In this document: piece after piece, positions 1-64,000 of the stretch | How positions within the stretch are numbered: the stretch's first letter is position 1 | How the letters are laid out: each line of letters opens with the position of its first letter | Source: Methyloceanibacter stevinii | GTDB taxonomy: Bacteria; Pseudomonadota; Alphaproteobacteria; Rhizobiales; Methyloligellaceae | Direction of reading: 5' to 3' | Assembly: GCF_001723355.1 (NCBI RefSeq) | Contig: NZ_LPWE01000011.1 | Span: forward strand, 508,968 to 572,967 | Length of the DNA stretch: 64,000 nucleotides | The notes under the pieces: generated by a model | What the model saw: only the letters and a program-made list of their open reading frames with translations | What the model was told of the DNA's origin: nothing | The model's database searches: none | Program-made: the position numbers and the translations under genes

Positions 1-1690
1 CGCGGACGTTGCCGGGCCACTGGTAGCGCATGAGCAACTCCATCGCGTCGTCGGCAATGTGCGGGCAGTTCCCCAGCTTCTGGGACTCCTGTTCGAGAAG
101 CCGGCTAATGATGTGGCTGCGATCCTGCCGGTCCCGTAGAGGTGGAAGGAAAAGCGTCGCGCCGCACAAACGATAAAACAGATCCTCGCGGAATAGCCCT
201 TCCAGGATGAGCTTGCGTAGGTCTCGGTGCGAGGCGCTGATCACCGTTAGGTCGACGGGCACATGCGTACTGGCGCCGAGCGGCAGCACCTCCCGTTCCG
301 ATAACACGCGCAGTAGTCGTGTTTGCAGGTGCAGAGGCATGTCTCCAATCTCGTCGAGGAACAGAGTTCCGCCATCAGCCTGTTGGATGAGGCCCTTTTT
401 GCCTTTGCCGCGCCCGCCTGTAAACGTTCCTGCGGTGTAGCCGAACAGTTCGCTCTCGATTAACGTCTCAGGCAGCGCCGCGCAGTTGACTGCAATAAAC
501 GCTTTCCCCGCACGCTCACTTGAGAGGTGGCAGGCTCGCGCCAGAACCTCCTTGCCTGTGCCCGTCTCGCCCCGGACGAAGATGCTGACCTGCTTGTCGA
601 CTAGTCTGCGGGCGTGATCGAGTAGATGCGTCATGCGCTGGTCGTCGCCGGCGAGTTCGTTGAGTGCGGAATAATCCGAGCGCGTGGTAGCGCGGCTCTG
701 CGGCTTGCCCGTGCGGGCAACGGTCCGTGGGGCTACGACGGACGCGCACAGGATCTGCCCATCGGCCGTCGTTAGAACATGTCGCTCTGACGTCGACTGC
801 GTGCGCATCATATTCCAGACCTCGTCCGGCGTGCAGCTGCAGACCTCGGACAGATGCCGGTCAGCCAGTGAACTGGCGTTGCCATGTTGGGGTTGGCTAT
901 TGCTCGGATCGCCTCCGAGCTGGCGCAGCGCAGTCGAGGTCGCGCCGACAATTGTGCCGTCGCGATCCAGCGCCAGCATCATGTCGGTGCACACTTCGAG
1001 CAGCTCCGAGGCGGTGCCGAGCCGCAGGATCCAACAGTCGCGGAAGTGGCGCATGAAACTCGCGCCCTCGATGACTTGGCTGTAGAACATCGTAAGGTAC
1101 GCAGCCAAGCTGTAGTTGCCGTGCGACGTCGGAGTTGGAAGGGCGGAGACATTCAGAACGCCCATGAAATTTCCAGTCGCATCGAACAACGGAGCGCTAT
1201 CGCAGCTCAAGCTAATGTTGCCCGCAAAGAAATGCTCATCGTGATGGCATGTGAGCGCCGTGCGCTCATGGATGCAGGTGCCGATGCCATTGGTTCCCGC
1301 GTATGTCTCGTGCCAGTTTGCACCAGCGAGTAGACCGGCTTCACCCAGGCTGTCGCCCCAGCAGTCGGTGCCGAGTGAATCGACGACGACGCCGTCGGCG
1401 TCGGTGAGCAGCACGTAGCCTACGTCAGGTGCCTGCTTGAACAACTGGCCGATGCCTGCACGCGCAACATTTAGGAAGTCACCAATCCGCTCACAGCTTT
1501 GCGACAGGCGGTCGGCCGTCTCAACGTGCGGCGCGGGTTTCTCGCCCGGATTCAGGTGGAGCTCGTTTATGCAGCGAAACCACGAACGATGGATGATGTT
1601 CTGGTTGTCGCCCGTCTTGAGCGGCGGCGCAGGAGTGGCCGCGACCTTCATGACTCGGTCGAAGTGATCTCGATCAGATCTCACAAACAT
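1..1690 (-). CDS. AcoR-like sigma-54-dependent activator (3' end outside window)
   Basis: Bacterial enhancer-binding protein that would open sigma-54 promoters. The reverse strand reads without a stop from 1690 to the left edge. Seen: an SWFRC motif near residue 40 as in AcoR, a GAF-like sensor region (about residues 65-200), a PAS-like stretch, then the AAA+ domain with Walker A GETGTGKE (about residue 373), a GTFTGG version of the GAFTGA loop, Walker B LFLDEIGD, the EDLFYRL arginine-finger region and WPGNVR at the edge. The Fis-type DNA-binding domain must lie outside. A GAGGAGGAG ribosome site lies directly against the ATG at 1690, so GTG at 1684 may be the true start. It is divergent from a sigma-54 promoter. 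GTFTGG departs from the usual GAFTGA. Confidence 0.9.
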   Translation of the reverse strand, partial: MFVRSDRDHFDRVMKVAATPAPPLKTGDNQNIIHRSWFRCINELHLNPGEKPAPHVETADRLSQSCERIGDFLNVARAGIGQLFKQAPDVGYVLLTDADGVVVDSLGTDCWGDSLGEAGLLAGANWHETYAGTNGIGTCIHERTALTCHHDEHFFAGNISLSCDSAPLFDATGNFMGVLNVSALPTPTSHGNYSLAAYLTMFYSQVIEGASFMRHFRDCWILRLGTASELLEVCTDMMLALDRDGTIVGATSTALRQLGGDPSNSQPQHGNASSLADRHLSEVCSCTPDEVWNMMRTQSTSERHVLTTADGQILCASVVAPRTVARTGKPQSRATTRSDYSALNELAGDDQRMTHLLDHARRLVDKQVSIFVRGETGTGKEVLARACHLSSERAGKAFIAVNCAALPETLIESELFGYTAGTFTGGRGKGKKGLIQQADGGTLFLDEIGDMPLHLQTRLLRVLSEREVLPLGASTHVPVDLTVISASHRDLRKLILEGLFREDLFYRLCGATLFLPPLRDRQDRSHIISRLLEQESQKLGNCPHIADDAMELLMRYQWPGNVR

Positions 1691-1869
1691 CTCCTCCTCG
1701 GAATGCCGATGAATTTTAGCAACGTCGTTGTGTCGCAGTTGACTTTGTTGTCGAGGCATTCTCACATCCATTATGCTATGAGACGGTGCGGACGTCTAAT
1801 TTTTGTCCGATGCAGTCGTTTGGCGGCAAAAGATAGTCGGCTCTAAGGCCGGAGACGGCTCCCTGCCAC

Positions 1870-1903
1870 CACGAGGTACAAGTCCCAGCACGAGGTACAA
1901 GTC
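1870..1903. repeat. Tandem 15-bp direct repeat
   Basis: CACGAGGTACAAGTC occurs at 1870-1884 and again at 1889-1903, separated by CCAG. It lies between the divergent activator gene and the sigma-54 promoter. It could be a regulator site or a simple duplication; no function can be assigned. Confidence 0.8.
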
Positions 1904-1986
1904 GCGGCGGTATGGCGCTCGTCTTTAAGCGAGAGCATCCAGCGACAGCAGGCGCTCGAAGAGTCGCAACAGGCGAAGCTGCACGC

Positions 1987-2012
1987 GCTACAGGTGTAGC
2001 CCTACGCTACAC
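1987..2012. promoter_or_regulatory. Predicted upstream activator site for the sigma-54 promoter
   Basis: GCTACA-GG-TGTAGC (1987-2000) is a perfect dyad, and the overlapping GTGTAGC-CCTAC-GCTACAC (1994-2012) is a second one, so three half-sites are phased here. They end about 135-150 bp upstream of the -24 element, normal for an enhancer. The same motif recurs upstream of the second sigma-54 promoter (5278-5314). Binding by the divergent AcoR-like protein is inferred. Confidence 0.65.
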
Positions 2013-2146
2013 AGCCTGCCGCTGGGCCCATCACACCAGCGAAATTCCGCCGGCACGGGCCAGCGTAGGAAAAATCATTTTGTAACAAGGTGGTGTTCCC
2101 CCGCTGGCGGTCGCCGTGACACTGTGCCCCGTGGTTTGCGAGCAAG

Positions 2147-2162
2147 TGGCACGGCGCTTGCG
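2147..2162 (+). promoter_or_regulatory. Sigma-54 (-24/-12) promoter for the Rieske-alcohol dehydrogenase unit
   Basis: TGGCACG-GCGC-TTGC matches the RpoN consensus, with GG (2148-2149) and GC (2160-2161) exactly 10 bp apart. It points toward the Rieske gene at 2639. Transcription should start near 2173, which leaves a leader of about 465 nt. The divergent activator gene supports the call. Confidence 0.85.
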
Positions 2163-2638
2163 GAATGTCTGCCAATGTTAACTGCGTGGCGACTCACATG
2201 GTACTTCGCGGTCCATCACTAGCGTGCGGCGGGGGCATGAGCGTGCATCGTGCAAACGCGCGCGTGGTCGTTGCGCTCTCTAGTATGCGCAAGCCGTGGT
2301 TGGGGCCATTGCGAGTGCACCGCCGGCGTGGTCGTTACCTGGCAATTCTTCTGCAAGCGTGGCGGGGAAGGCGGCGGTTACCGTCGCGAAGCACAGCACA
2401 TTGTTTGGCGACGGTTGCTGTGCGCGCCGCCCTTCGTCGGCGCGGGCTAGGCTGATGGCTATGAATCGCAGCACGACCGGCGATATCGCAGGGCTCAGAC
2501 CATCCGAAACGATTCCGGCAGCAGAGGCGGATTCCTTCGCCTCCCAACCGTAGGAGCTTTGTTGCGAGATTGAGAACCGCGGCGGCAACGACCGTCGTCA
2601 AGACTAGAGAAGACGACAAACTTTGGAGGAAGCGAACT
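2163..2638 (+). other. Long untranslated leader of the Rieske gene
   Basis: About 470 bases between the sigma-54 promoter and the Rieske start. Several reading frames are open but none has a convincing ribosome site or a recognisable product. GGAGGA at 2625-2630 serves the GTG start at 2639. I see no terminator or known riboswitch. Confidence 0.5.
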
Positions 2639-3250
2639 GTGAGTGAGAAGACGAGGTCGGCTTGTGGTTGCCGACCGCTGGAATATATTTCATGCGGAAG
2701 GCGCAGCCTTCTTGTTGGTGCGCTGTCGAGCTTGGCGATACCGGCTCTGCCGAGCGCGCTGGCCAATGCCGCTCTCGATGCCGCAAGCATGCGTCCCCAA
2801 CCCGGCGATCTCCTGGTGTTCATGATAGGGGAGAACCAGGGCGAGACGATCGCGCCGTCTCAGGTGGAAGTGGGGGCCAGGCCCATCCTGGCCTATCCCA
2901 TGGATCCGGTAACAAAGACCCTACGCGACGGATCTCGCTTCAACATTATCGCTGTCGGCCGGCTCGATCCCTCAGAGATCGAAGACGATACGAAGCCGCT
3001 TTCTGCCGATGGCGTCGTCGCCTACTCGGCCGTATGCACCCACAACGGCTGCATCATCACTGAGAACAACGACACGCACCACGAGTTCGTCTGCAATTGC
3101 CACGGGTCTACGTTCGACGTTGGTAACAAGGGAAAGATTGTCGTCGGGCCCGCAACCCGGCGACTGGCGATCCTTCCGCTGAAATTGGCGGATGGGAACG
3201 TGACGGTGGCGGCCGATTTCGACGGCCGCCTAGGGCCGCCGCGAGAGTGA
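2639..3250 (+). CDS. Exported Rieske [2Fe-2S] protein
   Basis: Periplasmic or membrane-anchored electron carrier of 203 residues. Rieske ligands are C133-T-H135 and C152-N-C154-H155; C138 (CTHNGC) and C154 would form the disulfide typical of bc1 and arsenite-oxidase Rieske proteins, suggesting a high-potential cluster. The N-terminus has a twin-arginine-like GRRSLLVG followed by a hydrophobic stretch ending PSALANA. GTG at 2639 is chosen because GGAGGA lies 8 nt upstream; the frame stays open to ATG 2570 without a ribosome site. The quinoprotein alcohol dehydrogenase starts 65 bp downstream in the same unit, so the protein may take electrons from it or from its cytochrome. It is not an oxygenase component: no catalytic domain is present. 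Confidence 0.88.
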   Translation: MSEKTRSACGCRPLEYISCGRRSLLVGALSSLAIPALPSALANAALDAASMRPQPGDLLVFMIGENQGETIAPSQVEVGARPILAYPMDPVTKTLRDGSRFNIIAVGRLDPSEIEDDTKPLSADGVVAYSAVCTHNGCIITENNDTHHEFVCNCHGSTFDVGNKGKIVVGPATRRLAILPLKLADGNVTVAADFDGRLGPPRE

Positions 3251-3315
3251 GAAAGGGGGGAACCCTTTCTCTCCGACAACAACGAAAAGTCTATGACCCA
3301 AGGAGAGGAATCGAA

Positions 3316-5054
3316 ATGAGAGTATTGAAGTTGCTAATGATGCTTGCTGTGGTAAGCGTGCCGGCCGTTTGTGCGGCGGAGCCAGGAGAGTACAGCACTG
3401 TTACCGACGAGCGCTTGGCCAATCCTGAGCCAGAAAACTGGCTTCTGACCAAGGGCAACTACGCGGGATGGAGCTACAGTTCGCTCGACCAGATCACAGC
3501 CCAGAATGTCTCCAAGCTGCGCCCTGTTTGGGCTGCGGCGACGGGCGTGACCTCAGGGCATGAAGCGCCGGCGATCGTCAACGGACGCTACATGTTCGTT
3601 GCTACGCCGAGCAACCAGGTATTGGCATTCGATGCCAAGACCGGCCGAACGCTGTGGACATACAAGCGCGAGATCGCGGAGGGCTTTAGTGCTTTGCACA
3701 TGACCAACCGAGGTGTGGCCCTGTGGGGCGACAACGTCTATGTCGCAAGCGTTGACTGCGTCCTGCAGGCGCTCGACGCTAAGACGGGCAAGCTCGTCTG
3801 GGAAGCCACCGCTTGCGATTGGCAGAAGCGGAGCGAGTACATCACCTCCGCGCCACTGGTCGTGAAGGGGAAGGTCATCGTCGGTCCCTCCGGCGGCGAG
3901 TTCGGTGTTCGAGGCTACCTCAAGGCTTTCGATGCCAAGACGGGCAAGGAGGAATGGACAACCTATTCAATTCCCGGACCCGGAGAGCCCGGTAACGAGA
4001 CGTGGCCGCAGGACGGCAAGTGGAAGAATGCCTGGAAGACCGGCGGCGGCACCATGTGGATGCCGGGCAACTACGACGCCAAAAACGACATCATCTATTG
4101 GGGTGTCGGCAATGGATCGCCTTGGCCCGGGGATCAACGCCCCGGCGACAACCTGTACCTGGCCTCGGTCATCTCCATCAATCCTGATAACGGCAAGATC
4201 CTCGGCCACTACCAGTACCACTGGAACGACTCCTGGGACTGGGCCGGCATGAACGCCCCCTCGTTGGTCAACTTCGAGAAGGACGGCAAGGAGGTTCCTG
4301 GCCTCATCACCGCTCAACGCAACGGCGTTCTCTACTGGCTCGATCGCAACGACAAGGGCGAGATCACGTACGACGCCTCTAAACAGTACGTAAAGAACAA
4401 CGTCTTCACGGGCTTCGATCCGAAGACGGGCCGTCCGACCTACAACGAGGATCACAAGCTCGGTACGGGCAAGAAGGTGACTTACTGCCCCAGCGTCTGG
4501 GGCGGCAAGGACTGGTTTTACCAAGCCTACAGCCCGAAGACCGGAACGCTCTACGTGCCCTTCAACGACAATCACTGCACGACGCTGGAGGGTGTGGTTC
4601 AGCCTGTGTTGCCGGGCCAGTGGTCAGCGGGCATCGATATCAAGTCGCTGAGACCGGATATCACCGAAGGTGCTCCCTACATCGGAGGCATCCAGGCTTG
4701 GAGCGTGAATGGACGCGACGAGCTTTGGAAGACTACGTATGAGAAATCCTGGAACTTTGGCTCGATCCTGGCGACTGCAGGTGATGTGATCTTCGCCGGC
4801 GGTACCAATGATCGCAAGTTCCGGCTTACGATGCCAAGAGCGGCGAACTTCTCTGGGAGTTTCCCACGCCCTCCGGCATCATTTCGCCGCCCGTTAGCTA
4901 CGAGATCGACGGCAAACAATACATCGCCGTCGTTTCCGGCTATGGCGTCGACATCAATTGGATCCAGAGCAAGATGCACGAGTCCAACGGGTGGGAGGCG
5001 AAGGTCCCCGAAGGCGGATCCGTGTGGGTGTTCGCGCTCGGTGACGAGGACTAG
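3316..5054 (+). CDS. PQQ-dependent alcohol dehydrogenase, frame broken once
   Basis: Periplasmic quinoprotein of the methanol/ethanol dehydrogenase family, about 579 residues once repaired. ATG 3316 follows AGGAGAGGAA and begins a Sec signal (MRVLKLLMMLAVV...CAA). Repeated propeller motifs (AFDAKTGRTLW, ALDAKTGKLVW, AFDAKTGKEEW) and YWGVGNGSPWPGDQRPG are visible. The active-site strand reads SWD308WA310: the catalytic Asp is present, and Ala two residues later is what calcium-type MxaF has, where lanthanide-type XoxF has Asp. There is no heme domain, so an external acceptor is needed. One G is missing at 4823-4824 (CGGCTT); restoring it gives AYDAKSGELLWEF and a normal C-terminus stopping at 5054. 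Unrepaired, the frame ends at 5082. Substrate unknown. Confidence 0.9.
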
Positions 5055-5092
5055 CGTTCTCCTCCCAAACGAACTGCGTTGACGTCCAACTG

Positions 5093-5127
5093 GCCTCCCC
5101 GTCCCTCAGACGGGGAGGCTTTTCTTT
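5093..5127 (+). terminator. Rho-independent terminator after the alcohol dehydrogenase
   Basis: Perfect 11-bp stem GCCTCCCCGTC / GACGGGGAGGC with loop CCTCA, followed by TTTTCTTT. It lies 39 bp after the repaired stop and separates this unit from the next sigma-54 unit. Confidence 0.93.
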
Positions 5128-5277
5128 GAGCGAGCCGCCTTGGTGTGCATCTGCAAACAGAGTCGCGGTCGGGTGCGGAGTTCGACGAGACGTCCGGTTC
5201 TAGCGGGGCAAGCGTTAGTTCCACGCCGCCCCCGTTGGATGAGCAATCCATCGATTCTGCGCTAGTCAGCCGGAAGA

Positions 5278-5314
5278 GCGACAGGTGTTGCGCGACCGGG
5301 GCTACAGGTGTTTC
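5278..5314. promoter_or_regulatory. Two predicted activator sites upstream of the second sigma-54 promoter
   Basis: GCGACAGGTGTTGC (5278-5291) and GCTACAGGTGTTTC (5301-5314) are near copies of the dyad GCTACAGGTGTAGC at 1987-2000. They sit 23 bp apart, about two helical turns, and 135-170 bp upstream of the -24 element, the same distance as at the first promoter. Binding of the AcoR-like activator is inferred. Confidence 0.6.
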
Positions 5315-5447
5315 CGCGCTTCCGCGCCAATTAACGCGCGGCACCATGTCGCGATCATTTGTGCAGGTGCGGCATCAAGACAGGAAACGTCGCTAGCGCA
5401 AGGACTTGTGGCTTGTTCTCCTAGTTTGGACACTGAATATTAAGAAT

Positions 5448-5463
5448 TGGCATAGCGCTTGCT
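5448..5463 (+). promoter_or_regulatory. Second sigma-54 (-24/-12) promoter
   Basis: TGGCATA-GCGC-TTGCT, with GG at 5449-5450 and GC at 5461-5462, again 10 bp apart. Start near 5474, leaving a leader of about 468 nt before the channel gene at 5942. Together with the shared upstream dyads, this points to co-regulation with the Rieske/alcohol dehydrogenase unit. Confidence 0.8.
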
Positions 5464-5941
5464 CATGTGAATGCATCGTGAATTTTCGAAGGTAGAAATG
5501 CGATGCCAGTGGTCCGTCAGTCCCGGGCCACGCCGAAAAGGGAAAGCGGCGAGCGGGACAATCCATTGCGGGAAGAGCTACTGCGGAACCACGCGTTCCG
5601 TGAGCTCGGCTGGCGTGGGCGTGATGCGCTTCCCGGCTTAGATCCGCACCTGTGCCTTCGATTCCAGACCGAAGTTCAGCGGCCAGCTTTCGCTCCCAGG
5701 CAGCTGCTCCGTGTATTCAGCATGCAGCGTATCTTGACGCTCGTCCGGCGAGCGATCGCCGGGGCGATCGGCTGCCCTGCATGCAGTCGAAATCCGAGCC
5801 GACTGGACGGGGATCCGGTCGCGTCGCGGTATAGCTTCGAGGCGCCTCGTTCAGGGCCGCCTTCAATAAGTCTCGAAGCGCACATTGCACCATCCGGTGC
5901 GTAGCAACGAGCCACACAAGTGAGATTGGGGGAAACTGAGA
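5464..5941 (+). other. Long leader of the outer-membrane channel gene
   Basis: A frame of 133 codons is open at 5503-5904 with GAAGG ten bases before its ATG, but its arginine- and proline-rich product has no recognisable family or composition of a real protein, so I do not call it. Nothing else is seen except GGGGGAAA just upstream of the ATG at 5942. Confidence 0.45.
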
Positions 5942-6832
5942 ATGAGTATCACATCGAGATTGCATTTGGGCAACAAGCGTGGACGCGCCGCCATCGGGGC
6001 CGCCATCTTGGCGATGTCCATGGCGTTGATGGTGGGAACTCCCGCCCGGGCGCAAACGACATTCGACGTTATCGGGCCAAAGGAATACGACCTTCCGGTC
6101 AACTTCGACCCGTTCAATGTGTTCGTTCAGTATGCGTATGTGCAGGACAACTCCAAGGTCTGGTCGAACAGCGGCGAGAGCATCGTGGGCGATGGATCGC
6201 AGGCGCTCGTCGGCCTGTCGAAATACGTTTATTTCTGGACGCCGGAGTTCAACCGAAACGTCGGCGTGGCTTGGGAGATCATCCAGCCGGAGATCTCCGT
6301 TCGCAACAGCAAGAGCCAGGCTAATCCGGACGGCAGCCAAGTCAGCGGCTTCGGCGACACGATTACCGGTTTTGCGACTTGGTTCAAACCGACGCCCGCC
6401 TCCACGCTCGGCGTCCAGTCGTTCGTGCAGATCCCGATCGGGGACACCGATGTCAGCGATCAGACCTGGAAAAACTTGTCCAGCGTTCTCTGGTACACGC
6501 CCATTGGCTCGGCGTTCGACTGGACGGGTAATGCGGGCTTCGTTTGGCAATCTTCAAAGCCCAGCCGCGTTCAACCCGCCATGCTGTATCACACCAACAA
6601 CCGCTTCGGCTGGCTGGCCACCGATTGGCTCGAGCCCTTCATCGCTCTGGACTACGAGTATATTGGGGCCTATGCGGGCTTTAACGAGGCGTGGTCCTTT
6701 GACGGTGGTCTCGGCTTCATGATCGACACCTTCGAGAACCAGTGGCTCACCTTGCGCTACTCCCAGAGTCTGGCCGGCAAGAACCACTCCTACAACGACA
6801 GCTGGAACTTGAAATACGCGGTTGTCTGGTAG
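5942..6832 (+). CDS. Outer-membrane beta-barrel channel, MetA-pathway phenol-degradation type
   Basis: Protein of 296 residues with a signal peptide ending PARAQ (about residue 38). The mature part is built of alternating aromatic beta-strands (VQYAYVQ, YVYFWTPEF, LEPFIALDYEYIGAY, WLTLRYSQSL, WNLKYAVVW), ending in an aromatic residue as barrels do. This matches the family found next to aromatic- and alcohol-degradation genes, thought to carry hydrophobic substrates across the outer membrane. It is driven by its own sigma-54 promoter and lies between the alcohol and aldehyde dehydrogenases, so substrate entry is a reasonable role. Specific cargo unknown. Confidence 0.8.
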   Translation: MSITSRLHLGNKRGRAAIGAAILAMSMALMVGTPARAQTTFDVIGPKEYDLPVNFDPFNVFVQYAYVQDNSKVWSNSGESIVGDGSQALVGLSKYVYFWTPEFNRNVGVAWEIIQPEISVRNSKSQANPDGSQVSGFGDTITGFATWFKPTPASTLGVQSFVQIPIGDTDVSDQTWKNLSSVLWYTPIGSAFDWTGNAGFVWQSSKPSRVQPAMLYHTNNRFGWLATDWLEPFIALDYEYIGAYAGFNEAWSFDGGLGFMIDTFENQWLTLRYSQSLAGKNHSYNDSWNLKYAVVW

Positions 6833-7017
6833 AGCCCGGCACGGTCGCGGACAATGGAAAGGAAACCGGTCCATCACAGCGTGATGTCGATTCGTAGGTC
6901 GTACGCCAACTGACAGGCCAAAATGCCGCGCGGAGCGGGCGTATCCATCCACTCCGCGCCGTTCCTGGCAACCAATGGCGGCAGCAACAGCACCTCGGAC
7001 ACCAGATCTGAGGGCAA

Positions 7018-8481
7018 GTGCAAGTTAGTGAGGAAGTAGTGCTTCAAGAAAGTCCGTATCAAAACTTTATCGGTGGCCGGTTTGCAGATACCGGAGACGA
7101 TGCGATCGACGTGTTCAACCCCGCGACGCAGGAGCGCCTCGAGTCGGTTCCTGACAGCTCCGCGGATACCGTGGACCGGGCCGTTCATGCAGCGCGAACG
7201 GCCCAAGCGGATTGGGAAAGATTGCCACCAATCGCCCGGGCTCGGCATTTGCGTGCGATTTCGGCAAAGCTACGCGAGAACGTGGACGAACTCGCCAAGA
7301 TTATCAGCCGGGAACAGGGCAAGATTCTCCCACTCGCCCAGGTCGAGGTGGAGTTCACCGCCGACTATATCGACTACATGGCCGAGTGGGCACGGCGCAT
7401 AGAGGGTGAAGTCATCTCGAGCGACCGTCCCGGCGAAAGCATTTTTCTTCACCGAAAGGCGATCGGCGTCGTCGCGGGCATCATCCCGTGGAACTTCCCG
7501 CTGTTCCTGATTGCGCGCAAGATGGCGCCGGCCCTGGTTACTGGCAACACCATCGTCGTCAAGTCGAGCGAGGAAACGCCGCTCAACGCCTTCGCTTTCT
7601 CTAAGTTGGTTGCCGAGACTGACCTGCCGCCGGGCGTGTTCAATCACATCAGCGGGACGGGATCGGGCCCCGGCGCGGCCTTGTCGCGCCACCCCGACGT
7701 CGATCTGATCAGCTTCACGGGCAGTGTCGAGACGGGTTTGCGTATCATGCAGGCTGCAGCCGCCAATCTCACACGCGTCAACCTGGAACTCGGTGGAAAG
7801 GCTCCCGCCATCGTGCTGGCCGACGCCGACCTCGGTCTTGCTGCAAAGGCAGTCTACGACTCGCGCATGACCAATACGGGGCAACTTTGCAACTGCGCCG
7901 AGCGTGTTTACGTGGAGCGCAGGATCGCCGACGAGTTCGTTGACCGGCTTGCACAGCTGATGCGGGACACCCGGTATGGCGATCCTCTGTCGAACGAAGA
8001 TCTCGACATGGGGCCGCTCGTCAATGAGGTGGGACTCAAAAAGGTGGCCGGCATGGTGGAGCGCGCGAAAGGCGACGGCGCCACGGTCGTCGTCGGTGGC
8101 GGGCCGGCCGACGTTCCGCGGGGCCACCACTATCAGCCAACGATTCTGACCGATTGCCGTGCCGACATGGAGATTATGCGCAAGGAGATATTCGGCCCTG
8201 TCTTACCGATACAGGCGGTAGACAGCGTCGATGAAGCGATCGCGCTGGCCAACGATTCCGAATATGGACTGACGTCATCGATATTCACAAACGATCTCAG
8301 TACAGCCATGCGCGCGACGCGCGAATTACGATTCGGCGAGACCTACATCAATCGCGAGCACTTCGAGGCGATGCAGGGCTTCCATGCAGGTCGACGTAAG
8401 TCGGGCATCGGCGGTGCTGACGGCAAGCACGGTCTCTACGAGTACACCGAGACGCAAATCGTCTATATGCAGCACGGATAG
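7018..8481 (+). CDS. aldA: NAD-dependent aldehyde dehydrogenase, AldA (lactaldehyde/glycolaldehyde) type
   Basis: Oxidises a hydroxy-aldehyde to the acid in the cytoplasm. The 487-residue protein is very close to E. coli AldA throughout: FTADYIDYMAEWARR, PWNFPLFLIARKMAPAL, LELGGKAPAIV with Glu257, GQLC291NCAERVYV with the catalytic Cys, and FEAMQGFHAGRRKSGIGGADGKHG at the end. GTG 7018 follows GAGGG; GTG 7039 behind GAGGA would give a length closer to AldA. This family includes hydroxyisobutyraldehyde dehydrogenase (MpdC) of tert-butanol degraders, so its position between an alcohol dehydrogenase and a 2-hydroxyisobutyryl-CoA mutase locus fits that role. Exact substrate not proven. Confidence 0.92.
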   Translation: MQVSEEVVLQESPYQNFIGGRFADTGDDAIDVFNPATQERLESVPDSSADTVDRAVHAARTAQADWERLPPIARARHLRAISAKLRENVDELAKIISREQGKILPLAQVEVEFTADYIDYMAEWARRIEGEVISSDRPGESIFLHRKAIGVVAGIIPWNFPLFLIARKMAPALVTGNTIVVKSSEETPLNAFAFSKLVAETDLPPGVFNHISGTGSGPGAALSRHPDVDLISFTGSVETGLRIMQAAAANLTRVNLELGGKAPAIVLADADLGLAAKAVYDSRMTNTGQLCNCAERVYVERRIADEFVDRLAQLMRDTRYGDPLSNEDLDMGPLVNEVGLKKVAGMVERAKGDGATVVVGGGPADVPRGHHYQPTILTDCRADMEIMRKEIFGPVLPIQAVDSVDEAIALANDSEYGLTSSIFTNDLSTAMRATRELRFGETYINREHFEAMQGFHAGRRKSGIGGADGKHGLYEYTETQIVYMQHG

Positions 8482-9433
8482 GCGGTTGCGGAGGGGGGGC
8501 GGCGGCCCTGCTGGAGCCGCCCCCTAGTCGCGGCGTTTGGCTGTATGTGTTCGTGTGCGAGCCTGGGTCCAAGAGGTTCAGAAAGCCATGAAGGCAGGGA
8601 TTGATATCTCGCTTGGCCCAGGCAACGACTTGGTGCACGACCGGCGCGTCCTGAATGGACAGGAAGACGGCGCCGTTGAGACGCGCCTTCTTCATCGAGC
8701 TCGGTACGAGGGCCACGCCCACGCTTTCCGCAACGAGATTGAGGATAGTCTGCTGAAGGTTTGTCTCGAGGCGAACCTGGGGCGTGAAACCGCTGGCTTG
8801 GCAATGTCCGATGATCGCGTCGTAGAGGCTCGGAGCAGCGCTGCGCGGTGCGATGACGAATGGCGTGTCCTCCAGTTCCGCGATGGCGATCTGGCGCTTA
8901 TGGGCGAGGGAATGTCCCTTTGGCAACGCCGCGCATAGTGGCTCCGTGTAGACTGTGCGCGAATTGAGCGCCTGGGCGTTCTCCGGCGGAAACATGATGG
9001 CGGCGTCGATCTTGCCTTCGATGACATGGGTACTGAGGTCCTCGGGCAGCTGCTCGCGGATCGTGAAGTGCACATTCGGAAAGGCCGCCGAATAGGATCG
9101 CACGATTCCCGGGACAACATTGTAGGCGGCGCAGCTGGTGAACCCGATGCGCAGGGCGCCGATCTGGCCGCGTTCCGCTGCCGTTGCGTTTTTGCAGGCC
9201 TGCTCGAGCAGCGAAAGGATGGCCTTGGCGTCGGCATGGAGCTGCGTGCCACCGGCGGTCAGCGCGACGCTACGGGAACTGCGCTTGAACAGAGCGATAC
9301 CGAGTTCCGTTTCGAGAGCGGCAATCTGCCGGCTGAGCGGCGGCTGGGAAAGATTGAGCCGCTCCGCCGCGCGGCCAAAATGCAGGGTCTCGGCGAGGAC
9401 GCAAAACGAGCGCAGGTGCTTGGTGTCAATCAT
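8348..9433 (-). CDS. LysR-family regulator with unusual C-terminal tail
   Basis: The N-terminal winged helix is clear (HLRSFCVLAETLHFGRAAERLNLSQPPLSRQIAALE), followed by a periplasmic-binding-like effector domain (GFTSCAAYNVVPGIV...). Normal LysR length is reached at GFLNLLD (about residue 295), after which the frame continues 65 residues of Arg/Pro/Ser-rich sequence antisense to the end of aldA. A stop exists there in a shifted frame (near 8526), so an indel is possible. ATG 9433 (MIDTKHLRSF) is preferred over 9463 because family members start that close to the helix. It is divergent from the AEC carrier gene and so is a candidate regulator of it. Confidence 0.85.
   Translation of the reverse strand: MIDTKHLRSFCVLAETLHFGRAAERLNLSQPPLSRQIAALETELGIALFKRSSRSVALTAGGTQLHADAKAILSLLEQACKNATAAERGQIGALRIGFTSCAAYNVVPGIVRSYSAAFPNVHFTIREQLPEDLSTHVIEGKIDAAIMFPPENAQALNSRTVYTEPLCAALPKGHSLAHKRQIAIAELEDTPFVIAPRSAAPSLYDAIIGHCQASGFTPQVRLETNLQQTILNLVAESVGVALVPSSMKKARLNGAVFLSIQDAPVVHQVVAWAKRDINPCLHGFLNLLDPGSHTNTYSQTPRLGGGSSRAAAPPPQPPIRAAYRRFASRCTRRDRACRQHRRCPTYVDLHGSPASPRSARD
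8495..8524. terminator. Hairpin between convergent aldA and LysR genes
   Basis: GGGGGCGGC and GCCGCCCCC form a 9-bp perfect stem around a 12-base loop just after the aldA stop. No T-tract follows on either strand, so it is a weak terminator candidate. The LysR reading frame runs through it. Confidence 0.4.
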
Positions 9434-9565
9434 CTGGGAGCCTTGTCCGGGGACCATCCCCATTCATGCTGAAAATGTATCATTAGCGTCTGATCATTGC
9501 ATTGGATCATATCGATCATGCGGCCTTAGTGTGGCGCGTCGCATCCTCCAATAACGGTCCCTTCA

Positions 9566-10528
9566 ATGCTCTCCATGGTCACGGTGGTTCTGCCGGTCTT
9601 CGCCATCATTCTCGCCGGATTCGGCGCGCGCAAAGTGGGGGTTCTCGGTCCGCACGCTTCCCTCGATCTCAATCGCTACGTCTCTTATCTCGCGCTGCCG
9701 GCGCTGTTGTTCGACGTGATGGCGGGAGCGGACTGGGGGAACCTTGACCTCATGGAGTTTGTCGCGATCTTTGCTCTGTCGAGCACGGTCATCTATGGCG
9801 TCACGGTCGTATTGTGCCTCTTTGCCCGCAACAACCTCTCGGATGCGAGCGTCGACGGGCTGGGCGCGGCCTACTCCAACACGGGCTATATGGGCATTCC
9901 CCTGTGTCTGCTGGTGCTGGGTACCGACAGCCTACCCGCCGTAACACTCGCGGCCGTCGCGACGACCGTTGTGCTTTTCGCCATCGCGATCGTGTTGGTC
10001 GAGGCAGGGCGGCAGACGCAGCCGCGCGGCGTAGCGATTGTCTTGACTGTTGGGGGATCGCTCATCCGAAACCCGTTGATCATTGCCCCCTTGCTTGGCG
10101 GCATTTGGGCTGCGGCAGGACTCCCGATGCCCATGGCCCTCGATAGCTTTCTCGATCTTTTGGGCGCCAGCGCCGCACCGTGCGCACTCGTTTCCCTCGG
10201 ACTGTTTTTCGCCGATAGCAGCAAGGAGAGCACCGGCCGGATCTGGTCGAAGGCAGCACTCCTTTCGACAGGTAAGCTGCTGGTGCATCCGGCGTTGACC
10301 TGGGTGCTTGCAATGTTCTTCGGGCTGCCCCCGTTTCTCGCCGGAATTGCCGTGCTGTTGTCCGCGCTTCCGACCGGGACGGGACCGTTCATGCTAGCGG
10401 AGCTCTACGGCCGCGAGACGGTGACGACGTCGAGTGCCGTTATGCTCTCGACCCTGGTCTCGCTCGTTACCATCACATTTCTGCTCTATTGGGGCGGCTA
10501 TGCGGAGTTGGAGATCGCGACACGGTGA
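9566..10528 (+). CDS. AEC (auxin efflux carrier) family transporter
   Basis: Inner-membrane carrier of 320 residues with about ten hydrophobic segments in two five-helix halves. Family features are the N-terminal LPVFAIILAGFGARKVGVL and the conserved NTGYMGIPLCL in the fourth helix, plus LPTGTGPFMLA late in the protein. AEC proteins move organic acids such as malate and malonate. It is divergent from a LysR gene and converges, 5 bp apart, with the lyase gene. Transport of a hydroxy acid such as 2-hydroxyisobutyrate is suggested only by position. Confidence 0.85.
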   Translation: MLSMVTVVLPVFAIILAGFGARKVGVLGPHASLDLNRYVSYLALPALLFDVMAGADWGNLDLMEFVAIFALSSTVIYGVTVVLCLFARNNLSDASVDGLGAAYSNTGYMGIPLCLLVLGTDSLPAVTLAAVATTVVLFAIAIVLVEAGRQTQPRGVAIVLTVGGSLIRNPLIIAPLLGGIWAAAGLPMPMALDSFLDLLGASAAPCALVSLGLFFADSSKESTGRIWSKAALLSTGKLLVHPALTWVLAMFFGLPPFLAGIAVLLSALPTGTGPFMLAELYGRETVTTSSAVMLSTLVSLVTITFLLYWGGYAELEIATR

Positions 10529-10533
10529 CACTT

Positions 10534-12267
10534 TTAGCTCACGCCGTCGCGCCATTTGAGTTCGGCTTCGTCCCAGGCGGCCAGCGGCTGTAGATCCGGA
10601 ACCCAAGCCAGGCCCGACTTGGAGTCGGACGAGACGGCCCCCGGAGAAACGACGACGTCCAGTAGTGCCGGCTTGTTGGCGATCGCCCATTCGATGGCCG
10701 CAGGCAATTCCTCGGCGCTCTCGATTCTCTCGGCCTTCATGCCGAGTGCTCGCGCCAGTGCGGCATGGTCGGCGTATTGCAGCTCTGTGCCGACGACCTT
10801 GCCATAGGTGATGCGCTGATCGTGGACCTCAATCTGCCAAGCGCCGTTGTTGGCGACAACGACGACGAGCGGCACGTTATGGCGCACAGCGGTGTCGATC
10901 TCGATGGCGTTGAAGCCGAAAGAGCCGTCGCCCGTTGCGACGATTACCGGCCGTTCGGGAAAGGCGAGCCCGGCGGCAATGCCGAACGGCAGGCCGATGC
11001 CGATACAGCCGAGCGAGCCCGGGTCGAGCATGCGCTTTGCGGATAGGCCGACGCGGCAAAAGCTCAGGAAGTCGCCGCCATCAGTGACGACGATGTCGTC
11101 ATCACCGATATGGTTCTGGAGGGCCGCGATGAGTTTGTGGGGGTGGATGCGTCCGTTTTCGTCGTCCGGGGCGGACGCCATCGCCAGCCGGAGCGACTCC
11201 GTCTTGCGTTCGTGTTCGGCGCGCAAACGCGCCGCCCACTCGTGATCGATTGCGGGTTCGCGATTGCCGGCCGCTTCCAAAAGGCCGTTGAGGGTCAGGG
11301 CGCCATCGGCATGAATCTCAACCTCGCCACGCCGGTTGTCGGAAAGCTCGGAGGGCGCATCAGAGATGCGCACGAACTTGGCGTCGCCGAAGATCGCGGG
11401 CGAACCGAACCCGAGCTGGAAATCGAGCCGGCGGCCGAGGGTCACGACGACGTCGGCCTCGGTCATCACCTTGCCGCGCACACCGTTGACGACAGAGGGG
11501 TGTCCGTCGGAAACGACACCGCGGCTCTCGCCGGTATCGAGGTAGAGTGCGCCAAGTTGATCTAGAAAGCGCGTGAGCGCCGGGCCCGCCGTACGCGCGC
11601 CGCGGCCCGATATCACAAGCGGCCTTCTGGCTGACCAGAGAATCTCGGCTGCATCTTCGAGGCTATCTCTTGGAGGCACAAGGGCCGGCGTCGGTTTCTG
11701 GCGAAAGTGCTCGTCCATCTGCAGCGCGGGGACGACCTTCGCGCGGAGAGTGTCGGTGGGAAAATCGAGGTAGACAGGACCTGGGTCGCCGCCCCGCCCG
11801 ACGGCGCGTTCCACGGCCGCATCAAGCTCCTGCAGCACCAGGGATGGCTCGCGCACTGTACGCGCATAACGCGTAATCGAGCGCACGAGAAGCGCGCCGT
11901 CGAGGTCCTGCAGGCTACCGCGATTTTCTTGCGCACGTGGCGGCACGCCCGACAGGACCAGCACCGGCGCGCGAGCCACATGAGCGTTCGCGATACCGGT
12001 GATCGCATTGGTTAGTCCCGGGCCTGCGGTCACGAGAGCAACCCCGAGCGACCCGGTCAGTTCGGCATGGGCATGTGCCATGTGAACGGCTGCACGCTCG
12101 TCGCGGACGTCTATGATGCGAATGCCCTCTGCATCAATGCTCATCCAAATCGGCATGATATGGCCGCCACACAGCGCAAAAACGCGGTCGACACCGCGGC
12201 GGCGCAGGAACCGCGCAATGATCGCTGCCGACGAGTTGTCGGCGATTCTCGTACTATCCATGTTCAT
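10534..12267 (-). CDS. Thiamine-diphosphate enzyme, 2-hydroxyacyl-CoA lyase-like
   Basis: Cytoplasmic ThDP enzyme of 577 residues with the three domains of the acetolactate synthase/oxalyl-CoA decarboxylase family. Seen: CGGHIMPIW and DVRDE57RAAVHMAHAHAE (catalytic Glu), the central TPP_M domain with GRRLDFQLGFG, and the cofactor motif GDGSFGFNAIEI...VVVANN. Acetolactate synthase features such as an FAD-binding VIEWR-type tail are not obvious. Actinobacterial 2-hydroxyacyl-CoA lyase splits 2-hydroxyisobutyryl-CoA to acetone and formyl-CoA and has the same CGGHI start; the neighbouring mutase operon uses the same CoA ester. A benzoylformate-decarboxylase-like activity remains possible. A 295-bp gap separates it from the mutase operon, so it may have its own promoter. 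Confidence 0.72.
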   Translation of the reverse strand: MNMDSTRIADNSSAAIIARFLRRRGVDRVFALCGGHIMPIWMSIDAEGIRIIDVRDERAAVHMAHAHAELTGSLGVALVTAGPGLTNAITGIANAHVARAPVLVLSGVPPRAQENRGSLQDLDGALLVRSITRYARTVREPSLVLQELDAAVERAVGRGGDPGPVYLDFPTDTLRAKVVPALQMDEHFRQKPTPALVPPRDSLEDAAEILWSARRPLVISGRGARTAGPALTRFLDQLGALYLDTGESRGVVSDGHPSVVNGVRGKVMTEADVVVTLGRRLDFQLGFGSPAIFGDAKFVRISDAPSELSDNRRGEVEIHADGALTLNGLLEAAGNREPAIDHEWAARLRAEHERKTESLRLAMASAPDDENGRIHPHKLIAALQNHIGDDDIVVTDGGDFLSFCRVGLSAKRMLDPGSLGCIGIGLPFGIAAGLAFPERPVIVATGDGSFGFNAIEIDTAVRHNVPLVVVVANNGAWQIEVHDQRITYGKVVGTELQYADHAALARALGMKAERIESAEELPAAIEWAIANKPALLDVVVSPGAVSSDSKSGLAWVPDLQPLAAWDEAELKWRDGVS

Positions 12268-12562
12268 GTTTGCATAGTTTCGTCAGTCGTAGCGTGGCAC
12301 GGTTCCTTCCTAGGTGTTGTCGCGGCGGCTGTGGCTGGGCTAGCCGGGTCGACGTAGCTCGCGAGTGGGCTGGAGTGCGGACTGGTGTCGGCCAAACTCG
12401 GGTAGATCAACGGCAAGAGTGCAAGGCGCGTGTCGCGGCCGTCAGATTTGTTTGCCATTGCGATTCCGATCCCCAACAGACCCGCTCCGACGGCCTGCTG
12501 ATGGGCGGGAGAATCTGCTATCGCAGCCACGACAGGCGCGGGTTGTGTAGTCCAACAGGCTT

Positions 12563-13153
12563 TCAACCGTTTTCACCGATGGTAGCTATCGCGGTCGAAG
12601 GAACGGACAGGGATCCACAACTCGCTTCGAGCAGGCGCAGGAGATCGGAAAGGCGGTTGAGGTAGGCGAGTGCTATGGCGCCAGCGGCTTCCTTGCCGCC
12701 TTCAGTTGAGAGCATGGCATCAGCAATGTTGTTGAGTTGGTTCAGTTCGGCCAAGCGTCGCTCGGCTCGCAGGCAGACCGCGTATGCGACCTCAGCGAAG
12801 GCCGAGGTCGGGAGTTCGCTAACTCTCATGTTCGGAGTCTGTGCGGTTAGCTCTGCCTCGAGCCCCTCTACGGCAGCATCGATGCGTTCGAGGGACTCCT
12901 GTGAAAGCCGGGGAGTGCCAGTGGCTTTGATCCGGCGGATGATTGCCGCCAGATCGGCCCGTACTGCGCGCAGGCTTTTGAGTAGGGGCGATGACGAAAG
13001 CGAGATCAAGACTGCGATCCAGGCACGCAACTCCACTATCGCGCCAATCGCTTCGACCGGTACGCTGTCCTTATCGACGATCACTCCTGAGTCGAGCTTG
13101 GTCTGACCGCAGTCACCTGGATGTGCGGTCGCCTGGCGACGGAGTTGTTCCAT
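12563..13153 (-). CDS. PduO-type cob(I)alamin adenosyltransferase-like protein, divergent
   Basis: A 196-residue protein whose C-terminal half carries the PduO/MMAB signature VCLRAERRLAEL and ALAYLNRLSDLLRLL. The N-terminus aligns in order with the family's ATP loop and VEAYGTVDELN helix, but as GDCGQTKL and VEAIGAIVELRAW, so several usual ATP-binding residues differ. ATG 13153 follows GGAGGG. It is the last gene of the mutase operon, 21 bp after the beta-helix gene. The mutase needs adenosylcobalamin, so cofactor making, delivery or repair is likely; whether it is still catalytic is open. Confidence 0.6.
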   Translation of the reverse strand: MEQLRRQATAHPGDCGQTKLDSGVIVDKDSVPVEAIGAIVELRAWIAVLISLSSSPLLKSLRAVRADLAAIIRRIKATGTPRLSQESLERIDAAVEGLEAELTAQTPNMRVSELPTSAFAEVAYAVCLRAERRLAELNQLNNIADAMLSTEGGKEAAGAIALAYLNRLSDLLRLLEASCGSLSVPSTAIATIGENG

Positions 13154-13174
13154 TGGAGATTCCCTCCAGTTGTC

Positions 13175-14509
13175 CTACGAGGTGGCTTGCTCCGCACGAA
13201 AAGCCTTGGCGTAATTGAGATAGTGTCCGATGACACTCCGCATCATCTCGCGTTTTGCATCGTCGAGCTTGGCAAGTGGATGGGCCGGACGTCCCGCCCA
13301 GACGCAGCCGCCGGTCAGATGCTGTCCGGGCTCGGCGACAGCTCCTGCGGCGAGCAGCACGTCGTCGTCAATGACGGCGCCGGAGTTTACGGTGGAGCCG
13401 ATGCCGATAAGTGATCCTTCGCCAATGCGGCAGTCATGCAAATCGACGTTGTGGCCGATCGTCGAGTTGGCACCGATGACAAAGTCGCCTTTCTCGCAGT
13501 GAATGCGGGTGTTGTCCTGAATGTTGACGTTGCGACCGATTCGGATCGCGAAGCCGTTGGCCTCCAGCCGGCAGCCAAAAAAGACGCTTGCGTTGCTCGC
13601 AAGGTCGATGCGGCCTTTGAGGTGCGCCGTCTTGGCGACAAAGGCATCGTCTGGCGGAACGAGGTCCGGTGTGCCGGCTGCCTCGTGGACAAATATGGAC
13701 CTTGCGATCTCTTCGCGCAGTTGCACGGCACGCGCCTCGCACTCATACGGGCTGCAGGCGCGAACGGGCATGGCTGGGATGCCGGCATAGACGTGGCCGC
13801 CCTCCAGTTTCGTACGGGGGAAGACGACCGCTCCCTTTTCGATGACGACGTGATTCTCGACGACCGAGCCATCAAGAATGACGGCATCATTCTCGATGAC
13901 GCAGTCATTGCCGACATCACACGCGTGGACCACGGCGTTGCTTCCCACGGTCACCCGATCCCCGATACGGGTGGGATAGAGATCGTGGGCAATATGGACC
14001 GTTCCATACTCGCCCAATGAGAACGAGTCGCCGATGCGCACGTAGTGACCGTCAGCGCGGAGCACCGAATTGGCCGCGAGTAATGGTCCTGCCCCGATCT
14101 CGACCTTTCCCAGGACGCACGAGCCGTGCCCGCTGAGCTGGTGCTCGCTGGCAAAGAGCGGTTCGATGCCGTCATAGGGAAGGATGTAGGGCTTCCGCGA
14201 CGGGAGAAGGTCTGCAGCCATTGTGTAGACGCCGTCGCGGCTGCGCATGCTCCCCTTGATCAAGCGCGCGCTCGTCAGCAGTTCGTCCACAGACAACTTT
14301 GCCGCGGCTTGCGAGCAATAGGGCTGGAACTTTTCGATTCCCGGTGCGCGCAAACTGCGCGCGATCATGAATCGGCGGACACTAAGCCGCCCGTGACCCA
14401 GCGCGACGCTGCGGGCAAGCAGCAGCGCGGCGGCAGCGGGACTGCCCTTTCGCGCGGCCGCACGAGAAGACTTGAGTTGGTGACGCGACAGTGGCATGCG
14501 CTGGCTCAA
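13175..14509 (-). CDS. Tandem left-handed beta-helix (gamma-carbonic-anhydrase-like) protein
   Basis: Protein of 444 residues with two hexapeptide-repeat beta-helix domains. The first (about 125-235) reads VRIGDSFSLGEYGTVHIAHD and GSNAVVHACDVG; the second (about 275-420) reads IRIGRNVNIQDNTRIH, then TIGHNVDLHDC. The second has the three histidines expected for a gamma-carbonic anhydrase zinc site; the first lacks a clean third one. Each domain ends with a family-like AG(I/R)PA motif. The gene overlaps hcmA by 4 bp (14506-14509), so it is translationally coupled to the mutase. Its role there is unknown; scaffold, hydratase or carbonic-anhydrase functions are possible. Confidence 0.75.
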   Translation of the reverse strand: MSQRMPLSRHQLKSSRAAARKGSPAAAALLLARSVALGHGRLSVRRFMIARSLRAPGIEKFQPYCSQAAAKLSVDELLTSARLIKGSMRSRDGVYTMAADLLPSRKPYILPYDGIEPLFASEHQLSGHGSCVLGKVEIGAGPLLAANSVLRADGHYVRIGDSFSLGEYGTVHIAHDLYPTRIGDRVTVGSNAVVHACDVGNDCVIENDAVILDGSVVENHVVIEKGAVVFPRTKLEGGHVYAGIPAMPVRACSPYECEARAVQLREEIARSIFVHEAAGTPDLVPPDDAFVAKTAHLKGRIDLASNASVFFGCRLEANGFAIRIGRNVNIQDNTRIHCEKGDFVIGANSTIGHNVDLHDCRIGEGSLIGIGSTVNSGAVIDDDVLLAAGAVAEPGQHLTGGCVWAGRPAHPLAKLDDAKREMMRSVIGHYLNYAKAFRAEQATS

Positions 14510-16212
14510 TAGACGGGTGTCTCACGATAGGTGCCCCAAACGTCTTTCAACGTTTCGACGATGTCGCCCATTGTGGCGCCGTTGGCGACGAGTTCGACCG
14601 TCACTGGCATGATGTTTTCCGAGGGATCTTTCGCCACCTCTACGAGCTTCTTCAAAAGAGCCTCGTGTTTTTCGGCGTCGCGCTCGCGGCGTACGCGCTG
14701 GGTGCGCGCGACCTGACGCTCTGCCGTCGTCTGGTCGTAGGGGTGAGTGTGGATCTCGGGATCGTCCTGGTTGTCCACGAAGCGATTGACGCCAATGACG
14801 GGCTTGTCGCCCGACTGCTTGCGCAATGCGGTCTCATAGGCGAAGTCGGCGATATGCTTCTGGAACCAGCCGTCGCTGATTAGCTTCAGGGTTCCCCCGT
14901 TGCTCTCGACCTCGGCAAGGATCTCGAAGATGCGTTTCTCGTAGTCGGCGGTAAGCGTCTCGACGTAATAGGAGCCACCAAGCGGATCGATCACCTGCGT
15001 GACGTTGGTCTCCTCGGCGATGACCTGCTGGGTGCGCAGCGCCATGCGCATGGCGTCCTCGGTCGGGATCGCGAAGGCTTCGTCGTAGCCGTTGGTATGG
15101 AGCGACTGGCAGCCGCCGAGGACAGCCGCAAGCGCCTGCATGGACGTGCGCACGACATTGACCATGTATTGCGGTTTGGTGAGAGAGGCCGCCGCCGTCT
15201 GGCAATGGAAGCGCAGGCGCATCGACTCGGGATTCTTAGCGCCGAACCGCTCCTTCATGATCTTGGCGTAGCAGCGGCGGAGCGCCCGAAACTTAGCGAC
15301 TTCCTCGAAGAAGTCGGCCTGGCAGACGAAGAAAAACGCTAGGCGCGGCGCGAATTCGTCCACCTCCATGCCCGTCTTCAAGACTTCCTCGACGTAGACA
15401 ATGAGGCTGGCGAGCGTGAACGCGGCCTCGTGGAGCGGCGAGGAGCCGGCCTCGGAGATGTGGTAGCCGGAAATGTTGATGGGATTGTAGCGCTTCATGT
15501 TACGCGCGCAGTAGGTGATGCAGTCGCGAACGATGCGCACGGACGGCTCGACCGGGAAGATGTACTCCTTCTGAGCCATGTACTCCTTGAGGATGTCGGC
15601 CTGGACCGTCCCGGAGAGCTTGTTGAGGTCATAGCCACGTTCCTGCGCCAGCACGACGTACATCGCGAGCAGGATCCAGGCGGACGGATTGATGGTCATG
15701 GAGACGGAGATCTTCTCCAGATCGATACCCTCGAACAGGGCCTCCATGTCGGCAAGGGTGTCGACTGCGACGCCCTCGCGGCCGACCTCTCCCTCGCTCA
15801 TGGGATGGTCGGAGTCGTAGCCCATCAGTGTCGGCATATCGAAATCGGTGGAGATGCCTGTTTGACCCTGCGCGATCAGATACTTGAAACGCTTGTTGGT
15901 GTCCTCACCGGTGCCGAAGCCCGCGATCTGGCGCATGGTCCATGGCCGTGAGCGGTACATGGTCGGGTAGGGGCCGCGGGTGAACGGATAGCGGCCGGGC
16001 AGCCCGATGTCCTCGATCGGCGTTTCGGCCAGGTCCGCGGCGGTATAGGTGCGCTTGACCGGAAAATCGCCGAGCGTGAAGAACTGCTCCTTGCTCTCGG
16101 CCTGCTTGCGAAGGAACTGCGCGACCTCGTTGGCCTCCCAGTCCTTCTCCTCCGCCCGGATCTTGTCGATGACTTCCCGGGAGAAGGAGGAATCATTGAA
16201 GATCTCGTTCAT
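14506..16212 (-). CDS. hcmA: 2-hydroxyisobutyryl-CoA mutase, large subunit
   Basis: Substrate-binding TIM-barrel subunit (568 residues) of an adenosylcobalamin-dependent acyl-CoA mutase; the cobalamin domain is in the separate HcmB. Methylmalonyl-CoA mutase landmarks are clear ([34 protein letters not shown]-type [11 protein letters not shown]). Where methylmalonyl-CoA mutase has Tyr89 (RQYAG) this has RQI96AG, and TD123FD follows 27 residues later, matching Ile90 and Asp117, the pair that defines 2-hydroxyisobutyryl-CoA mutase of Aquincola. The reaction is 2-hydroxyisobutyryl-CoA to (S)-3-hydroxybutyryl-CoA. It overlaps both neighbours by 4 bp. An isobutyryl-CoA mutase is less likely because of Asp123. 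Confidence 0.92.
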
Positions 16213-17189
16213 CGGTTAAATATTCCTTTTTCGAGTGAGGCTGTTACAAGCTCGTTCGCCAGCGAATAGGGATCGGCCTGACGATCGCTGAGGCGCTGGG
16301 CGAGCGCCGAGCAATGGGGTCTGGATTCTTCGGTGAAGCGCTCGATCAGCAGAGTCTCGGCGGTCTTGTGGAGGCGATACCTGGCGATCGCGAGACGGCG
16401 CTTCCTGCCGCTTTCGGAGTCGAAGGCCACCTTGCGGTGGCGGGTGAGCGCATCGATGAGTTCGTCGAAGCCGTCGCCCGTATAGGAGCTGATGCCAACC
16501 ACGGGCGCGTTCCAATCGGGCGTCTCGCCCGGCTTCAGCCCGAGCATCAGCATGGTCTTGAGATCGGTGATCGTGCGCGACGCATCGCTACGATCACATT
16601 TGGAAACGACGTGAATGTCGGCAATTTCGAGCATGCCGGCTTTGATCGCCTGCACGTCGTCGCCCAGACCCGGCGCGGACACGACAATCGTGGTGTTCGA
16701 CGCCTTGGCGATCTCGACCTCGTCCTGGCCGACGCCGACGGTCTCCACGATGATGGTGTCGAAGCCGCCGATATCGAGGATATCGGTCGCCTCCAGAGTT
16801 GCCCGGGCTAGCCCGCCGACGGCCCCACGTGTGGCCATGCTGCGGATATAGATGCCGGGATCGGACGCGATGTCCGTCATGCGGATGCGGTCGCCCAGAA
16901 TCGAGCCGCCGGTGTAGGGGCTCGATGGGTCCACCGCGACAATTCCGACTTTCATGCCGAGCTTACGCAAACGGCCCGCGAGCGCGGCGACAAGTGTGGA
17001 CTTGCCGCTGCCGGGGACGCCCGTGATCCCGATCACATGCGCGGAGCCCGAAAGCTGGTAAATCCCCGCCAGAGTCTCCCTGACTTCCTCGACCCCCGCT
17101 TCGGCGCGTGAGATTAGGCGTGCGATAGCCGCGGTCTCGCCGGACTTTGCGCGTCCAAGCAGGCTGCTAGACGGCGCATAACGGCTCAC
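16209..17189 (-). CDS. meaH: MeaB/MeaH-type G-protein chaperone of the mutase
   Basis: GTPase of 326 residues that loads adenosylcobalamin onto, and protects, the acyl-CoA mutase. Motifs: Walker A GVPGSGKST (57-65), DPSSPYTGGSILGDRIRM, ETVGVGQDE (Walker B and base), and SKCD in place of the usual NKxD. A C-terminal helical dimerisation arm follows. GTG start; 4-bp overlaps with the ligase upstream and hcmA downstream show one coupled operon. Named MeaH by its place in an hcm operon, as in 2-hydroxyisobutyrate degraders. Confidence 0.92.
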   Translation of the reverse strand: MSRYAPSSSLLGRAKSGETAAIARLISRAEAGVEEVRETLAGIYQLSGSAHVIGITGVPGSGKSTLVAALAGRLRKLGMKVGIVAVDPSSPYTGGSILGDRIRMTDIASDPGIYIRSMATRGAVGGLARATLEATDILDIGGFDTIIVETVGVGQDEVEIAKASNTTIVVSAPGLGDDVQAIKAGMLEIADIHVVSKCDRSDASRTITDLKTMLMLGLKPGETPDWNAPVVGISSYTGDGFDELIDALTRHRKVAFDSESGRKRRLAIARYRLHKTAETLLIERFTEESRPHCSALAQRLSDRQADPYSLANELVTASLEKGIFNR

Positions 17190-18603
17190 GCCCCGGTCTC
17201 CGTTTTTATCTGCTCGTACATGTTGCGGAAGACGGCGCGGTCGTCGACCACGCGACGGGCCTTGAAGTCGGTGCGCGGCAGCGAGCCCTTTGGCACGATC
17301 TCAGCCTTGGCGCGCAACCCGAGTAGGGTCTGCATGCGGCGGCAGACATCGTTTCGGAACGGATCGGGCGCCGACTCCTCGTCGATCTCGACGCGCAGCA
17401 GAAGCTCGTCCATCGTGGATTCGCGCGTGATGACGATCTGATGCTCGCCGCCGTAGCCGGGCGTGGCATTGAGGGCGGCGTCGATCTCGCTCGGATAGAC
17501 GTTCTCACCACGAATGGTGAACATGTCGTCGATGCGCCCGAAGATGCCGTGCGGCAGCCGCGGGTAGGTGCGCCCGCACGGGTTCGGACCGTCGACCCAT
17601 TGCGTCAGGTCGCCTGACGCGAGCCGTATCATCGGCTGGGACGTGCGTTCCAAATGCGTGTAGACCGGCGTGCCACGCTGACCGTAGGGCACGCGCTGCA
17701 TGGTCTTGGGATCGCACACCTCGGTGTAGACGACATCCTGCCAGCACAGCATGCCTTCCGTCTCGGCGCTGCCGGCGACATTCATCCAGGGCGACATTTC
17801 CGCCATGGAGCCACTGTCGAAAACCTTCGCACCGAAATACTCCTCGATGCGGCCCCGCACGCCGGGAATGGAGGCGCCGGGCTCGCCGGAGAAGAACATG
17901 AACTTGAGCCCGAACTCGCGAGGATTCAGCCCGCTGTCGATGGCCTCCTGTGCCAGATGCAAGGCATAGGTCGGCGTGCCATAGAAGCCGGCGGGCTTCA
18001 TGGCATCGAGCCACTGGGCACACCGCCGTGTCATGCCGGACGCGCCCGCTCCAAATGGGAACGCCTTGGCGCCGAGCCGCTCGCGCCGGCCAGCGCCCCC
18101 CCAGCTTCCCATATATAGAGAGAGAATGGCGGCGATACAGATCATGTCGCCTGGGCGCATACCCATAGCCACATGATACGGGCGTGCGCGTTGGCGATCG
18201 CGGTCCAGTCGTTGCGGCCGATGGCGAATGCCGTCGGGCGCCCCGTCGTGCCGCTCGTGCCGTGGATGTGAAACACCTCGCTGTCCGGAATGCATAGATA
18301 GTCGCCGAATGGAGGCGCTTCCGCTTGCGACTGGCGCAGCTCCTGCTTGGTGATCACCGGGACTTTCGATTCGAAATCCTCGAGCGACTTGAGATGATCC
18401 GGGTGGAAGCCGGCCTCGTCCCAACGGCGCCGATAGAACGGTGCGTTGTCGTAGGCGTAGCGGCAGACGACCTTGAGACGCTCAAGAATGGCTGCCTCGC
18501 GCTCGCTCGGCGGCATCGTCTCGCGCTTCTTGAACCAATAGCGCGAGGAGGCTTCCGGAAAATAGTCGTCGGGATAGGACGGCGGAAAAGACCAATATTC
18601 CAT
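17186..18603 (-). CDS. hcl: 2-hydroxyisobutyrate-CoA ligase-like (phenylacetate-CoA ligase family), frame broken once
   Basis: AMP-forming acyl-CoA ligase, about 472 residues after repair. The N-terminal part (18603-18170) has PFYRRRWDEAGF and the nucleotide loop HGTSGTTGRPTAF; the rest continues in another frame with MGMRPGDMICIAA, GSMAEMSPWMN, YTEVCDP, RIDDMFTIRGENVYPSEID and a C-terminal lysine in DFKARRV. One G is missing in TGGCT (18169-18170 on the plus strand); adding it joins the halves as HARIMWAMGMRPGD. Placement inside the hcm operon matches the 2-hydroxyisobutyryl-CoA synthetase of Aquincola. As read, two truncated polypeptides would result. Confidence 0.85.
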
Positions 18604-18617
18604 GTCGATTGCTCCGA

Positions 18618-19025
18618 TCAGCGCGCGCCGCGCTCTGCAACGAGGCGCGTGAGCGTGTCGACGATGGCCTGGGGCGGCGTATCCTGGAGGAGCACCTCCT
18701 CGACGCCGATCTTCTTGAGCTCGACAACGTCCTCGTCGGGCATGACGCCTCCGGCGACGACGATCAGATCGTCGACGCCCTTGTCGCCGAGGAGCTTGAA
18801 GATCTTCGGAAAAACGGTCATCTGGACGCCCGAAAGCAGGCTGACGCCGAGGACGTCCACGTCCTCTTGGATGGCGGCGTCGACAACTTCCTCGGGCGTA
18901 CGATGCAACCCAGAATAAATGACGTCCATGCCAGCATCGCGAAGGGTGCGTGCAACAACGCGCACACCGCGATCATGGCCGTCGAGCCCCACTTTAGCGA
19001 GGAGCACACGGATAGGCCGATCCAA
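18618..19025 (-). CDS. hcmB: 2-hydroxyisobutyryl-CoA mutase, cobalamin-binding subunit
   Basis: Rossmann-type B12 domain of 135 residues. D15-G-H17-D-R-G20 supplies the lower-axial histidine to cobalt, with SLLSGVQM and VVAGGVMPD as the other cobalamin-cradling loops. Start: TTG 19025 lies 6 nt after GGGAGGAA; the upstream TTG at 19040 overlaps that ribosome site and is unlikely. Length agrees with known HcmB (about 136). It is the first gene of the operon, 14 bp before the ligase. Confidence 0.92.
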   Translation of the reverse strand: MDRPIRVLLAKVGLDGHDRGVRVVARTLRDAGMDVIYSGLHRTPEEVVDAAIQEDVDVLGVSLLSGVQMTVFPKIFKLLGDKGVDDLIVVAGGVMPDEDVVELKKIGVEEVLLQDTPPQAIVDTLTRLVAERGAR

Positions 19026-19100
19026 CTCAATTCCTCCCAAGCCGATTTAGTTCTGTTTATTGAATTCAGAATTTGGAATACAGAGTGGCATGACTTGCGC

Positions 19101-19118
19101 GGTTGTCAAGAGGCAACC
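19101..19118. promoter_or_regulatory. Candidate GntR operator overlapping the hcm -35 element
   Basis: GGTTGTC-AAGA-GGCAACC is a 6-of-7 dyad in the 148-bp gap between hcmB and the divergent GntR gene. On the minus strand it contains a perfect TTGACA (19109-19104) facing hcmB; the -10 is not clear. A second dyad, AATTC-A-GAATT, lies at 19063-19073. Either could be the regulator's site. Confidence 0.45.
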
Positions 19119-19173
19119 ATACTCGGGGCCTTCTCCCCCCATCGAATCGTCGGAATCAGAAGGAGTACGCGCA

Positions 19174-19833
19174 TTGCAGGGCCTTGAACCCGCAAAAACC
19201 CTCGTGGATCAGGCCTACGAGGTCATCCTCAATGCCCTGTGCGATGGGACCTTCCAGCCCGGCGAGCGACTGACGCAGGAGGAGATCGCCTCCCGCCTCA
19301 ACGTGTCGCGCCAGCCGGTGACGCATGCGCTTAACGTCTTGAAGTCACAAGGTTTTCTTGTGCAGGCCGGCCGGCGCGGGCTGAAGGTCACCTCGGTCGA
19401 TCTCGACTTTCTGGAGGCGATCTACCAGTTGCGCTCGGTGGTGGAGCCGCTGGCGGTCAAGCTGGCAACGCCAAAGATGACAGAGAAAGACATCCAGGAG
19501 GGGCAAGCGCTGGTGGAACGCGGTCGCGCGGTCGCAAAGTCCGGCGACAGCAAGGCCGTGCAGCAGGCCGACATGGATTTTCACTCTTTTATCTACCGGC
19601 TGTCGGGCAACCCGCTGATCGCGGATACCATGAAGTTGCATTGGAATCATCTGCGCCGCGGGATGGGACGGGTGCTGAACTCGGGGCCGGCGACCGGAAT
19701 CTGGAACGAACACGGACGTGTTCTCGACGCCATGAGCCGCGGTGAGGCCGATGAGGCGGCCGAGTTGATGCGTAAACACCTGGTCGACGCTTACGAGCGG
19801 GTGTGCAGATCTGGCGCCCCGGAGCCAGCATGA
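19174..19833 (+). CDS. GntR-family (FadR/FCD subfamily) regulator
   Basis: Protein of 219 residues: winged helix (about 10-75, GERLTQEEIASRLNVSRQPVTHAL) and an all-helical FCD ligand domain with metal-site residues in DFHSFIYRLSGNP and WNEHGRVLDA. TTG 19174 is preferred because AGAAGGAG lies 8 nt upstream; the frame is open to ATG 19060, but that start has no ribosome site and would extend into the divergent promoter. Its divergent position from hcmB makes it the likely regulator of the 2-hydroxyisobutyrate operon, with an organic acid or CoA ester as effector. Confidence 0.88.
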   Translation: MQGLEPAKTLVDQAYEVILNALCDGTFQPGERLTQEEIASRLNVSRQPVTHALNVLKSQGFLVQAGRRGLKVTSVDLDFLEAIYQLRSVVEPLAVKLATPKMTEKDIQEGQALVERGRAVAKSGDSKAVQQADMDFHSFIYRLSGNPLIADTMKLHWNHLRRGMGRVLNSGPATGIWNEHGRVLDAMSRGEADEAAELMRKHLVDAYERVCRSGAPEPA

Positions 19834-20086
19834 TCGAGTCAGCCTTTATGCGCTGGTAGCCGCACAGGCTCGGCTATTTCCAGTCCGGGCCATTTCTTCA
19901 ATCTTCTTCCCGCCCATGCGATGCCTGTCCTTAGAGAGGCCCAGTTGCGCCACGCCGCGGCGCTGCAAGATGGGATAGAGATCTCTACGACCTCGCAGCG
20001 GGGCCAGGTCGCGTCAGCGGTCATGATGGCGAGTCTGATCGCCGGGCGGATGGGCTTGTGCCCCCGCCTGCGGCCGATCTGCCTGT

Positions 20087-20980
20087 TCAGTCCCGGTGGC
20101 GCAGCGCATCGACCAGCAAGACAAAGGCTGAGGTCGGTTGCCTGCGGTTTGGGAAATATATCCGGTATCCGGGCCAAGGCGGGCACCAATCCTCAAGCAC
20201 CCGGCTTAGTCGTCCGTCGGCGAGATGGGGCCGAGCCATATCCTCCGGCACATAGGCGAGACCGAAACCCGCCAGGGCGGCATCGAGGGCGGGGAGGATG
20301 CTGTCGAAGACGAGTTGCCCCTCCACGCGCACGTTCATCTCGTGGCCATCCTTCTCGAACTCCCAGGCATAGAGACCGCCCTGAGCGAGGAGGCGCAGAT
20401 TGATGCACTTATGGTCGACCAGATCATGCGGCCTCATTGGCCGTTGGCGCCGTGCTAAATAAGATGGCGCGCCGACCACGGCGGATCGGAGGTCTGGGCC
20501 GATGCGCACGGCGACCATGTCCTTTTCCACCTGCTCGCCAAAGCGAACGCCCGCGTCAAACCGATGGGCGACGATGTCGGTCAGGGCGTTTTCGACGGCG
20601 ATCTCGACCCGGATATCGGGATAGCTTGGCAAAAAAGCCGAAAGCTTGGGCCAAAGTAGATAGCGGACGGCGTGGTCGCTCGCAGTGATGCGAATAGTCC
20701 CGGCGGGCTTCTCACGAAGCTCCCTCAGAGCTTCCAGTTCGGCCTCGATCTCATCAAACCGCGGTCCGGCGGAGCGCAACAGGCGTTCTCCTGCTTCCGT
20801 CGGCGCGACACTTCTTGTCGTCCGGGTCAGCAGCCGCACCCCGAGCCGTTCCTCGAATTCGCGAATCGTGTGGCTCAATGCCGATTGTGAGATTCCCAGC
20901 TTCGCCGCTGCCTTGGTGAAACTGCGCTCTCTTGCGACGGCGAGGAAGGCGGGGAGGTCGGTAACGTTCTGGCGGCTCAT
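20087..20980 (-). CDS. LysR-family transcriptional regulator
   Basis: Typical 297-residue LysR protein: N-terminal helix-turn-helix FLAVARERSFTKAAAKLGISQSALSHTIREFEERLG and an effector domain (GTIRITASDHAVRYLLWPKL...). The subgroup resembles the many YafC/DmlR-like regulators. It is divergent, 134 bp apart, from the periplasmic beta-propeller gene at 21115 and so is its likely regulator. The 250 bp downstream (19834-20086) hold no gene I can support. Confidence 0.9.
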   Translation of the reverse strand: MSRQNVTDLPAFLAVARERSFTKAAAKLGISQSALSHTIREFEERLGVRLLTRTTRSVAPTEAGERLLRSAGPRFDEIEAELEALRELREKPAGTIRITASDHAVRYLLWPKLSAFLPSYPDIRVEIAVENALTDIVAHRFDAGVRFGEQVEKDMVAVRIGPDLRSAVVGAPSYLARRQRPMRPHDLVDHKCINLRLLAQGGLYAWEFEKDGHEMNVRVEGQLVFDSILPALDAALAGFGLAYVPEDMARPHLADGRLSRVLEDWCPPWPGYRIYFPNRRQPTSAFVLLVDALRHRD

Positions 20981-21114
20981 TCATGAATCCAGCTCATAGG
21001 ACTATGCAAATTATACGACCTAATGTGCGCTTGGTGCAGCGCTTATTTAGAATCAAGACACCGTGCGGCACCTCGTGCCGCTCCTCGCCAAAATCACCAA
21101 TCATGGAGCACTGA

Positions 21115-21990
21115 ATGTCGAGAATCAGGACCCTTCTGCTCGCGACCACATTGATGGCCGTGGTGAGCGTTCCCAGCCTTTGCCTGGCCGACGAATTCAA
21201 AGAAGTTTGGCGCGCGGAAGGATTGCAGCAGCCTGAATCCGTCCTGTTCGACACCGAGGGAAAGGTGCTCTACGTATCCAATATTAATGGCGCTCCCACG
21301 GACAAGGACGGCAAGGGCTTCATCACAAAAGTCTCGCCCGAAGGTGAAATCATTGAGGCGGAATGGGCAAAGGGGCTGAATGCCCCGAAGGGCATGGGGA
21401 TTGACGGAGATCGGCTCTATGTCGCGGATATCGACCGGCTTGTCGTCATTGACACCGGAACTGGAGAGATCTCGAAGGTCTACGAGGCTCCGGACGCCAA
21501 GTTCCTGAACGACGTCACGGTGGCCAAGGACGGACGCATATTCGTCTCGGACACGCTCACCAACACGATCTACGCGCTCGACGGCGACACATTCGGAGCG
21601 TGGCTGAGCAGTGAGGACCTCGCGGGGCCGAACGGGCTCTACGCCGACGGCGACAAGTTGATCGTGTCCTCCTGGGGCAGCGGCGAAATGATGTCAGCAA
21701 AACCCGACCATCTCAGGACCATCGACCTCAAGAGCAAAGAGGTCGCAGATATCGGCGATGGCACGCCGGTCGGCAATCTCGATGGCCTGGCCTTGGGCGA
21801 CAATGGTAGTTTTCTCGTTACGGACTGGGTGGCCGGCGCGCTCTTCCGGGTCGAGCCTTCCGGAAAGGTCGAGAAACTGCTCGATCTCAACCAGGGAACC
21901 GCAGATTTCCTCTACCAAAGCGACGACAAGCTTCTGCTGATCCCGCTCATGCAAGATGGCGCTCTGGCCGCCTTTCACTGGGAACAGTGA
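21115..21990 (+). CDS. Exported SMP-30/NHL-type beta-propeller protein
   Basis: Protein of 291 residues with a Sec signal ending LCLADEF. Repeats of the form GKVLYVSNING, GDRLYVADIDRLVVID, GRIFVSDTLTNTIYALD and DNGSFLVTDWVAGALF are propeller blades of the SMP-30/gluconolactonase/NHL type. Family members hydrolyse lactones or bind ligands; the metal ligands of gluconolactonase cannot be assigned with confidence. Its stop overlaps the GTG start of the next gene (GTGA), so the two are co-translated. It could hydrolyse a lactone made by the downstream quinoprotein. Confidence 0.75.
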   Translation: MSRIRTLLLATTLMAVVSVPSLCLADEFKEVWRAEGLQQPESVLFDTEGKVLYVSNINGAPTDKDGKGFITKVSPEGEIIEAEWAKGLNAPKGMGIDGDRLYVADIDRLVVIDTGTGEISKVYEAPDAKFLNDVTVAKDGRIFVSDTLTNTIYALDGDTFGAWLSSEDLAGPNGLYADGDKLIVSSWGSGEMMSAKPDHLRTIDLKSKEVADIGDGTPVGNLDGLALGDNGSFLVTDWVAGALFRVEPSGKVEKLLDLNQGTADFLYQSDDKLLLIPLMQDGALAAFHWEQ

Positions 21991-23759
21991 GGGTGGTAGT
22001 GAAATCTGGACGACTCCACGGGACCTTGGGCCGCGCGGCGCTGGTTCTCGCACTCCTCGTGGCGGCATCGTCCTTGGTTCTTGCAGAGGACTTGGCTCGT
22101 GCCGAGGATCGGCGTTGTCCTGAGTCCTCGGACATTAGCTTGCCCGACGGATTTTGCGCGACGATCTTCGCGGACAAGCTCGGTCATGTCCGTCAGCTTG
22201 CCGTAACGCCGGACGGCGTCGTTTACGCGAATACCTGGAGCGGTGCCTATTACCCGGACGCCCCCCGTCCAAAGGGTGGATTTCTCGTTGCGCTGAAGGA
22301 TACGAAGGGCACGGGCAAGGCCGACGTGATTGAGCGGTTCGGCCCATCGTCTACGGCCGGGGTCAAGGGTGGCACCGGCATCTGGCTCCACAAGAATTGG
22401 CTCTATGCGGAGAGCGACGACCGCATCGTCCGCTTCGAACTGAAGGGTGACAACGTCAGGCCCTCGAGTAAACTAGAGACGATCGTGAGCGGTATGCCTC
22501 TGACCGGCGACCACCCGATGCATCCCTTCGCCATTGACGATGAGGGCAATCTGTTTCTCTCAAGCGCCTCGGCAACCAACACTTGCGAAGTGAAGAACCG
22601 CATGCCGCATTCGCCAGGTCAGGAGCCCTGTACGGAACTCGATACGCGCGGTGGGGTCTGGCGCTACGACGCCAACAAGACGGGACAGGTTTTCTCGTCC
22701 AAGGAGCGCTACGCTACCGGTATTCGCAATGCCGAGGGCTACGATTTCGATACGGCCGGCCGCCTCTACGCGACCCAACACGGCCGGGATCAACTCCACG
22801 AGAATTGGCCTGAGCTTTACTCGCAGCAACAAGGCTTCGAGCTTCCAGCTGAGCAGGTCATGATCCTAAAGATCGGGGCCAATTACGGCTGGCCCTTCTG
22901 CTACTACGATCCGGAGCAGAAGAAGCTTGTGCTTGCGCCCGAATATGGCGGCGATGGCGGTAAGAAAGTCGGCCAGTGCAGCGAGTACGAACTACCCGTC
23001 GCGGTTTTTCCCGCGCATTGGGCACCCAACGACCTCAAAATCTACAAAGGCTCGCAATTCCCGAAGGCATACCGCGGCGGTGCCTTCATTGCGTTCCACG
23101 GCTCGTGGAACCGGGCCCCTGGCCCGCAAGCCGGATACAACGTCGTGTTCCAGCCGCTTGCCGACGGGAAGCCTTCCGGCGACTACGTCGTGTTCGCGGA
23201 TGGATTTGCCGGCCCGAACAAGGAGCCGGGCGGAGCTGCGCGTCGGCCATCGGGGCTTGCGATCGGTCCGGATGGCGCTCTCTACATCGGCGATGACAAG
23301 AGTGGCCGTATTTGGCGCGTGACCTACACTGGCGACCCCAATGCAGTAATTCAGGCGGCGCCTGAGCCAATGGTCGAGGCGGCTGCCTCGTCCGGCGGAA
23401 CGGTTCCGCCGGAGGGAGCACAAGGCGCGGTTGCCGATCTTCCGGTGCCGCCTGGAGCGACGCGCGAGGAAGTCGCGCTTGGCATGAGGATTTTTCACGG
23501 AAAGGACGTGGCCGCGACGTGCGCGGGATGCCACGGGGCCAATGGCATTGGGACACCGGTTGGACCGGATCTGACGAACGGGACGTGGCTTTGGGGCGAC
23601 GGCAGCATTCAGGCCATCACCAAGGCCATCAGGCACGGCGTGCCGCAGCCGAACCAGCATCCCGGCGCAATGCCTCCTTATGGCGGCGTTCCTTTGCCGG
23701 ATGACAAACTCGCCGCGGTTGCCACCTATGTCTGGGCGATCGGGCACGCCAAGCAATAG
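21987..23759 (+). CDS. Soluble aldose/sorbosone dehydrogenase-like quinoprotein fused to cytochrome c
   Basis: Periplasmic protein of 590 residues. A signal peptide is followed by a six-blade glucose/sorbosone dehydrogenase-type propeller (about 45-450; GIRNAEGYDFD, YATQHGRDQLHENWPE, NYGWPFCYYD, AFHGSWNRAPGPQAGY, RRPSGLAIGPDGALYIGDD), an Ala/Pro linker and a class I cytochrome c domain with C512-AGC515-H516 and a distal Met probably in AMPPYGG. The H...GRD and GSWNR motifs fit PQQ-dependent sugar dehydrogenases. Electrons would pass from quinone to the attached heme. Substrate unknown. Confidence 0.85.
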   Translation: MRVVVKSGRLHGTLGRAALVLALLVAASSLVLAEDLARAEDRRCPESSDISLPDGFCATIFADKLGHVRQLAVTPDGVVYANTWSGAYYPDAPRPKGGFLVALKDTKGTGKADVIERFGPSSTAGVKGGTGIWLHKNWLYAESDDRIVRFELKGDNVRPSSKLETIVSGMPLTGDHPMHPFAIDDEGNLFLSSASATNTCEVKNRMPHSPGQEPCTELDTRGGVWRYDANKTGQVFSSKERYATGIRNAEGYDFDTAGRLYATQHGRDQLHENWPELYSQQQGFELPAEQVMILKIGANYGWPFCYYDPEQKKLVLAPEYGGDGGKKVGQCSEYELPVAVFPAHWAPNDLKIYKGSQFPKAYRGGAFIAFHGSWNRAPGPQAGYNVVFQPLADGKPSGDYVVFADGFAGPNKEPGGAARRPSGLAIGPDGALYIGDDKSGRIWRVTYTGDPNAVIQAAPEPMVEAAASSGGTVPPEGAQGAVADLPVPPGATREEVALGMRIFHGKDVAATCAGCHGANGIGTPVGPDLTNGTWLWGDGSIQAITKAIRHGVPQPNQHPGAMPPYGGVPLPDDKLAAVATYVWAIGHAKQ

Positions 23760-23974
23760 TAGCTAGGTTCGACGGTCTCGGCCGGACTTACGGGGGCGAG
23801 TTCGATACGGCCCGTGGCCGGATGCGTTCGGCGCGAAATGGCCCGTCGTCTGTGTCGCGTCGCCGTCTCGTTGCTACCGTCGGTGTGACAGGCACGTGGA
23901 CTGTCAATCCAGGCCAAGCCGTGGACCGCTACGATGACTCCTACCCGGCAATTGGGCTTCTCAATGCCGCAATA

Positions 23975-24331
23975 GTGGTAAAATATAGACGCTCGCGAGG
24001 TATCCAGATATCAGAAATTCGTGGTGTTGCAGCACGTTGTCTCGTAGCCGTCAGCCTGCTTTTCGCGTCCGCACCTGTGTCGGTCGGCGCTGCCGATCAA
24101 GAGAGCGAAGCCGAGGCGGTAAGGGTCGAGGTGGCCAAGGTCGTCGCCGGGCCGCTCAACGAACAAGTCACGGCCGTTGGCACGCTCCCGTCGGACGAAG
24201 CAGTTACGATCAGTTCGGAGATCCCAAGGCGACTCGAGGCTATCCATTTCGAGGAGGGGCAACCGAAGGCGGGAACAAAGACAAGCGACGGTGAATTGCA
24301 CCCCCGAAGACTGGCCGTGATGCGAGGCTGA
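23975..24331 (+). pseudogene. Truncated RND efflux adaptor (HlyD/AcrA family)
   Basis: A signal-like stretch (CLVAVSLLFASAPVSVGAA) leads into AVRVEVAKVVAGPLNEQVTAVGTL and IHFEEGQ, the start of a periplasmic membrane-fusion protein. Homology stops near 24270 after about 60 mature residues; the remaining 20 codons are unrelated. Full adaptors have about 350 residues and no RND pump gene follows. The break is 210 bp from the tRNA-fMet fragment, so it probably marks the end of an inserted segment. The start codon is uncertain. Confidence 0.65.
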
Positions 24332-24400
24332 AGCTTCCTGTGCGAAAAGTCGCTCAGCAGAATGGGTAATCGGTCGATATTCGATCTGCAGGCGACTCAG

Positions 24401-24422
24401 CTAGCACAAACTCTAGCACAAA
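24401..24422. repeat. Direct repeat CTAGCACAAA next to the tRNA fragment
   Basis: Copies at 24401-24410 and 24413-24422, spaced 12 bp start to start. A perfect DnaA-box sequence TTATCCACA follows (24426-24434), then an A+T-rich stretch (24438-24466) unlike its surroundings. Short direct repeats beside an att site can be integrase arm sites; that is inference. Confidence 0.6.
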
Positions 24423-24481
24423 GATTTATCCACAGCAGAATTAACTAATTAAATCAATATATTATGGCTCAGGTCATTCGC

Positions 24482-24526
24482 CTCATAACCTGAAGGTCGT
24501 AGGTTCAAATCCTACCCCCGCAACCA
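24482..24526 (+). other. 3' fragment of tRNA-fMet (candidate att site)
   Basis: 45 bases match the 3' part of alphaproteobacterial initiator tRNA: the CAT anticodon loop (CTCATAA), CCTGA anticodon-stem side, T-arm GTAGGTTCAAATCCTAC, and acceptor end CCCCGCA followed by ACCA. The 5' half (acceptor CGCGGGG strand and D-arm) is absent upstream, so this is not a functional tRNA. Integrative elements that enter tRNA 3' ends leave such a duplicate at their far end, so this is read as one boundary of the left-hand island. Confidence 0.8.
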
Positions 24527-24539
24527 ATCCAGCAATTTC

Positions 24540-25435
24540 CTAGTCCCGCAACAACAGCCCCGGAAAATGGGAGCTGCAGGACATGACGTGAGTGATGGCC
24601 TCCCGGTCGTACTCATCGCCCGAGCGATATGCGTCGAAGTAGTCGTTCAGCCGCCTCACGCGTTCGGGCATTGCAGCCACGGCCTGCAAGCCAACTGAGA
24701 CGCCGTAATTCGCAAAGGCGATGCGTACATGCGGTGCATAGGGTTCGCGGCAGAAATAGCCGTCCTCCATCCACATGCGGTCCAACATGGCCAGCGAACG
24801 GGTACGCTGGACCTGCGCCCATGGCTCATCCGGGAAGAACTGAGTCATCCACAGCATCATCCCAAGCCCGAGGTCTTGGCTGATGACGAGGCCGCCGGCC
24901 ACCGCGTCGATGAGTTCCTTCATCTCGGCGATTTCCGGCGCCAGTTCCACGTCGTCGAGAAGCCGGTAGGCCACATAGCCGTCGAAGGCATCGAGGGCGC
25001 CAAAGCCGAAACCGGGTTCGGGCCCGCTGAGGTCCTCTTTCATCTTCCAGAGGCACCGCGCTTCGGCACCACGAACGGCCCGTGGATCTCGCGCGCCAGC
25101 TTGATCCCCTCCGCCCGGTAGGCGGGATCGAAACGGCCCATCACGTGGAGCGCGTAAAGCCACATGGCGAGGTAGTGGAAATACTGGCCGTAGCGATCCG
25201 GTGCTTCGCCGATGCGAATGCCGCGATCGCGTCCGAGAACGCGCCTGACGTCTCCAACGACCTGAGCGGCCTCGTCGAGATATTTCTGCTGCTGTAACGC
25301 CTCGTACAGCGAGGCGAGAAGGACGACGCCGAAGGCATCCGTCCAAAGATAGCGCAGGCCGTTCGGCCAAATGCGCTCAGCCCGCATCCAGGCGAGCTTG
25401 TCCAGGACGTAGTCGATATCCTTGAGCCCCTGCAT
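24540..25435 (-). CDS. Conserved protein of unknown function, helical-toroid-like, frame broken once
   Basis: Repaired length 298 residues. The sequence is rich in Trp, Tyr and Leu helices (YLWTDAFGVVLLASLYEAL, YGQYFHYLAMWLYALHVMGRF, AFDGYVAYRLLDD, EPYAPHVRIAFANYGVSVGLQAV), a pattern seen in alpha/alpha-barrel glycosidase-like proteins, but I recognise no catalytic motif. The first 130 residues (from 25435) and the rest are in different frames; one G missing in CGCGGTGCC (plus-strand 25056-25057) explains this. It is the first gene on the chromosomal side of the tRNA fragment and is divergent from the LOG-family gene. Confidence 0.6.
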
Positions 25436-25590
25436 CGCACAACCTCGTCAGGGAGCGGATTGCCGCCAACGCACGCGCGTCGGCCGGGCAGCTTCTATGT
25501 GGCGCCAATCCCGTTTTGGCGCCTTGATTGGCGTCAAGCGGTCCTGCTGGCATAGGATGGCCTCTAGCCCATATCGCCTGGACGTCTCCC

Positions 25591-26427
25591 ATGGAAAACG
25601 ACGCTTTCGACCCCGAGAGCCAAAAAAAACTGGCGCTCGATCAGCTTGTTTTGCTGGACGAACACAACTGCCTCGAAGGCGACGAGATGCGCCCGTTGCG
25701 TCTCGCTCTCGAGTTCATGAAGGCGGACCGTGCGCTGATCGACGAGGCGATTGCCTCGACGGTCGTCGTCTTCGGCAGTCACCTGATCGCTTCGCCCGAG
25801 GCGGCCGATGCCGCCTTGAGCCGGGCCACGGACCCAGCTGGCAGGGCGCGCGCCGAGCAGCAGCGCGCCATGTCCGCCTGGTATGAAGAGGCACGCCACT
25901 TTGCACGCATTGTCTCGGAACGCGGCGGTGCGCTCGCGTCGAGCGGTCCACGTCACAATGTCCTGGCGACCGGCGGCGGGCCCGGAATCATGGAGGCGGG
26001 CGAACCGGGGGGCCATGGAGGCCGGGCCCCGAGCATCGGCTTCAATATTGTCTTGCCGGAGGAACAGCACCCCAATCCCTACATCACGCCGGAGCTCAGC
26101 CTGTCTTTCCGGTACTTCGCCATCCGCAAGATGCACTTTGCCATGCGGGCGCGGGCGCTTGCGATCTTTCCGGGCGGCTTCGGGACCTTGGACGAGTTGT
26201 TTGAGATACTTACGCTCAAGCAGACTCAGAAGATGGCGCCGATTCCGGTCATCCTGTTTGCGCGCGCCTATTGGACGAACCTGATCGACTTCGGCGCATT
26301 GGTGGAGCGGGGCACGATCCGAGAAGACGATGCGGGCTCGTTCGAAATGGTCGACAGTGCCGAAGAGGCCTGGGCTGTGCTGTCTCGCGCAGGTGTCTTG
26401 ACCGAGCCTTCGTTGCGCGTGCCATAG
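25591..26427 (+). CDS. LOG-family protein (Rossmann, possible nucleotide phosphoribohydrolase)
   Basis: Protein of 278 residues with both LOG/YgdH signatures: ATGGGPGIMEA and IFPGGFGTLDELFEILT (the PGGxGTxxE motif). The family hydrolyses nucleotide 5'-monophosphates, some members making cytokinin. ATG 25591 is preferred to the upstream ATG 25528 since family homology begins after it. The long N-terminal helical part (about 100 residues) puts it in the larger YgdH/PpnN-like subgroup. No operon partner. Confidence 0.85.
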   Translation: MENDAFDPESQKKLALDQLVLLDEHNCLEGDEMRPLRLALEFMKADRALIDEAIASTVVVFGSHLIASPEAADAALSRATDPAGRARAEQQRAMSAWYEEARHFARIVSERGGALASSGPRHNVLATGGGPGIMEAGEPGGHGGRAPSIGFNIVLPEEQHPNPYITPELSLSFRYFAIRKMHFAMRARALAIFPGGFGTLDELFEILTLKQTQKMAPIPVILFARAYWTNLIDFGALVERGTIREDDAGSFEMVDSAEEAWAVLSRAGVLTEPSLRVP

Positions 26428-26464
26428 GCCCGTCCGACTTCTCAGGCGGCTATCGGACGGCTCA

Positions 26465-26959
26465 TCAAGCGACGACTTTGCGTTTTCGTGAGCGGGGCTC
26501 CTCGGCTGCCGTGCCGAGCACATCCGCCTGTCCGCGTTTCGAGCCCGCAAGGTCGGCGATCGTGTGGAGATCCAGAACGCTTATGAAAGCCTCCAGCGCA
26601 TCGCCGACAACTTGATTGATGGGAGTCCCGGCTCTCTTGGGCGCGGAGCGGGCGGTGCCCCCTTTGCGGGCCGACCTTATCCTGGCGGCCTCCGTGAACC
26701 GGACCACCTCGCCGATACGGATCTCATCCGCGGGCCTCGCCAGACCCAAGCCACCGGAGCGGCCACGAACCGTCTCGACGAATCCCGCCCGCACCAAGCC
26801 CGGTACGATCTTGGCGACGTTGTACTCCGTGATCCTCTCCGCGCGCGCGATATCGGCTGCCCGAAGGCGCTTTGTCCCGGCGCGGGCGCAACGCACGAGA
26901 ATGCGGATGGCGTGATGAGTTTGTTTGCTCAGTTGCATAGGCGTCTCGGCACCATACAT
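26465..26959 (-). CDS. Rrf2-family regulator lacking the iron-sulfur cysteines
   Basis: Winged-helix protein of 164 residues related to NsrR/IscR/RirA (MQLSKQTHHAIRILVRCA, ITEYNVAKIVPGLVRAGFVETVRGRSGGLGLA, EIRIGEVVRFTE, ALEAFISVLDLHTIADL). The loop that holds three Cys in NsrR here reads RIRSARKGGTARSAPKRAG, with none, so it should not bind a cluster. ATG 26959 has AGGA nine bases upstream; ATG 26938 is an alternative nearer the family start. It lies beside the feo operon and may respond to another signal of iron or redox state. Confidence 0.85.
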   Translation of the reverse strand: MYGAETPMQLSKQTHHAIRILVRCARAGTKRLRAADIARAERITEYNVAKIVPGLVRAGFVETVRGRSGGLGLARPADEIRIGEVVRFTEAARIRSARKGGTARSAPKRAGTPINQVVGDALEAFISVLDLHTIADLAGSKRGQADVLGTAAEEPRSRKRKVVA

Positions 26960-27109
26960 ACCAAATCATCCTGGCCGAGTGGGATAATTTGGCAATGGCC
27001 CGGCAAGGCGGCGATTCGCCCAGGCAGGGCCGGATCGGAAAACCGTTTACAAATGGACTTCTACTCTACCACGAGTCGGGCAGCCCGATGATCTTCCCCT
27101 CGCCAAAGC

Positions 27110-27769
27110 CTATCGGAAACCGCATCTGCCGCTCCGGCAATTCGCGAAGCCGTCAGAAGCGGGCGCGTGAAGCTGGGCGCGATCTTCCCGCTGCGCGGCA
27201 CAACCGGCGCACAGAAGGACGAGATCGCGCGCATAGGCATGGTCCTCTTGCCGGCCGGCGCCTGGTGCGGTCAGAAACACCTCGATGCCGACATAGAGAA
27301 AACGCGGATTGCGCCAGACGATCTCGGGAATGTAGGTCCACACGACAGGACGCAATTCCTGTTCCGACGGTGCACGAGACCCGTTTGTTTCGTGCGACAC
27401 GATCTTGAGCCGCCGTATATCCGCATCCTCTGACGCGGAACCATGCGCACGGTTTGCCAGCGCGTGGTCCAGGCAACTCAAGAAGTCTTCGCTGTGACAA
27501 TAGATATCGGCACACCGGCCGCTCTCGTTGAGACCCGTATGGATATCGATCACAGGCCCGGTTCGCCGGTGCAGTTGCTGGAGAACCTGCTGGTACATCT
27601 CGGCATGGCGAATGCGGTATTGGAATTCATCGTCCGGCGTGGGATTGGCGTTCTCCAGCCCCTTGTCCACGCGGAGCACGTCGCAGCGGTCCCCGAGAAG
27701 CCCGGCCAGGCGATCTCCGAAGGCGAGTTCGTCCCTATGAACGCCGATCAGGAGAAGCGGTTTTTCCAT
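27110..27769 (-). CDS. Putative zinc amidohydrolase/carboxypeptidase-like protein (M14/AstE superfamily)
   Basis: About 219 residues. GVHRDE near the N-terminus and VIDIHTG about 65 residues on match the HxxE...H zinc-ligand spacing of the aspartoacylase/succinylglutamate desuccinylase branch of M14 peptidases. The C-terminal 40 residues are Arg/Ala/Cys-rich and less family-like. ATG 27769 follows GGAG and is preferred to ATG 27778. The gene overlaps feoC by 35-44 bp, so it is expressed with the feo operon; a link to iron, for example cleaving a chelate or an acylated amino acid, is only suggested by position. Confidence 0.5.
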   Translation of the reverse strand: MEKPLLLIGVHRDELAFGDRLAGLLGDRCDVLRVDKGLENANPTPDDEFQYRIRHAEMYQQVLQQLHRRTGPVIDIHTGLNESGRCADIYCHSEDFLSCLDHALANRAHGSASEDADIRRLKIVSHETNGSRAPSEQELRPVVWTYIPEIVWRNPRFLYVGIEVFLTAPGAGRQEDHAYARDLVLLCAGCAAQREDRAQLHAPASDGFANCRSGRCGFR

Positions 27770-28010
27770 CGTCTCCATCGCCCAGCCACTCGTAGATCTC
27801 GAAAGACGTAGCGCAACAACTGCCGCAGGTGCCGCCCGTCGAGCATTTGTTGCAGCTGCATCCGAACTCGAGACGCTTCACCTTGCCCTTGCGGATCCAA
27901 TGATCGAGCATGCCCCGCAAAGCGTCCGGCTCTACGCTGTAATGTGTCGAGAGGTCCCCAATGCTGGCGGGGCTATGGGTCTCGAGGTAGTTCTTCAGAT
28001 CAAGCAGCAT
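27735..28010 (-). CDS. feoC: FeoC-like ferrous-iron transport regulator
   Basis: Small 91-residue protein: winged helix (MLLDLKNYLETHSPASIGDLSTHYSVEPDALRGMLDHWIRKGKVKRL), as in FeoC, followed by a Cys-rich stretch GCSCNKCSTGGTCGSCC. Six Cys in 16 residues is more than the usual four of enterobacterial FeoC. The Cys region could hold an iron-sulfur cluster that reports on iron or oxygen and steadies FeoB. It lies 50 bp after feoB and overlaps the next gene. Confidence 0.85.
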   Translation of the reverse strand: MLLDLKNYLETHSPASIGDLSTHYSVEPDALRGMLDHWIRKGKVKRLEFGCSCNKCSTGGTCGSCCATSFEIYEWLGDGDDGKTASPDRRS

Positions 28011-28060
28011 TGGCGTTCGCTGTCGTCCATGCGGTTAGGTTTTGGCATGCACGTTGGGCA

Positions 28061-30391
28061 TCACGCACCCCGGAGTGCGGGGAGGCGGTGATTTTCGTGG
28101 GTGCCGTAATAACGCATGCCAAGAAACGCCGCGACAAAGAGCGCGAGTATTCCGCCGATCCACCAAGCGGAAGACACTGGATCCTGCGAGAACGTCGCGG
28201 CCTGATAGAACAGCACAGCGACACCGTATGCGAGCGCGGTCGTCCACACGCTGACGAATATGGCCCAGACCGCGCCGATTTCGCGATAGACGGCGGCGGT
28301 AGCCGCGACGCAGGGCATATAGAGCAAGATGAAGAGCAGATAGGCGAAGGCGCCAACCTGGCCATTGAAGAGGCTCGCCATCGATCCGAAGATGCCGGCG
28401 CTTACCCCTTGCTCCTCCGCCGCGCTAGCCGGTGAGCTGACATCGCCGATGTCCATGCCAAGCGGATCCTGCGCCGTACCGAAGGCATCCCGAAGGTTCG
28501 GTCCGATGCTCTCGAATGCCGCTTGCAGGCCGCCCCAGAAGTTGAACGCGTCTTCGCCCTCCTCGGAGCCGGGCTCGGCGTCGTTCGCGGCCATGCTGGA
28601 GTAAAGCGTGTTGAGCGTGCCGACCACGACTTCCTTGGCGAGCAGGCCGGTGAAGATACCGACTGTCGCCGGCCAATTGTCTTCCTGGATGCCCATTGGT
28701 TCGAAGATGGGGACGAGTCCGCGGCCGATCTCGGACAGTACCGAGTCCTCCGAATCCTCGTGGCCGAAACTTCCGTCGGTTCCCCACGAGTTGAGGAAGG
28801 CGATCACGACGACCATGGCGACGATCACCTTGCCCGCGCGCAGAATAAAACTCTGCAACCGGTCCCAGGTGCGCAGCATGATGCCTTTGAAGGTCGGCAT
28901 GTGATAGGGCGGCAGCTCCATCACGAAGGGAGAGGTCTCACCGCGCAGCAGCGTGTGCTTGAGCATCAGCCCGGTGAACACCGCGGCGAGAATGCCGATC
29001 AGATAGAGCGCGAAGACGAGGTTCTGCCCGCCGACTGGAAAGAACGCCGCCGCGAAGAGGGCATAGACCGGAAGCTTGGCGCCGCACGACATGAACGGCG
29101 CCATCATGATGGTCATGGTGCGGTCGCGCTGATTTTCCAGCGTCCGGGCGGCCATGATCGCCGGCACGTTGCAGCCGAATCCGACAATCAGCGGAACGAA
29201 GGATTTGCCGGGCAGGCCGATCATGCGCATGAGCCGGTCCATGACGAACGCGGCACGCGCCATGTAACCGGAGTCCTCTAAGAGCGAAAGGAAGAGGAAT
29301 AGGCATGCGATGATCGGGATGAAAGTCGCGACGGTCTGGATGCCGCCGCCGACGCCCGTGGCGAGCAGGGTCACGACCCAGTCGGGGCTGCCAATGCTCT
29401 CAAGGAGATGGCCGAACCCGTCGACGAAGATGGTGCCTGCGGCAATATCGAAGAAGTCGATGAATGCGCCGCCGATGTTGATGGTGAACATGAACATCGC
29501 ATACATGATGATTAGGAAGATCGGGATGCCCAGCGTCCGGTTGAGGATGACGCGGTCGATGCTGTCGGACACGGTTTTGTTCAATTGCGTGGTCCGGCGC
29601 ACGGATTTCTGTGTCAGGCCGTTGACGAAGTCGTAGCGTCCGCTGGCGATGAGCGTGTCGGCATCGACGCCGAGGTCCGCCTCGATCTTGTCCCTTTGGC
29701 GCGCAGCGATCCTCTCCGCTTCCGAATCGAGGGTGCCCGACGCGCTTTCGTCGCCCTCCAGAAGCTTGACGGCGAGCCAGCGGGACGATCCGCTCGTTGC
29801 TGTCTCGGTGATGTGCGGGAGGAGTTCGGCGAGGGCCGCTTCGACCTCCGGCCCATAGGTGGGCGTTTCCCGAACCGGTTGCGCCTCGCTCGCGGCACGG
29901 ACGATCTCGGCCTTGAGGTCATCGACCCCCTTTTCGGCCGAAGCGACAATCGGGATGACCGGACAGCCCAGCCGCTTGGACAATTCATCGATATTGATCT
30001 CCAAGTGCCGCGACTTGGCGATATCGACCATGTTGAGCGCCACCACGATTGGGGCGCCCATTTCCAGCAACTGGGTGGTGAGATAGAGATTCCGCTCGAT
30101 GTTCGAGGCGTCGATGATGTTGACGATCAAGTTCGCGCCACCCTCGACGACGTAGTCGCGCGCAACGCGTTCGTCGAGAGAGACGGACCCGCCTGCGCCG
30201 TCGAGCGAGTAGACGCCGGGCAAGTCGACGACCTCAATTCGCTGTCCGCGATAGGCAAAGCCCCCGACCTTCTTCTCGACGGTCACGCCCGGCCAGTTTC
30301 CGACGCGCTGTTGCGTGCCGGTCATCGCATTGAAGAGCGTGGTCTTGCCGCAGTTCGGATTGCCAACGATGGCAATGCTCACCTCATCCAT
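28061..30391 (-). CDS. feoB: Ferrous iron transporter FeoB
   Basis: Inner-membrane Fe(II) transporter of 776 residues. The N-terminal G-domain has GNPNCGKTTLFNAMTG (10-25), DLPGVYSL, NMVD and the helical GDI region; two Gate motifs follow in the membrane part (GFGCNVPAIMAARTLE and FMSCGAKLPVYALFAA). Full length and intact. Its ATG overlaps the feoA stop (TAATG at 30391). Gene order feoA-feoA-feoB-feoC. Confidence 0.97.
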   Translation of the reverse strand: MDEVSIAIVGNPNCGKTTLFNAMTGTQQRVGNWPGVTVEKKVGGFAYRGQRIEVVDLPGVYSLDGAGGSVSLDERVARDYVVEGGANLIVNIIDASNIERNLYLTTQLLEMGAPIVVALNMVDIAKSRHLEINIDELSKRLGCPVIPIVASAEKGVDDLKAEIVRAASEAQPVRETPTYGPEVEAALAELLPHITETATSGSSRWLAVKLLEGDESASGTLDSEAERIAARQRDKIEADLGVDADTLIASGRYDFVNGLTQKSVRRTTQLNKTVSDSIDRVILNRTLGIPIFLIIMYAMFMFTINIGGAFIDFFDIAAGTIFVDGFGHLLESIGSPDWVVTLLATGVGGGIQTVATFIPIIACLFLFLSLLEDSGYMARAAFVMDRLMRMIGLPGKSFVPLIVGFGCNVPAIMAARTLENQRDRTMTIMMAPFMSCGAKLPVYALFAAAFFPVGGQNLVFALYLIGILAAVFTGLMLKHTLLRGETSPFVMELPPYHMPTFKGIMLRTWDRLQSFILRAGKVIVAMVVVIAFLNSWGTDGSFGHEDSEDSVLSEIGRGLVPIFEPMGIQEDNWPATVGIFTGLLAKEVVVGTLNTLYSSMAANDAEPGSEEGEDAFNFWGGLQAAFESIGPNLRDAFGTAQDPLGMDIGDVSSPASAAEEQGVSAGIFGSMASLFNGQVGAFAYLLFILLYMPCVAATAAVYREIGAVWAIFVSVWTTALAYGVAVLFYQAATFSQDPVSSAWWIGGILALFVAAFLGMRYYGTHENHRLPALRGA

Positions 30392-30627
30392 TAAACGATC
30401 CTCTCGATCTTCAATGCGTCCGCTTCGTGCTTGCGCAGGCTGAGCGAGAAACCGCGCACCTTGATCTCGACGGGATCACCGAGCGGGGCCACGCGGACAA
30501 CGCTGATCTCGGTGCCGGGCGTGAGACCCATGGCGAGTAGCTTCTGCCGGTAATGTTGTGCGCCCTCGTTGAAACCGATCACCGAAGCCCGGTCTCCCAC
30601 GGACAGGCCGCGAAGCCCTTCATCCAT
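30391..30627 (-). CDS. feoA: FeoA-type SH3-like protein
   Basis: SH3-fold partner of FeoB (78 residues from ATG 30627). GDRASVIGFNEG, KLLAMGLTPGTEISVVRVAPLGDPVEIKVRGFSLSLRKHEA match FeoA closely. ATG 30627 has AGG(TGAAGGA) in front; ATG 30648 overlaps the previous gene. It overlaps feoB by one base. Confidence 0.95.
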   Translation of the reverse strand: MDEGLRGLSVGDRASVIGFNEGAQHYRQKLLAMGLTPGTEISVVRVAPLGDPVEIKVRGFSLSLRKHEADALKIERIV

Positions 30628-30631
30628 TCCT

Positions 30632-30934
30632 TCACCTCGTTTCGACATCGCTGACAGGCACGACCAGGATTTTTCTTGTCACGCCGACTCCCAGCGCCAA
30701 CCGAAGATCTCCGAGGGCAACCACCATTCGCCCGTCCGTCTGACGCTGGGTGACGGTCAGTTCCTTGCCGACGACAATTCCGAGATCGAACAATCGACGT
30801 TGATCATTCTGATCGCCCGATACGGCGACGACTTTGACCCGCTCATCAGTGCCGGCCATTGCCAGCGGTAGTCCCCCTGCACTCATAGTCTCGGCACCAA
30901 GCGATCCATCATCGTCCCAAGCATTGACACGCAA
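30632..30934 (-). CDS. Second FeoA-type protein, first gene of the feo operon
   Basis: 100 residues; an SH3-like FeoA domain (VKVVAVSGDQNDQRRLFDLGIVVGKELTVTQRQTDGRMVVALGDLRLALGVGVTRKILV) after a 30-residue leader without family features. The start is uncertain: the call is a TTG with weak GGGGCGG; Met codons at 30886 and 30859 would remove the leader. Two FeoA-like proteins next to one FeoB is known in some proteobacteria. The stop is 4 bp before the second feoA. Confidence 0.85.
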   Translation of the reverse strand: MRVNAWDDDGSLGAETMSAGGLPLAMAGTDERVKVVAVSGDQNDQRRLFDLGIVVGKELTVTQRQTDGRMVVALGDLRLALGVGVTRKILVVPVSDVETR

Positions 30935-30956
30935 CCGCCCCGCACGCCAGATTGTC

Positions 30957-30969
30957 GACTAAATAAGTC
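30957..30969. promoter_or_regulatory. Dyad in the feo/ferrosome-like divergent promoter region
   Basis: GACT-AAATA-AGTC lies in an A+T-rich stretch of the 150-bp gap between the feo operon and the divergent membrane-protein cluster, 23 bp upstream of the feo start. It is a plausible site for an iron regulator (Fur, Irr, RirA or the Rrf2 protein), but it does not exactly match a consensus I can state. Confidence 0.35.
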
Positions 30970-31084
30970 ATATTTTTTGTCCCTATAAACTGATCCCGGT
31001 CAGGGCTCGGATGTGCAAGGGGACAATATCCTGCCAAAGAGGCGTGCCGTTGCACGGTAACAACAGCGAGTGAGTGATCGACGC

Positions 31085-31684
31085 ATGAGTAACGAGACCG
31101 GTCCCGGCGGAGAGAACCGGATGGGCGGGCAACCGAGCGGTCAATTCGGAGGCGATAGCGGCGAATCCGAGGAAAATGGGATGCATGCGGAAGGCGCGCT
31201 TCCGTTCGGTTGGTACTATTTCGGACCCGAGCCCCCAACCTTTCAGCCTCCCGGCAATCCTGGCTACGGACCTGGCGGCGCACCCGGAACCATGCATGGT
31301 GCGTCGTTTGGTCCCGCGGGCGATCCTTACGGTGCCGCACCTGGCGCGCACGGTGGCGACGCATACGAGAAGCACGACAAGAGTGCCGCTTACATGGACG
31401 CGTTCGACCGGTTGTCGCGCGGACATGTCGACGCCCAGACGATCGGCAAGCTTCTCTCGCTCGATGACGAAGAGTTCTGGAAGGGCGCCCTCGTCGGTGC
31501 AGGCGCGGCGCTTCTCGCGACGAACTTGCCCGCTCTCAAGACCATGCTTGCCGGAGCCTTTGCAGGCGGCGGTGCGGCTAAGGGCGGCGAGAGCAAGAGT
31601 GGCGACACAGATGCTGCGAAGCATGCGTCCGAAGCGGACGTCCGCGGCGGATCATATGCCGACGACAAGGAGACGAAAGAGTGA
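31085..31684 (+). CDS. Gly/Pro-rich membrane-associated protein of the ferrosome-like cluster
   Basis: 199 residues. The first half is hydrophilic and rich in Gly, Pro, Tyr and Glu (GGENRMGGQPSGQFGG, FGPEPPTFQPPGNPGYG); the second has an acidic helix (DAFDRLSRGHVDAQTIGKLLSLDDEEFWKGA) and one hydrophobic segment (VGAGAALLATNLPALKTMLAGAFAGG), then a charged tail. ATG 31085 is preferred over 31070. I do not recognise the family. Its stop overlaps the next start (GTGA), and it heads the cluster containing the P-type ATPase, so it is probably an accessory of that system. Confidence 0.65.
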   Translation: MSNETGPGGENRMGGQPSGQFGGDSGESEENGMHAEGALPFGWYYFGPEPPTFQPPGNPGYGPGGAPGTMHGASFGPAGDPYGAAPGAHGGDAYEKHDKSAAYMDAFDRLSRGHVDAQTIGKLLSLDDEEFWKGALVGAGAALLATNLPALKTMLAGAFAGGGAAKGGESKSGDTDAAKHASEADVRGGSYADDKETKE

Positions 31685-32034
31685 CCTATTCCAATGACGT
31701 TCAGAGCTACGGCTATGCTGCGCCCATGCTGCCGGCCGGTCCCTATCTGCTGCGCACGGGTGCCACCGGCGCCATGATCGCGGGCGGTTGGGCCGCGGTG
31801 ACAGATCTTCGCCGCATGCGCGAGGGTGAGATTTCCCGCGACGAGGCCATCAAGCACACGGTCACCAACGCAGCGATCGGCGCCGGTGCGGGCGTGCTTG
31901 TCGGCACGGCAGCACATCTTGCGCGCAACCATCCGCTGGCAGGTGTCGCCGTGGTGCTGGCTGCCGGCGCCGGAGCGCTCTACCTGGCTGGCCAGGAGAA
32001 GTCGGAAGGACCCACGGGCGAGACGGGCAACTAG
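31681..32034 (+). CDS. Small two-helix membrane protein of the ferrosome-like cluster
   Basis: 117 residues from GTG 31681. Two Gly/Ala-rich hydrophobic segments (LLRTGATGAMIAGGWAAVTDL and AAIGAGAGVLVGTAAHLA...GVAVVLAAGAGALYLAG) are separated by a charged helix (RRMREGEISRDEAIKHT). The glycine-rich hairpin recalls small organelle-shaping membrane proteins such as those of magnetosomes, but no homology is claimed. Coupled to the previous gene by a 4-bp overlap. Confidence 0.65.
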   Translation: MTYSNDVQSYGYAAPMLPAGPYLLRTGATGAMIAGGWAAVTDLRRMREGEISRDEAIKHTVTNAAIGAGAGVLVGTAAHLARNHPLAGVAVVLAAGAGALYLAGQEKSEGPTGETGN

Positions 32035-32122
32035 CACCGCGCTCCAATACCAATCCCCTTCGGCCCGAGACGGACTCGGGCCAGGACGCCGTCAATGAAG
32101 ACGCAATCACAAGGAAGTCTCG

Positions 32123-32527
32123 ATGAGTCCTCACCCCCACATGTATCAGATGTATCCCGGTAACCCGAACGGCGGCCCGCAAGGCGAAGGCCAGGGTTAT
32201 GCTCAAGGCTATGGCAATGGTCCGCATTGGCATCGGCACGCGCACCCTTACGGTCCGGGCCACGCGGCAGGCTACGGCCCGGCGGCGCCCGGCCAAGCCC
32301 CGTCCCAGTTCCCGGCTCCGGGGGCGCTCGGCCTGCTCAACAATCGGTTTGTCACCGGCATGCTCGTAGGCAGTGCACTGACCTATGTCCTGACCAACGA
32401 GCACATTCAGCGCGCGGCCATTCGCGGTGTCACGCAAATCTGGCTCGGCATCCAGGGCGGCCTCGAGGAGACGAAAGAGCGCTTCCGCGACGCGGAGTCC
32501 GAGATCAAGACCCATCACGGGCAATAG
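32123..32527 (+). CDS. His/Gly/Tyr-rich membrane protein of the ferrosome-like cluster
   Basis: 134 residues. The first 60 are low-complexity with many His, Tyr, Gly and Pro (GPHWHRHAHPYGPGHAAGYG), a possible metal-binding surface. One hydrophobic segment (FVTGMLVGSALTYVLTNE) is followed by an amphipathic charged helix (LEETKERFRDAESEIK), an arrangement like YtxH-type proteins. A good AAGGAAG ribosome site precedes the ATG. It ends 12 bp before the ATPase gene. Confidence 0.65.
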   Translation: MSPHPHMYQMYPGNPNGGPQGEGQGYAQGYGNGPHWHRHAHPYGPGHAAGYGPAAPGQAPSQFPAPGALGLLNNRFVTGMLVGSALTYVLTNEHIQRAAIRGVTQIWLGIQGGLEETKERFRDAESEIKTHHGQ

Positions 32528-32539
32528 CGCGGTTGTCTC

Positions 32540-34792
32540 ATGCCTCTTGAAGCTTCCGCATTGTCCAGCGGCGACAACGTACAGCCGCTTCACCAGCGGC
32601 GAAACACCGTCGTGGTTGCGCACGCGTCGCCCAAGAGACTGCGTCTCAAGCTGCCGTTGCTGCGGCAGCCGCGGCTGGATGTGGGCCATCTGACGAGCCA
32701 CATCTCCGAGTTCGACGGCGTCGAGTCGGTGCGCATCAATGCGGCCGCCTCCTCCGTCGTCATCGGTCACGACGGAGAGGCAGCAACCCGGTCGGCGATC
32801 GTCCACCGGCTCGAGACGCTGTCGCACGACACGCTTCGATTTCTCAACGGCGACAGCGAACCGAGTATTACCCCGCTTGCGCTGCGCGCCGCGCTGCTTC
32901 TGGCTCTTCCCGTACTGCCGGCCACGCTCGGCAAGGCCCTTGTCTGGGGTGCAATCGCGCCGCGTGTTTTGCGGGGCGTCTGGTCGTTGTTCGCGAAGGG
33001 TGTGTCGGTCGAGGTGCTCGACGCCACGGCCATCTCGCTCGGCGCCGCGCAGGGGCGAACTGGTACGGCCCTTCTCACCGACGAACTCATGGCGACCGGC
33101 GACTATCTCGAGGAGACCACCGAACGCCATTCCGAGGATCTGCTGTCACATCTGCTCTACCCGCATCCGGCGTCCGTTTGGATTGTACGGGACGAAGAGG
33201 TGGTGAAGGTTCCATTCTCCGACGTGCACACGGGCGACATCGTCGTGGTGGGGGCAGGGGAGCTGATCCCTGTCGACGGTGTGGTTCACGACGGCGTGGC
33301 GCAGGTCAACCAGGCCTCCGTGACGGGCGAGAGCGTTCCCGTCGGCAAGGAGACCGGCGATCAGGTCATCGCCGGCAGCGTCGTCGAGAACGGACACATC
33401 AGGATCGAGGCGCACCATGTGGGCGACGAAACGACCACGGCGCGCATCGCCGCCTTCATTCATGAGTCCCTGACCGCGAAATCAGATACCGAGCGGGTCG
33501 CGGAGGACTTCGCCAACCAGCGTGTCCTGACGACACTCGGACTTGGCCTGGCGACGTTCCTGCTGACAGGGGACATCACGCGTGTGATGTCGGTCCTGCT
33601 GATCGACTATTCCTGCGCGGTCAAGCTGAGCGCGCCGGTGGCGATCCGATCGATGATGTCGGAGGCTGCAAACAGGGGCGTTCTGATCAAGGGCGGCCCG
33701 AGCATCGAGGCGCTGTCGAAGGTGGACACGGTGGTGTTCGACAAGACGGGGACGCTGACGCGCGGCGATCTCGCTATTACCGACATCGTCCCGTTGATGC
33801 CGGAGCTTCTGTCCGAGGAGCGGCTGCTGGCCATGGCCGCATCCATCGAAGAGCATTCGCGCCATCCGGTGGCGGCAGCCATCGTGCAGGCGGCGCGCGA
33901 GCGCGGCACCGACCATGTCGCCCATGAAGATATCGACGTCGAGATCGCCCATGGGCTGAGGACGCGCGTGGACGGCCAGGAAGTGCTGATCGGTAGCCGG
34001 CACTTTCTGCAGGACCACGAGAACATCGATCTGCGCGCGCATGAGGATGCCGCGCGGGCGCTTTCCGCCGAGGGCAAGATGCTGCTCTACGTCGCCTTCG
34101 GCGGCCAGGCTGTTGGGCTCATCGCGCTCCGTGACGAATTGAGAGCCGAGTCCGCCGACACGGTGAAGCGCTTGCGTGCCGCCGGCGTCGAGCGGCTGAT
34201 CATGCTGACCGGCGACCGCAAGGAGCGTGCCGAGGCGCTTGCTGCCTCGCTCGGCCTTGATGCGGTCTTTGCCGAGCTCCAGCCCGAGGACAAGGCGGAG
34301 ATCGTGCAGAAGCTCCGCGACGACGGACATCACACGGCCTTCGTGGGAGACGGCATCAACGACGCGCCGGCCTTGGCCACGGCCGATGTCGGCATCGCCA
34401 TGCCGCGCGGTGCCGATATCGCGCGGGCGACCGCCGACATCGTGCTGCTTCAGGACTGCCTTGACGGGGTGGCGGATGCGCGGGAAGCCTCGCAGACTGC
34501 CATGGACATCATCCGCAGCAATTTCCGCGCGGCGATCGGCGTCAATACGGGGCTCTACGTGGTGGCCTCGATTGGCTGGCTCGGTCCGGTCGCGGCCGCG
34601 ACGCTGCATAACGGGACGACGCTGGGCTTGCTGGCGCGTGCGCTGTCGGCCAGCCGTTTCCCGGACAGTGCGAGCGAAGAGCCTCGGGACATAACGCCGG
34701 TGGACGAAGCGCCGCAAGACAAAGTGCTGGTCGACGAAGCCTCTGGGGCCGTCGCCGGTGACAATCACAATGCCGCCCCGACGATCCACTAA
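32540..34792 (+). CDS. P1B-type ATPase with SC motif, ferrosome FezB-like
   Basis: Metal-moving P-type ATPase, 750 residues. The N-terminal HMA2-like domain (about 30-90) has no CxxC and begins with PKRLRLKLP. Seen: actuator TGES (SVTGESVPVGK), transmembrane metal motif DYSC359AVKLSAP instead of CPC, phosphorylation site D401KTGTLTRG, SRHPVAAAIV (HP motif), and hinge GDGINDAPALATADVGIAM. This subgroup, with SC for CPx and an HMA2 head, is the kind called P1B-6 in ferrosome loci, where FezB fills membrane-bound iron granules. The acidic C-terminal tail is unusual. Neighbouring small membrane proteins, an HMA2 partner and a divergent feo operon support an iron role; zinc or manganese export is the alternative. 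Confidence 0.85.
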   Translation: MPLEASALSSGDNVQPLHQRRNTVVVAHASPKRLRLKLPLLRQPRLDVGHLTSHISEFDGVESVRINAAASSVVIGHDGEAATRSAIVHRLETLSHDTLRFLNGDSEPSITPLALRAALLLALPVLPATLGKALVWGAIAPRVLRGVWSLFAKGVSVEVLDATAISLGAAQGRTGTALLTDELMATGDYLEETTERHSEDLLSHLLYPHPASVWIVRDEEVVKVPFSDVHTGDIVVVGAGELIPVDGVVHDGVAQVNQASVTGESVPVGKETGDQVIAGSVVENGHIRIEAHHVGDETTTARIAAFIHESLTAKSDTERVAEDFANQRVLTTLGLGLATFLLTGDITRVMSVLLIDYSCAVKLSAPVAIRSMMSEAANRGVLIKGGPSIEALSKVDTVVFDKTGTLTRGDLAITDIVPLMPELLSEERLLAMAASIEEHSRHPVAAAIVQAARERGTDHVAHEDIDVEIAHGLRTRVDGQEVLIGSRHFLQDHENIDLRAHEDAARALSAEGKMLLYVAFGGQAVGLIALRDELRAESADTVKRLRAAGVERLIMLTGDRKERAEALAASLGLDAVFAELQPEDKAEIVQKLRDDGHHTAFVGDGINDAPALATADVGIAMPRGADIARATADIVLLQDCLDGVADAREASQTAMDIIRSNFRAAIGVNTGLYVVASIGWLGPVAAATLHNGTTLGLLARALSASRFPDSASEEPRDITPVDEAPQDKVLVDEASGAVAGDNHNAAPTIH

Positions 34793-34874
34793 GACGGGGC
34801 GTGCAAAGTCGTGACGAACCTGTCAATCTCGGTAGGTAGGATCGTACCTAGCCGCGGCGGGTGAGGAGGATCAT

Positions 34875-35291
34875 ATGGTCTATTGCGTTCATCACGTCCC
34901 CGGGCGTGCGCGCTTCAAGGTTCCGCGGATCAAGCAAGATCGTGCCTTCGCGGAGGAACTTGAGAGCAAGATTCTGAGCCTTGAGGGCGTTCATCGCGTC
35001 GAGCTCAACCCTTCGGCGCATTCGGTGATCGTGCACTACGACATAGTCGTCAATCCATTGGGTGACGCGGTTTCGCATATGCATGGCGGCAAGCCGCCTA
35101 TCGACATGACGGGCGGTGATCCGGGTGTCATTCCGCTCAGCGCCAAGCCAAGCGCGGGGCCGATCGACAAGAAGGCTCACGAGGACATCTCGCGCGGTGT
35201 CGGCCAGATCGTCGGTCAGGCCGTGTTCGCCACGCTTGTGCAGCGGACGCTCGAACGCAGTCTGCTGTCGCTGCTCACCGGTCTGCGCTAA
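34875..35291 (+). CDS. HMA2-domain protein, ferrosome FezC-like partner
   Basis: 138 residues. The N-terminal ferredoxin-like HMA2 domain reads HHVPGRARFKVPRIKQD and VHRVELNPSAHSVIVHYD; it has no CxxC, like the ATPase head, with which it shares the pattern P-[GK]-R-x-R-x-K-x-P. The C-terminus has a conserved-looking amphipathic segment (VGQIVGQAVFATLVQRTLERSLLSLL) that could bind a membrane. It is 82 bp after the ATPase in the same direction. Likely helper of the ATPase; no enzyme activity expected. Confidence 0.7.
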   Translation: MVYCVHHVPGRARFKVPRIKQDRAFAEELESKILSLEGVHRVELNPSAHSVIVHYDIVVNPLGDAVSHMHGGKPPIDMTGGDPGVIPLSAKPSAGPIDKKAHEDISRGVGQIVGQAVFATLVQRTLERSLLSLLTGLR

Positions 35292-35300
35292 GGCGCCGCA

Positions 35301-36229
35301 TCAAGCGACGGCGTTGGCCAGTTCCTTTGTGGGCGTCTTGTCCGGCAAATCCGTCGGAACGTGCTTCAACAGCTCGAAATCGATGAGCGCATAGTCGAAC
35401 GTGCCGTCCCGCGCGACCAGTTCGATCCCGTTTCGGCGCGGACGCAGGATCAGATGGCGCGGCTTGTGATCCAGGACGACAAGGTCGTGGGCGCGCAGAT
35501 CCATGTTGGACCGATGGTAGAGCGCCTGCAGGTCCTCTGCCGTCAGGAAGCCGTCGGTATAGAGCTGGACCGCATCGAGCCCTTTGACCCACTGAAAGAA
35601 CAGGATGTAGTCGCGCTTCAGGTGGAGCGTTACGGGCACGTCGGTGCCGTTCTTTTCCTGGTCTGCCTTTAGCCGCGCGACGTGCTGCGCGAACAGACCC
35701 TCTTTGCGGCCGAGTTGCCAGACCTTGTATTCGCGCGGCGGACTGTAGATGGCGAGCGGCCGCTTCGTCTTGATGGGCGGGCGGTCCGGGCCGAACGGAC
35801 CGCGGCGCAGTTCCGTCAGCAACCCGAACTCCTCGAACGGATCGTTGAAACAGGCATTGTCGATGACAGACCGGGGGACGAGTTCCGCCACGGGCTTGTC
35901 CACGAAGATGGGAACGTCCTGCGCGACCCGCGAAAATTTGACGACGACGTCCTTCGTGGCGCCCACGGGAACAACGATCGGAACGCGGTACACGGTTCCC
36001 GTCCCATCGAGCTTCTGGCCCGTCTCTTGATAACGCTGATCGATGAACCAGGCCTTGGGCAGGGCGCGCTTGGAAAGCCCCCAGCCATAGCGGGTCAGAA
36101 ACAGTTCTCCGCCACCGAGGAGGCAGAGACGCGCATAGTCGACCCCGTAGCGCGCGCCTTGTACTCGGGGGGCAGGTCGTCAAAGGCCACGTGAAGCAGT
36201 TGGCACGTGGCATCGTCTAGAAGTGGCAT
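35301..36229 (-). CDS. Conserved protein of unknown function, kinase-like C-terminus, frame broken once
   Basis: Repaired length 309 residues. Blocks seen: LFLTRYGWGLSKRALPKAWF, GTVYRVPIVVPVGATKDVVVKFSRV, FNDPFEEFGLLTELR, KRPLAIYSPPREYKVWQLGR and LDHKPRHLILRPRR...YALIDFELL. The last block resembles a kinase catalytic/DFG arrangement and the VVVKFSRV strand could be the lysine strand, but this is a weak guess. The first 28 residues lie in another frame from 36229; one base missing near 36151 (GCGCTAC for GCGGCTAC) restores KARGYGVDYARLCLL. Convergent with the HMA2 gene. Confidence 0.5.
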
Positions 36230-36344
36230 CGAAGGCAGTCCCCGGATCAAATTCTAGCCGACAGGGCGCCACGCGACAGCGCACCAGCCAGCTGCGACAC
36301 TCTAGCATGTCCGGGAATAGTCCGTGGAGGGCGCGTTTTCGCGA

Positions 36345-36809
36345 TCAGCCGCGCAGTAAAACCTCGGCTGTCCGCTCCAAGCTCTGGCACCAGCCGCCAT
36401 TGGCGAGCATGCGATAGTCGGCTGCAAGACCCTTCTGCCGCAGGACGATCTCGGTGGTCTCGCCATTGCCTTTGAACGTGATATCGACGTGGGAAGGGCC
36501 CGAGGGTTCGCGAACGTCGTGGGGTATGTCCGCGATACAGTGCTCGGCGACCTCGAAGGCAAGACGACGGGGCCGCTCGACCTTTGTGTACGTACCGCTC
36601 ATAGGACAAGAAGCGCCGGACGGCGCCGTCATCTGAAACAGGAACTGGCCGCCGACGACCGCGTCGAGCTCGATCACCCGGGTCAGGTAGCCGTGCGGTC
36701 CCCACCACGCTTCGACAAGCGCCGGCGTAGTCCAGGCATCGAACACCGCATCGGGCGAGGCATTGATGACGCGGCGGATTTCCAGCACGTCTTCAGCCGC
36801 AACGGTCAT
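36345..36809 (-). CDS. SRPBCC (AHSA1-type) domain protein
   Basis: 154 residues with the START-like START of AHSA1 proteins: EIRRVINASPDAVFDAWTTPALVEAWWGPHGY, VVGGQFLFQM, and a C-terminal helix GWCQSLERTAEVLL. These bind hydrophobic ligands or partner proteins; function unknown. Its start overlaps the ArsR stop by 4 bp, the common ArsR-SRPBCC pair. Confidence 0.88.
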   Translation of the reverse strand: MTVAAEDVLEIRRVINASPDAVFDAWTTPALVEAWWGPHGYLTRVIELDAVVGGQFLFQMTAPSGASCPMSGTYTKVERPRRLAFEVAEHCIADIPHDVREPSGPSHVDITFKGNGETTEIVLRQKGLAADYRMLANGGWCQSLERTAEVLLRG

Positions 36810-37117
36810 TGTTTCTTTCCCGCAATCGTTTGGTCGAGGCGCTCCAAGGAGTCATTCCAGAAGATGCGATAGGCCTCAAGCCAATCGCCGAGTTCGCGCA
36901 ACGGCATGGCCGACAACGAGCAGACCCGCCGCTGTCCCACACGCTTGCGCTTGATGAGACGCGCGTTCTCCAGAACGTCCAAATGGCGTGAAATCGCCGA
37001 TTGAGTCAGCTCGAATTTTTCGACCACTTGGCCGACGGACATATCCTCATTCCGGAGATATCCGACGATCGCGCGTCTCGTGGGATCCGACAAAGCGGCA
37101 AATGTTGCATCCAGCAT
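36806..37117 (-). CDS. ArsR-family regulator
   Basis: 103-residue winged helix (FAALSDPTRRAIVGYLRNEDMSVGQVVEKFELTQSAISRHLDVLENARLIKRKRVGQRRVCSL). The single Cys and lack of a CxC metal site place it with the ArsR regulators paired with SRPBCC proteins, not metal sensors. TCATATGA (37132-37139), a perfect 8-bp dyad just upstream of its ATG, is a candidate operator shared with the divergent gene at 37223. Confidence 0.9.
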   Translation of the reverse strand: MLDATFAALSDPTRRAIVGYLRNEDMSVGQVVEKFELTQSAISRHLDVLENARLIKRKRVGQRRVCSLSAMPLRELGDWLEAYRIFWNDSLERLDQTIAGKKQ

Positions 37118-37222
37118 TTATCACCTATTGCTCATATGATTATGTTTCTATAGCGTGCGCTCGGGGAATTCAAGAGCGCATCGGGAGCCGCCTGATCGCG
37201 CAATCATTGAGGGAGGCCCTCT

Positions 37223-38200
37223 ATGGCTGACACAACATTCCGGGAAGACGGGCTCACGCTCGAAATTGAATGCGATCTCGATGCGGCCCGCAGCGCGGTC
37301 TGGCGCTGCTGGACCGAGCCGGATCTGCTCAAGCAATGGTTCTGCCCGAAGCCGTGGCAGGTCTCGGAAGCCGATCTCGACCTTCGGCCCGGCGGCAGAA
37401 TGAACACCGTTATGGTGGGGCCGGATGGCACGCGAATGGAGAACACGGGCATTTGGCTGGAGGTCGTCAGTGGAAGGCGTCTCACTTTCACGGACTCTTA
37501 CGCCGAAGGTTTCGTGCCCCGCGAGTCGTCTTTCATGACGGGCTACGTGGAATTGTCGGATGCGCCCAGCCAGCGAACGAAGATGGTCTGGGGAGCGCGC
37601 CACGGCAAAGCCGCCGACAAACAGGCTCATCTCGAGATGGGCTTTCGGCAAGGCTGGTCCGCGGCGGCGGCACAACTGGAAGAGCTGGCGAGATCCCTGG
37701 CAGACGGCACCGGCGCTGCACCATCGCCGATGAGCTTCAAATCGAAGGTTCGGACGTGTCTCTGGTTCGAGAGCGGCGGGCAGGGGGCGGCGGAGTTCTA
37801 CGTGTCGCTCCTGCCGGATAGCGAGATCGACGGCATCTATCCGCATGGGCAGCCGAACGATCCGATGGTCGTCGAGTTTACGCTCGCCGGCGCGCCGATG
37901 ATGATCCTCACCGCCGGTCCGTATCACAAGCTGTCACCTGCGGCATCGATCAGTGTTCTGACGAAAGATCAGCGGGAGACCGATCGGTTGTGGTCGCAAC
38001 TGATCGAACGGGGCGGCGCGGAAAGCAGATGCGGCTGGCTGGTCGACCGGTTCGGCGTTTCCTGGCAGATCGTGCCTGAAGCGCTCCCACGCCTGCTCGG
38101 TCATCCCGATGCCGAGGCGGCAGGACGCGCCCAAGCGGCCATGATGCAGATGACCAAGATCGATATCGCCGCGCTCGAAGCAGCGGCGGCAGGACGATAG
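37223..38200 (+). CDS. Fusion of AHSA1-type SRPBCC domain and PhnB-like glyoxalase-fold domain
   Basis: 325 residues. Residues 1-160 form an SRPBCC domain (WRCWTEPDLLKQWFCPKPW, RPGGRMNTVMVGPDG, EMGFRQGWSAAAAQLEEL); residues 170-305 a PhnB/3-demethylubiquinone-methyltransferase-like VOC domain (KVRTCLWFESGGQGAAEFYVSLLPDS, EFTLAGAPMMILTAGP, DRFGVSWQIVPEALPRLL). These two families are often encoded by neighbouring genes under ArsR control; here they are one protein. GGGAGGC precedes the ATG. Role unknown. Confidence 0.85.
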   Translation: MADTTFREDGLTLEIECDLDAARSAVWRCWTEPDLLKQWFCPKPWQVSEADLDLRPGGRMNTVMVGPDGTRMENTGIWLEVVSGRRLTFTDSYAEGFVPRESSFMTGYVELSDAPSQRTKMVWGARHGKAADKQAHLEMGFRQGWSAAAAQLEELARSLADGTGAAPSPMSFKSKVRTCLWFESGGQGAAEFYVSLLPDSEIDGIYPHGQPNDPMVVEFTLAGAPMMILTAGPYHKLSPAASISVLTKDQRETDRLWSQLIERGGAESRCGWLVDRFGVSWQIVPEALPRLLGHPDAEAAGRAQAAMMQMTKIDIAALEAAAAGR

Positions 38201-38213
38201 GAGGGAAAATCGG

Positions 38214-38576
38214 ATGTCGTATATTGTTGCGTTCGTTGCCGCCGTTCCGTCCACTGACAAAGCCACCTATGGCGCCCATGTCGCGGAAGCCGCGGAGATG
38301 TTCAAGAAGCATGGCGCGGTCCGCTGCGTGGAATGCTGGGGCGTCGAGGTTCCCCCGGGGAAGCTGACGTCGTTTCCGTTAGCCGTGAAGTGCGAGCCTG
38401 ACGAAACCGTCGTCTTCGGGTTCGTCGAGTGGGAGACCAGGACTGCTCACGATGAGGGAATGCCCAAGGTTATGAGCGAAATGAACGAGCGCATGAAGGC
38501 CGGCACACTTGCCGAACCGCCGTTCGATGGGAAACGGATGATTTTCGGCGGCTTCGACGTGCTCGTGGATCAGTAG
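38214..38576 (+). CDS. DUF1428 family protein (YbaA-like)
   Basis: 120 residues with the family's MSYIVAFVAAVP start, CVECWGVEVPPGKLTSFPLAV and GKRMIFGGFDVLVD end. It has a dimeric ferredoxin-like fold of unknown function. GGAGGGAAAA precedes the ATG. It lies 13 bp after the SRPBCC-PhnB fusion, so it is in the same operon, as is usual. Confidence 0.9.
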   Translation: MSYIVAFVAAVPSTDKATYGAHVAEAAEMFKKHGAVRCVECWGVEVPPGKLTSFPLAVKCEPDETVVFGFVEWETRTAHDEGMPKVMSEMNERMKAGTLAEPPFDGKRMIFGGFDVLVDQ

Positions 38577-38805
38577 TCCGCTCCACCTGTTTCGTTGCTC
38601 GATACCGGGCGGCTCCCCTCCTGCCGGTCGCAGCGCTGGGGTGCCCCGCCGCGCACTCTTGCACCCTCCGTCCACGTGGCTAATTTCCATGCGGCCCCTG
38701 CGACAAATACAGGCATGGTGCTGCGGCCGAGTTTGCTATGGTGATCGCCGGCGAACCAATAAAGAAGCGAACTCCCGCGGTTGCGGCGCCACGGAACTGG
38801 GCTGA

Positions 38806-41800
38806 ATGGCGATACTCACGTCCCTCCATCACCTTACCTCCTATCAGTACGACCGGCCGGTAGGCCTTGGGCCCCAGGTGATCCGCCTGAGGCCCGCGGC
38901 GCACAGCCGGACGCAGATTCGCAGCTATTCGCTGTCCGTGACGCCGCGCCAGCACTTCATCAACTGGCAGCAGGATCCGCACGGTAACTGGCTGGCCCGG
39001 CTGGTTTTCCGGAAAAGACCAACGGAGTTCAGCGTCGAGGTCAACCTCACGGCGAACCTCTCGACCGTCAATCCGTTCGACTTCTTCGTGGAATCCTATG
39101 CGGAGCAATATCCGTTCACCTATCCCAAAGAGTTGCGGATGGACCTGGCGGCCTATCTGTCCGACGCGGAGCCGGGACCCCGGGTCGCAGCCTTTCTCCG
39201 GGATCTGCCGAAAGAGGCCGAGCGCACCGTCTTTTTCCTCGTCGATCTCAACCACGAACTGCAGCAGCGCATCCGCTACGTCATCCGGATGGAGGCGGGC
39301 GTGCAGACGCCGGAAGAGACGCTGGCCCTCGGGTCCGGGTCCTGCCGGGATTCTGCTTGGCTGCTCGTGAACATCGCCCGTCATCTGGGGCTCGCGGCGC
39401 GTTTTGTGTCGGGCTATCTGATCCAGCTGAAAGCGGACGTGGATCCGATCGAGGGGCCGATGGGCACCGACAAGGATTTCTGCGATCTCCACGCCTGGGC
39501 CGAGATCTATATCCCGGGCGCCGGCTGGGTCGGCTTCGATGCAACGTCCGGTCTGTTGTGCGGGGAAGGGCATATCCCCCTTGCCGCAGCGCCTCACTAC
39601 CAGTCGGCGGCGCCCATCACGGGAACGGTCGACGCGGCGAGCACCGGTTTTGCCTTCGAGATGCGGGTGGACCGCATCCACGAAGCGCCGCGCGTGACGA
39701 AGCCCTTTTCCGACGAGTCCTGGGAGAAGCTCGACGCTCTCGGCGAAGCGGTCGACCAGGATCTCGTGTCCAACGATGTCAGGCTGACCATGGGCGGCGA
39801 GCCGACCTTCGTCTCCGTCGATGATTTCGAAAGTGAGGAGTGGAACATCTCCGCCGTCGGCCCGACCAAGCGGGGGCTGGCGGACACGCTGGTCCGCAAG
39901 TTGCGCCAGCGCTTTGCGCCGACCGGCTTCCTGCATTTCGGTCAGGGCAAGTGGTATCCGGGCGAGAGTCTGCCCCGCTGGGCCTTCGCGCTCTATTGGC
40001 GGAAGGACGGCGAACCGATTTGGGGCGATGTGTCCCTGCTTGCCGGCGAGGAAGAGGAGCCGCACGCGACGATCGACCAGGCTGCGGCTTTGGCGGAGGA
40101 TTTTGCCGAGCGTATCGGCGTGGGCGCGGATCATGCGCTGCCCGCCTACGAGGATCCCGTCTACTGGTCGCTCAAGGAAGCGGAACTACCGGAAAATGTC
40201 GACCCTTCAGATCCGAAGATCGACGATCCCGAGACCCGCTCCCGCATGGTACGGACCTTCGAGCGCGGCCTCTCGGAGCCGTCGGGGTTCGTGCTTCCCA
40301 TTCAGCGCTGGCAGAGCAAGGCCGAGGACACGCGGTGGAAGAGCGAGCGATGGAAGTTACGCCGCGGCAAGCTGTTTCTGACGCCCGGAGACAGCCCGCT
40401 TGGCTACCGCCTGCCGCTGAGCTCGCTGCCGCACGTGCCGGAGCCCGAGTATCCGTACATCTATCCTCAGGACCCGAGCATTCCACGCGGGCCGCTGCCG
40501 ACGCGGGCGCAGATGGCAGAGGTCCTCCCGGCCAGTGGGCCCAGCGAGTCGGAACAGCCCACGCGGGAAGAGCAGTCTAAGGAATTCCAGGTGAAATGCG
40601 TGGTTCGCACCGCTCTGTCGATCGAACCGCGCGACGGCATCATCCGGGTGTTCATGCCGCCGGTGGAACGTCTCGAGGACTATCTGGAGCTGCTTGTGGC
40701 GATCGAGGAGAGCGCCAAGGCCACCGGCTCCAAGGTCCAGATCGAAGGCTATCCGCCGCCGTCCGATCCGCGCCTGAACGTCATCAAGGTCACGCCTGAC
40801 CCCGGTGTGATCGAGGTGAATGTGCATCCGGCCTCAAGCTGGCGGGAAGCGGTCGATATCACCACGAACCTCTATGAAGATGCGCGTCAGAGCCGGCTCG
40901 GCACGGACAAGTACATGATCGACGGTCGTCATGTGGGAACTGGCGGCGGGAATCATGTGGTGATCGGCGGAGCGACTACGGAGGATTCGCCCTTCCTGCG
41001 CCGTCCTGATTTGCTGCGGAGCCTGGTGCTGTATTGGCAGCGCCATCCTTCGTTGTCCTATCTTTTCTCGGGGCTCTTCATCGGGCCTACGAGCCAGGCG
41101 CCGCGCATGGACGAGGCGCGCCACGATGGGCTCTACGAACTCGAAATCGCGCTGGAGTTGATGCCCGACGGCGAGGCGCATATCCAGCCATGGCTGACAG
41201 ACCGCCTGTTCCGGAACGTCTTGGCGGATGTTACCGGCAACACCCATCGTGCGGAAATCTGCATCGACAAGCTCTACTCGCCGGATAGCTCGACAGGCCG
41301 GCTCGGCCTGGTGGAGTTTCGCTCGTTCGAAATGCCGCCAGACGCGCGCATGAGCCTCGCCCAGCAACTCCTCATCCGCGCATTGATCTCGATGTTCTGG
41401 AAGGAGCCGCAGCGGGGCAAGTTCGTCCGTTGGGGCACAGCGCTTCATGACCGTTTTATGCTGCCGCACTATGTGTGGCAGGACTTTCTCGGTGTCCTGG
41501 GCGACCTTGAACAGGCTGGCTACCATTTCGATCCGGAATGGTTCAAGGCGCAGTGGGAGTTCCGCTTTCCGTTTTATGGCCGCGTGGAGTATTCGGGGGT
41601 CGGTATCGAGCTGCGCCAAGCGCTCGAGCCTTGGCACGTTCTGGCCGAGGAGAGTACGCCCTTCGGGACGAGCCGCTTCGTCGATTCGTCGGTGGAGCGC
41701 CTTCAGGTCCAGGCCAGCCACTTTGTGCCCGAACGGCACGCGATTACGTGCAACGGACGGCGCGTGCCCATGACCGGGACAGGAGAAACGGGCGAGGCCG

Positions 41801-42117
41801 TGGGTGGGGTCCGCTTCAAGGCATGGCAGCCCATTTCAGGGCTACATCCAACCATTCCGGTGCAGGCGCCGCTGACCTTCGACATTGTCGATTCGTGGAA
41901 TGGCCGGTCCCTTGGGGGATGCGTCTATCACGTCGCCACCCCGGGTGGGAGAAGCCACGATACGTTCCCTGTGAATTCGTACGAAGCCGAAGCGCGGCGG
42001 CTGGCGCGCTTCCAGGATCACGGTCATACTGCCGGCATTGTGGACTTGCCTGCGGAAGAGCCGGCGGGCGAGTTTCCGCTGACTCTTGACCTCCGCCGGA
42101 GTGCACGGCGACCGTGA
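38806..42117 (+). CDS. Large transglutaminase-like protein with DUF2126 domain
   Basis: 1103 residues, intact. The N-terminal beta domain ([25 protein letters not shown]) is followed by a transglutaminase core with C180 ([12 protein letters not shown]), H229 (DLHAWAEIY) and D245 (GFDATSG). The rest is the DUF2126 domain ([74 protein letters not shown]). It is first of three co-oriented genes (this, ATP-grasp/alpha-E, small transglutaminase) conserved together in many proteobacteria and thought to build or process an unknown peptide. Confidence 0.92.
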
Positions 42118-42123
42118 TGGCCG

Positions 42124-44613
42124 ATGGACCAGACCTTACCTAAGGCTGCGGCGGGCGAGACGCCCCAGCAAGCCTGGTATGACGACTACGCGCCTCTTCC
42201 CGGCGTGCCGGACGAGCTGATCGGCCCGGACGGCGCCCGCGTGCGGCCTGGCTCAACTTCATCCGGCAGTTGTCGGCGGACGAGCGGTCGCTCGCCGCCG
42301 TGGACCGGCACCTCCAAGACATCGGCGTTTCATATCGCGTCTATGGCGAGGCGCGCGAACGCAACTGGCCCATGAGCCGGCTGCCGCTTCTCATCGAGGA
42401 AGAAGAGTGGACCGCAATCGCGGCGGGGATCACCCAGCGCGCCGGCCTGATCGAAACCATGCTCGCGGACGTCTACGGTCCGGGTGAACTGGTCCGCGAC
42501 GGCGTCATCCCTGCGGCGCTGATCGCCGGTTCGAGCGAGTTCGTGCGGCCTTTGGCGGGTGTGTCGCCGCCCGGGGGGCGCTGGCTGCGTTTCTATGCCG
42601 CCGATCTCGGCCGCGGGCCCGATGGGCGCTGGTGGGTGCTGAGCGATCGTGCCCAGGCACCTTCGGGCCTCGGTTACGCCTTGGAGAACCGGCTTGTCAT
42701 GTCGCGCGCGTTGCCGACGGGGTATCGCCGCATGAATGTGTGCCGTCTGGCGCCGTTCTTCAGTGACTTTCGCTCGGCGCTCGTCGAGGCTGCTGCCGGC
42801 GCGGAGCCGAGGGTCTGTCTGCTGACGCCGGGTCCCTACAGTCAGACCTATTTCGAGCAAGCCTATCTCGCACGCTATCTCGGCTTCCTGCTCGTCGAAG
42901 GCGAAGACCTCGTTGTCCACGACGCGATGACCCATGTGCGCACGATCGCCGGTCCCAAGCGCGCCGACGCCATCTGGCGTTTCGTCGACTCCAACTATGT
43001 GGATCCGATCGAGTTGAACGGGCAATCGCGGCTCGGCGTTCCAGGCTTGATGTCGGCGCTGCGCCACGGTGGCACGCTCGTGGCCAACATGCCGGGCTGC
43101 GGTATCGCGGAGTCGCGTGCGATGATGAGCATCATGCCGTCGCTTGCTTCCAAACTCATCGGTCAGAAGCTTGCGCTTCCCAATATCGCCACGTGGTGGT
43201 GCGGGGATCCGCGCAGCAAACGGCACGTCCTCGACAATTTCGACGAGATGGCAATCTCCGGCGCCTTGTTCGGCCAGATGTCGCTTCTGCAGGGCGAGCT
43301 GTCGACGGTGCCGGGCATGCTCGACGAGGCGGGGCGGGCCGAGCTGCGCGAAGCCGTCGAGCGGCGCGGCATGGACTATGTCGGTCAGGAAGTCGTCCAG
43401 TTGTCGACGACGCCTGTGCGGGAGGGCGACAAGCTGGTCCCGCGCCCCTTCGTCCTCCGTGTTTTTGCCGCGGCGACGGAGAACGGATGGGAGATCATGC
43501 CGGGCGGGTTCTGCCGCATCTCCGCCGATACGGACGCGCGGGCCATCAGCATGGGCGTCGGCGTCCAGTCGGCCGACGTGTGGGTGCTGTCATCCAAGCC
43601 GGTCGCACCGGAGTCCTTGCTGTCGGTGGGCGACAACGTCCACATCCAGCGGGTCTCAGCAATATTCCAAGCCGCGCGGCGGACAATTTGTATTGGTACG
43701 GCCGCTATCTGGAGCGCGCCGAAGCGACGTTGCGTGTTGTCCGGTGCCTGTGCGTGCGCAGCATCGATATGGATGTTCTGTCGGGCAACGTACCGGAGAC
43801 GATCGAGAAGCTCACACACCTGCTCGTGGCCTGGGGCGCGATCGCGCCGGAACAAGAGGGCAGCTCGCCTTTGGAGGTTGCCCGGCACGCTCTCGCCGAC
43901 GACAGCGCATACGGCTCCGGTCTCGCCGGCATCCGTCTTGCCCGCAGCGCCAGTTCGGTCATCCGTGAACGGATTTCCATCGACGCTTCGCGGCTTTCCC
44001 GTCAGATCGACGCGCATTTCCCGAGCCTCGATGCGTTGCCGAGCGAAGTGGATGTGCTGGACGCCGCGGACAAGGCGCTTGAGGGGCTCGCCGCGCTTTC
44101 TGGCCTCACCCAGGAGAGCATGAACCGGGATGCGGGCTGGCGCTTCCTCGACATCGGCAGGCGGATCGAACGGGCCATTCTCACCTGCCGGATTGCGCGC
44201 ACATTCATCGACGACGAGGCGACGGCCGAGGATTTGGAAGTCATGCTCGATCTGGTGGATTCACAGATCACCTACCGGTCGCGCTACATGACTGGCGTGG
44301 CGCTGGCGCCGGTGCGCGATATGGTGATGCTCGATCCCTATAATCCGCGTTCCGTCAGTTTCCAGCTCTCGGCGATCAGCGACCATTTGGCGATCCTGCC
44401 GACCCTGCGGAACGACGGTGTGCCCGAGGAACCGCAAGGCATTTCTTCGATCCTGGCTACCGAATTGGAGATGGCCAAGGCCAACGAGATCGACAAGCAA
44501 GCCATCCTCGCGTTCGAACAGAGAATCCTGCAACTCGCCGATGCGATTGCGTCCGCTATTTCCCGCGGCGCCAGAAAGTCTCGGTCGCGGCGGAGACGAG
44601 CAGCCTGTCGTGA
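42124..44613 (+). CDS. Circularly permuted ATP-grasp fused to alpha-E domain, frame broken three times
   Basis: Repaired length 830 residues. The ATP-grasp part (about 35-510) has RRMNVCRLAPFF, LTPGPYSQTYFEQAYLARYLG, ALRHGGTLVANMPGCGIAESRAMM, TWWCGD and RPFVLRVFAA; the alpha-E (DUF403) part (about 515-830) has PSRAADNLYWYGRYLERAEATLR and GWRFLDIGRRIERA. Single bases are missing at 42245-42246 (CGG[G]CC), 43659 (CAG[G]CA) and 44553-44554 (TCC[C]GC); restoring all gives one frame that stops at TGA 44611-44613, overlapping the next GTG. ATP-grasp proteins join amino groups to acids, so peptide ligation is likely. Confidence 0.85.
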
Positions 44614-45494
44614 TCTACGACATCGATCATCTCACGGCGTATGCCTACGACGAGCCCGTCATGTCCGCGACGCTCGCGCTCCGTCTGACGCCGCGAAACA
44701 GCGCGCTTCAGCGAAAGCTGGGGCATACGGTTCGAGTCGATCCGCCGCCCGATCAAATCGGGGTGTACGACGATTTCTTCGGCAACGCCGTCGATGTCGT
44801 CACCATCGACACAAAGCACACGGAGCTTACCATCAAATCTTCGGCGCGTGTGGAGTGCCTCGACCGTCCGGCCCTCATCGAAGAGAACCTTGCCTGGGAG
44901 CGGGTGGCGCAGGAGGCGCTCTCCCGGCGTGATCTATCCGGCAGCGGACTCGCCCATTTCCTGTTTCCGAGCCCGCTGATTTCGCTCGAACGTGATGTGG
45001 CGTTGTACGCGCAAGAAAGCTTTCCCGAAGGCCGTGGCATATTCGAAGCGTGTACGGATTTGATGTCGCGTATCCGGAACGACTTCGAGTACGAGCCGAC
45101 CACGACCGAGATTTCGACGACGGTCGCACAAGCCTTCGCGCAGCGCAGCGGTGTGTGCCAGGACTTCGCACAGATCATGATCTCGGGGTTGCGCGGTCTG
45201 GGACTGCCGGCAGCTTATGTGAGCGGATATCTGCGCACCATTCCGCCGCCCGGTGAGGAGCGGCTGCAAGGGCCGGACGCGACCCATGCCTGGGTGTCCG
45301 TCTGGACCGGAGAGGTGGGCGGCTGGATCGGATTCGATCCCACGAATGCGATCCACGCATCGACCGATCACGTGGATTTGGCGGTCGGAAGGGACTTCTC
45401 CGACGTCTCGCCCGTGCATGGGGTGTTCGTCGGGTCCGGCGCGCATCAGCTTCGCGTCGAGGTCGACGTCGTGCCCGTTGAGGGCAACGGGTAG
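44610..45494 (+). CDS. Transglutaminase-like cysteine peptidase family protein
   Basis: 294 residues from GTG 44610, which overlaps the repaired stop of the alpha-E gene (GTGA). The N-terminal beta domain (IDHLTAYAYDEPV, RLTPR) precedes the catalytic triad C183 (RSGVCQDFAQIM), H226 (ATHAWVSVW) and D243 (GFDPTNA). It matches the bacterial transglutaminase type found next to alpha-E and ATP-grasp genes; acts as a protease or amidase on the presumed peptide product. Last gene of the trio. Confidence 0.92.
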   Translation: MIYDIDHLTAYAYDEPVMSATLALRLTPRNSALQRKLGHTVRVDPPPDQIGVYDDFFGNAVDVVTIDTKHTELTIKSSARVECLDRPALIEENLAWERVAQEALSRRDLSGSGLAHFLFPSPLISLERDVALYAQESFPEGRGIFEACTDLMSRIRNDFEYEPTTTEISTTVAQAFAQRSGVCQDFAQIMISGLRGLGLPAAYVSGYLRTIPPPGEERLQGPDATHAWVSVWTGEVGGWIGFDPTNAIHASTDHVDLAVGRDFSDVSPVHGVFVGSGAHQLRVEVDVVPVEGNG

Positions 45495-45539
45495 GGCCTG
45501 CTGCCGGCGCCGAGCCAAAGGTCCAGATGCAAGCATAAT

Positions 45540-45555
45540 ACTTGATTACTCAAGT
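45540..45555. promoter_or_regulatory. Likely MarR autoregulatory operator
   Basis: ACTTGA-TTAC-TCAAGT, a perfect 6-bp dyad 22 bp upstream of the MarR start, in an A+T-rich stretch. This size and spacing suit a MarR dimer. Confidence 0.6.
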
Positions 45556-45577
45556 AATAATACGGTATCATGCGTGC

Positions 45578-46039
45578 ATGAATGAGAGCGAAAGAGAGGA
45601 TGCCGTGCTGGTCCTATTGGATGTAGCCGCCCGTATCGAACGGCGGCTGGATAATGCGTTGTCGATGGCACGGGGGATTTCGTTCAGCGAGTACAGAATT
45701 CTCAAGGCGCTTGCCAACGAGGAGGGCCGCGGTGTCATGCGGGTCGATCTCGCGGAGGCCGTGGGGCTCACGGCATCGGCGGTGACGCGCGCGTTGCGGC
45801 CTTTGGAGAAGATCGGCGTGGTCGCCACGGAGAAGCACGAGCGGGACGCGCGCTGCAGCCTCGCGAAGCTCACGCCTGCGGGCCTGGAGCTCTTGAGCGA
45901 TGCGGAGCAGGTCGTGGCCGACGGGCTCGATGCGATCCCGATGAAGGGCGTGTCGTTGGACAAGCTTGCCTCCTTGCAGGCAGAGCTCTCGAAGCCCCGG
46001 TGTGCGCCTAGCCGGCGCAGCACGATCCGGGCGACATGA
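45578..46039 (+). CDS. MarR-family regulator
   Basis: 153 residues with the MarR winged helix (FSEYRILKALANEEGRGVMRVDLAEAVGLTASAVTRALRPLEKIGVVATEKHERDARCSLAKLTPAG). ATG 45578 is preferred; the frame upstream runs through the operator dyad. It precedes the DUF202 gene by 42 bp, so it probably controls itself and perhaps that gene. Confidence 0.88.
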   Translation: MNESEREDAVLVLLDVAARIERRLDNALSMARGISFSEYRILKALANEEGRGVMRVDLAEAVGLTASAVTRALRPLEKIGVVATEKHERDARCSLAKLTPAGLELLSDAEQVVADGLDAIPMKGVSLDKLASLQAELSKPRCAPSRRSTIRAT

Positions 46040-46081
46040 GGATGACCGCAGGGATCTGATGCCAGGCCAAGAGGGGACGTC

Positions 46082-46470
46082 ATGATCAAATCCTATACGG
46101 ACCACGCCGCCAACGAGCGGACCTTTCTCGCCTGGATGCGGACCGGTGTCGCGATCATCGCGTTCGGGTTCTTGATCGACCGGTTCGACCTCTTCGTCAT
46201 GACCATGGCGGATGCGGTGGGCATCAAGCCCGAGCATCACGCGCAGCTCGACAAGATGTCCGGGGCGTCGGTCTAAGCACCGGCGTCTGGTTTATCCTCG
46301 TGGGCGTGGCTTTCATCGTGGCGGCAACGATCCGTTTCGTACGCACGCGGTCGCTGTTGAAGGACGAGCAGATCCACACGACGGGTTTCGCGATGGAGTT
46401 TGCGCTAGCGATCGTTCTGGCGGTGCTGATCGTGGTCGCCAGCATCCCGCTTCTCGTCAGCGCCCTATAG
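46082..46470 (+). CDS. DUF202/YidH family membrane protein, frame broken once
   Basis: Repaired length 129 residues with three membrane segments ([53 protein letters not shown]). The conserved [12 protein letters not shown] start is typical. As read, a stop occurs at 46276; one G missing in the GGGG run at 46262-46265 restores [12 protein letters not shown] and the stop at 46470. GAGGGGACGTC precedes the ATG. Function unknown. Its stop interleaves with that of the convergent hydrolase gene (CTATAG). Confidence 0.82.
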
Positions 46471-47829
46471 GAAGGGCCAGATCGATGCGGCCTTCGGCTT
46501 CACCGGCGCCGTGACCTTCGCGCAGAGCCGAGGCCGGAAATAGCATGTGCCGTTCGATTGGCCCGTGCGGGCGCCGACGCCCTCCTGAGCCAGTTCGGAC
46601 TTGGCACCGAGGTTGAAGCGGTACTCGATGCCGGTATTGGGCGCCCACGCGGAACAGGTGACCCGCACGACCCCCTTGTAAGTGTCGCTGCACTGGTTGC
46701 GGATGCGGAAGGTTTTGCCTTCCGGCGAAAGCTGGATCCGCAGGCAATGCGGGGGCACTTGGTCGCAAGAAGCCTCGGTCTCGTCCGTACTGTCGGAACT
46801 CGATGCCAGGGCCGCCGTCCACTGATTGCGGGCCTTGGCTGCACTGGCCAGATGCTCAAGCACTTCCGGGACGACGATATTGGGGGCGTCGAGCATGAGG
46901 TTGTGGCCGGCGTTGAGCGTGCGCAGGCGATAGGGACCGTCCATGTAGTTGGCGGTGGCCACGGCAGACGCGCGGCTGAAGGCGCCGTCTTCCTCGCCCC
47001 ACAGGAACAAGGTCGGGGGGCGCACCTTGCCGGCAGGATCCAACGAGCGGAACTCGAACGCGCGGTACCAATCGAGAGCCGCGTGGATTGCTCCCGGCTC
47101 GCCGAACACGCGGCGATACTCCGCCACTTGGTCTTTTGGATGCCGCGACCATTTCCAGCGCGTGAGCAGGGCGGCTTGGTCGAAGCTCATGGCCAGTTCC
47201 GGAAGCACCGGCAGTCGATAGAACAGGACATAGCTACTGGCCGGCCATTGTGGGCTCGGGTTCGACAGCGCCTCGGAGAGCGCCAGCGGATGCGGCATGG
47301 CCAGCGAGGTGAGGCTCAGCACCCGTTCCGGATAGCGGTCGGCCAGTGTCCAGGCGATGGCCCCGCCGAAGTCGTGGCCGATAACGTGGAACTTCTCGAA
47401 GCCCGCCGCGTCCGCCACGGCCAGGACGTCGTTCGCGAGCTTGCCCTTGGTGTAGTCGTTCTCCAGCCGCGGCCGCGCGCCGGGGCTGTAGCCGCGCTGG
47501 TCGAAGGCGATGGCGCGGTAACCGGCTTTCCGCAGCGCTTCGAGCAGCGACTCCCACATGATCGAGGTTTCGGGAAAGCCGTGCAGCAGGATCACGCCTT
47601 CGCCGTCGCGATTGCCGCTGCCGGCGACACGGGCCCGGAAGGTCATGTTGTTGGCGCGGATGCGCACGAGACCGTCCTCGGACCCATCAAAAAGGGGGAG
47701 GGCCTGGGTCATCGCGGCGTGACAGTCGGGGCAAGACGGCGCCAGCACGAGCCTGTCGATCCCATAGGCTGCCGTGAAGGGAAGCAGCACCAAGGCAGCG
47801 ATCAGCCAGACTTTCTTCAGGTAGGTCAT
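46465..47829 (-). CDS. Exported alpha/beta hydrolase, epoxide-hydrolase-like, with Cys-rich C-terminal domain
   Basis: 454 residues. An N-terminal signal/anchor (LKKVWLIAALVLLPFTAAYG) and CPDC precede an alpha/beta-hydrolase core with LLHGFPETSIMWE, GHDFGGAIAWTLA (Asp nucleophile as in epoxide hydrolases and haloalkane dehalogenases), a cap domain, the acid region LWGEEDGAFS and NAGHNLMLDAP (catalytic His). Beyond the normal end at about residue 335 there are 110 more residues with five spaced Cys (ASCDQVPPHC, NQCSDTY, VTCSAW, GTCYF, RLC), probably a disulfide-bonded domain I do not recognise. Confidence 0.82.
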   Translation of the reverse strand: MTYLKKVWLIAALVLLPFTAAYGIDRLVLAPSCPDCHAAMTQALPLFDGSEDGLVRIRANNMTFRARVAGSGNRDGEGVILLHGFPETSIMWESLLEALRKAGYRAIAFDQRGYSPGARPRLENDYTKGKLANDVLAVADAAGFEKFHVIGHDFGGAIAWTLADRYPERVLSLTSLAMPHPLALSEALSNPSPQWPASSYVLFYRLPVLPELAMSFDQAALLTRWKWSRHPKDQVAEYRRVFGEPGAIHAALDWYRAFEFRSLDPAGKVRPPTLFLWGEEDGAFSRASAVATANYMDGPYRLRTLNAGHNLMLDAPNIVVPEVLEHLASAAKARNQWTAALASSSDSTDETEASCDQVPPHCLRIQLSPEGKTFRIRNQCSDTYKGVVRVTCSAWAPNTGIEYRFNLGAKSELAQEGVGARTGQSNGTCYFRPRLCAKVTAPVKPKAASIWPFL

Positions 47830-47987
47830 AGCGCCCTTTGGCCCGCCGGTGCGCGCCAGACAAGGATTCAGTTTGGAAGATCAATGGCGAATCATCACCG
47901 AATTGTAAATGTGCGCCGGTGTCCGTGCATCGGGGCCGGATTTGCTCCGCCGCACGCCGCCAATGACTCAGCCCCAAGGTCGGCGCC

Positions 47988-50335
47988 TTAAGCGGGGACC
48001 AGGGCGGCCTCCCCTTCGACCGTGATCTGGAAGTTCTGCCCCTCCCAGCTCCCGCTTTCGGGCCAGTAGAGGGTGAATTCGACCGTGTCGCCGGGATTCA
48101 GACCCTCCGTGGGCAGCTTCGCCACATGGACGCCGAGCAGCGTGTCCTCGGTCTCGACGTCATGGATATTGCGCCAACCGTTGGTGCCGTAGTGGACCAA
48201 GGCCGGAGCGGTCACGGCGACGTAGAGAGAACGTCCGGCGCGATCCGGTTCGGCTTGTGGCGCGGCCCCCAGATCTCATAGTCGATCGTGGGACGGACGC
48301 CCTGATACCGCGCCCAGGCCGCCCGCGGACGGTCGACGGGACGCCCCGCGGCCAGGCTGTGGCACAGCTTGGCGAACTCCGCATGGGTCCAAACGAGCGG
48401 CATGGCCGACCCGCTCGGCTTGCCGGGATACAGGTCGTATTCGGGAATGGGGTCTGTGTCCCAGACCTGCTCGGGCATGAGGCCGACATCGTTCGACATG
48501 GCCATCATCGCCTCCACATAAGGCATGACGTCCTCGCCGGCACAGACCGCGTAATGACCGCGCTCGCCGGTCAGAAGCGGCCAGCCGCGCCCATGCCCGG
48601 TGCCGTCGAAGCCCGTGCCGTCCGTATGTTCGCCATAGCCGTCATTGTTGTAGCGATGCCAGACCGGCCCTTCGGGCGTGTCGGTCTTCAGGAGATGGTC
48701 CATCGCCTTGATCGTGTCGAGGATGAAAGGGTTGTCCGCTTCGCGCAGCCCGTAGCGCACGAGCTGCAGGCAGTCGGTCGACACCTGACCGCTGGCCGGC
48801 AGGTTCGGATCCCGCGACAGGTTCTTGATGACGACCGGCGCGTTGGCCGCGCCCGGCGTGCCGAGGACACCGAGCGGCACGGTCCGGATGAAGTAGCCCT
48901 TGATGCCGAGTTGGTCGGCCAGCGGAGTTCCGCGCACGAAGGCCCAGTCCTCGAGCTTGGCGTTCCAATAGTCCGCGACCCGGAGCACATGCGCCTTGGC
49001 GGAGCCGTCGAGATAGCGGGAGGCCTCCACAAGGGCGGAGATAGCCACCGCGATGGTGAACATGTTGAGGCCGGAGTCTTCCTCCCAGCGGTCCTGGTCC
49101 GTCGTGGGGCCGGCGCGGCAGATGAAGCCTGCGGCGCGGGCGATCATGGTCCTGACCGGGATATCGTCGAGGGCGCCATGACTTTCGAGCGCCGCCGCCA
49201 GCAGGATAGGGAAGGCCGCCTCATCGAGCTGGATGCCCTGCCAGAAGGGGTGGCCGCCGAGCCATTGGTTTTGGAACCAGTGCCCGTCCGTATGCTGGGT
49301 CGCCATCAGATAACGCAGGACCTCGCGTGCGTCGCGGAACGAGCCCATGGCGACGAGCGCGCCGGCGGTTTCCACGAGGTCGCGGGGCCACACGAGGTGG
49401 TAGCCGCCGCGGCTGGTGCTCGTGTCGCCCCACGGAATCGAGAGCGAGGCGATGGCTGCGCCGCGGAAGGTCTGGTCTTGATGGACCTTGATGACGGTCG
49501 CACAGAGCGCGAGCCGCTCGTCGATCTTGCCGCCGAAGGTTGCCGGCCGCCGTTGGCGCAGCCAGTCCTGCCAGGCGAGCGTGTTCTCTCGGACCTCCTC
49601 GTCGAAATTGTCCATGATGGCCGACGCGGAGAGCGTGGCGGCGGCTTCTTTCGAGGCGCCGAAGCCAAGCGAGAGCCTGCCCGAGCGCGTCAGTTCGCCC
49701 ATGAGCGACACGGCGCCGGGTCCCGCCTCGTCGTAGAGCCAGCCCATCTGGCCGTTGTGATTGAAATCCTGCCAGCCGTCGCTCACGCCGAGGCAGCCGA
49801 CGGACCGCTTGCCAAATGCATCGGAGCCGTCGTCGCGGACAGCCGTCAGCGCAAGCGCGAACCGGTCCTGCTCCGCCCAAAGCACGTCGTGGCCGTCATG
49901 GTGGCCCGCATAGGCCACGTTGTTCTCGGCATTGTCGCCGAGCCGCGCCGCCAAGAGCACGTAGGGCTTCAGGGTCGGGTCGCCTTCGAGCTTGTAGCGG
50001 ATCAGCAGCACATCGCGCTGCTGCGAGGGGGACACCTCCATGGTGAAGGTGAAGCGCGGGTGGCGGTGGGTGACGGTTGCCGAGGGGACGCCTGGCGCCG
50101 CGAGCTCGACCGTGTAATCCCCGTTGCGGCGGAGTTCCACCCAGAAGCCGCTGCCATCGGCGACGATGAAGCCGAGGTCCTTGATCTGGGGGATGTCGAT
50201 GCGCGGGTAGTAGAGCTCCGTCACGATGCCTTGCGCGAGGGTGTACCAGAGCCGGGATGAGCCGAGGCTCCTGCCGACGATGTCCTTGCGGGCCGGGGCC
50301 CAGGTGGGACGGCAAGGGCCGTTTGGTGCTTTCAT
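47988..50335 (-). CDS. GH15 glucan 1,4-alpha-glucosidase (glucoamylase), frame broken once
   Basis: Repaired length 782 residues. N-terminal beta-sandwich (RLWYTLAQGIVTELYYPRIDIPQIKDLGF), then an (alpha/alpha)6 barrel with GGYHLVWPRDLVETAGAL, RWEEDSGLN (catalytic acid) and PYVEAMMAMSNDVGLMPEQVWD (catalytic base), then WTHAEFAKL and YEIWGPRHKPNRIAPG. The final 75 residues (VTAPALVHYGTNGWRNIHD...TLYWPESGSWEGQNF) are in another frame; one G missing at plus-strand 48235-48236 explains this. No signal peptide is evident, so it should act on intracellular glycogen-like glucans or oligosaccharides. Confidence 0.9.
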
Positions 50336-50476
50336 TGGGGTCTACCGCGTGTTGGGGGAATGGTCCTGTGGCTGCATGGTGCCGGCGCGCATTTCGAAAA
50401 ATGCATCGTGATCGAAGGCGGCGATACTGGCAATCAAGTCCTTCGAGAAGATGACACGAAATCGGCCGTGCGCCGG

Positions 50477-51043
50477 TCAGCGGCCGAGGGTCGGGTAGGC
50501 TTGGGTGTGGAGGAAGTCTTGGCTTCGGACCGGCTCGTGGCAGCCGAGGCAGTCCTTGCGGTAGTCCGTCGTCACGGTTTTTTCGGTCTCCTCGCCCTCG
50601 AAGAAGGCCCAGCCCCAGCCATCGCCCCATAGCGGCGAGTTCTTGGCGTTCCGGTTGGTCGAGTCCCTGACCAGCACGAAACGTCCCTTGAGGTGGTCCG
50701 CGTAGCTCACTGTGCCTGTGGTCATTTCTTCGGTCTTCGTGAGGAAGGAGTCCTTCACCAGAACCGTACCGTCGGGGAAGGTCCCGGTCTTCCGGTAGGC
50801 CTCGACGGCCTCCCTCGGCGCATAGACGTCGTGAAGGCCCTTGGCGCCATCTTCGGGATCTTCCGCCCGCAGCGAGAAGGCCCCCAGGAAAACCCATTCG
50901 AGCCTGTAGTCGACTTCGGGCACGCGCAACAGGCGCTCGAGCGATGCCGCGGTTAGGGGTTCGGCAGTAACGGGGCCTGTTGGGGACAGCGAAGCGGCCA
51001 GAAGCGGCGTCAGGAACAACGCTGCGATGAGTAACCGTTTCAC
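50477..51043 (-). CDS. Cytochrome P460-like protein
   Basis: 188 residues with a signal peptide (RLLIAALFLTPLLAASLS). The C-terminal CLGCHEP is the heme c attachment site, and VVFxRPG-type P460 blocks are seen as YRLEWVFLGAFSLRAEDPEDGAKGLHDVY, FPDGTVLVKDSFLTKTEEM and WGWAFFEGE...TDYRKDCLGCH. The conserved Lys of P460 that cross-links heme may be one of those in the TVLVKDSF region. P460 proteins oxidise hydroxylamine or bind NO; role here unknown. GTG start with AAAAGGAA upstream. It sits 140 bp before the GH15 gene. Confidence 0.85.
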   Translation of the reverse strand: MKRLLIAALFLTPLLAASLSPTGPVTAEPLTAASLERLLRVPEVDYRLEWVFLGAFSLRAEDPEDGAKGLHDVYAPREAVEAYRKTGTFPDGTVLVKDSFLTKTEEMTTGTVSYADHLKGRFVLVRDSTNRNAKNSPLWGDGWGWAFFEGEETEKTVTTDYRKDCLGCHEPVRSQDFLHTQAYPTLGR

Positions 51044-51161
51044 TGGCCTGTTCCTTTTAGCTTGGAGCGAGTCCCTGCCGCTGCGGCACTGAAAGCCTTC
51101 TGGCCCCAGAGTTCGAGTTCAGCACCGATCGATCAACAAAAGGTTGAAACGCGCGAGGATA

Positions 51162-51181
51162 TATGGACCAATCAGTCTATA
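51162..51181. promoter_or_regulatory. TetR operator 1 (upstream of the tetR-like gene)
   Basis: TATGGACC-AATC-AGTCTATA differs by two bases from the perfect dyad at 51828-51847. It lies 29 bp upstream of the TetR-family start, so autoregulation is likely. Confidence 0.8.
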
Positions 51182-51209
51182 AAAAGAGATAATCGCTCCG
51201 GGGGAAGCG

Positions 51210-51779
51210 ATGGGACGGCCAAGAGAGTTCGACATCGACAAGGCGCTCGATCGCGCCATGGGAGTGTTCTGGCAGAAGGGCTATGAGGGCGCGTCGCTGC
51301 AGGATCTGCTCAGCGCAATGAAGATTGCCCGCGGCAGTCTGTACAAAGCCTTCGACGACAAGCACAGCATCTATCTCGCGACGCTCGATCGCTACGACAA
51401 GACAGAAGTGGAGACCGGGATCGCGTTCTTGAGTGATCCCGCTGCAGGCGACGGGTTGGCCAAGATCAGGACCATGCTCGAGGGTGTGAAGTCCGACAAG
51501 GCGCGCCGTGGCTGCTTCATGTGCAATGCGGCCATCGATCGTGCGAGTCTCGACACGGAAGTCGAGACGCGCGTCAGCGCCATGCTGCATCGGTTGCAGG
51601 ATGCGATCGTTACGGCGCTCAAGCAGAGCCGGCGCGGTTCGCGCTGGTCGGAAGGGCGTCGGTCGGCCACGGCGGCGTCCATCCTGACTACGTATATGGG
51701 CCTCCGCGTTCTAGCCCGCGCCGGTTATTCGGCGAAAGCCCTGCAAGCGATCATCGACAAGACACTCGACGCAATCTAG
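51210..51779 (+). CDS. TetR-family regulator
   Basis: 189 residues with the TetR helix-turn-helix (FDIDKALDRAMGVFWQKGYEGASLQDLLSAMKIARGSLYKAFDDKHSIYLATLDRY) and an all-helical ligand domain with a Cys pair motif RRGCFMCNAAID, typical of the subgroup that controls quinone/flavin oxidoreductases and senses electrophiles. GGGGGAAGC precedes the ATG. Matching operators flank the gene on both sides, so it should repress itself and the downstream peptide/flavoprotein unit. Confidence 0.9.
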   Translation: MGRPREFDIDKALDRAMGVFWQKGYEGASLQDLLSAMKIARGSLYKAFDDKHSIYLATLDRYDKTEVETGIAFLSDPAAGDGLAKIRTMLEGVKSDKARRGCFMCNAAIDRASLDTEVETRVSAMLHRLQDAIVTALKQSRRGSRWSEGRRSATAASILTTYMGLRVLARAGYSAKALQAIIDKTLDAI

Positions 51780-51827
51780 CCGCACGCAGGCCTGCGTCTC
51801 GCGCTCACGGGGCGATCACGGATTGGT

Positions 51828-51847
51828 TATAGACCAATCGGTCTATA
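51828..51847. promoter_or_regulatory. TetR operator 2 (downstream unit)
   Basis: TATAGACC-AATC-GGTCTATA, a perfect 8-bp dyad with a 4-base spacer, 112 bp upstream of the small-peptide ATG at 51959. It repeats operator 1 and is read as the site through which the TetR protein controls the downstream unit. Confidence 0.85.
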
Positions 51848-51958
51848 AACACGCGTATGTGACTTGTTGTTAATTGAACGATCGGTCCCAAACCCAATAT
51901 GACTTGGCGTACCGAGACACCAACGGCTCGGAACGAACTTACGCGAAGGAGAATGACA

Positions 51959-52063
51959 ATGTTGAAGACGATCCTGATTTCCCTGGCCTTGGTCACTGCC
52001 GGCGTTGCGCCTGTTGCGGCCGAAGGCTTCCCGAACCCCTACCAGACCAACTTTGACCGGTAG
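51959..52063 (+). CDS. 34-residue exported peptide
   Basis: ATG 51959 stands 8 nt after AAGGAG, and the frame encodes a textbook Sec signal (MLKTILISLALVTAGVAPVAA) leaving a mature AEGFPNPYQTNFDR. A strong terminator follows at once and a TetR operator lies upstream, so it is a complete small transcription unit. I do not recognise the peptide; an exported stress or signalling peptide is possible. Confidence 0.65.
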   Translation: MLKTILISLALVTAGVAPVAAEGFPNPYQTNFDR

Positions 52064-52072
52064 GCAGGACAG

Positions 52073-52118
52073 AGAGGGCGATCGCTTTCCCCTCCCAGCG
52101 ATCGCCCTCTTTCATTTT
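52073..52118 (+). terminator. Rho-independent terminator after the small-peptide gene
   Basis: Perfect 14-bp stem AGAGGGCGATCGCT / AGCGATCGCCCTCT with a 10-base loop, followed by TTCATTTTTC. It closes the peptide unit, so the flavoprotein gene at 52230 may need its own promoter or read-through. Confidence 0.92.
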
Positions 52119-52229
52119 TCCGCCCGCCCCACGGTGCGGCCGATCACACAGAATTCATTCAGAGTGTCAGGAACGCGGAATACTGATTGCTAAAATGAAG
52201 GCACCTCATTCTGGTAAGGAGCCTTCGCC

Positions 52230-52988
52230 ATGCCTCTCACCGCGCAACAAGAAGACCTCTGCTCTCAAAACACGACTGACTTCTCCGACCTCAAAGCCGT
52301 CACGGTCAATTGTTCGCTCAAACGAAATCCGGACGAGTCTCATACGCGCCTATTGCTCTCCGTGTCCGAAGAGATCATGCGGAAGAGCGGCGTAAGCGTC
52401 GAGAGCATCCATGCCCTGTCCCATCAGATTGCGCCCGGCGTCTATCCCGACATGACCGAGCACGGATGGGACCGCGACGACTGGCCCAAACTGTGGCCGT
52501 CAATCGAGGGGGCGGACACCCTTATTCTCGCGACGCCGATCTGGCTCGGTGAAGAAAGTTCCGTGTGCCGGATCCTGATCGAGCGGCTCTACGGCATGTC
52601 GGGCATGCTCAATGCCAAGGGGCAGAGCCTCTACTACGGCAAGGTCGGCGGCACGGTTGTCACCGGCAACGAGGATGGCGTGAAGCACTGCGCCATGACG
52701 ACGCTCTATGCCCTACAACACTCGGGCTACACCATTCCGCCCCAGGCCGATTGCGGCTGGATCGGCGAAGCCGGACCCGGGCCATCCTATGGGGACGAGC
52801 TCGCAGATGGGCCGGCGGGGTTCGACAACGATTTCACCCAGCGCAATACCACCATCATGACGTGGAACTTGATGCACCTGGCGCGCATCCTGAAGGACGC
52901 CGGGGGCTATCCTAATCACGGCAACGATCGCGTAGCTTGGAAAGCGGGCTGCCGCTTCGGTTACGAGAACCCCGACTACCGATCGTAA
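52230..52988 (+). CDS. NAD(P)H-dependent FMN-reductase/flavodoxin-like protein
   Basis: 252 residues. The flavodoxin fold is seen in LKAVTVNCSLKRNPDESHT (phosphate loop), DTLILATPIWLGEESSVCRILIERLYGMSG (flavin-binding strand-loop) and GGTVVTGNEDGVKHCAMTTLYALQHSGYTIPP. AAGGAG precedes the ATG. It should reduce quinones, flavins or nitro compounds with NAD(P)H. Downstream of a TetR regulator of the electrophile-sensing type, which suits a quinone- or azo-reductase role. Confidence 0.87.
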   Translation: MPLTAQQEDLCSQNTTDFSDLKAVTVNCSLKRNPDESHTRLLLSVSEEIMRKSGVSVESIHALSHQIAPGVYPDMTEHGWDRDDWPKLWPSIEGADTLILATPIWLGEESSVCRILIERLYGMSGMLNAKGQSLYYGKVGGTVVTGNEDGVKHCAMTTLYALQHSGYTIPPQADCGWIGEAGPGPSYGDELADGPAGFDNDFTQRNTTIMTWNLMHLARILKDAGGYPNHGNDRVAWKAGCRFGYENPDYRS

Positions 52989-53000
52989 CCGTGCGTGGGT

Positions 53001-55415
53001 CTAGTAGACCGAGTCGAAGAGATCGTAGTAGGACAGGTCGAGATAGCCCGCGTAGATGCCCCGGTGCTTCTCGTTCCAGTTCGTGAACCAGTCGTATGCC
53101 TCCCAGAATCGCGGGCTGTTGCGCAAGATTCCGTAGCGGTCGCGTAGGCGGTTCCAATCCCTCAAAGTCTTGACATCGCGCAAGCGGCGCAGGAAGTCGC
53201 CGGACTGGGCGAGATCCATTTCAAGGAAATAGTTGGGAAAGCCGCCCACGATGGTCGGGTAGATGCTCATCGTATAGAGGTGCGGCAGCTTCTCGCCGTT
53301 CTGGAACAAGATCGTGTCCTGGGTTTCGTAGACTCGATTGGCGATGAGCGAATAGACCCTCGCATGTCCTTGCGGATCGTTGAGCCGCAGGATGATCACG
53401 CTCGGAAGGAAGCGCGGGAACGTGTAGGCGCGCGTTTGCGTCAGGAGAGATGCGGCGGCAACCCACTCGTCATAGCTCGTGATCGGGTCGTCCAGGGAGA
53501 CCTTCGGCTTTACGTGTGGATTCAGGAGGTCCGGCGGACCGCTGACCGTCTTACCCATATGCTCCTGAATTTCGCCGACGAGGCTGACTATGGGATCGCG
53601 AGCGGATGTCTTGACTTGCGTCGGCTGCTCCTCGCCGGCGAACGGCTCAAGGGCGAGCGCCACTTGGCCGAGGCCTTGTGTCCACTCATCGCGGTACTTC
53701 TGGCGTTCCCCTTTCGGCAAGAGCAAAAGGAAGTTGTCCTCGAACTCCTGGCGCAGATAGTTGAAGAAGATGAGGGTCTCCAGCTTGGGAACGTCTCCCG
53801 ACCAATATTCGAAGTTGGCGACCGTGTCGTAGTAGATGCGTTCGAAGCCGCTGTAGTCCATAAGCCACAGCGTGCGCGGGATCCCGCCCTGCCGGCCCTT
53901 CATGACCGAGACGTTCGATTCGTGACGCAGGACGGTGAGCCAGGCGTTGTCGTTGGTCTTGTCGCCGTTCCAAATCGCGTCGATCGTGTATCCCTTGGGC
54001 CGAAGCCTCTTGAGCGCGGCCCCATAGGCTTGCTCATAAGCGTCGTTGCCAAAGAGAGACCGGTCCATGAAGGTTTCCCAGGTCTCAAGCCCAAGCTTCG
54101 GATCGCGTACGGATACATCGTATTTGGGATCGACGAAGAAGACCCAGAACTGGTCTTTCACGGCGTAGGTCGCGGTCTGGCCGAGGCAAACGGGGCCATA
54201 CGTGATCCCGGACACGATCAGCTCCGAGTTCTCCAGGAGAAAGCGATAGCGGGCTTCGACGGGGATCGCTTCGTAGACCTTGAAGGGATTGCCGAGATCC
54301 CAAGGCGCATCGTGCTTTCCGTCGAGGTGCACATGCTTGCCCCAGTCGTGCGCGAGGAACAGCTTCTGAAGGCGTTCGATATCCTCGTTGTTCAGCTTCC
54401 AGACGAAGTGGTTCTTCTGAACACGCGGGGTCGTGACTTTCTGCAGGCGATAATAGAAGCGATCGACCCCGGCATATTTGTAGGGGTTCGTGTAGGGGAA
54501 GGGCGTGTCGATGACGTCGACGCGCGCCGGCGGGTTCTGGCTCGCGTTCCCCGGCGCGGTCGTTGACCGAACAAGCCGGAAGTAGTCGCCTGGACTTTCG
54601 TCCAGGACGATCATCGACAGGTACAAGTGGTCGAATATGTAGCGGGAGACGAGCTGAGACCGTTTGTCGTCCGCATTGAAGAAATCCTCCCAAGCGCGGA
54701 CCGCTTTCGGGTCGGCGACCATATCCTCTTTGCGCTTCTCGGCATCCGTCGGGCCGGGCGCGTTCGCGGCGACCCAGTCCCGCAGTGTCTCAATGTCTTT
54801 GCCGGCAAGTGCCGTCAGTCCGAACGGCATACCGATCGCGGGGTTTGTCTCAATCTGCGCCGACAGGGCCTCCGGCGTCGCGGGGCATCGATGCTCATAG
54901 CGCTTGGCGTAGAGCGGCATAAGGGCCTTCCGGGAAAAGCCCGGCGTGTTGTGTTTGGCGCCCGCCTCGATCATCTGAGTCAGCATCGACCGGGACAGGT
55001 TCTCTTCGCGGGAGCCGCCCCGGGACAGCACGGGAAAAAAGCCGCGCTTGCGCCACTCCTCCGTGGTCTTAACCACGTCCATGCCGGTACGCGCATACGC
55101 GTTGAGATGGTTGGAATAGGGGTTCTTACCGAACCCCCCGCGCTCGAGTCCACGAAACGACGAGAGCTTCAGATTGCACGGGGAGCCGAGACAGCCGTGG
55201 CAGGCCACGCACCTCTTGTTGAAGAGGGGCTGGATGTCGTGGATGTAGCTTGGAACCTTGTCCTTCGTTTCGGCCGTGGCAGGCGCGGCTTCCTCCGCGG
55301 CACTCGCGGTCGCGAACAGCAGTGCCAGGCTTAAAGCCATCAAACGTCCTGCTTCGCGCACGGTGAGTCTCCCGCCCGATAGATTGCTCGATGAGATTCG
55401 CGCCGACCCCTTCAT
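53001..55415 (-). CDS. cti: Fatty acid cis/trans isomerase
   Basis: Periplasmic heme c enzyme that turns cis- to trans-unsaturated phospholipid acyl chains under solvent or heat stress. 804 residues, intact. Signal segment (LMALSLALLFATASAAEEA) then IQPLFNKRCVACHGCLGSPCNLKLSS with the CVACH heme site. Downstream blocks are typical of Cti (FDHLYLSMIVLDESPGDYFRLVRSTTAPG, DRFYYRLQKVTTPRVQKNHFVW, IIFFNYLRQEFEDNFL). ATG 55415 has GGAG upstream; GTG 55361 behind GGGAG would start directly at the signal and is an equal choice. Confidence 0.93.
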   Translation of the reverse strand: MKGSARISSSNLSGGRLTVREAGRLMALSLALLFATASAAEEAAPATAETKDKVPSYIHDIQPLFNKRCVACHGCLGSPCNLKLSSFRGLERGGFGKNPYSNHLNAYARTGMDVVKTTEEWRKRGFFPVLSRGGSREENLSRSMLTQMIEAGAKHNTPGFSRKALMPLYAKRYEHRCPATPEALSAQIETNPAIGMPFGLTALAGKDIETLRDWVAANAPGPTDAEKRKEDMVADPKAVRAWEDFFNADDKRSQLVSRYIFDHLYLSMIVLDESPGDYFRLVRSTTAPGNASQNPPARVDVIDTPFPYTNPYKYAGVDRFYYRLQKVTTPRVQKNHFVWKLNNEDIERLQKLFLAHDWGKHVHLDGKHDAPWDLGNPFKVYEAIPVEARYRFLLENSELIVSGITYGPVCLGQTATYAVKDQFWVFFVDPKYDVSVRDPKLGLETWETFMDRSLFGNDAYEQAYGAALKRLRPKGYTIDAIWNGDKTNDNAWLTVLRHESNVSVMKGRQGGIPRTLWLMDYSGFERIYYDTVANFEYWSGDVPKLETLIFFNYLRQEFEDNFLLLLPKGERQKYRDEWTQGLGQVALALEPFAGEEQPTQVKTSARDPIVSLVGEIQEHMGKTVSGPPDLLNPHVKPKVSLDDPITSYDEWVAAASLLTQTRAYTFPRFLPSVIILRLNDPQGHARVYSLIANRVYETQDTILFQNGEKLPHLYTMSIYPTIVGGFPNYFLEMDLAQSGDFLRRLRDVKTLRDWNRLRDRYGILRNSPRFWEAYDWFTNWNEKHRGIYAGYLDLSYYDLFDSVY

Positions 55416-55426
55416 GCTCGCTCCGT

Positions 55427-57271
55427 CTAGTGCGTTGCCCCTGCCTTGGTTGCGGTCTTCTTCGACGCCGCTTTATTTTCGGTATTGGTGCGCTGCTCGA
55501 CCGGCCTGCCGTTACGTCCGAGATTGCAGGCGCTGTTGACGAGTGCGAGATGCGAGAAGGCTTGAGGGAAGTTCCCGCATAGCCGTTTGGCGTCCGTGTC
55601 GTATTCCTCGCTCAAGAGCCCGAGATCGTTGGCTAGGCCGATGAGCCGCTCGAACAGCGCGATCGCGTCCTTCTCACGCCCCATCATCAGATAGGCGTCA
55701 ACGAGCCAGAAGCTGCAGGCGAGGAACATGCCTTCGCCGGGCGGGAGCCCGTCATTGGCTTTCGAGGTGTCGTAGCGCTGAACGAGGCCGTCCTTCATCA
55801 ACGTCTTCTCGATCTGCTCGACTGTTCCGACAATGCGCGGGTCTGTTGCCGGGAGGAACCCCATGGCGGGAATGAGCAGCAGGCTGGCATCGACTTCCGT
55901 GGAGCCATAGGAGCGCACGAAGCTGTTTAGGTCCGCGTTGTAGCCCTCTTCGCAAACCTGCTTGTGGATCGCCTCGCGAGTCTTGCGCCAGCGCTCGATG
56001 GGGCCTTCCAGCTTGAAGCGCTCGGCGCTGCGGATGGTGCGATCGAAGGCGACCCACGCCATGACTTTCGAATAGACGAATTGCTCGGGGCCGCTGCGGA
56101 CTTCCCAAATGCCCTCATCAGGTTTGTGCCAGACGTCCTCCACCTGTTCGATGATGGCAAGCTGGAGGTCCCAGCCCGACTGCAGGGGCGCCAGTCCGCC
56201 CTTGCGCGCCTGGTGCACGGCATCGAGCATTTCGCCGTACACGTCGAGTTGCACCTGATCGTGCGCGGCATTGCCGATCCGCACGGGCGTCGAATTCTCG
56301 TAGCCCTTGAGCCAAGGCAGCTCGACCTCGTACAGCCTCCGCTCGCCCGCGATTCCGTACATGATTTGCATCTGTTTCGGACTGCCCGCGACGGCGCGCA
56401 AAAGCCATTCGCGCCACGAGCGCGCCTCGTCGTAGTAGCCGGTGTTCATGAGGGCGAGCAGCGTCAGGGTCGCATCGCGAACCCAGCAGTAACGGTAGTC
56501 CCAATTGCGCGGGCCGCCGAAGTGCTCGGGCAGCGACGTGGTCGCCGCCGCCACGACGCCGCCGGTCGGCTCATAGGTCATTGCCTTCAGCGTGATGAGC
56601 GAGCGCTTGACGATGTCGGCGTAGGGGCCCTTCGTCGTGCACTTGGAGGTCCAATTTTTCCAAAACGCCTCCGTGCCATGGATCAAGGACTCGGCGTCGA
56701 ACTCCACCGGCTCGGGCGTCCAAGACTCCGTGTAGGTCAGGGCGAACGACTCCGTCTGGCCCTGCTTCACCTTGAACGTGCCTTTGGTCTTGAAGTTCTC
56801 GCCGCGCAGTTCGATGGACGACTGCAAGACGATCCGGCTTGGCCCCGCGATCATCCGCAAACGGCCGTCGGGCATCGTGGTGACCCAGGGCACGGACTCG
56901 CCATAGCCGAAACGCACGATGAGTTCGCTATCGAGTTCGATCGTGCCTTTCTCGCCGACCACAAGCCGGATGACGTTGGGGTGCTTCTCGCACGGATACA
57001 TGAAGTCGATGAGCGTCGCCGCGCCGGTCTTCGTCTCGAAGCGCGTCTCGAGAATCAGCGTGTCGGGACGGTAGCGGCGTGTGACCTTCGCATTCGGATC
57101 GGTTGCCGCGATTTGCCAGCGCCCGTTGTTCTCGTCGCCGAGCAGGCTCGCGAAGCAGGCTTCGGAATCGAAACGTGGTAGACACAGCCAGTCGATGGAC
57201 CCGTTCCGGCCGACGAGCGCGGCCGTCTCGCAATCCCCGATCAGGGCGTAGTCTTCGATGGGAAGAGCCAT
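55427..57271 (-). CDS. GH15 family trehalase/glucoamylase-like enzyme
   Basis: 614 residues, intact. The N-terminal IEDYALIGDCETAALVGRNGSIDWLCLPRFDSEACFASLLGD is the hallmark of bacterial GH15 trehalase-type proteins; the barrel has FGGPRNWDYRYCWVRDATLTLLALMNTGYYDEA (subsite residues) and GLLSEEYD (catalytic base). The tail is Lys/Ala-rich. No signal peptide, so it is cytoplasmic; trehalose is the best-known substrate of this branch. It ends 12 bp from the cti start and begins 13 bp after the SDR gene, all on the same strand. Confidence 0.92.
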   Translation of the reverse strand: MALPIEDYALIGDCETAALVGRNGSIDWLCLPRFDSEACFASLLGDENNGRWQIAATDPNAKVTRRYRPDTLILETRFETKTGAATLIDFMYPCEKHPNVIRLVVGEKGTIELDSELIVRFGYGESVPWVTTMPDGRLRMIAGPSRIVLQSSIELRGENFKTKGTFKVKQGQTESFALTYTESWTPEPVEFDAESLIHGTEAFWKNWTSKCTTKGPYADIVKRSLITLKAMTYEPTGGVVAAATTSLPEHFGGPRNWDYRYCWVRDATLTLLALMNTGYYDEARSWREWLLRAVAGSPKQMQIMYGIAGERRLYEVELPWLKGYENSTPVRIGNAAHDQVQLDVYGEMLDAVHQARKGGLAPLQSGWDLQLAIIEQVEDVWHKPDEGIWEVRSGPEQFVYSKVMAWVAFDRTIRSAERFKLEGPIERWRKTREAIHKQVCEEGYNADLNSFVRSYGSTEVDASLLLIPAMGFLPATDPRIVGTVEQIEKTLMKDGLVQRYDTSKANDGLPPGEGMFLACSFWLVDAYLMMGREKDAIALFERLIGLANDLGLLSEEYDTDAKRLCGNFPQAFSHLALVNSACNLGRNGRPVEQRTNTENKAASKKTATKAGATH

Positions 57272-57283
57272 GGCGGTGCGACT

Positions 57284-58051
57284 CTAAAGCCCGGGACTCG
57301 ACTGCATCAAGCCGCCATCCACGATCACCGAGGTGGCGGTCATATAGCTCGCGCCGTCGCCGGCCAGGAAGGAAACGACGGAGGCGATCTCCTCCGGCTT
57401 CGCCATGCGGCCGAGCGGGATCGCCGCGTCCAGCTTCTTGAGCTTCGCGGGATCGTCCATCGTGCTCGTGTTGATCGGGGTCTCGATTGCGCCGGGTCCG
57501 ACGCCGACGATCAGGATATCGTGCGGTGCGAGCTCGACGCCCGCGGTTCGTGTGAGCATCCGCATGCCGCCCTTGGAAAGGCAGTAGGCCGTATTTCCCG
57601 GCATCGGCCAGTCCTCATGGACCGAGGTGATGTTGATGATCCGTCCGCCGTTGCCCTGGCTGATCATCTGTTTGGCGGCGAGTTGCGTTGCGAAGAACGC
57701 ACTCTTGAGATTGATGTTCATGACGGCGTCGTATTGGTCTTCGGTGGTGTCCAATACCGACGTCCGGGTCTCGATGCCGGCGTTGTTCACGAAGATGTCG
57801 AGCTTGCCGAATTTGGCGACCGCGCCCCCGATCAATTTCTCCAAGTCGGGGACCTTGCTGACATCGGCGTCGATACCGATGCACCGGTCACCGAGCGCCG
57901 CGACCTTCTGTTCGAGCGCGTCCGTGGCTTCGGGGTGGGCGACGTAGTCGATCACGATGTTCACGCCATGCTTGGCGAGCTCGAGAACGATCGCCTTGCC
58001 GATGCCCGTATTTCCGCCAGTAACGATCGCGACCTTGTTCTTCAGGGGCAT
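57284..58051 (-). CDS. Short-chain dehydrogenase/reductase (glucose 1-dehydrogenase-like)
   Basis: 255 residues of the classical SDR family: cofactor loop TGGNTGIGKA (11-20), NNAG at about 90, catalytic Ser in INITSVHEDWP, YxxxK as Y-CLSK, and a C-terminal SYMTATSVIVDGGLM. The acidic/basic pattern after strand 2 (VIDYVAHPEATD) does not decide NAD versus NADP. GGAG nine bases upstream of the ATG. Same-strand neighbour of the GH15 gene and divergent from the GMC gene; both fit general sugar metabolism. Confidence 0.92.
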   Translation of the reverse strand: MPLKNKVAIVTGGNTGIGKAIVLELAKHGVNIVIDYVAHPEATDALEQKVAALGDRCIGIDADVSKVPDLEKLIGGAVAKFGKLDIFVNNAGIETRTSVLDTTEDQYDAVMNINLKSAFFATQLAAKQMISQGNGGRIINITSVHEDWPMPGNTAYCLSKGGMRMLTRTAGVELAPHDILIVGVGPGAIETPINTSTMDDPAKLKKLDAAIPLGRMAKPEEIASVVSFLAGDGASYMTATSVIVDGGLMQSSPGL

Positions 58052-58248
58052 TTACAGTCTCCAATTCAGGGAAGGTTTTTCACATTCCACTAACGCTGTA
58101 ACCGGAACGATATGAACGCGAGGTCAAATGGTCGGCATCCAAACTAGACATCGCGGATCGCATCGGCAACGGTGCTGGCGTGTAAAAACCTCGCGAATCA
58201 ACAAGTCCACCACCGGACTATCCGACTCACACGTTAAAGGAGTGCATC

Positions 58249-59673
58249 ATGTCCGCCCAATATGACGTGATCGTTGTGGGGAGTGGTGCCGGGGGAGCGA
58301 GCGTCGCCTACAAGCTCACGCTCGCGGGCAAGCGGGTGCTCCTGCTCGAAAAGGGGCCCTACCTTCCACGCAATTCCTCCACCCTGGACGTGCGCAGAGT
58401 CTTCATCGACGGCGTGTTCAAGAACCACGTGCCGTGGCTCGACAGCAAGGGGCGCGAATTCGTCCCTGGCGAGTTCTACAATGTGGGCGGCAAGACGAAA
58501 TGGTATGGCGCGGCTCTGTTTCGCTTTCGCCCCGTGGAGTTCGAGGCGGAGCCTGATTTCGACCTGCTCGGCTGGCCATTCGGCTACGAGGAGTTGGAAC
58601 CCTATTACGACGAAGCGACCGAGTTCCTGCGGATCACGACGTTCAAGAACGAGCCGCAGCTTCAAGCCCTGCTCGACAAGATCACGACGGCCGATCCTGG
58701 ATGGGAATTGCACCAGCTTCCGCTCGGTCTGTCTCACGACATCGTCAATCACCCGGAAGAAGAAAAACACTTCGACGGTTTCGCATCGCCTTCGGGATTG
58801 AAGTCGGATTCAGAACGCAACCTGATCGACCACATTCGCGACAAGCCGAACTTCAAACTGATCGCGGGTGATCCCGTATCGGCGCTCGTGTCCGCGCCGG
58901 GCGACTCCCGCAAGATCATCGGTGTTCAGTGTGCGGACGGGTCGACCTACGAGGCTAGCACGGTGGTGCTTGCGGCGGGTGCGATGAGTTCGCCACGGAT
59001 CCTCCAGGACCATTTGCATGCAAACGGCTTCTCGCTCGAGTGCGGCGATCTCGTCGGCGCGAATTTCAAGATGCACATCAACTCCGCGCTGCTCGGCTTT
59101 TCGCCGTTCGTGGATCACGACATGCTGCGCAAGACGGCCGTTCTCTACAACGACCGCTTTCCTCATTCTTCGATGCAGTGTCTCGGCTGGATCGATGCCG
59201 AGCTGCTCGCGGCCCAGGTTCCACCCGAGGTGCCGAGTTTCGTGGACAAGCTGCTCGGTAAGAGGGCGATCGGCTTCTGGGCCACAACCGAGGATTCGTC
59301 GAGCCCCGAGAACCGGATCATTTCGGGCGGTCCCGGCGGTCGGTCCATCATGGACTACAGCCTGGACCGCATCCCGCATTCCGTGAAAGAGCACCACGCG
59401 TTGGTCGATGCCTGGATCGAGCGGCTCCTGGCGGCTGGGCTCGTTGGCTTCAACAAGTATATGGGCATGGCCGGCACGGCCCACGCGTTGGGCAGCATGG
59501 TGACTGGCGACGACCCGGCGCGTTCGGTGGTCGATCCGCACGGCAAGGTGCACGGGATGGAGAATCTATATGTCGGCGATGGCAGCCCGCTGCCTCGCGC
59601 AAGCCGAGTGAACCCGTCTTTGACTATCTACGCGTGGGGTCTTCGCCTTGGGGCCCATCTGGCCGCGAAATAG
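58249..59673 (+). CDS. GMC-family FAD oxidoreductase
   Basis: 474 residues. N-terminal FAD Rossmann motif VVGSGAGGASVAYKLTLAGKRVLLLEKG (8-35), NVGGKTKWYG (GMC signature 1 region), a substrate domain, and a C-terminal VGDGSPLPRASRVNPSLTIYAWGLRLG that supplies the flavin-site His/Asn region, here with Asn in place of the usual His. It oxidises an alcohol or sugar; soluble, no signal seen. AAAGGAG precedes the ATG. Divergent from the SDR gene with about 200 bp between. Confidence 0.9.
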   Translation: MSAQYDVIVVGSGAGGASVAYKLTLAGKRVLLLEKGPYLPRNSSTLDVRRVFIDGVFKNHVPWLDSKGREFVPGEFYNVGGKTKWYGAALFRFRPVEFEAEPDFDLLGWPFGYEELEPYYDEATEFLRITTFKNEPQLQALLDKITTADPGWELHQLPLGLSHDIVNHPEEEKHFDGFASPSGLKSDSERNLIDHIRDKPNFKLIAGDPVSALVSAPGDSRKIIGVQCADGSTYEASTVVLAAGAMSSPRILQDHLHANGFSLECGDLVGANFKMHINSALLGFSPFVDHDMLRKTAVLYNDRFPHSSMQCLGWIDAELLAAQVPPEVPSFVDKLLGKRAIGFWATTEDSSSPENRIISGGPGGRSIMDYSLDRIPHSVKEHHALVDAWIERLLAAGLVGFNKYMGMAGTAHALGSMVTGDDPARSVVDPHGKVHGMENLYVGDGSPLPRASRVNPSLTIYAWGLRLGAHLAAK

Positions 59674-59805
59674 GCGCTGCGCGCAAATTGCTACTTCCAG
59701 CCGCAGGTCTCGTGACGCTAATTTCAGCCTCGACGGCTGATCGTGGGGGATGCTAAGGCACGGAACTACGATTGAGGGCTTTGAGTTGGGCTTGGGGGGA
59801 GGCCG

Positions 59806-60759
59806 ATGCAGGACGCAGGGGTGAACGAGCACGACGCGGAGCCGACGGAACCGAGCTGGTATTTGAGCCGGGACGGCCAGCAGCATGGACCGCTTTCGGA
59901 CCGTGAGTTGTCCTTGTTCGCCGAGGGCGGCAATTTTCAGCCCGGCGACCTTCTGTGGACGGCCGGTCTCGACGAATGGAAGCCTGCCGATGCGATCTTC
60001 GGGCTCGCCCCGACCGACGACGAGGCGCTGGTATCCGAGACCGCCGTCGAGGACACCGAGTTCCTCCCAGACGACGAAGACGATATCTCACCCAATTCCC
60101 TGCTTGCCTCCGAAGCGCCCCCGGCCGCCGATGCCGTGGCACCCGAGGCCGGGGCCACAGCCAGTGCGGCCGCGCGGCGCTATGACGGGTTCGACGACGA
60201 TTCCCTCTTTGACGATCCGCTCGACGATCATGTCGGAGAGCTCGCGAAGGCCCTGCGGGGAGAGGCCGAGGCTCCTAAACTGTCGTTTCAGGAGCAGCTC
60301 GTCGCCGACCTCAAGACCTTCGGCGGCTTCTGCGCCTATCTCTGGGCGGTGTTCGTTGTGCTGACGGTGCATGCTGTGGTCGGGAGCGCCGAATACGGTG
60401 TCGGGCTGAGCTTCTTCGTGCTCACCACCATCAACGCGTTCGTGCTGATGCGATTGATGCCGCTGGCGGAGCGCCACAGCTTTTTCCAGAACCTCGCGCA
60501 CAAGCCGCTGGTCTATTCGATCGCCTACAAAACGCTCATGTTCGTCACGGCCTTGGTCCTGGCCTATGCGGTGGAGATGGGGGTGCTGGGCTTTGCCGGC
60601 ATCGGGGAGGGCTTCCTGAGCCTCGGCGGCGGATTGGGCGGCATGCTCGCCTGGTGGCTTATTTTCACCGTGGCCCTGTTCCCGTATTTCGCCTTCCGCG
60701 AAGTCGAGGCCGCGGTCGGCGCGGACATGATGCGCAAGCTCCTGTTGGGGCGGATGTAG
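59806..60759 (+). CDS. GYF_2-domain membrane protein
   Basis: 317 residues. A GYF_2-type domain (about 15-65, WYLSRDGQQHGPLSDRELSLFAEGGNFQPGDLLWTAGLDEWKPA) is followed by a long acidic, low-complexity linker and about four membrane helices (FGGFCAYLWAVFVVLTVHAVV, LSFFVLTTINAFVLM, SIAYKTLMFVTALVLAYAVEM, GGMLAWWLIFTVALFPYFAF). GYF_2 domains bind proline-rich partners. Function unknown. GGGGGGAGGCCG lies directly before the ATG. Confidence 0.8.
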   Translation: MQDAGVNEHDAEPTEPSWYLSRDGQQHGPLSDRELSLFAEGGNFQPGDLLWTAGLDEWKPADAIFGLAPTDDEALVSETAVEDTEFLPDDEDDISPNSLLASEAPPAADAVAPEAGATASAAARRYDGFDDDSLFDDPLDDHVGELAKALRGEAEAPKLSFQEQLVADLKTFGGFCAYLWAVFVVLTVHAVVGSAEYGVGLSFFVLTTINAFVLMRLMPLAERHSFFQNLAHKPLVYSIAYKTLMFVTALVLAYAVEMGVLGFAGIGEGFLSLGGGLGGMLAWWLIFTVALFPYFAFREVEAAVGADMMRKLLLGRM

Positions 60760-60823
60760 GCCGGTGACCGTGTTGGCCTGTACAAGACTCTACGGGTGAT
60801 GGAACCCGGAAAAGGAACGACGC

Positions 60824-60985
60824 ATGCCGATAATTGTTCTGCTGCTGCTTGCGGCCATGGTGGCGACATTCGGGTTTTGGGGCACGCTCAAAGGCATTCT
60901 CGGCGCGATCGGGGTCGTCGTGCTGCTGGGCCTACTCGTTCTTCTCGCCGTGTCCTTTACCGCCGCGTGGATCATGCGGCGGTAG
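60824..60985 (+). CDS. 53-residue membrane protein
   Basis: ATG 60824 follows AAAAGGAA. The product is almost wholly hydrophobic: two helices (IIVLLLLAAMVATFGFWG and GAIGVVVLLGLLVLLAVSF) ending in TAAWIMRR. It lies 64 bp after the GYF gene and may be co-transcribed. No recognised family, but length, ribosome site and composition suit a real small membrane protein. Confidence 0.6.
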   Translation: MPIIVLLLLAAMVATFGFWGTLKGILGAIGVVVLLGLLVLLAVSFTAAWIMRR

Positions 60986-61023
60986 CGGTCCGCCCGCGTC
61001 GATCGGCGTGTCGATCGCCATGC

Positions 61024-61302
61024 CTAGTATTTGTACCGGCTTCCCGTGACGGCGAAGTAGGCCTCTTCGAATTGGTATTTCTGGAAGATGCTTGCCGTGG
61101 CGGTGATGGCGCGGCCGCAGGCGTGCCGCGCTTCCTCGATCTCCTCTGGAGACAGTGTCTGCCCGTCGTCGACCTTTTCGGCGGCGGCCAGGCAAAGTTC
61201 GCCATCGGCGGCGGATGCCAATGCCGGCCTAGGGTGGGCGGTACTTGCGCTTGCAAAAAGGACGATCGCGGCAAATGCCCGGGCGCGCATAGGTACCTTC
61301 AT
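61024..61302 (-). CDS. Small exported protein of unknown function
   Basis: 92 residues from ATG 61302. A signal peptide (MRARAFAAIVLFASASTAHPRPALAS) is followed by a mature part with two Cys (GELCLAAAEKVDDG, ARHACGRAI) that may form a disulfide, and a C-terminal FQKYQFEEAYFAVTGSRYKY. The frame is open further upstream into hemA, but Met 61302 or 61290 best suits the signal. It lies 14 bp after hemA and is probably in its transcript. Not recognised. Confidence 0.6.
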   Translation of the reverse strand: MKVPMRARAFAAIVLFASASTAHPRPALASAADGELCLAAAEKVDDGQTLSPEEIEEARHACGRAITATASIFQKYQFEEAYFAVTGSRYKY

Positions 61303-61316
61303 GGGCACCTTCGCGG

Positions 61317-62549
61317 CTACTCGGCCGCGAGCCTCACATACTGTCCATTGGCCACCGGGCAGGCGGCCCATAGCTCGCGCAGCGAGTCGACGAGATACGC
61401 CATCTGGGCATCGGTGTGCACGGGCGAGGGCGTGAGGCGCATGCGCTCGGTACCACGCGGCACCGTCGGGTAATTGATCGGCTGCACGTAGATTCCGTAC
61501 TGGGTGAGCAGCGTATCGGTGACCGCCTTGCAGTGGACAGGATCGCCGACCATCACGGGTACGATATGGCTCTGGTTATCCATCACGGGCACGCCCACAT
61601 CCGCCAGCATGGTCTTCAGCGTCTGCACGCGTTCGCGGTGGCGAGCCCGCTCCAACTCCGACCGTTTCAGGTGGCGGATCGAGGCGAGGGCGCCGGCCGC
61701 CACCGGCGGGCGCCAGGGACGCGTGAAGATGAAGCCCGGTGCGTAGGAGCGGATGGCGTCGCAGCAGGCCTTGCTGGCTGCGATGTAGCCGCCCATGACG
61801 CCGAATCCCTTGGCGAGGGTCCCGTTGATGATGTCGACGCGGTCCATCACGCCTTCCAGCTCGGCGATGCCGCCGCCGCGCGGGCCATACAGGCCCACGG
61901 CGTGAACTTCATCGAGATAGGTCAGGGCGTTGTACTTGTCCGCCAGGTCGCACACCGTGCCGATCGGCGCGATGTGACCGTCCATGGAGTAGACGCTCTC
62001 GAAGGCGATCAGCTTTGGCGTGTCCAGCGGGACCGACTTGAGCAAGTCCTCGAGATGCTCGAGGTCGTTGTGCCGGAAGATATGCTTGGGGCCGCCGCCG
62101 TGCCGGATGCCTTCGATCATCGAGGCGTGGTTCTTCGCGTCGGAAAAGATCTGCAGGCCCGGAATGAGGCGCGTCAGCGTCGACAGCGTCGCGTCGTTGG
62201 CGATGTAGGCGGAGGTGAAGAGAAGCGCCGCTTCCTTGTTGTGAAGGTCAGCCAGCTCGCCTTCCAGTTCCACGTGGTAATGCGTCGTGCCGGAGATGTT
62301 GCGCGTGCCGCCGGAGCCGGCGCCGACCTGATCGATCGCCTCGTGCATCGCGTCGCGCACGGCCGGATGCTGGCTCATGCCCAGATAATCGTTGGAGCAC
62401 CAGACCGTCACATCCCGCGTGCCGCTCTCGGTATAATGGTCGGCGACGGGATAGGCGCCGCAGCGCCGCTTCAAATCTGCAAATACGCGATACCGGCCTT
62501 CTTGATGCAAAGACTCAAGATGCTGGCGGAACTGATTCTCGTAGTCCAT
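61317..62549 (-). CDS. hemA: 5-aminolevulinate synthase
   Basis: PLP enzyme that condenses glycine and succinyl-CoA, the first step of heme synthesis by the Shemin route. 410 residues from ATG 62549. Family blocks: [82 protein letters not shown] (PLP lysine), [14 protein letters not shown]. After GFIFT the usual TSLPPAVAAG is replaced by [10 protein letters not shown], which can be produced by a lost base and a gained base within about 25 nt (61700-61727). A TTGGCG-TT-CGCCAA dyad lies 23 bp upstream of the ATG. Confidence 0.95.
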
Positions 62550-62776
62550 GTGTCTCCGTTTCCCTAGACCCTTGGCGTTCGCCAACGCCACCCAGCAATT
62601 GGTCGAACGGAATGGAGAGCCTGAGCAGCCCGGTTGGCACAAGTTCTTGTAGGGCTTGCGTAAAGTCCTAACCGGTACTGAAGCCTTCCTGCTAACTAGC
62701 CCAATCCCAGCATCATCACAAGGACAACAGGCCGCTCAAGTGTCGACCCAATGTCGCATGGCTTTCACAATTGTGT

Positions 62777-62790
62777 TTGAGGCATCTCAA
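62777..62790. promoter_or_regulatory. FNR/FixK-type box upstream of hemA
   Basis: TTGAG-GCAT-CTCAA is a perfect dyad matching TTGA-N6-TCAA, the core of FNR/FixK sites. It lies 228 bp upstream of the hemA start and about 75 bp after the end of the response-regulator gene. Oxygen control of hemA through FixK or FnrL is known in related bacteria. Confidence 0.5.
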
Positions 62791-62839
62791 TTTCCGTGAA
62801 GCCCGGCCGGGGCGGCGCTGGAGTCCGCACCGATGGAGG

Positions 62840-62878
62840 GTCTTGCCGGGTCAGTCTTGCCGGATCAGTCTTGCCGGA
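62840..62878. repeat. Short tandem repeat, 14-bp unit
   Basis: TCAGTCTTGCCGGA occurs at 62851-62864 and 62865-62878, after a partial copy GTCTTGCCGG at 62840-62849. The last unit holds the stop codon (TCA on this strand) of the response-regulator gene, so slippage here could move the stop. Confidence 0.85.
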
Positions 62879-63245
62879 TCGTGTCCCGAATGGCCTGAAG
62901 AAACACGCGGCGCGAGAAGGGCTTCTGAAGCACACGGTGGTGCCCGTAGCGGCCCGCTACGTCGCTCGGGTCGTAGCCGGTGGCGAAAACGTAAGGCAGT
63001 CCTCGGGCTTCCAGGGCATCGGCGACCGGGTAGACCAATTCGCCCGCAACGTTGAGATCGAGGACTGCGGCGTCGACGTCATTGTCGCTCAGCAGCCTCA
63101 GCGCCTGTCCTACCCGGCTCGCGGGGCCGACGACCTCGCACTCGGATTCGACGAGCATGTCCTCCAACTGGAGTGCGATCGGCGCCTGATCCTCGACGAC
63201 CAGGACGCGAAGTCCTTTCAAGGGCTCTGTTTTTCGAGAAGACAT
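62865..63245 (-). CDS. Single-domain response regulator (CheY-like)
   Basis: 126 residues from ATG 63245. Receiver domain: acidic pair in VLVVEDQAPI, phosphorylated Asp in DAAVLDLNVAGE, Thr/Tyr switch in YVFATGYD, and LQKPF with the conserved Lys. No output domain. It resembles receivers that pair with HWE-type sensor kinases. No partner kinase is in view. The stop lies in a 14-bp tandem repeat. Confidence 0.9.
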   Translation of the reverse strand: MSSRKTEPLKGLRVLVVEDQAPIALQLEDMLVESECEVVGPASRVGQALRLLSDNDVDAAVLDLNVAGELVYPVADALEARGLPYVFATGYDPSDVAGRYGHHRVLQKPFSRRVFLQAIRDTIRQD

Positions 63246-63948
63246 AGTCTTGGCCGCCCTAATTTCATCCCTGGAACGATTTGATTGATTTTTGGGCCCT
63301 TGGCCGTCCGACCGCCAAGGCAACAGAACACAGGCGACTCAATACAGCCGACCTGACCAAGACTAACGCCACGAAACCAAGCCCCGAATGAGGCCTCGCT
63401 GCCCAACCACGACGGGGCCGGGCTATGCACGTCCCGCCTCGGATGCCCGAGCCGAGCCATAATTTCTAACCCATACCGCACCCCATCGCGACCCAAAATG
63501 AGCCACCCTGAAGGGGTAACAGCTTGACCCATAGAGGCGAATCCGGAGTGCCCTGAAATGTATCCGGATCTGGACACGAATTGTGCACAGGCGGCTGACA
63601 GGCAGTTGAGCTGCAGCGCCAAGTCCGGTCATACGGGACCAGGCGTGCAAACCCGAGATGCCCCAGATAAGTTACTCATTTTGCTCCCAGATTCGTGCCC
63701 GCGTCGACATGTCGGCGACGCGAGACAGAGCGAATATCTCGTGGCCTAAATGTCACAACTGGGGCGAAAAGGGGCTCGCACGCTTTGTTAGCAATTTACC
63801 TTCGGAGGGGATCGCGTATAAGCAGATATTAGAACTCTCTGCTGGCGGAAACTCGTCAATATTTTTGGCGACAGCAAAGCCGGTAAGGCACTGAACCGCC
63901 GCAGAACGAGAGTTTTGGATTAGTCAATTTTGGCCAGGGAAGGTGGAC
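63246..63948. other. Gene-free stretch
   Basis: About 700 bases with no reading frame I can support; coding potential looks poor on both strands and base composition is lower in G+C toward the right. A 7-bp dyad CCTTGGC/GCCAAGG (63298-63320) has no T-tract. The right part probably holds the promoter of the gene starting at 63949. Confidence 0.5.
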
Positions 63949-64000
63949 ATGGAGATGTTTGGGGGACTGACAAGAACATCCAGCCGCATTGCCATTGCAG
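63949..64000 (+). CDS. N-terminus of an unidentified protein (cut by window edge)
   Basis: ATG 63949 follows GGGAAGGTGGAC. The 17 visible residues (MEMFGGLTRTSSRIAIA) suggest the start of a signal or membrane segment. Too short to identify. Confidence 0.45.
   Translation, partial: MEMFGGLTRTSSRIAIA

Follow-up and report, generated by a model that had tools for sequence, protein, structure and literature searches.

A probable ferrosome-type (fez) operon beside the ferrous iron uptake genes of Methyloceanibacter stevinii, including a protein related to magnetosome MamC

Introduction

Ferrosomes are small membrane sacs that store iron. R. palustris CGA009 is reported to make them from six fez genes, RPA2333-2338 (PMC12016538), and in C. 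difficile they need the membrane protein FezA and the transporter FezB under repression by Fur, the cited portion of that account naming FezA and FezB alone as required (PMC12574912). The window studied here, that is, the whole stretch of 64,000 nucleotides of Methyloceanibacter stevinii DNA that was analysed, carries at positions 31085-35291 a gene cluster that is likened to C. difficile FezA/FezB by description only and that, taken as a whole, is very probably best explained as a fez-type (ferrosome) operon; ferrosomes have been proved only in other species. The genus was not found by name in a limited search of the iron-storage literature.

Results

The cluster comprises five genes on the forward strand, divergent from feoA2-feoA1-feoB-feoC on the reverse strand. 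All five open reading frames proposed in a first-pass annotation were confirmed on the sequence: sp1 (31085..31684, +), the first gene of the cluster, encoding 199 aa (20% Gly) with a Gly/Pro-rich head and a short FWKGALVGAGAALLATN segment; a MamC-related protein of 117 aa (31681..32034, +); sp3 (32123..32527, +), encoding 134 aa with a Gly/Pro/His-rich head, a short segment and a charged tail (EETKERFRDAESE); a FezB-type P1B ATPase of 750 aa (32540..34792, +); and an HMA2 partner of 138 aa (34875..35291, +). The divergent feo genes of the same annotation were confirmed by Pfam and comprise a second FeoA-domain protein, feoA2 (30632..30934 from a TTG at 30934, or from an ATG at 30886, -; PF04023, 48.4 bits), feoA (feoA1; 30391..30648, -; PF04023, 71.4 bits), the ferrous iron permease feoB (28061..30391, -; TIGR00437, 655.3 bits) and feoC (27735..28010, -; PF09012, 73.8 bits). 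The order of the five genes and of the divergent feo genes is kept in three relatives, and dN/dS across the cluster genes, from one pair against M. methanicus by a simple counting method, ranges from 0.10 to 0.23 (sp1, 0.23; sp3, 0.20; 117-aa protein, 0.10; HMA2 partner, 0.11), which together argue that the cluster is not due to chance.

The ATPase carries the membrane motif DYSCAVKLSAP where CPx would be expected, a replacement by SCA which we take to mark class P1B-6, as well as DKTGT and, near its end, LHNGTT. Its only cysteines are residues 359 (within DYSCAV) and 640, so the HMA2 head is Cys-free, as the first reading had held. That reading had also assigned the head and the downstream partner a common PxRxRxKxP motif, which reads PKRLRLKLP in the ATPase (residue 31) and PGRARFKVP in the partner (residue 9); the partner has a single Cys, at residue 4. 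Against Pfam HMA_2 (PF19991, cut-off 30) the partner scores 39.3 bits, and the ATPase head, at 28.3 bits, narrowly misses the cut-off. In two trees the ATPase falls, with support of 100/100, within a 34-row clade of SCA-type ATPases, which in the second tree includes that of an inferred R. palustris PS3 genome; one row of the clade carries SCT and was missed by the motif rule (label count 2 in tree 2). This clade stands apart from the sampled CPC, SPC, TPC, CPG and TG-type pumps, and a grouping with zinc or manganese exporters, which would have spoken against the original proposal, was not seen among them. The tree rows were hand-picked, representing 22 of the 80 loci of the scan described below, with the broken ATPase of L055 left out. 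Of four further P-type ATPases in the window genome, one supplied a usable ORF to tree 1 and none is represented in tree 2, which consists of 55 rows minus 14, plus 8. Tree 1 is open to a long-branch artefact, by which TPC rows may be placed spuriously with the fez clade.

It might be argued that the cargo is another metal (Zn, Cd, Mn, Cu or Co) and that the likeness to iron genes is one of position only, since the ATPase scores 391.4 bits with the cadmium family model TIGR01512, above its cut-off of 313.5, though only 352.4 bits with the copper model, under its cut-off of 397. We regard this as very improbable, because the ATPase has no CPx, SPC or TPC motif and forms part of a separate clade, and because feo genes occur at 9 of the best 80 loci from 377 relatives and feoA on a Cereibacter plasmid. 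A zinc, copper or TG-type exporter was ruled out by the motif and the trees, although TIGR01512 is over its cut-off.

Our analysis of the small proteins modifies the original description of three Gly-rich membrane proteins. The first and third are related to each other and are both Gly/Pro-rich, but the second belongs to another family, and simple hydropathy analysis picked up a membrane segment, a single one, in the 117-aa protein only, so that the term membrane protein is unsupported for sp1 and sp3. Little recognisable homology had been expected of these proteins, which proved right in part: sp1 has no Pfam or NCBIfam match at E up to 1, but the second protein belongs to a family distantly related to MamC. 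Among ten window proteins scanned with NCBIfam, the 117-aa protein alone matched a magnetosome model, that of MamC (NF038051; E = 0.0011, 19.2 bits, cut-off 100); it does not reach the equivalog score of 100 bits, and none of seven fez-bearing genomes has a protein over that cut-off. At family level, 40 of 44 members match the model at E up to 0.01 (best E-value, 9.3e-12), compared with 0 of 36 controls; this test set consisted of the window protein and 43 of 59 non-redundant members (92 found), some members with overlong called starts being left out. Four members of a later set of seven had no MamC match (inferred R. palustris PS3, G818, Azospirillum and Cereibacter). In the reverse direction, a manually entered AMB-1 MamC sequence scores 50.5 bits with the fez profile, the best of 2000 pattern-kept shuffles reaching 18.5 bits. 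With the profile relation significant both ways, the family of the 117-aa protein is, as judged from sequence profiles, a member of a MamC-related superfamily, and this relation to the magnetosome protein is the new point of the present analysis.

Two acidic residues of the MamC loop are named in an earlier study (PMC6206293). In MamC (Mms13), two Gly/Ala-rich stretches flank a charged loop, an arrangement that can also be recognised by eye in the window family, whereas the hydropathy test flags only one hydrophobic segment in the window protein. If the two acidic loop residues are, as we presume, a Glu and an Asp spaced four apart in AMB-1, their places are taken in the window protein by Glu and His. 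No solved structure matched the MamC-related family (best E, 0.23). A class search with the 117-aa protein matched 6 of 289 genomes, and four of these matches were dropped as likely chance: they were weak, with E-values of about 3e-4 to 9e-4, and tblastn showed none of the other fez genes in their vicinity.

The scan yielded 377 relatives, the best 80 loci of which were examined. At least one Gly/Pro-rich protein of the sp1/sp3 family is present at 79 of these 80 loci, the 117-aa family at 76 and HMA2 at 67; no feo gene lies within the stretch examined at 71. The ATPase could instead be a plasma-membrane exporter of excess Fe(II), with the small proteins as accessories and no organelle, and adjacency to feo would also suit such a detoxification pump, with storage falling to two ferritin-family genes. 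This is unlikely in our view, as a pump alone would have no need of the conserved MamC-related and Gly/Pro-rich proteins, and as the counterpart in the inferred R. palustris PS3 genome sits in a run of six genes, as reported for the CGA009 ferrosome operon.

The fez make-up first proposed is thus supported by the motif, the clade and the recurring gene set. Counterparts of the window families are present in the inferred PS3 run, two of them as weak matches of 17-18 bits: its SCA-type ATPase is ~42% identical to that of the window and belongs to the same clade, sp3 is matched at 52.8 bits and the HMA2 protein at 59.0 bits, and the weak matches are a small sp-type protein (17.3 bits) and the MamC-related profile (17.9 bits). 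Upstream in the PS3 run stand two HMA2 genes, of which one shows, on inspection by eye, a tail resembling a cytochrome; long Gly/Pro-rich heads are absent from the run. The window cluster has five genes rather than six, with a single HMA2 gene placed downstream, and feo genes lie next to the cluster. Clusters of Vibrio, Shewanella and Photobacterium, which we take to be of the type of the S. putrefaciens ferrosome operon, share with the window the families and the central order sp1-mamC-sp3-ATPase, but their HMA2 genes lie upstream, one of them divergent, and no feo gene was seen in the stretch examined. A Cereibacter conjugative plasmid has the five-gene order of the window, with feoA and TonB-receptor genes around it; neighbourhoods were examined for 10 of 22 family-level matches and 3 of 12 plasmid matches.

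No FezC-like gene was found in the window cluster, nor did a six-row profile, used without a positive control, detect one elsewhere in the genome; DUF4405 matches occur in the genome away from the cluster. The genome also holds two ferritin-family genes, which could store iron instead. Since HMA2 and cytochrome genes are missing upstream, the cluster might be viewed as a decaying one whose organelles are no longer made, with five genes against six and a full-length ATPase limited to 4 of the 41 genomes from the genus, family and order (several being incomplete assemblies). Such decay is extremely improbable given that the five genes are all open and under purifying selection, that their order is also found on the Cereibacter plasmid, and that a FezC-like gene was detected, by the model used, at only 9 of the best 80 loci.

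The 150 bp originally given for the shared intergenic region between feoA2 and sp1 apply only if feoA2 starts at the TTG; with the ATG at 30886 the gap is about 198 bp. An AT-rich partial palindrome, GACTAAATAAGTCATATTTTTTGTC (30957..30981, no strand assigned), lies within this region and is a possible shared operator. When intergenic sequences are aligned, it is conserved between the window and genomes G014 and G013, is looser in G018 and was not seen in Cereibacter, and it occurs as a single genomic copy at up to three mismatches. The best Fur-box score in the region is no better than that of shuffles (23.5% of 200 reach it), and a sigma-70 promoter scan found none.

Discussion

The analysis establishes the gene content of the locus, its conservation, the clade of its ATPase and the recurrence of feo genes near such clusters. 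From the reading as a fez-type operon we further infer that the cargo is iron, that vesicles are formed, that control is shared with feo, and what each small protein does. The SCA-type ATPase would pump ferrous iron from the cytoplasm into vesicles derived from the inner membrane. The HMA2 domains of the ATPase head and of the partner, which lack a CxxC metal site and carry the basic PxRxRxKxP strip, may dock the pump or regulate it; alternatively, they may bind phosphate or anionic lipid. The vesicle may be coated or shaped by the Gly/Pro-rich proteins sp1 and sp3, with the MamC-related protein lying in its membrane, where it would influence formation of the iron mineral. With feoABC facing the cluster across a single control region, storage may be set jointly with import, and the neighbourhood shared by storage and import supports, at the level of sequence, the view that ATPases of this class carry iron.

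A family of membrane proteins that handle mineral may be common to ferrosomes and magnetosomes, MamC-related proteins being standard in proteobacterial fez operons. On this view MamC of magnetotactic bacteria perhaps came from ferrosomes, or the transfer went the other way, and the window protein would steer the ferrosome iron mineral; we put this forward tentatively, as a possibility rather less likely than not. The operon as read here would add a methylotroph genus to those with ferrosome-type iron storage and tie storage to ferrous iron import by neighbourhood. If the MamC relation reflects a shared function, it would connect two lipid-bound iron organelles of bacteria in a way that can be tested, and mineral control could be studied outside magnetotactic bacteria.

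Gene order and control region

Open reading frame calling confirmed that five genes on the + strand (sp1, a 117-aa gene related to the magnetosome gene mamC, sp3, a P-type ATPase and an HMA2 partner) occupy positions 31085-35291 of the window, in contig C11 of a 3.2 Mb genome, and that feoA2, feoA1, feoB and feoC lie on the - strand and point away from them. The 150 bp control region that the first-pass annotation had the two groups share holds with the TTG start of feoA2, but with the ATG at 30886 the region grows to about 198 bp. A search of 41 genomes, namely that of the window and others of its genus, family and order (some assemblies being incomplete), recovered the full-length ATPase at >1100 bits in four: the window genome, G014, G013 (of the same genus) and G018 (of the same family); the next-best match scored 295 bits. 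All three relatives keep the order of the five genes and of the feo genes divergent from them, with the G018 match to sp1 spanning only 83 residues. Against G013, dN/dS by simple counting on this one pair was 0.23 for sp1, 0.10 for the MamC-related gene, 0.20 for sp3, 0.14 for the ATPase and 0.11 for the HMA2 partner, and 0.07-0.15 for the feo genes. Because the order is kept in three relatives and dN/dS is low, the cluster is not a product of chance. The same relatives also have the second FeoA-domain protein (30632-30934) ahead of feoA-feoB. Downstream of the cluster lies a convergent gene for a 230-aa protein without a Pfam match (35301-35993).

The AT-rich stretch at 30957-30981, a partial palindrome of 25 bases, is conserved in G014 and G013 as well as in the window and, more loosely, in G018; allowing for up to three mismatches, the genome contains a single copy. 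The palindrome was not seen in Cereibacter when intergenic regions were compared, and its likeness to a Fur box is no greater than that of shuffles.

Motifs and phylogeny of the ATPase

The ATPase (32540-34792) carries the usual P-type elements (an E1-E2 ATPase domain, a hydrolase domain and DKTGT). The peculiarities ascribed to it earlier were all borne out: DYSCAVKLSAP stands at the position where sampled CPC pumps have CPC, the HMA2 head is Cys-free since the only two cysteines are residues 359 and 640, and the PxRxRxKxP motif common to the ATPase and its HMA2 partner is found once in each, in the ATPase within the head. The first tree, built from 55 P-type ATPases, placed the 34 rows with SCA-like motifs (SCA, ACA, SCG, ACG and ACP) on one side of a branch with support of 100/100, separate from CPC, TPC, SPC and CPG rows, with a program warning that TPC rows possibly adjoin them through long-branch attraction. 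A second tree, with 49 rows, united the ATPases of the window, the inferred Rhodopseudomonas palustris PS3, Shewanella and Vibrio in one 34-row clade (100/100), inside which the window ATPase pairs with those of Methyloceanibacter methanicus, Methyloligella and Cereibacter rather than that of PS3. The phylogeny proposed as a check on the first-pass annotation places the window ATPase with SCA-like ATPases, including that of the inferred PS3, and not with the CPC, TPC, SPC and CPG pumps sampled. A Cd-family model that scores above its cut-off for this ATPase is counted against the ferrosome reading.

An ATPase like that of the window occurs in 8 of 398 sampled Pseudomonadota genomes, the window's included (all at least 632 bits); the ninth match is of CPG type, at 400 bits. 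Two other genomes of the PS3 family (loci L179 and L180) have, next to a single HMA2 gene, a different HMA2-headed P-type ATPase in which DYGTGIRVAAP replaces SCA; both of these ATPases lie outside the 34-row clade.

Recurrence of the gene set

The sequence surrounding the SCA motif was used to scan 84,980 species, which yielded 406 pattern hits and 377 relatives. In the best 80 of these relatives, reading frames were called and searched with profiles built on the window proteins; the full 16 kb was present for only 63 of these 80 loci. Closest among them were M. methanicus, at 95% over the scanned sequence, and Methyloligella sp. GL2, at 87%. Across the best 80 of 377, the ATPase was called in 78, a MamC-related protein in 76 (three of the four loci lacking it are short), at least one sp1/sp3-family protein in 79 and at least two in 72, an HMA2 protein in 67, and a FezC-like protein and a feo gene in nine each. 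The proteins sp1 and sp3 are a single family, because their profiles cross-match. The feo-bearing loci come from M. methanicus, Methyloligella, Rhodobium orientis and Candidatus Thiosymbion, and from metagenome-assembled genomes of Methylocystaceae, Magnetovibrio, Chromatiales, Thiotrichales and Thiomargarita. The M. methanicus feoB (L033:12598-14915) appears as two matches in different frames, interrupted near residues 67-69; the interruption may be genuine or a sequencing error.

In Vibrio, Shewanella and Photobacterium the typical layout is hma2(-) / hma2 sp1 mamC sp3 ATPase. HMA2-headed proteins with a C-terminal stretch matching the FezC-like profile were seen at loci L080, L097, L104, L109, L111 and L115, and by eye at L171; these are putative fusions of HMA2 to a cytochrome-like tail. 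A conjugative plasmid of Cereibacter azotoformans (L142, NZ_CP089968.1, 146419-162359) repeats the window's order sp1-mamC-sp3-ATPase-HMA2, divergent from feoA, although its ATPase motif is ACP where the window has SCA. TonB-receptor genes flank the plasmid cluster and a sigma/FecR pair is also there; it is possible that this locus would be ferrosome-type storage travelling as a mobile iron package.

Ferrosomes of R. palustris CGA009 are made from six fez genes, according to passages of one report (PMC12016538). In another family of the window's order, ATPase matches occurred in 22 of 391 genomes, 12 of the 22 at >660 bits. One of the 22, taken to be PS3, has six genes in a row, as far as the locus was read: an HMA2 protein that by eye has a cytochrome-like tail (16.4 bits with the HMA2 profile, nothing from Pfam), a second HMA2 protein (59.0 bits), a small sp-type protein (17.3 bits), a match to the MamC-related profile (17.9 bits), sp3 (52.8 bits) and an SCA ATPase with 42% identity to that of the window. 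We read this row as the putative PS3 counterpart of the CGA009 operon. The asserted resemblance to the make-up of fez loci is upheld by the recurrence of the window gene families at the best 80 of 377 loci and in this row, where two of the matches are weak.

Relation of the 117-aa protein to MamC

The relation to MamC is the most interesting part of the finding. The window protein itself matches the NCBIfam MamC model weakly (19.2 bits, E=0.0011), and 40 of 44 members of its family match at E<=0.01 (best 9.3e-12), every other NCBIfam family being matched by at most one of the 44; as a control, none of 36 sp1/sp3 proteins, mostly from the same loci, matched MamC. In the reverse direction, an AMB-1 MamC sequence, which the NCBIfam model scores at 146.7 bits, reached 50.5 bits against the profile grown from the 117-aa family, compared with 7.7 for the best of 2000 plain shuffles and 18.5 for the best of 2000 keeping the hydrophobic pattern. 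Only three of seven further family members match MamC, and the inferred PS3 counterpart among them does not, so the R. palustris relation rests solely on the family profile (PS3 17.9 bits, genome G818 26.9 bits).

MamC is described, in passages of the respective papers, as having two membrane helices and a mineral-facing loop and as influencing magnetite size in vitro (PMC6206293), and its deletion in one strain gave no crystal defect (PMC3905215). The relevant passages of papers containing the words MamC and ferrosome, two of which have 'mamc' only within a surname, state no relation between the two; one may stand in Grant 2022, which lay outside the coverage.

A probable ferrosome operon and other iron stores

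FezC is a cytochrome according to passages of a preprint (PMC10979944). A profile search of the five-gene cluster found no FezC-like gene, nor did a six-row FezC profile, run without a positive control, find one in the window genome. A DUF4405 match (39.6 bits) lies in a 269-aa frame on the same contig about 187 kb from the cluster, and a second, on a different contig, falls below the cut-off. By far the best reading, and to our judgement a very probable one, is that the cluster works as a ferrosome operon. Such operons are already known as a kind, and the gene content here points to another one, in a five-gene, feo-linked layout. The genome also holds two ferritin-family genes, so ferrosomes would be one among several iron stores.
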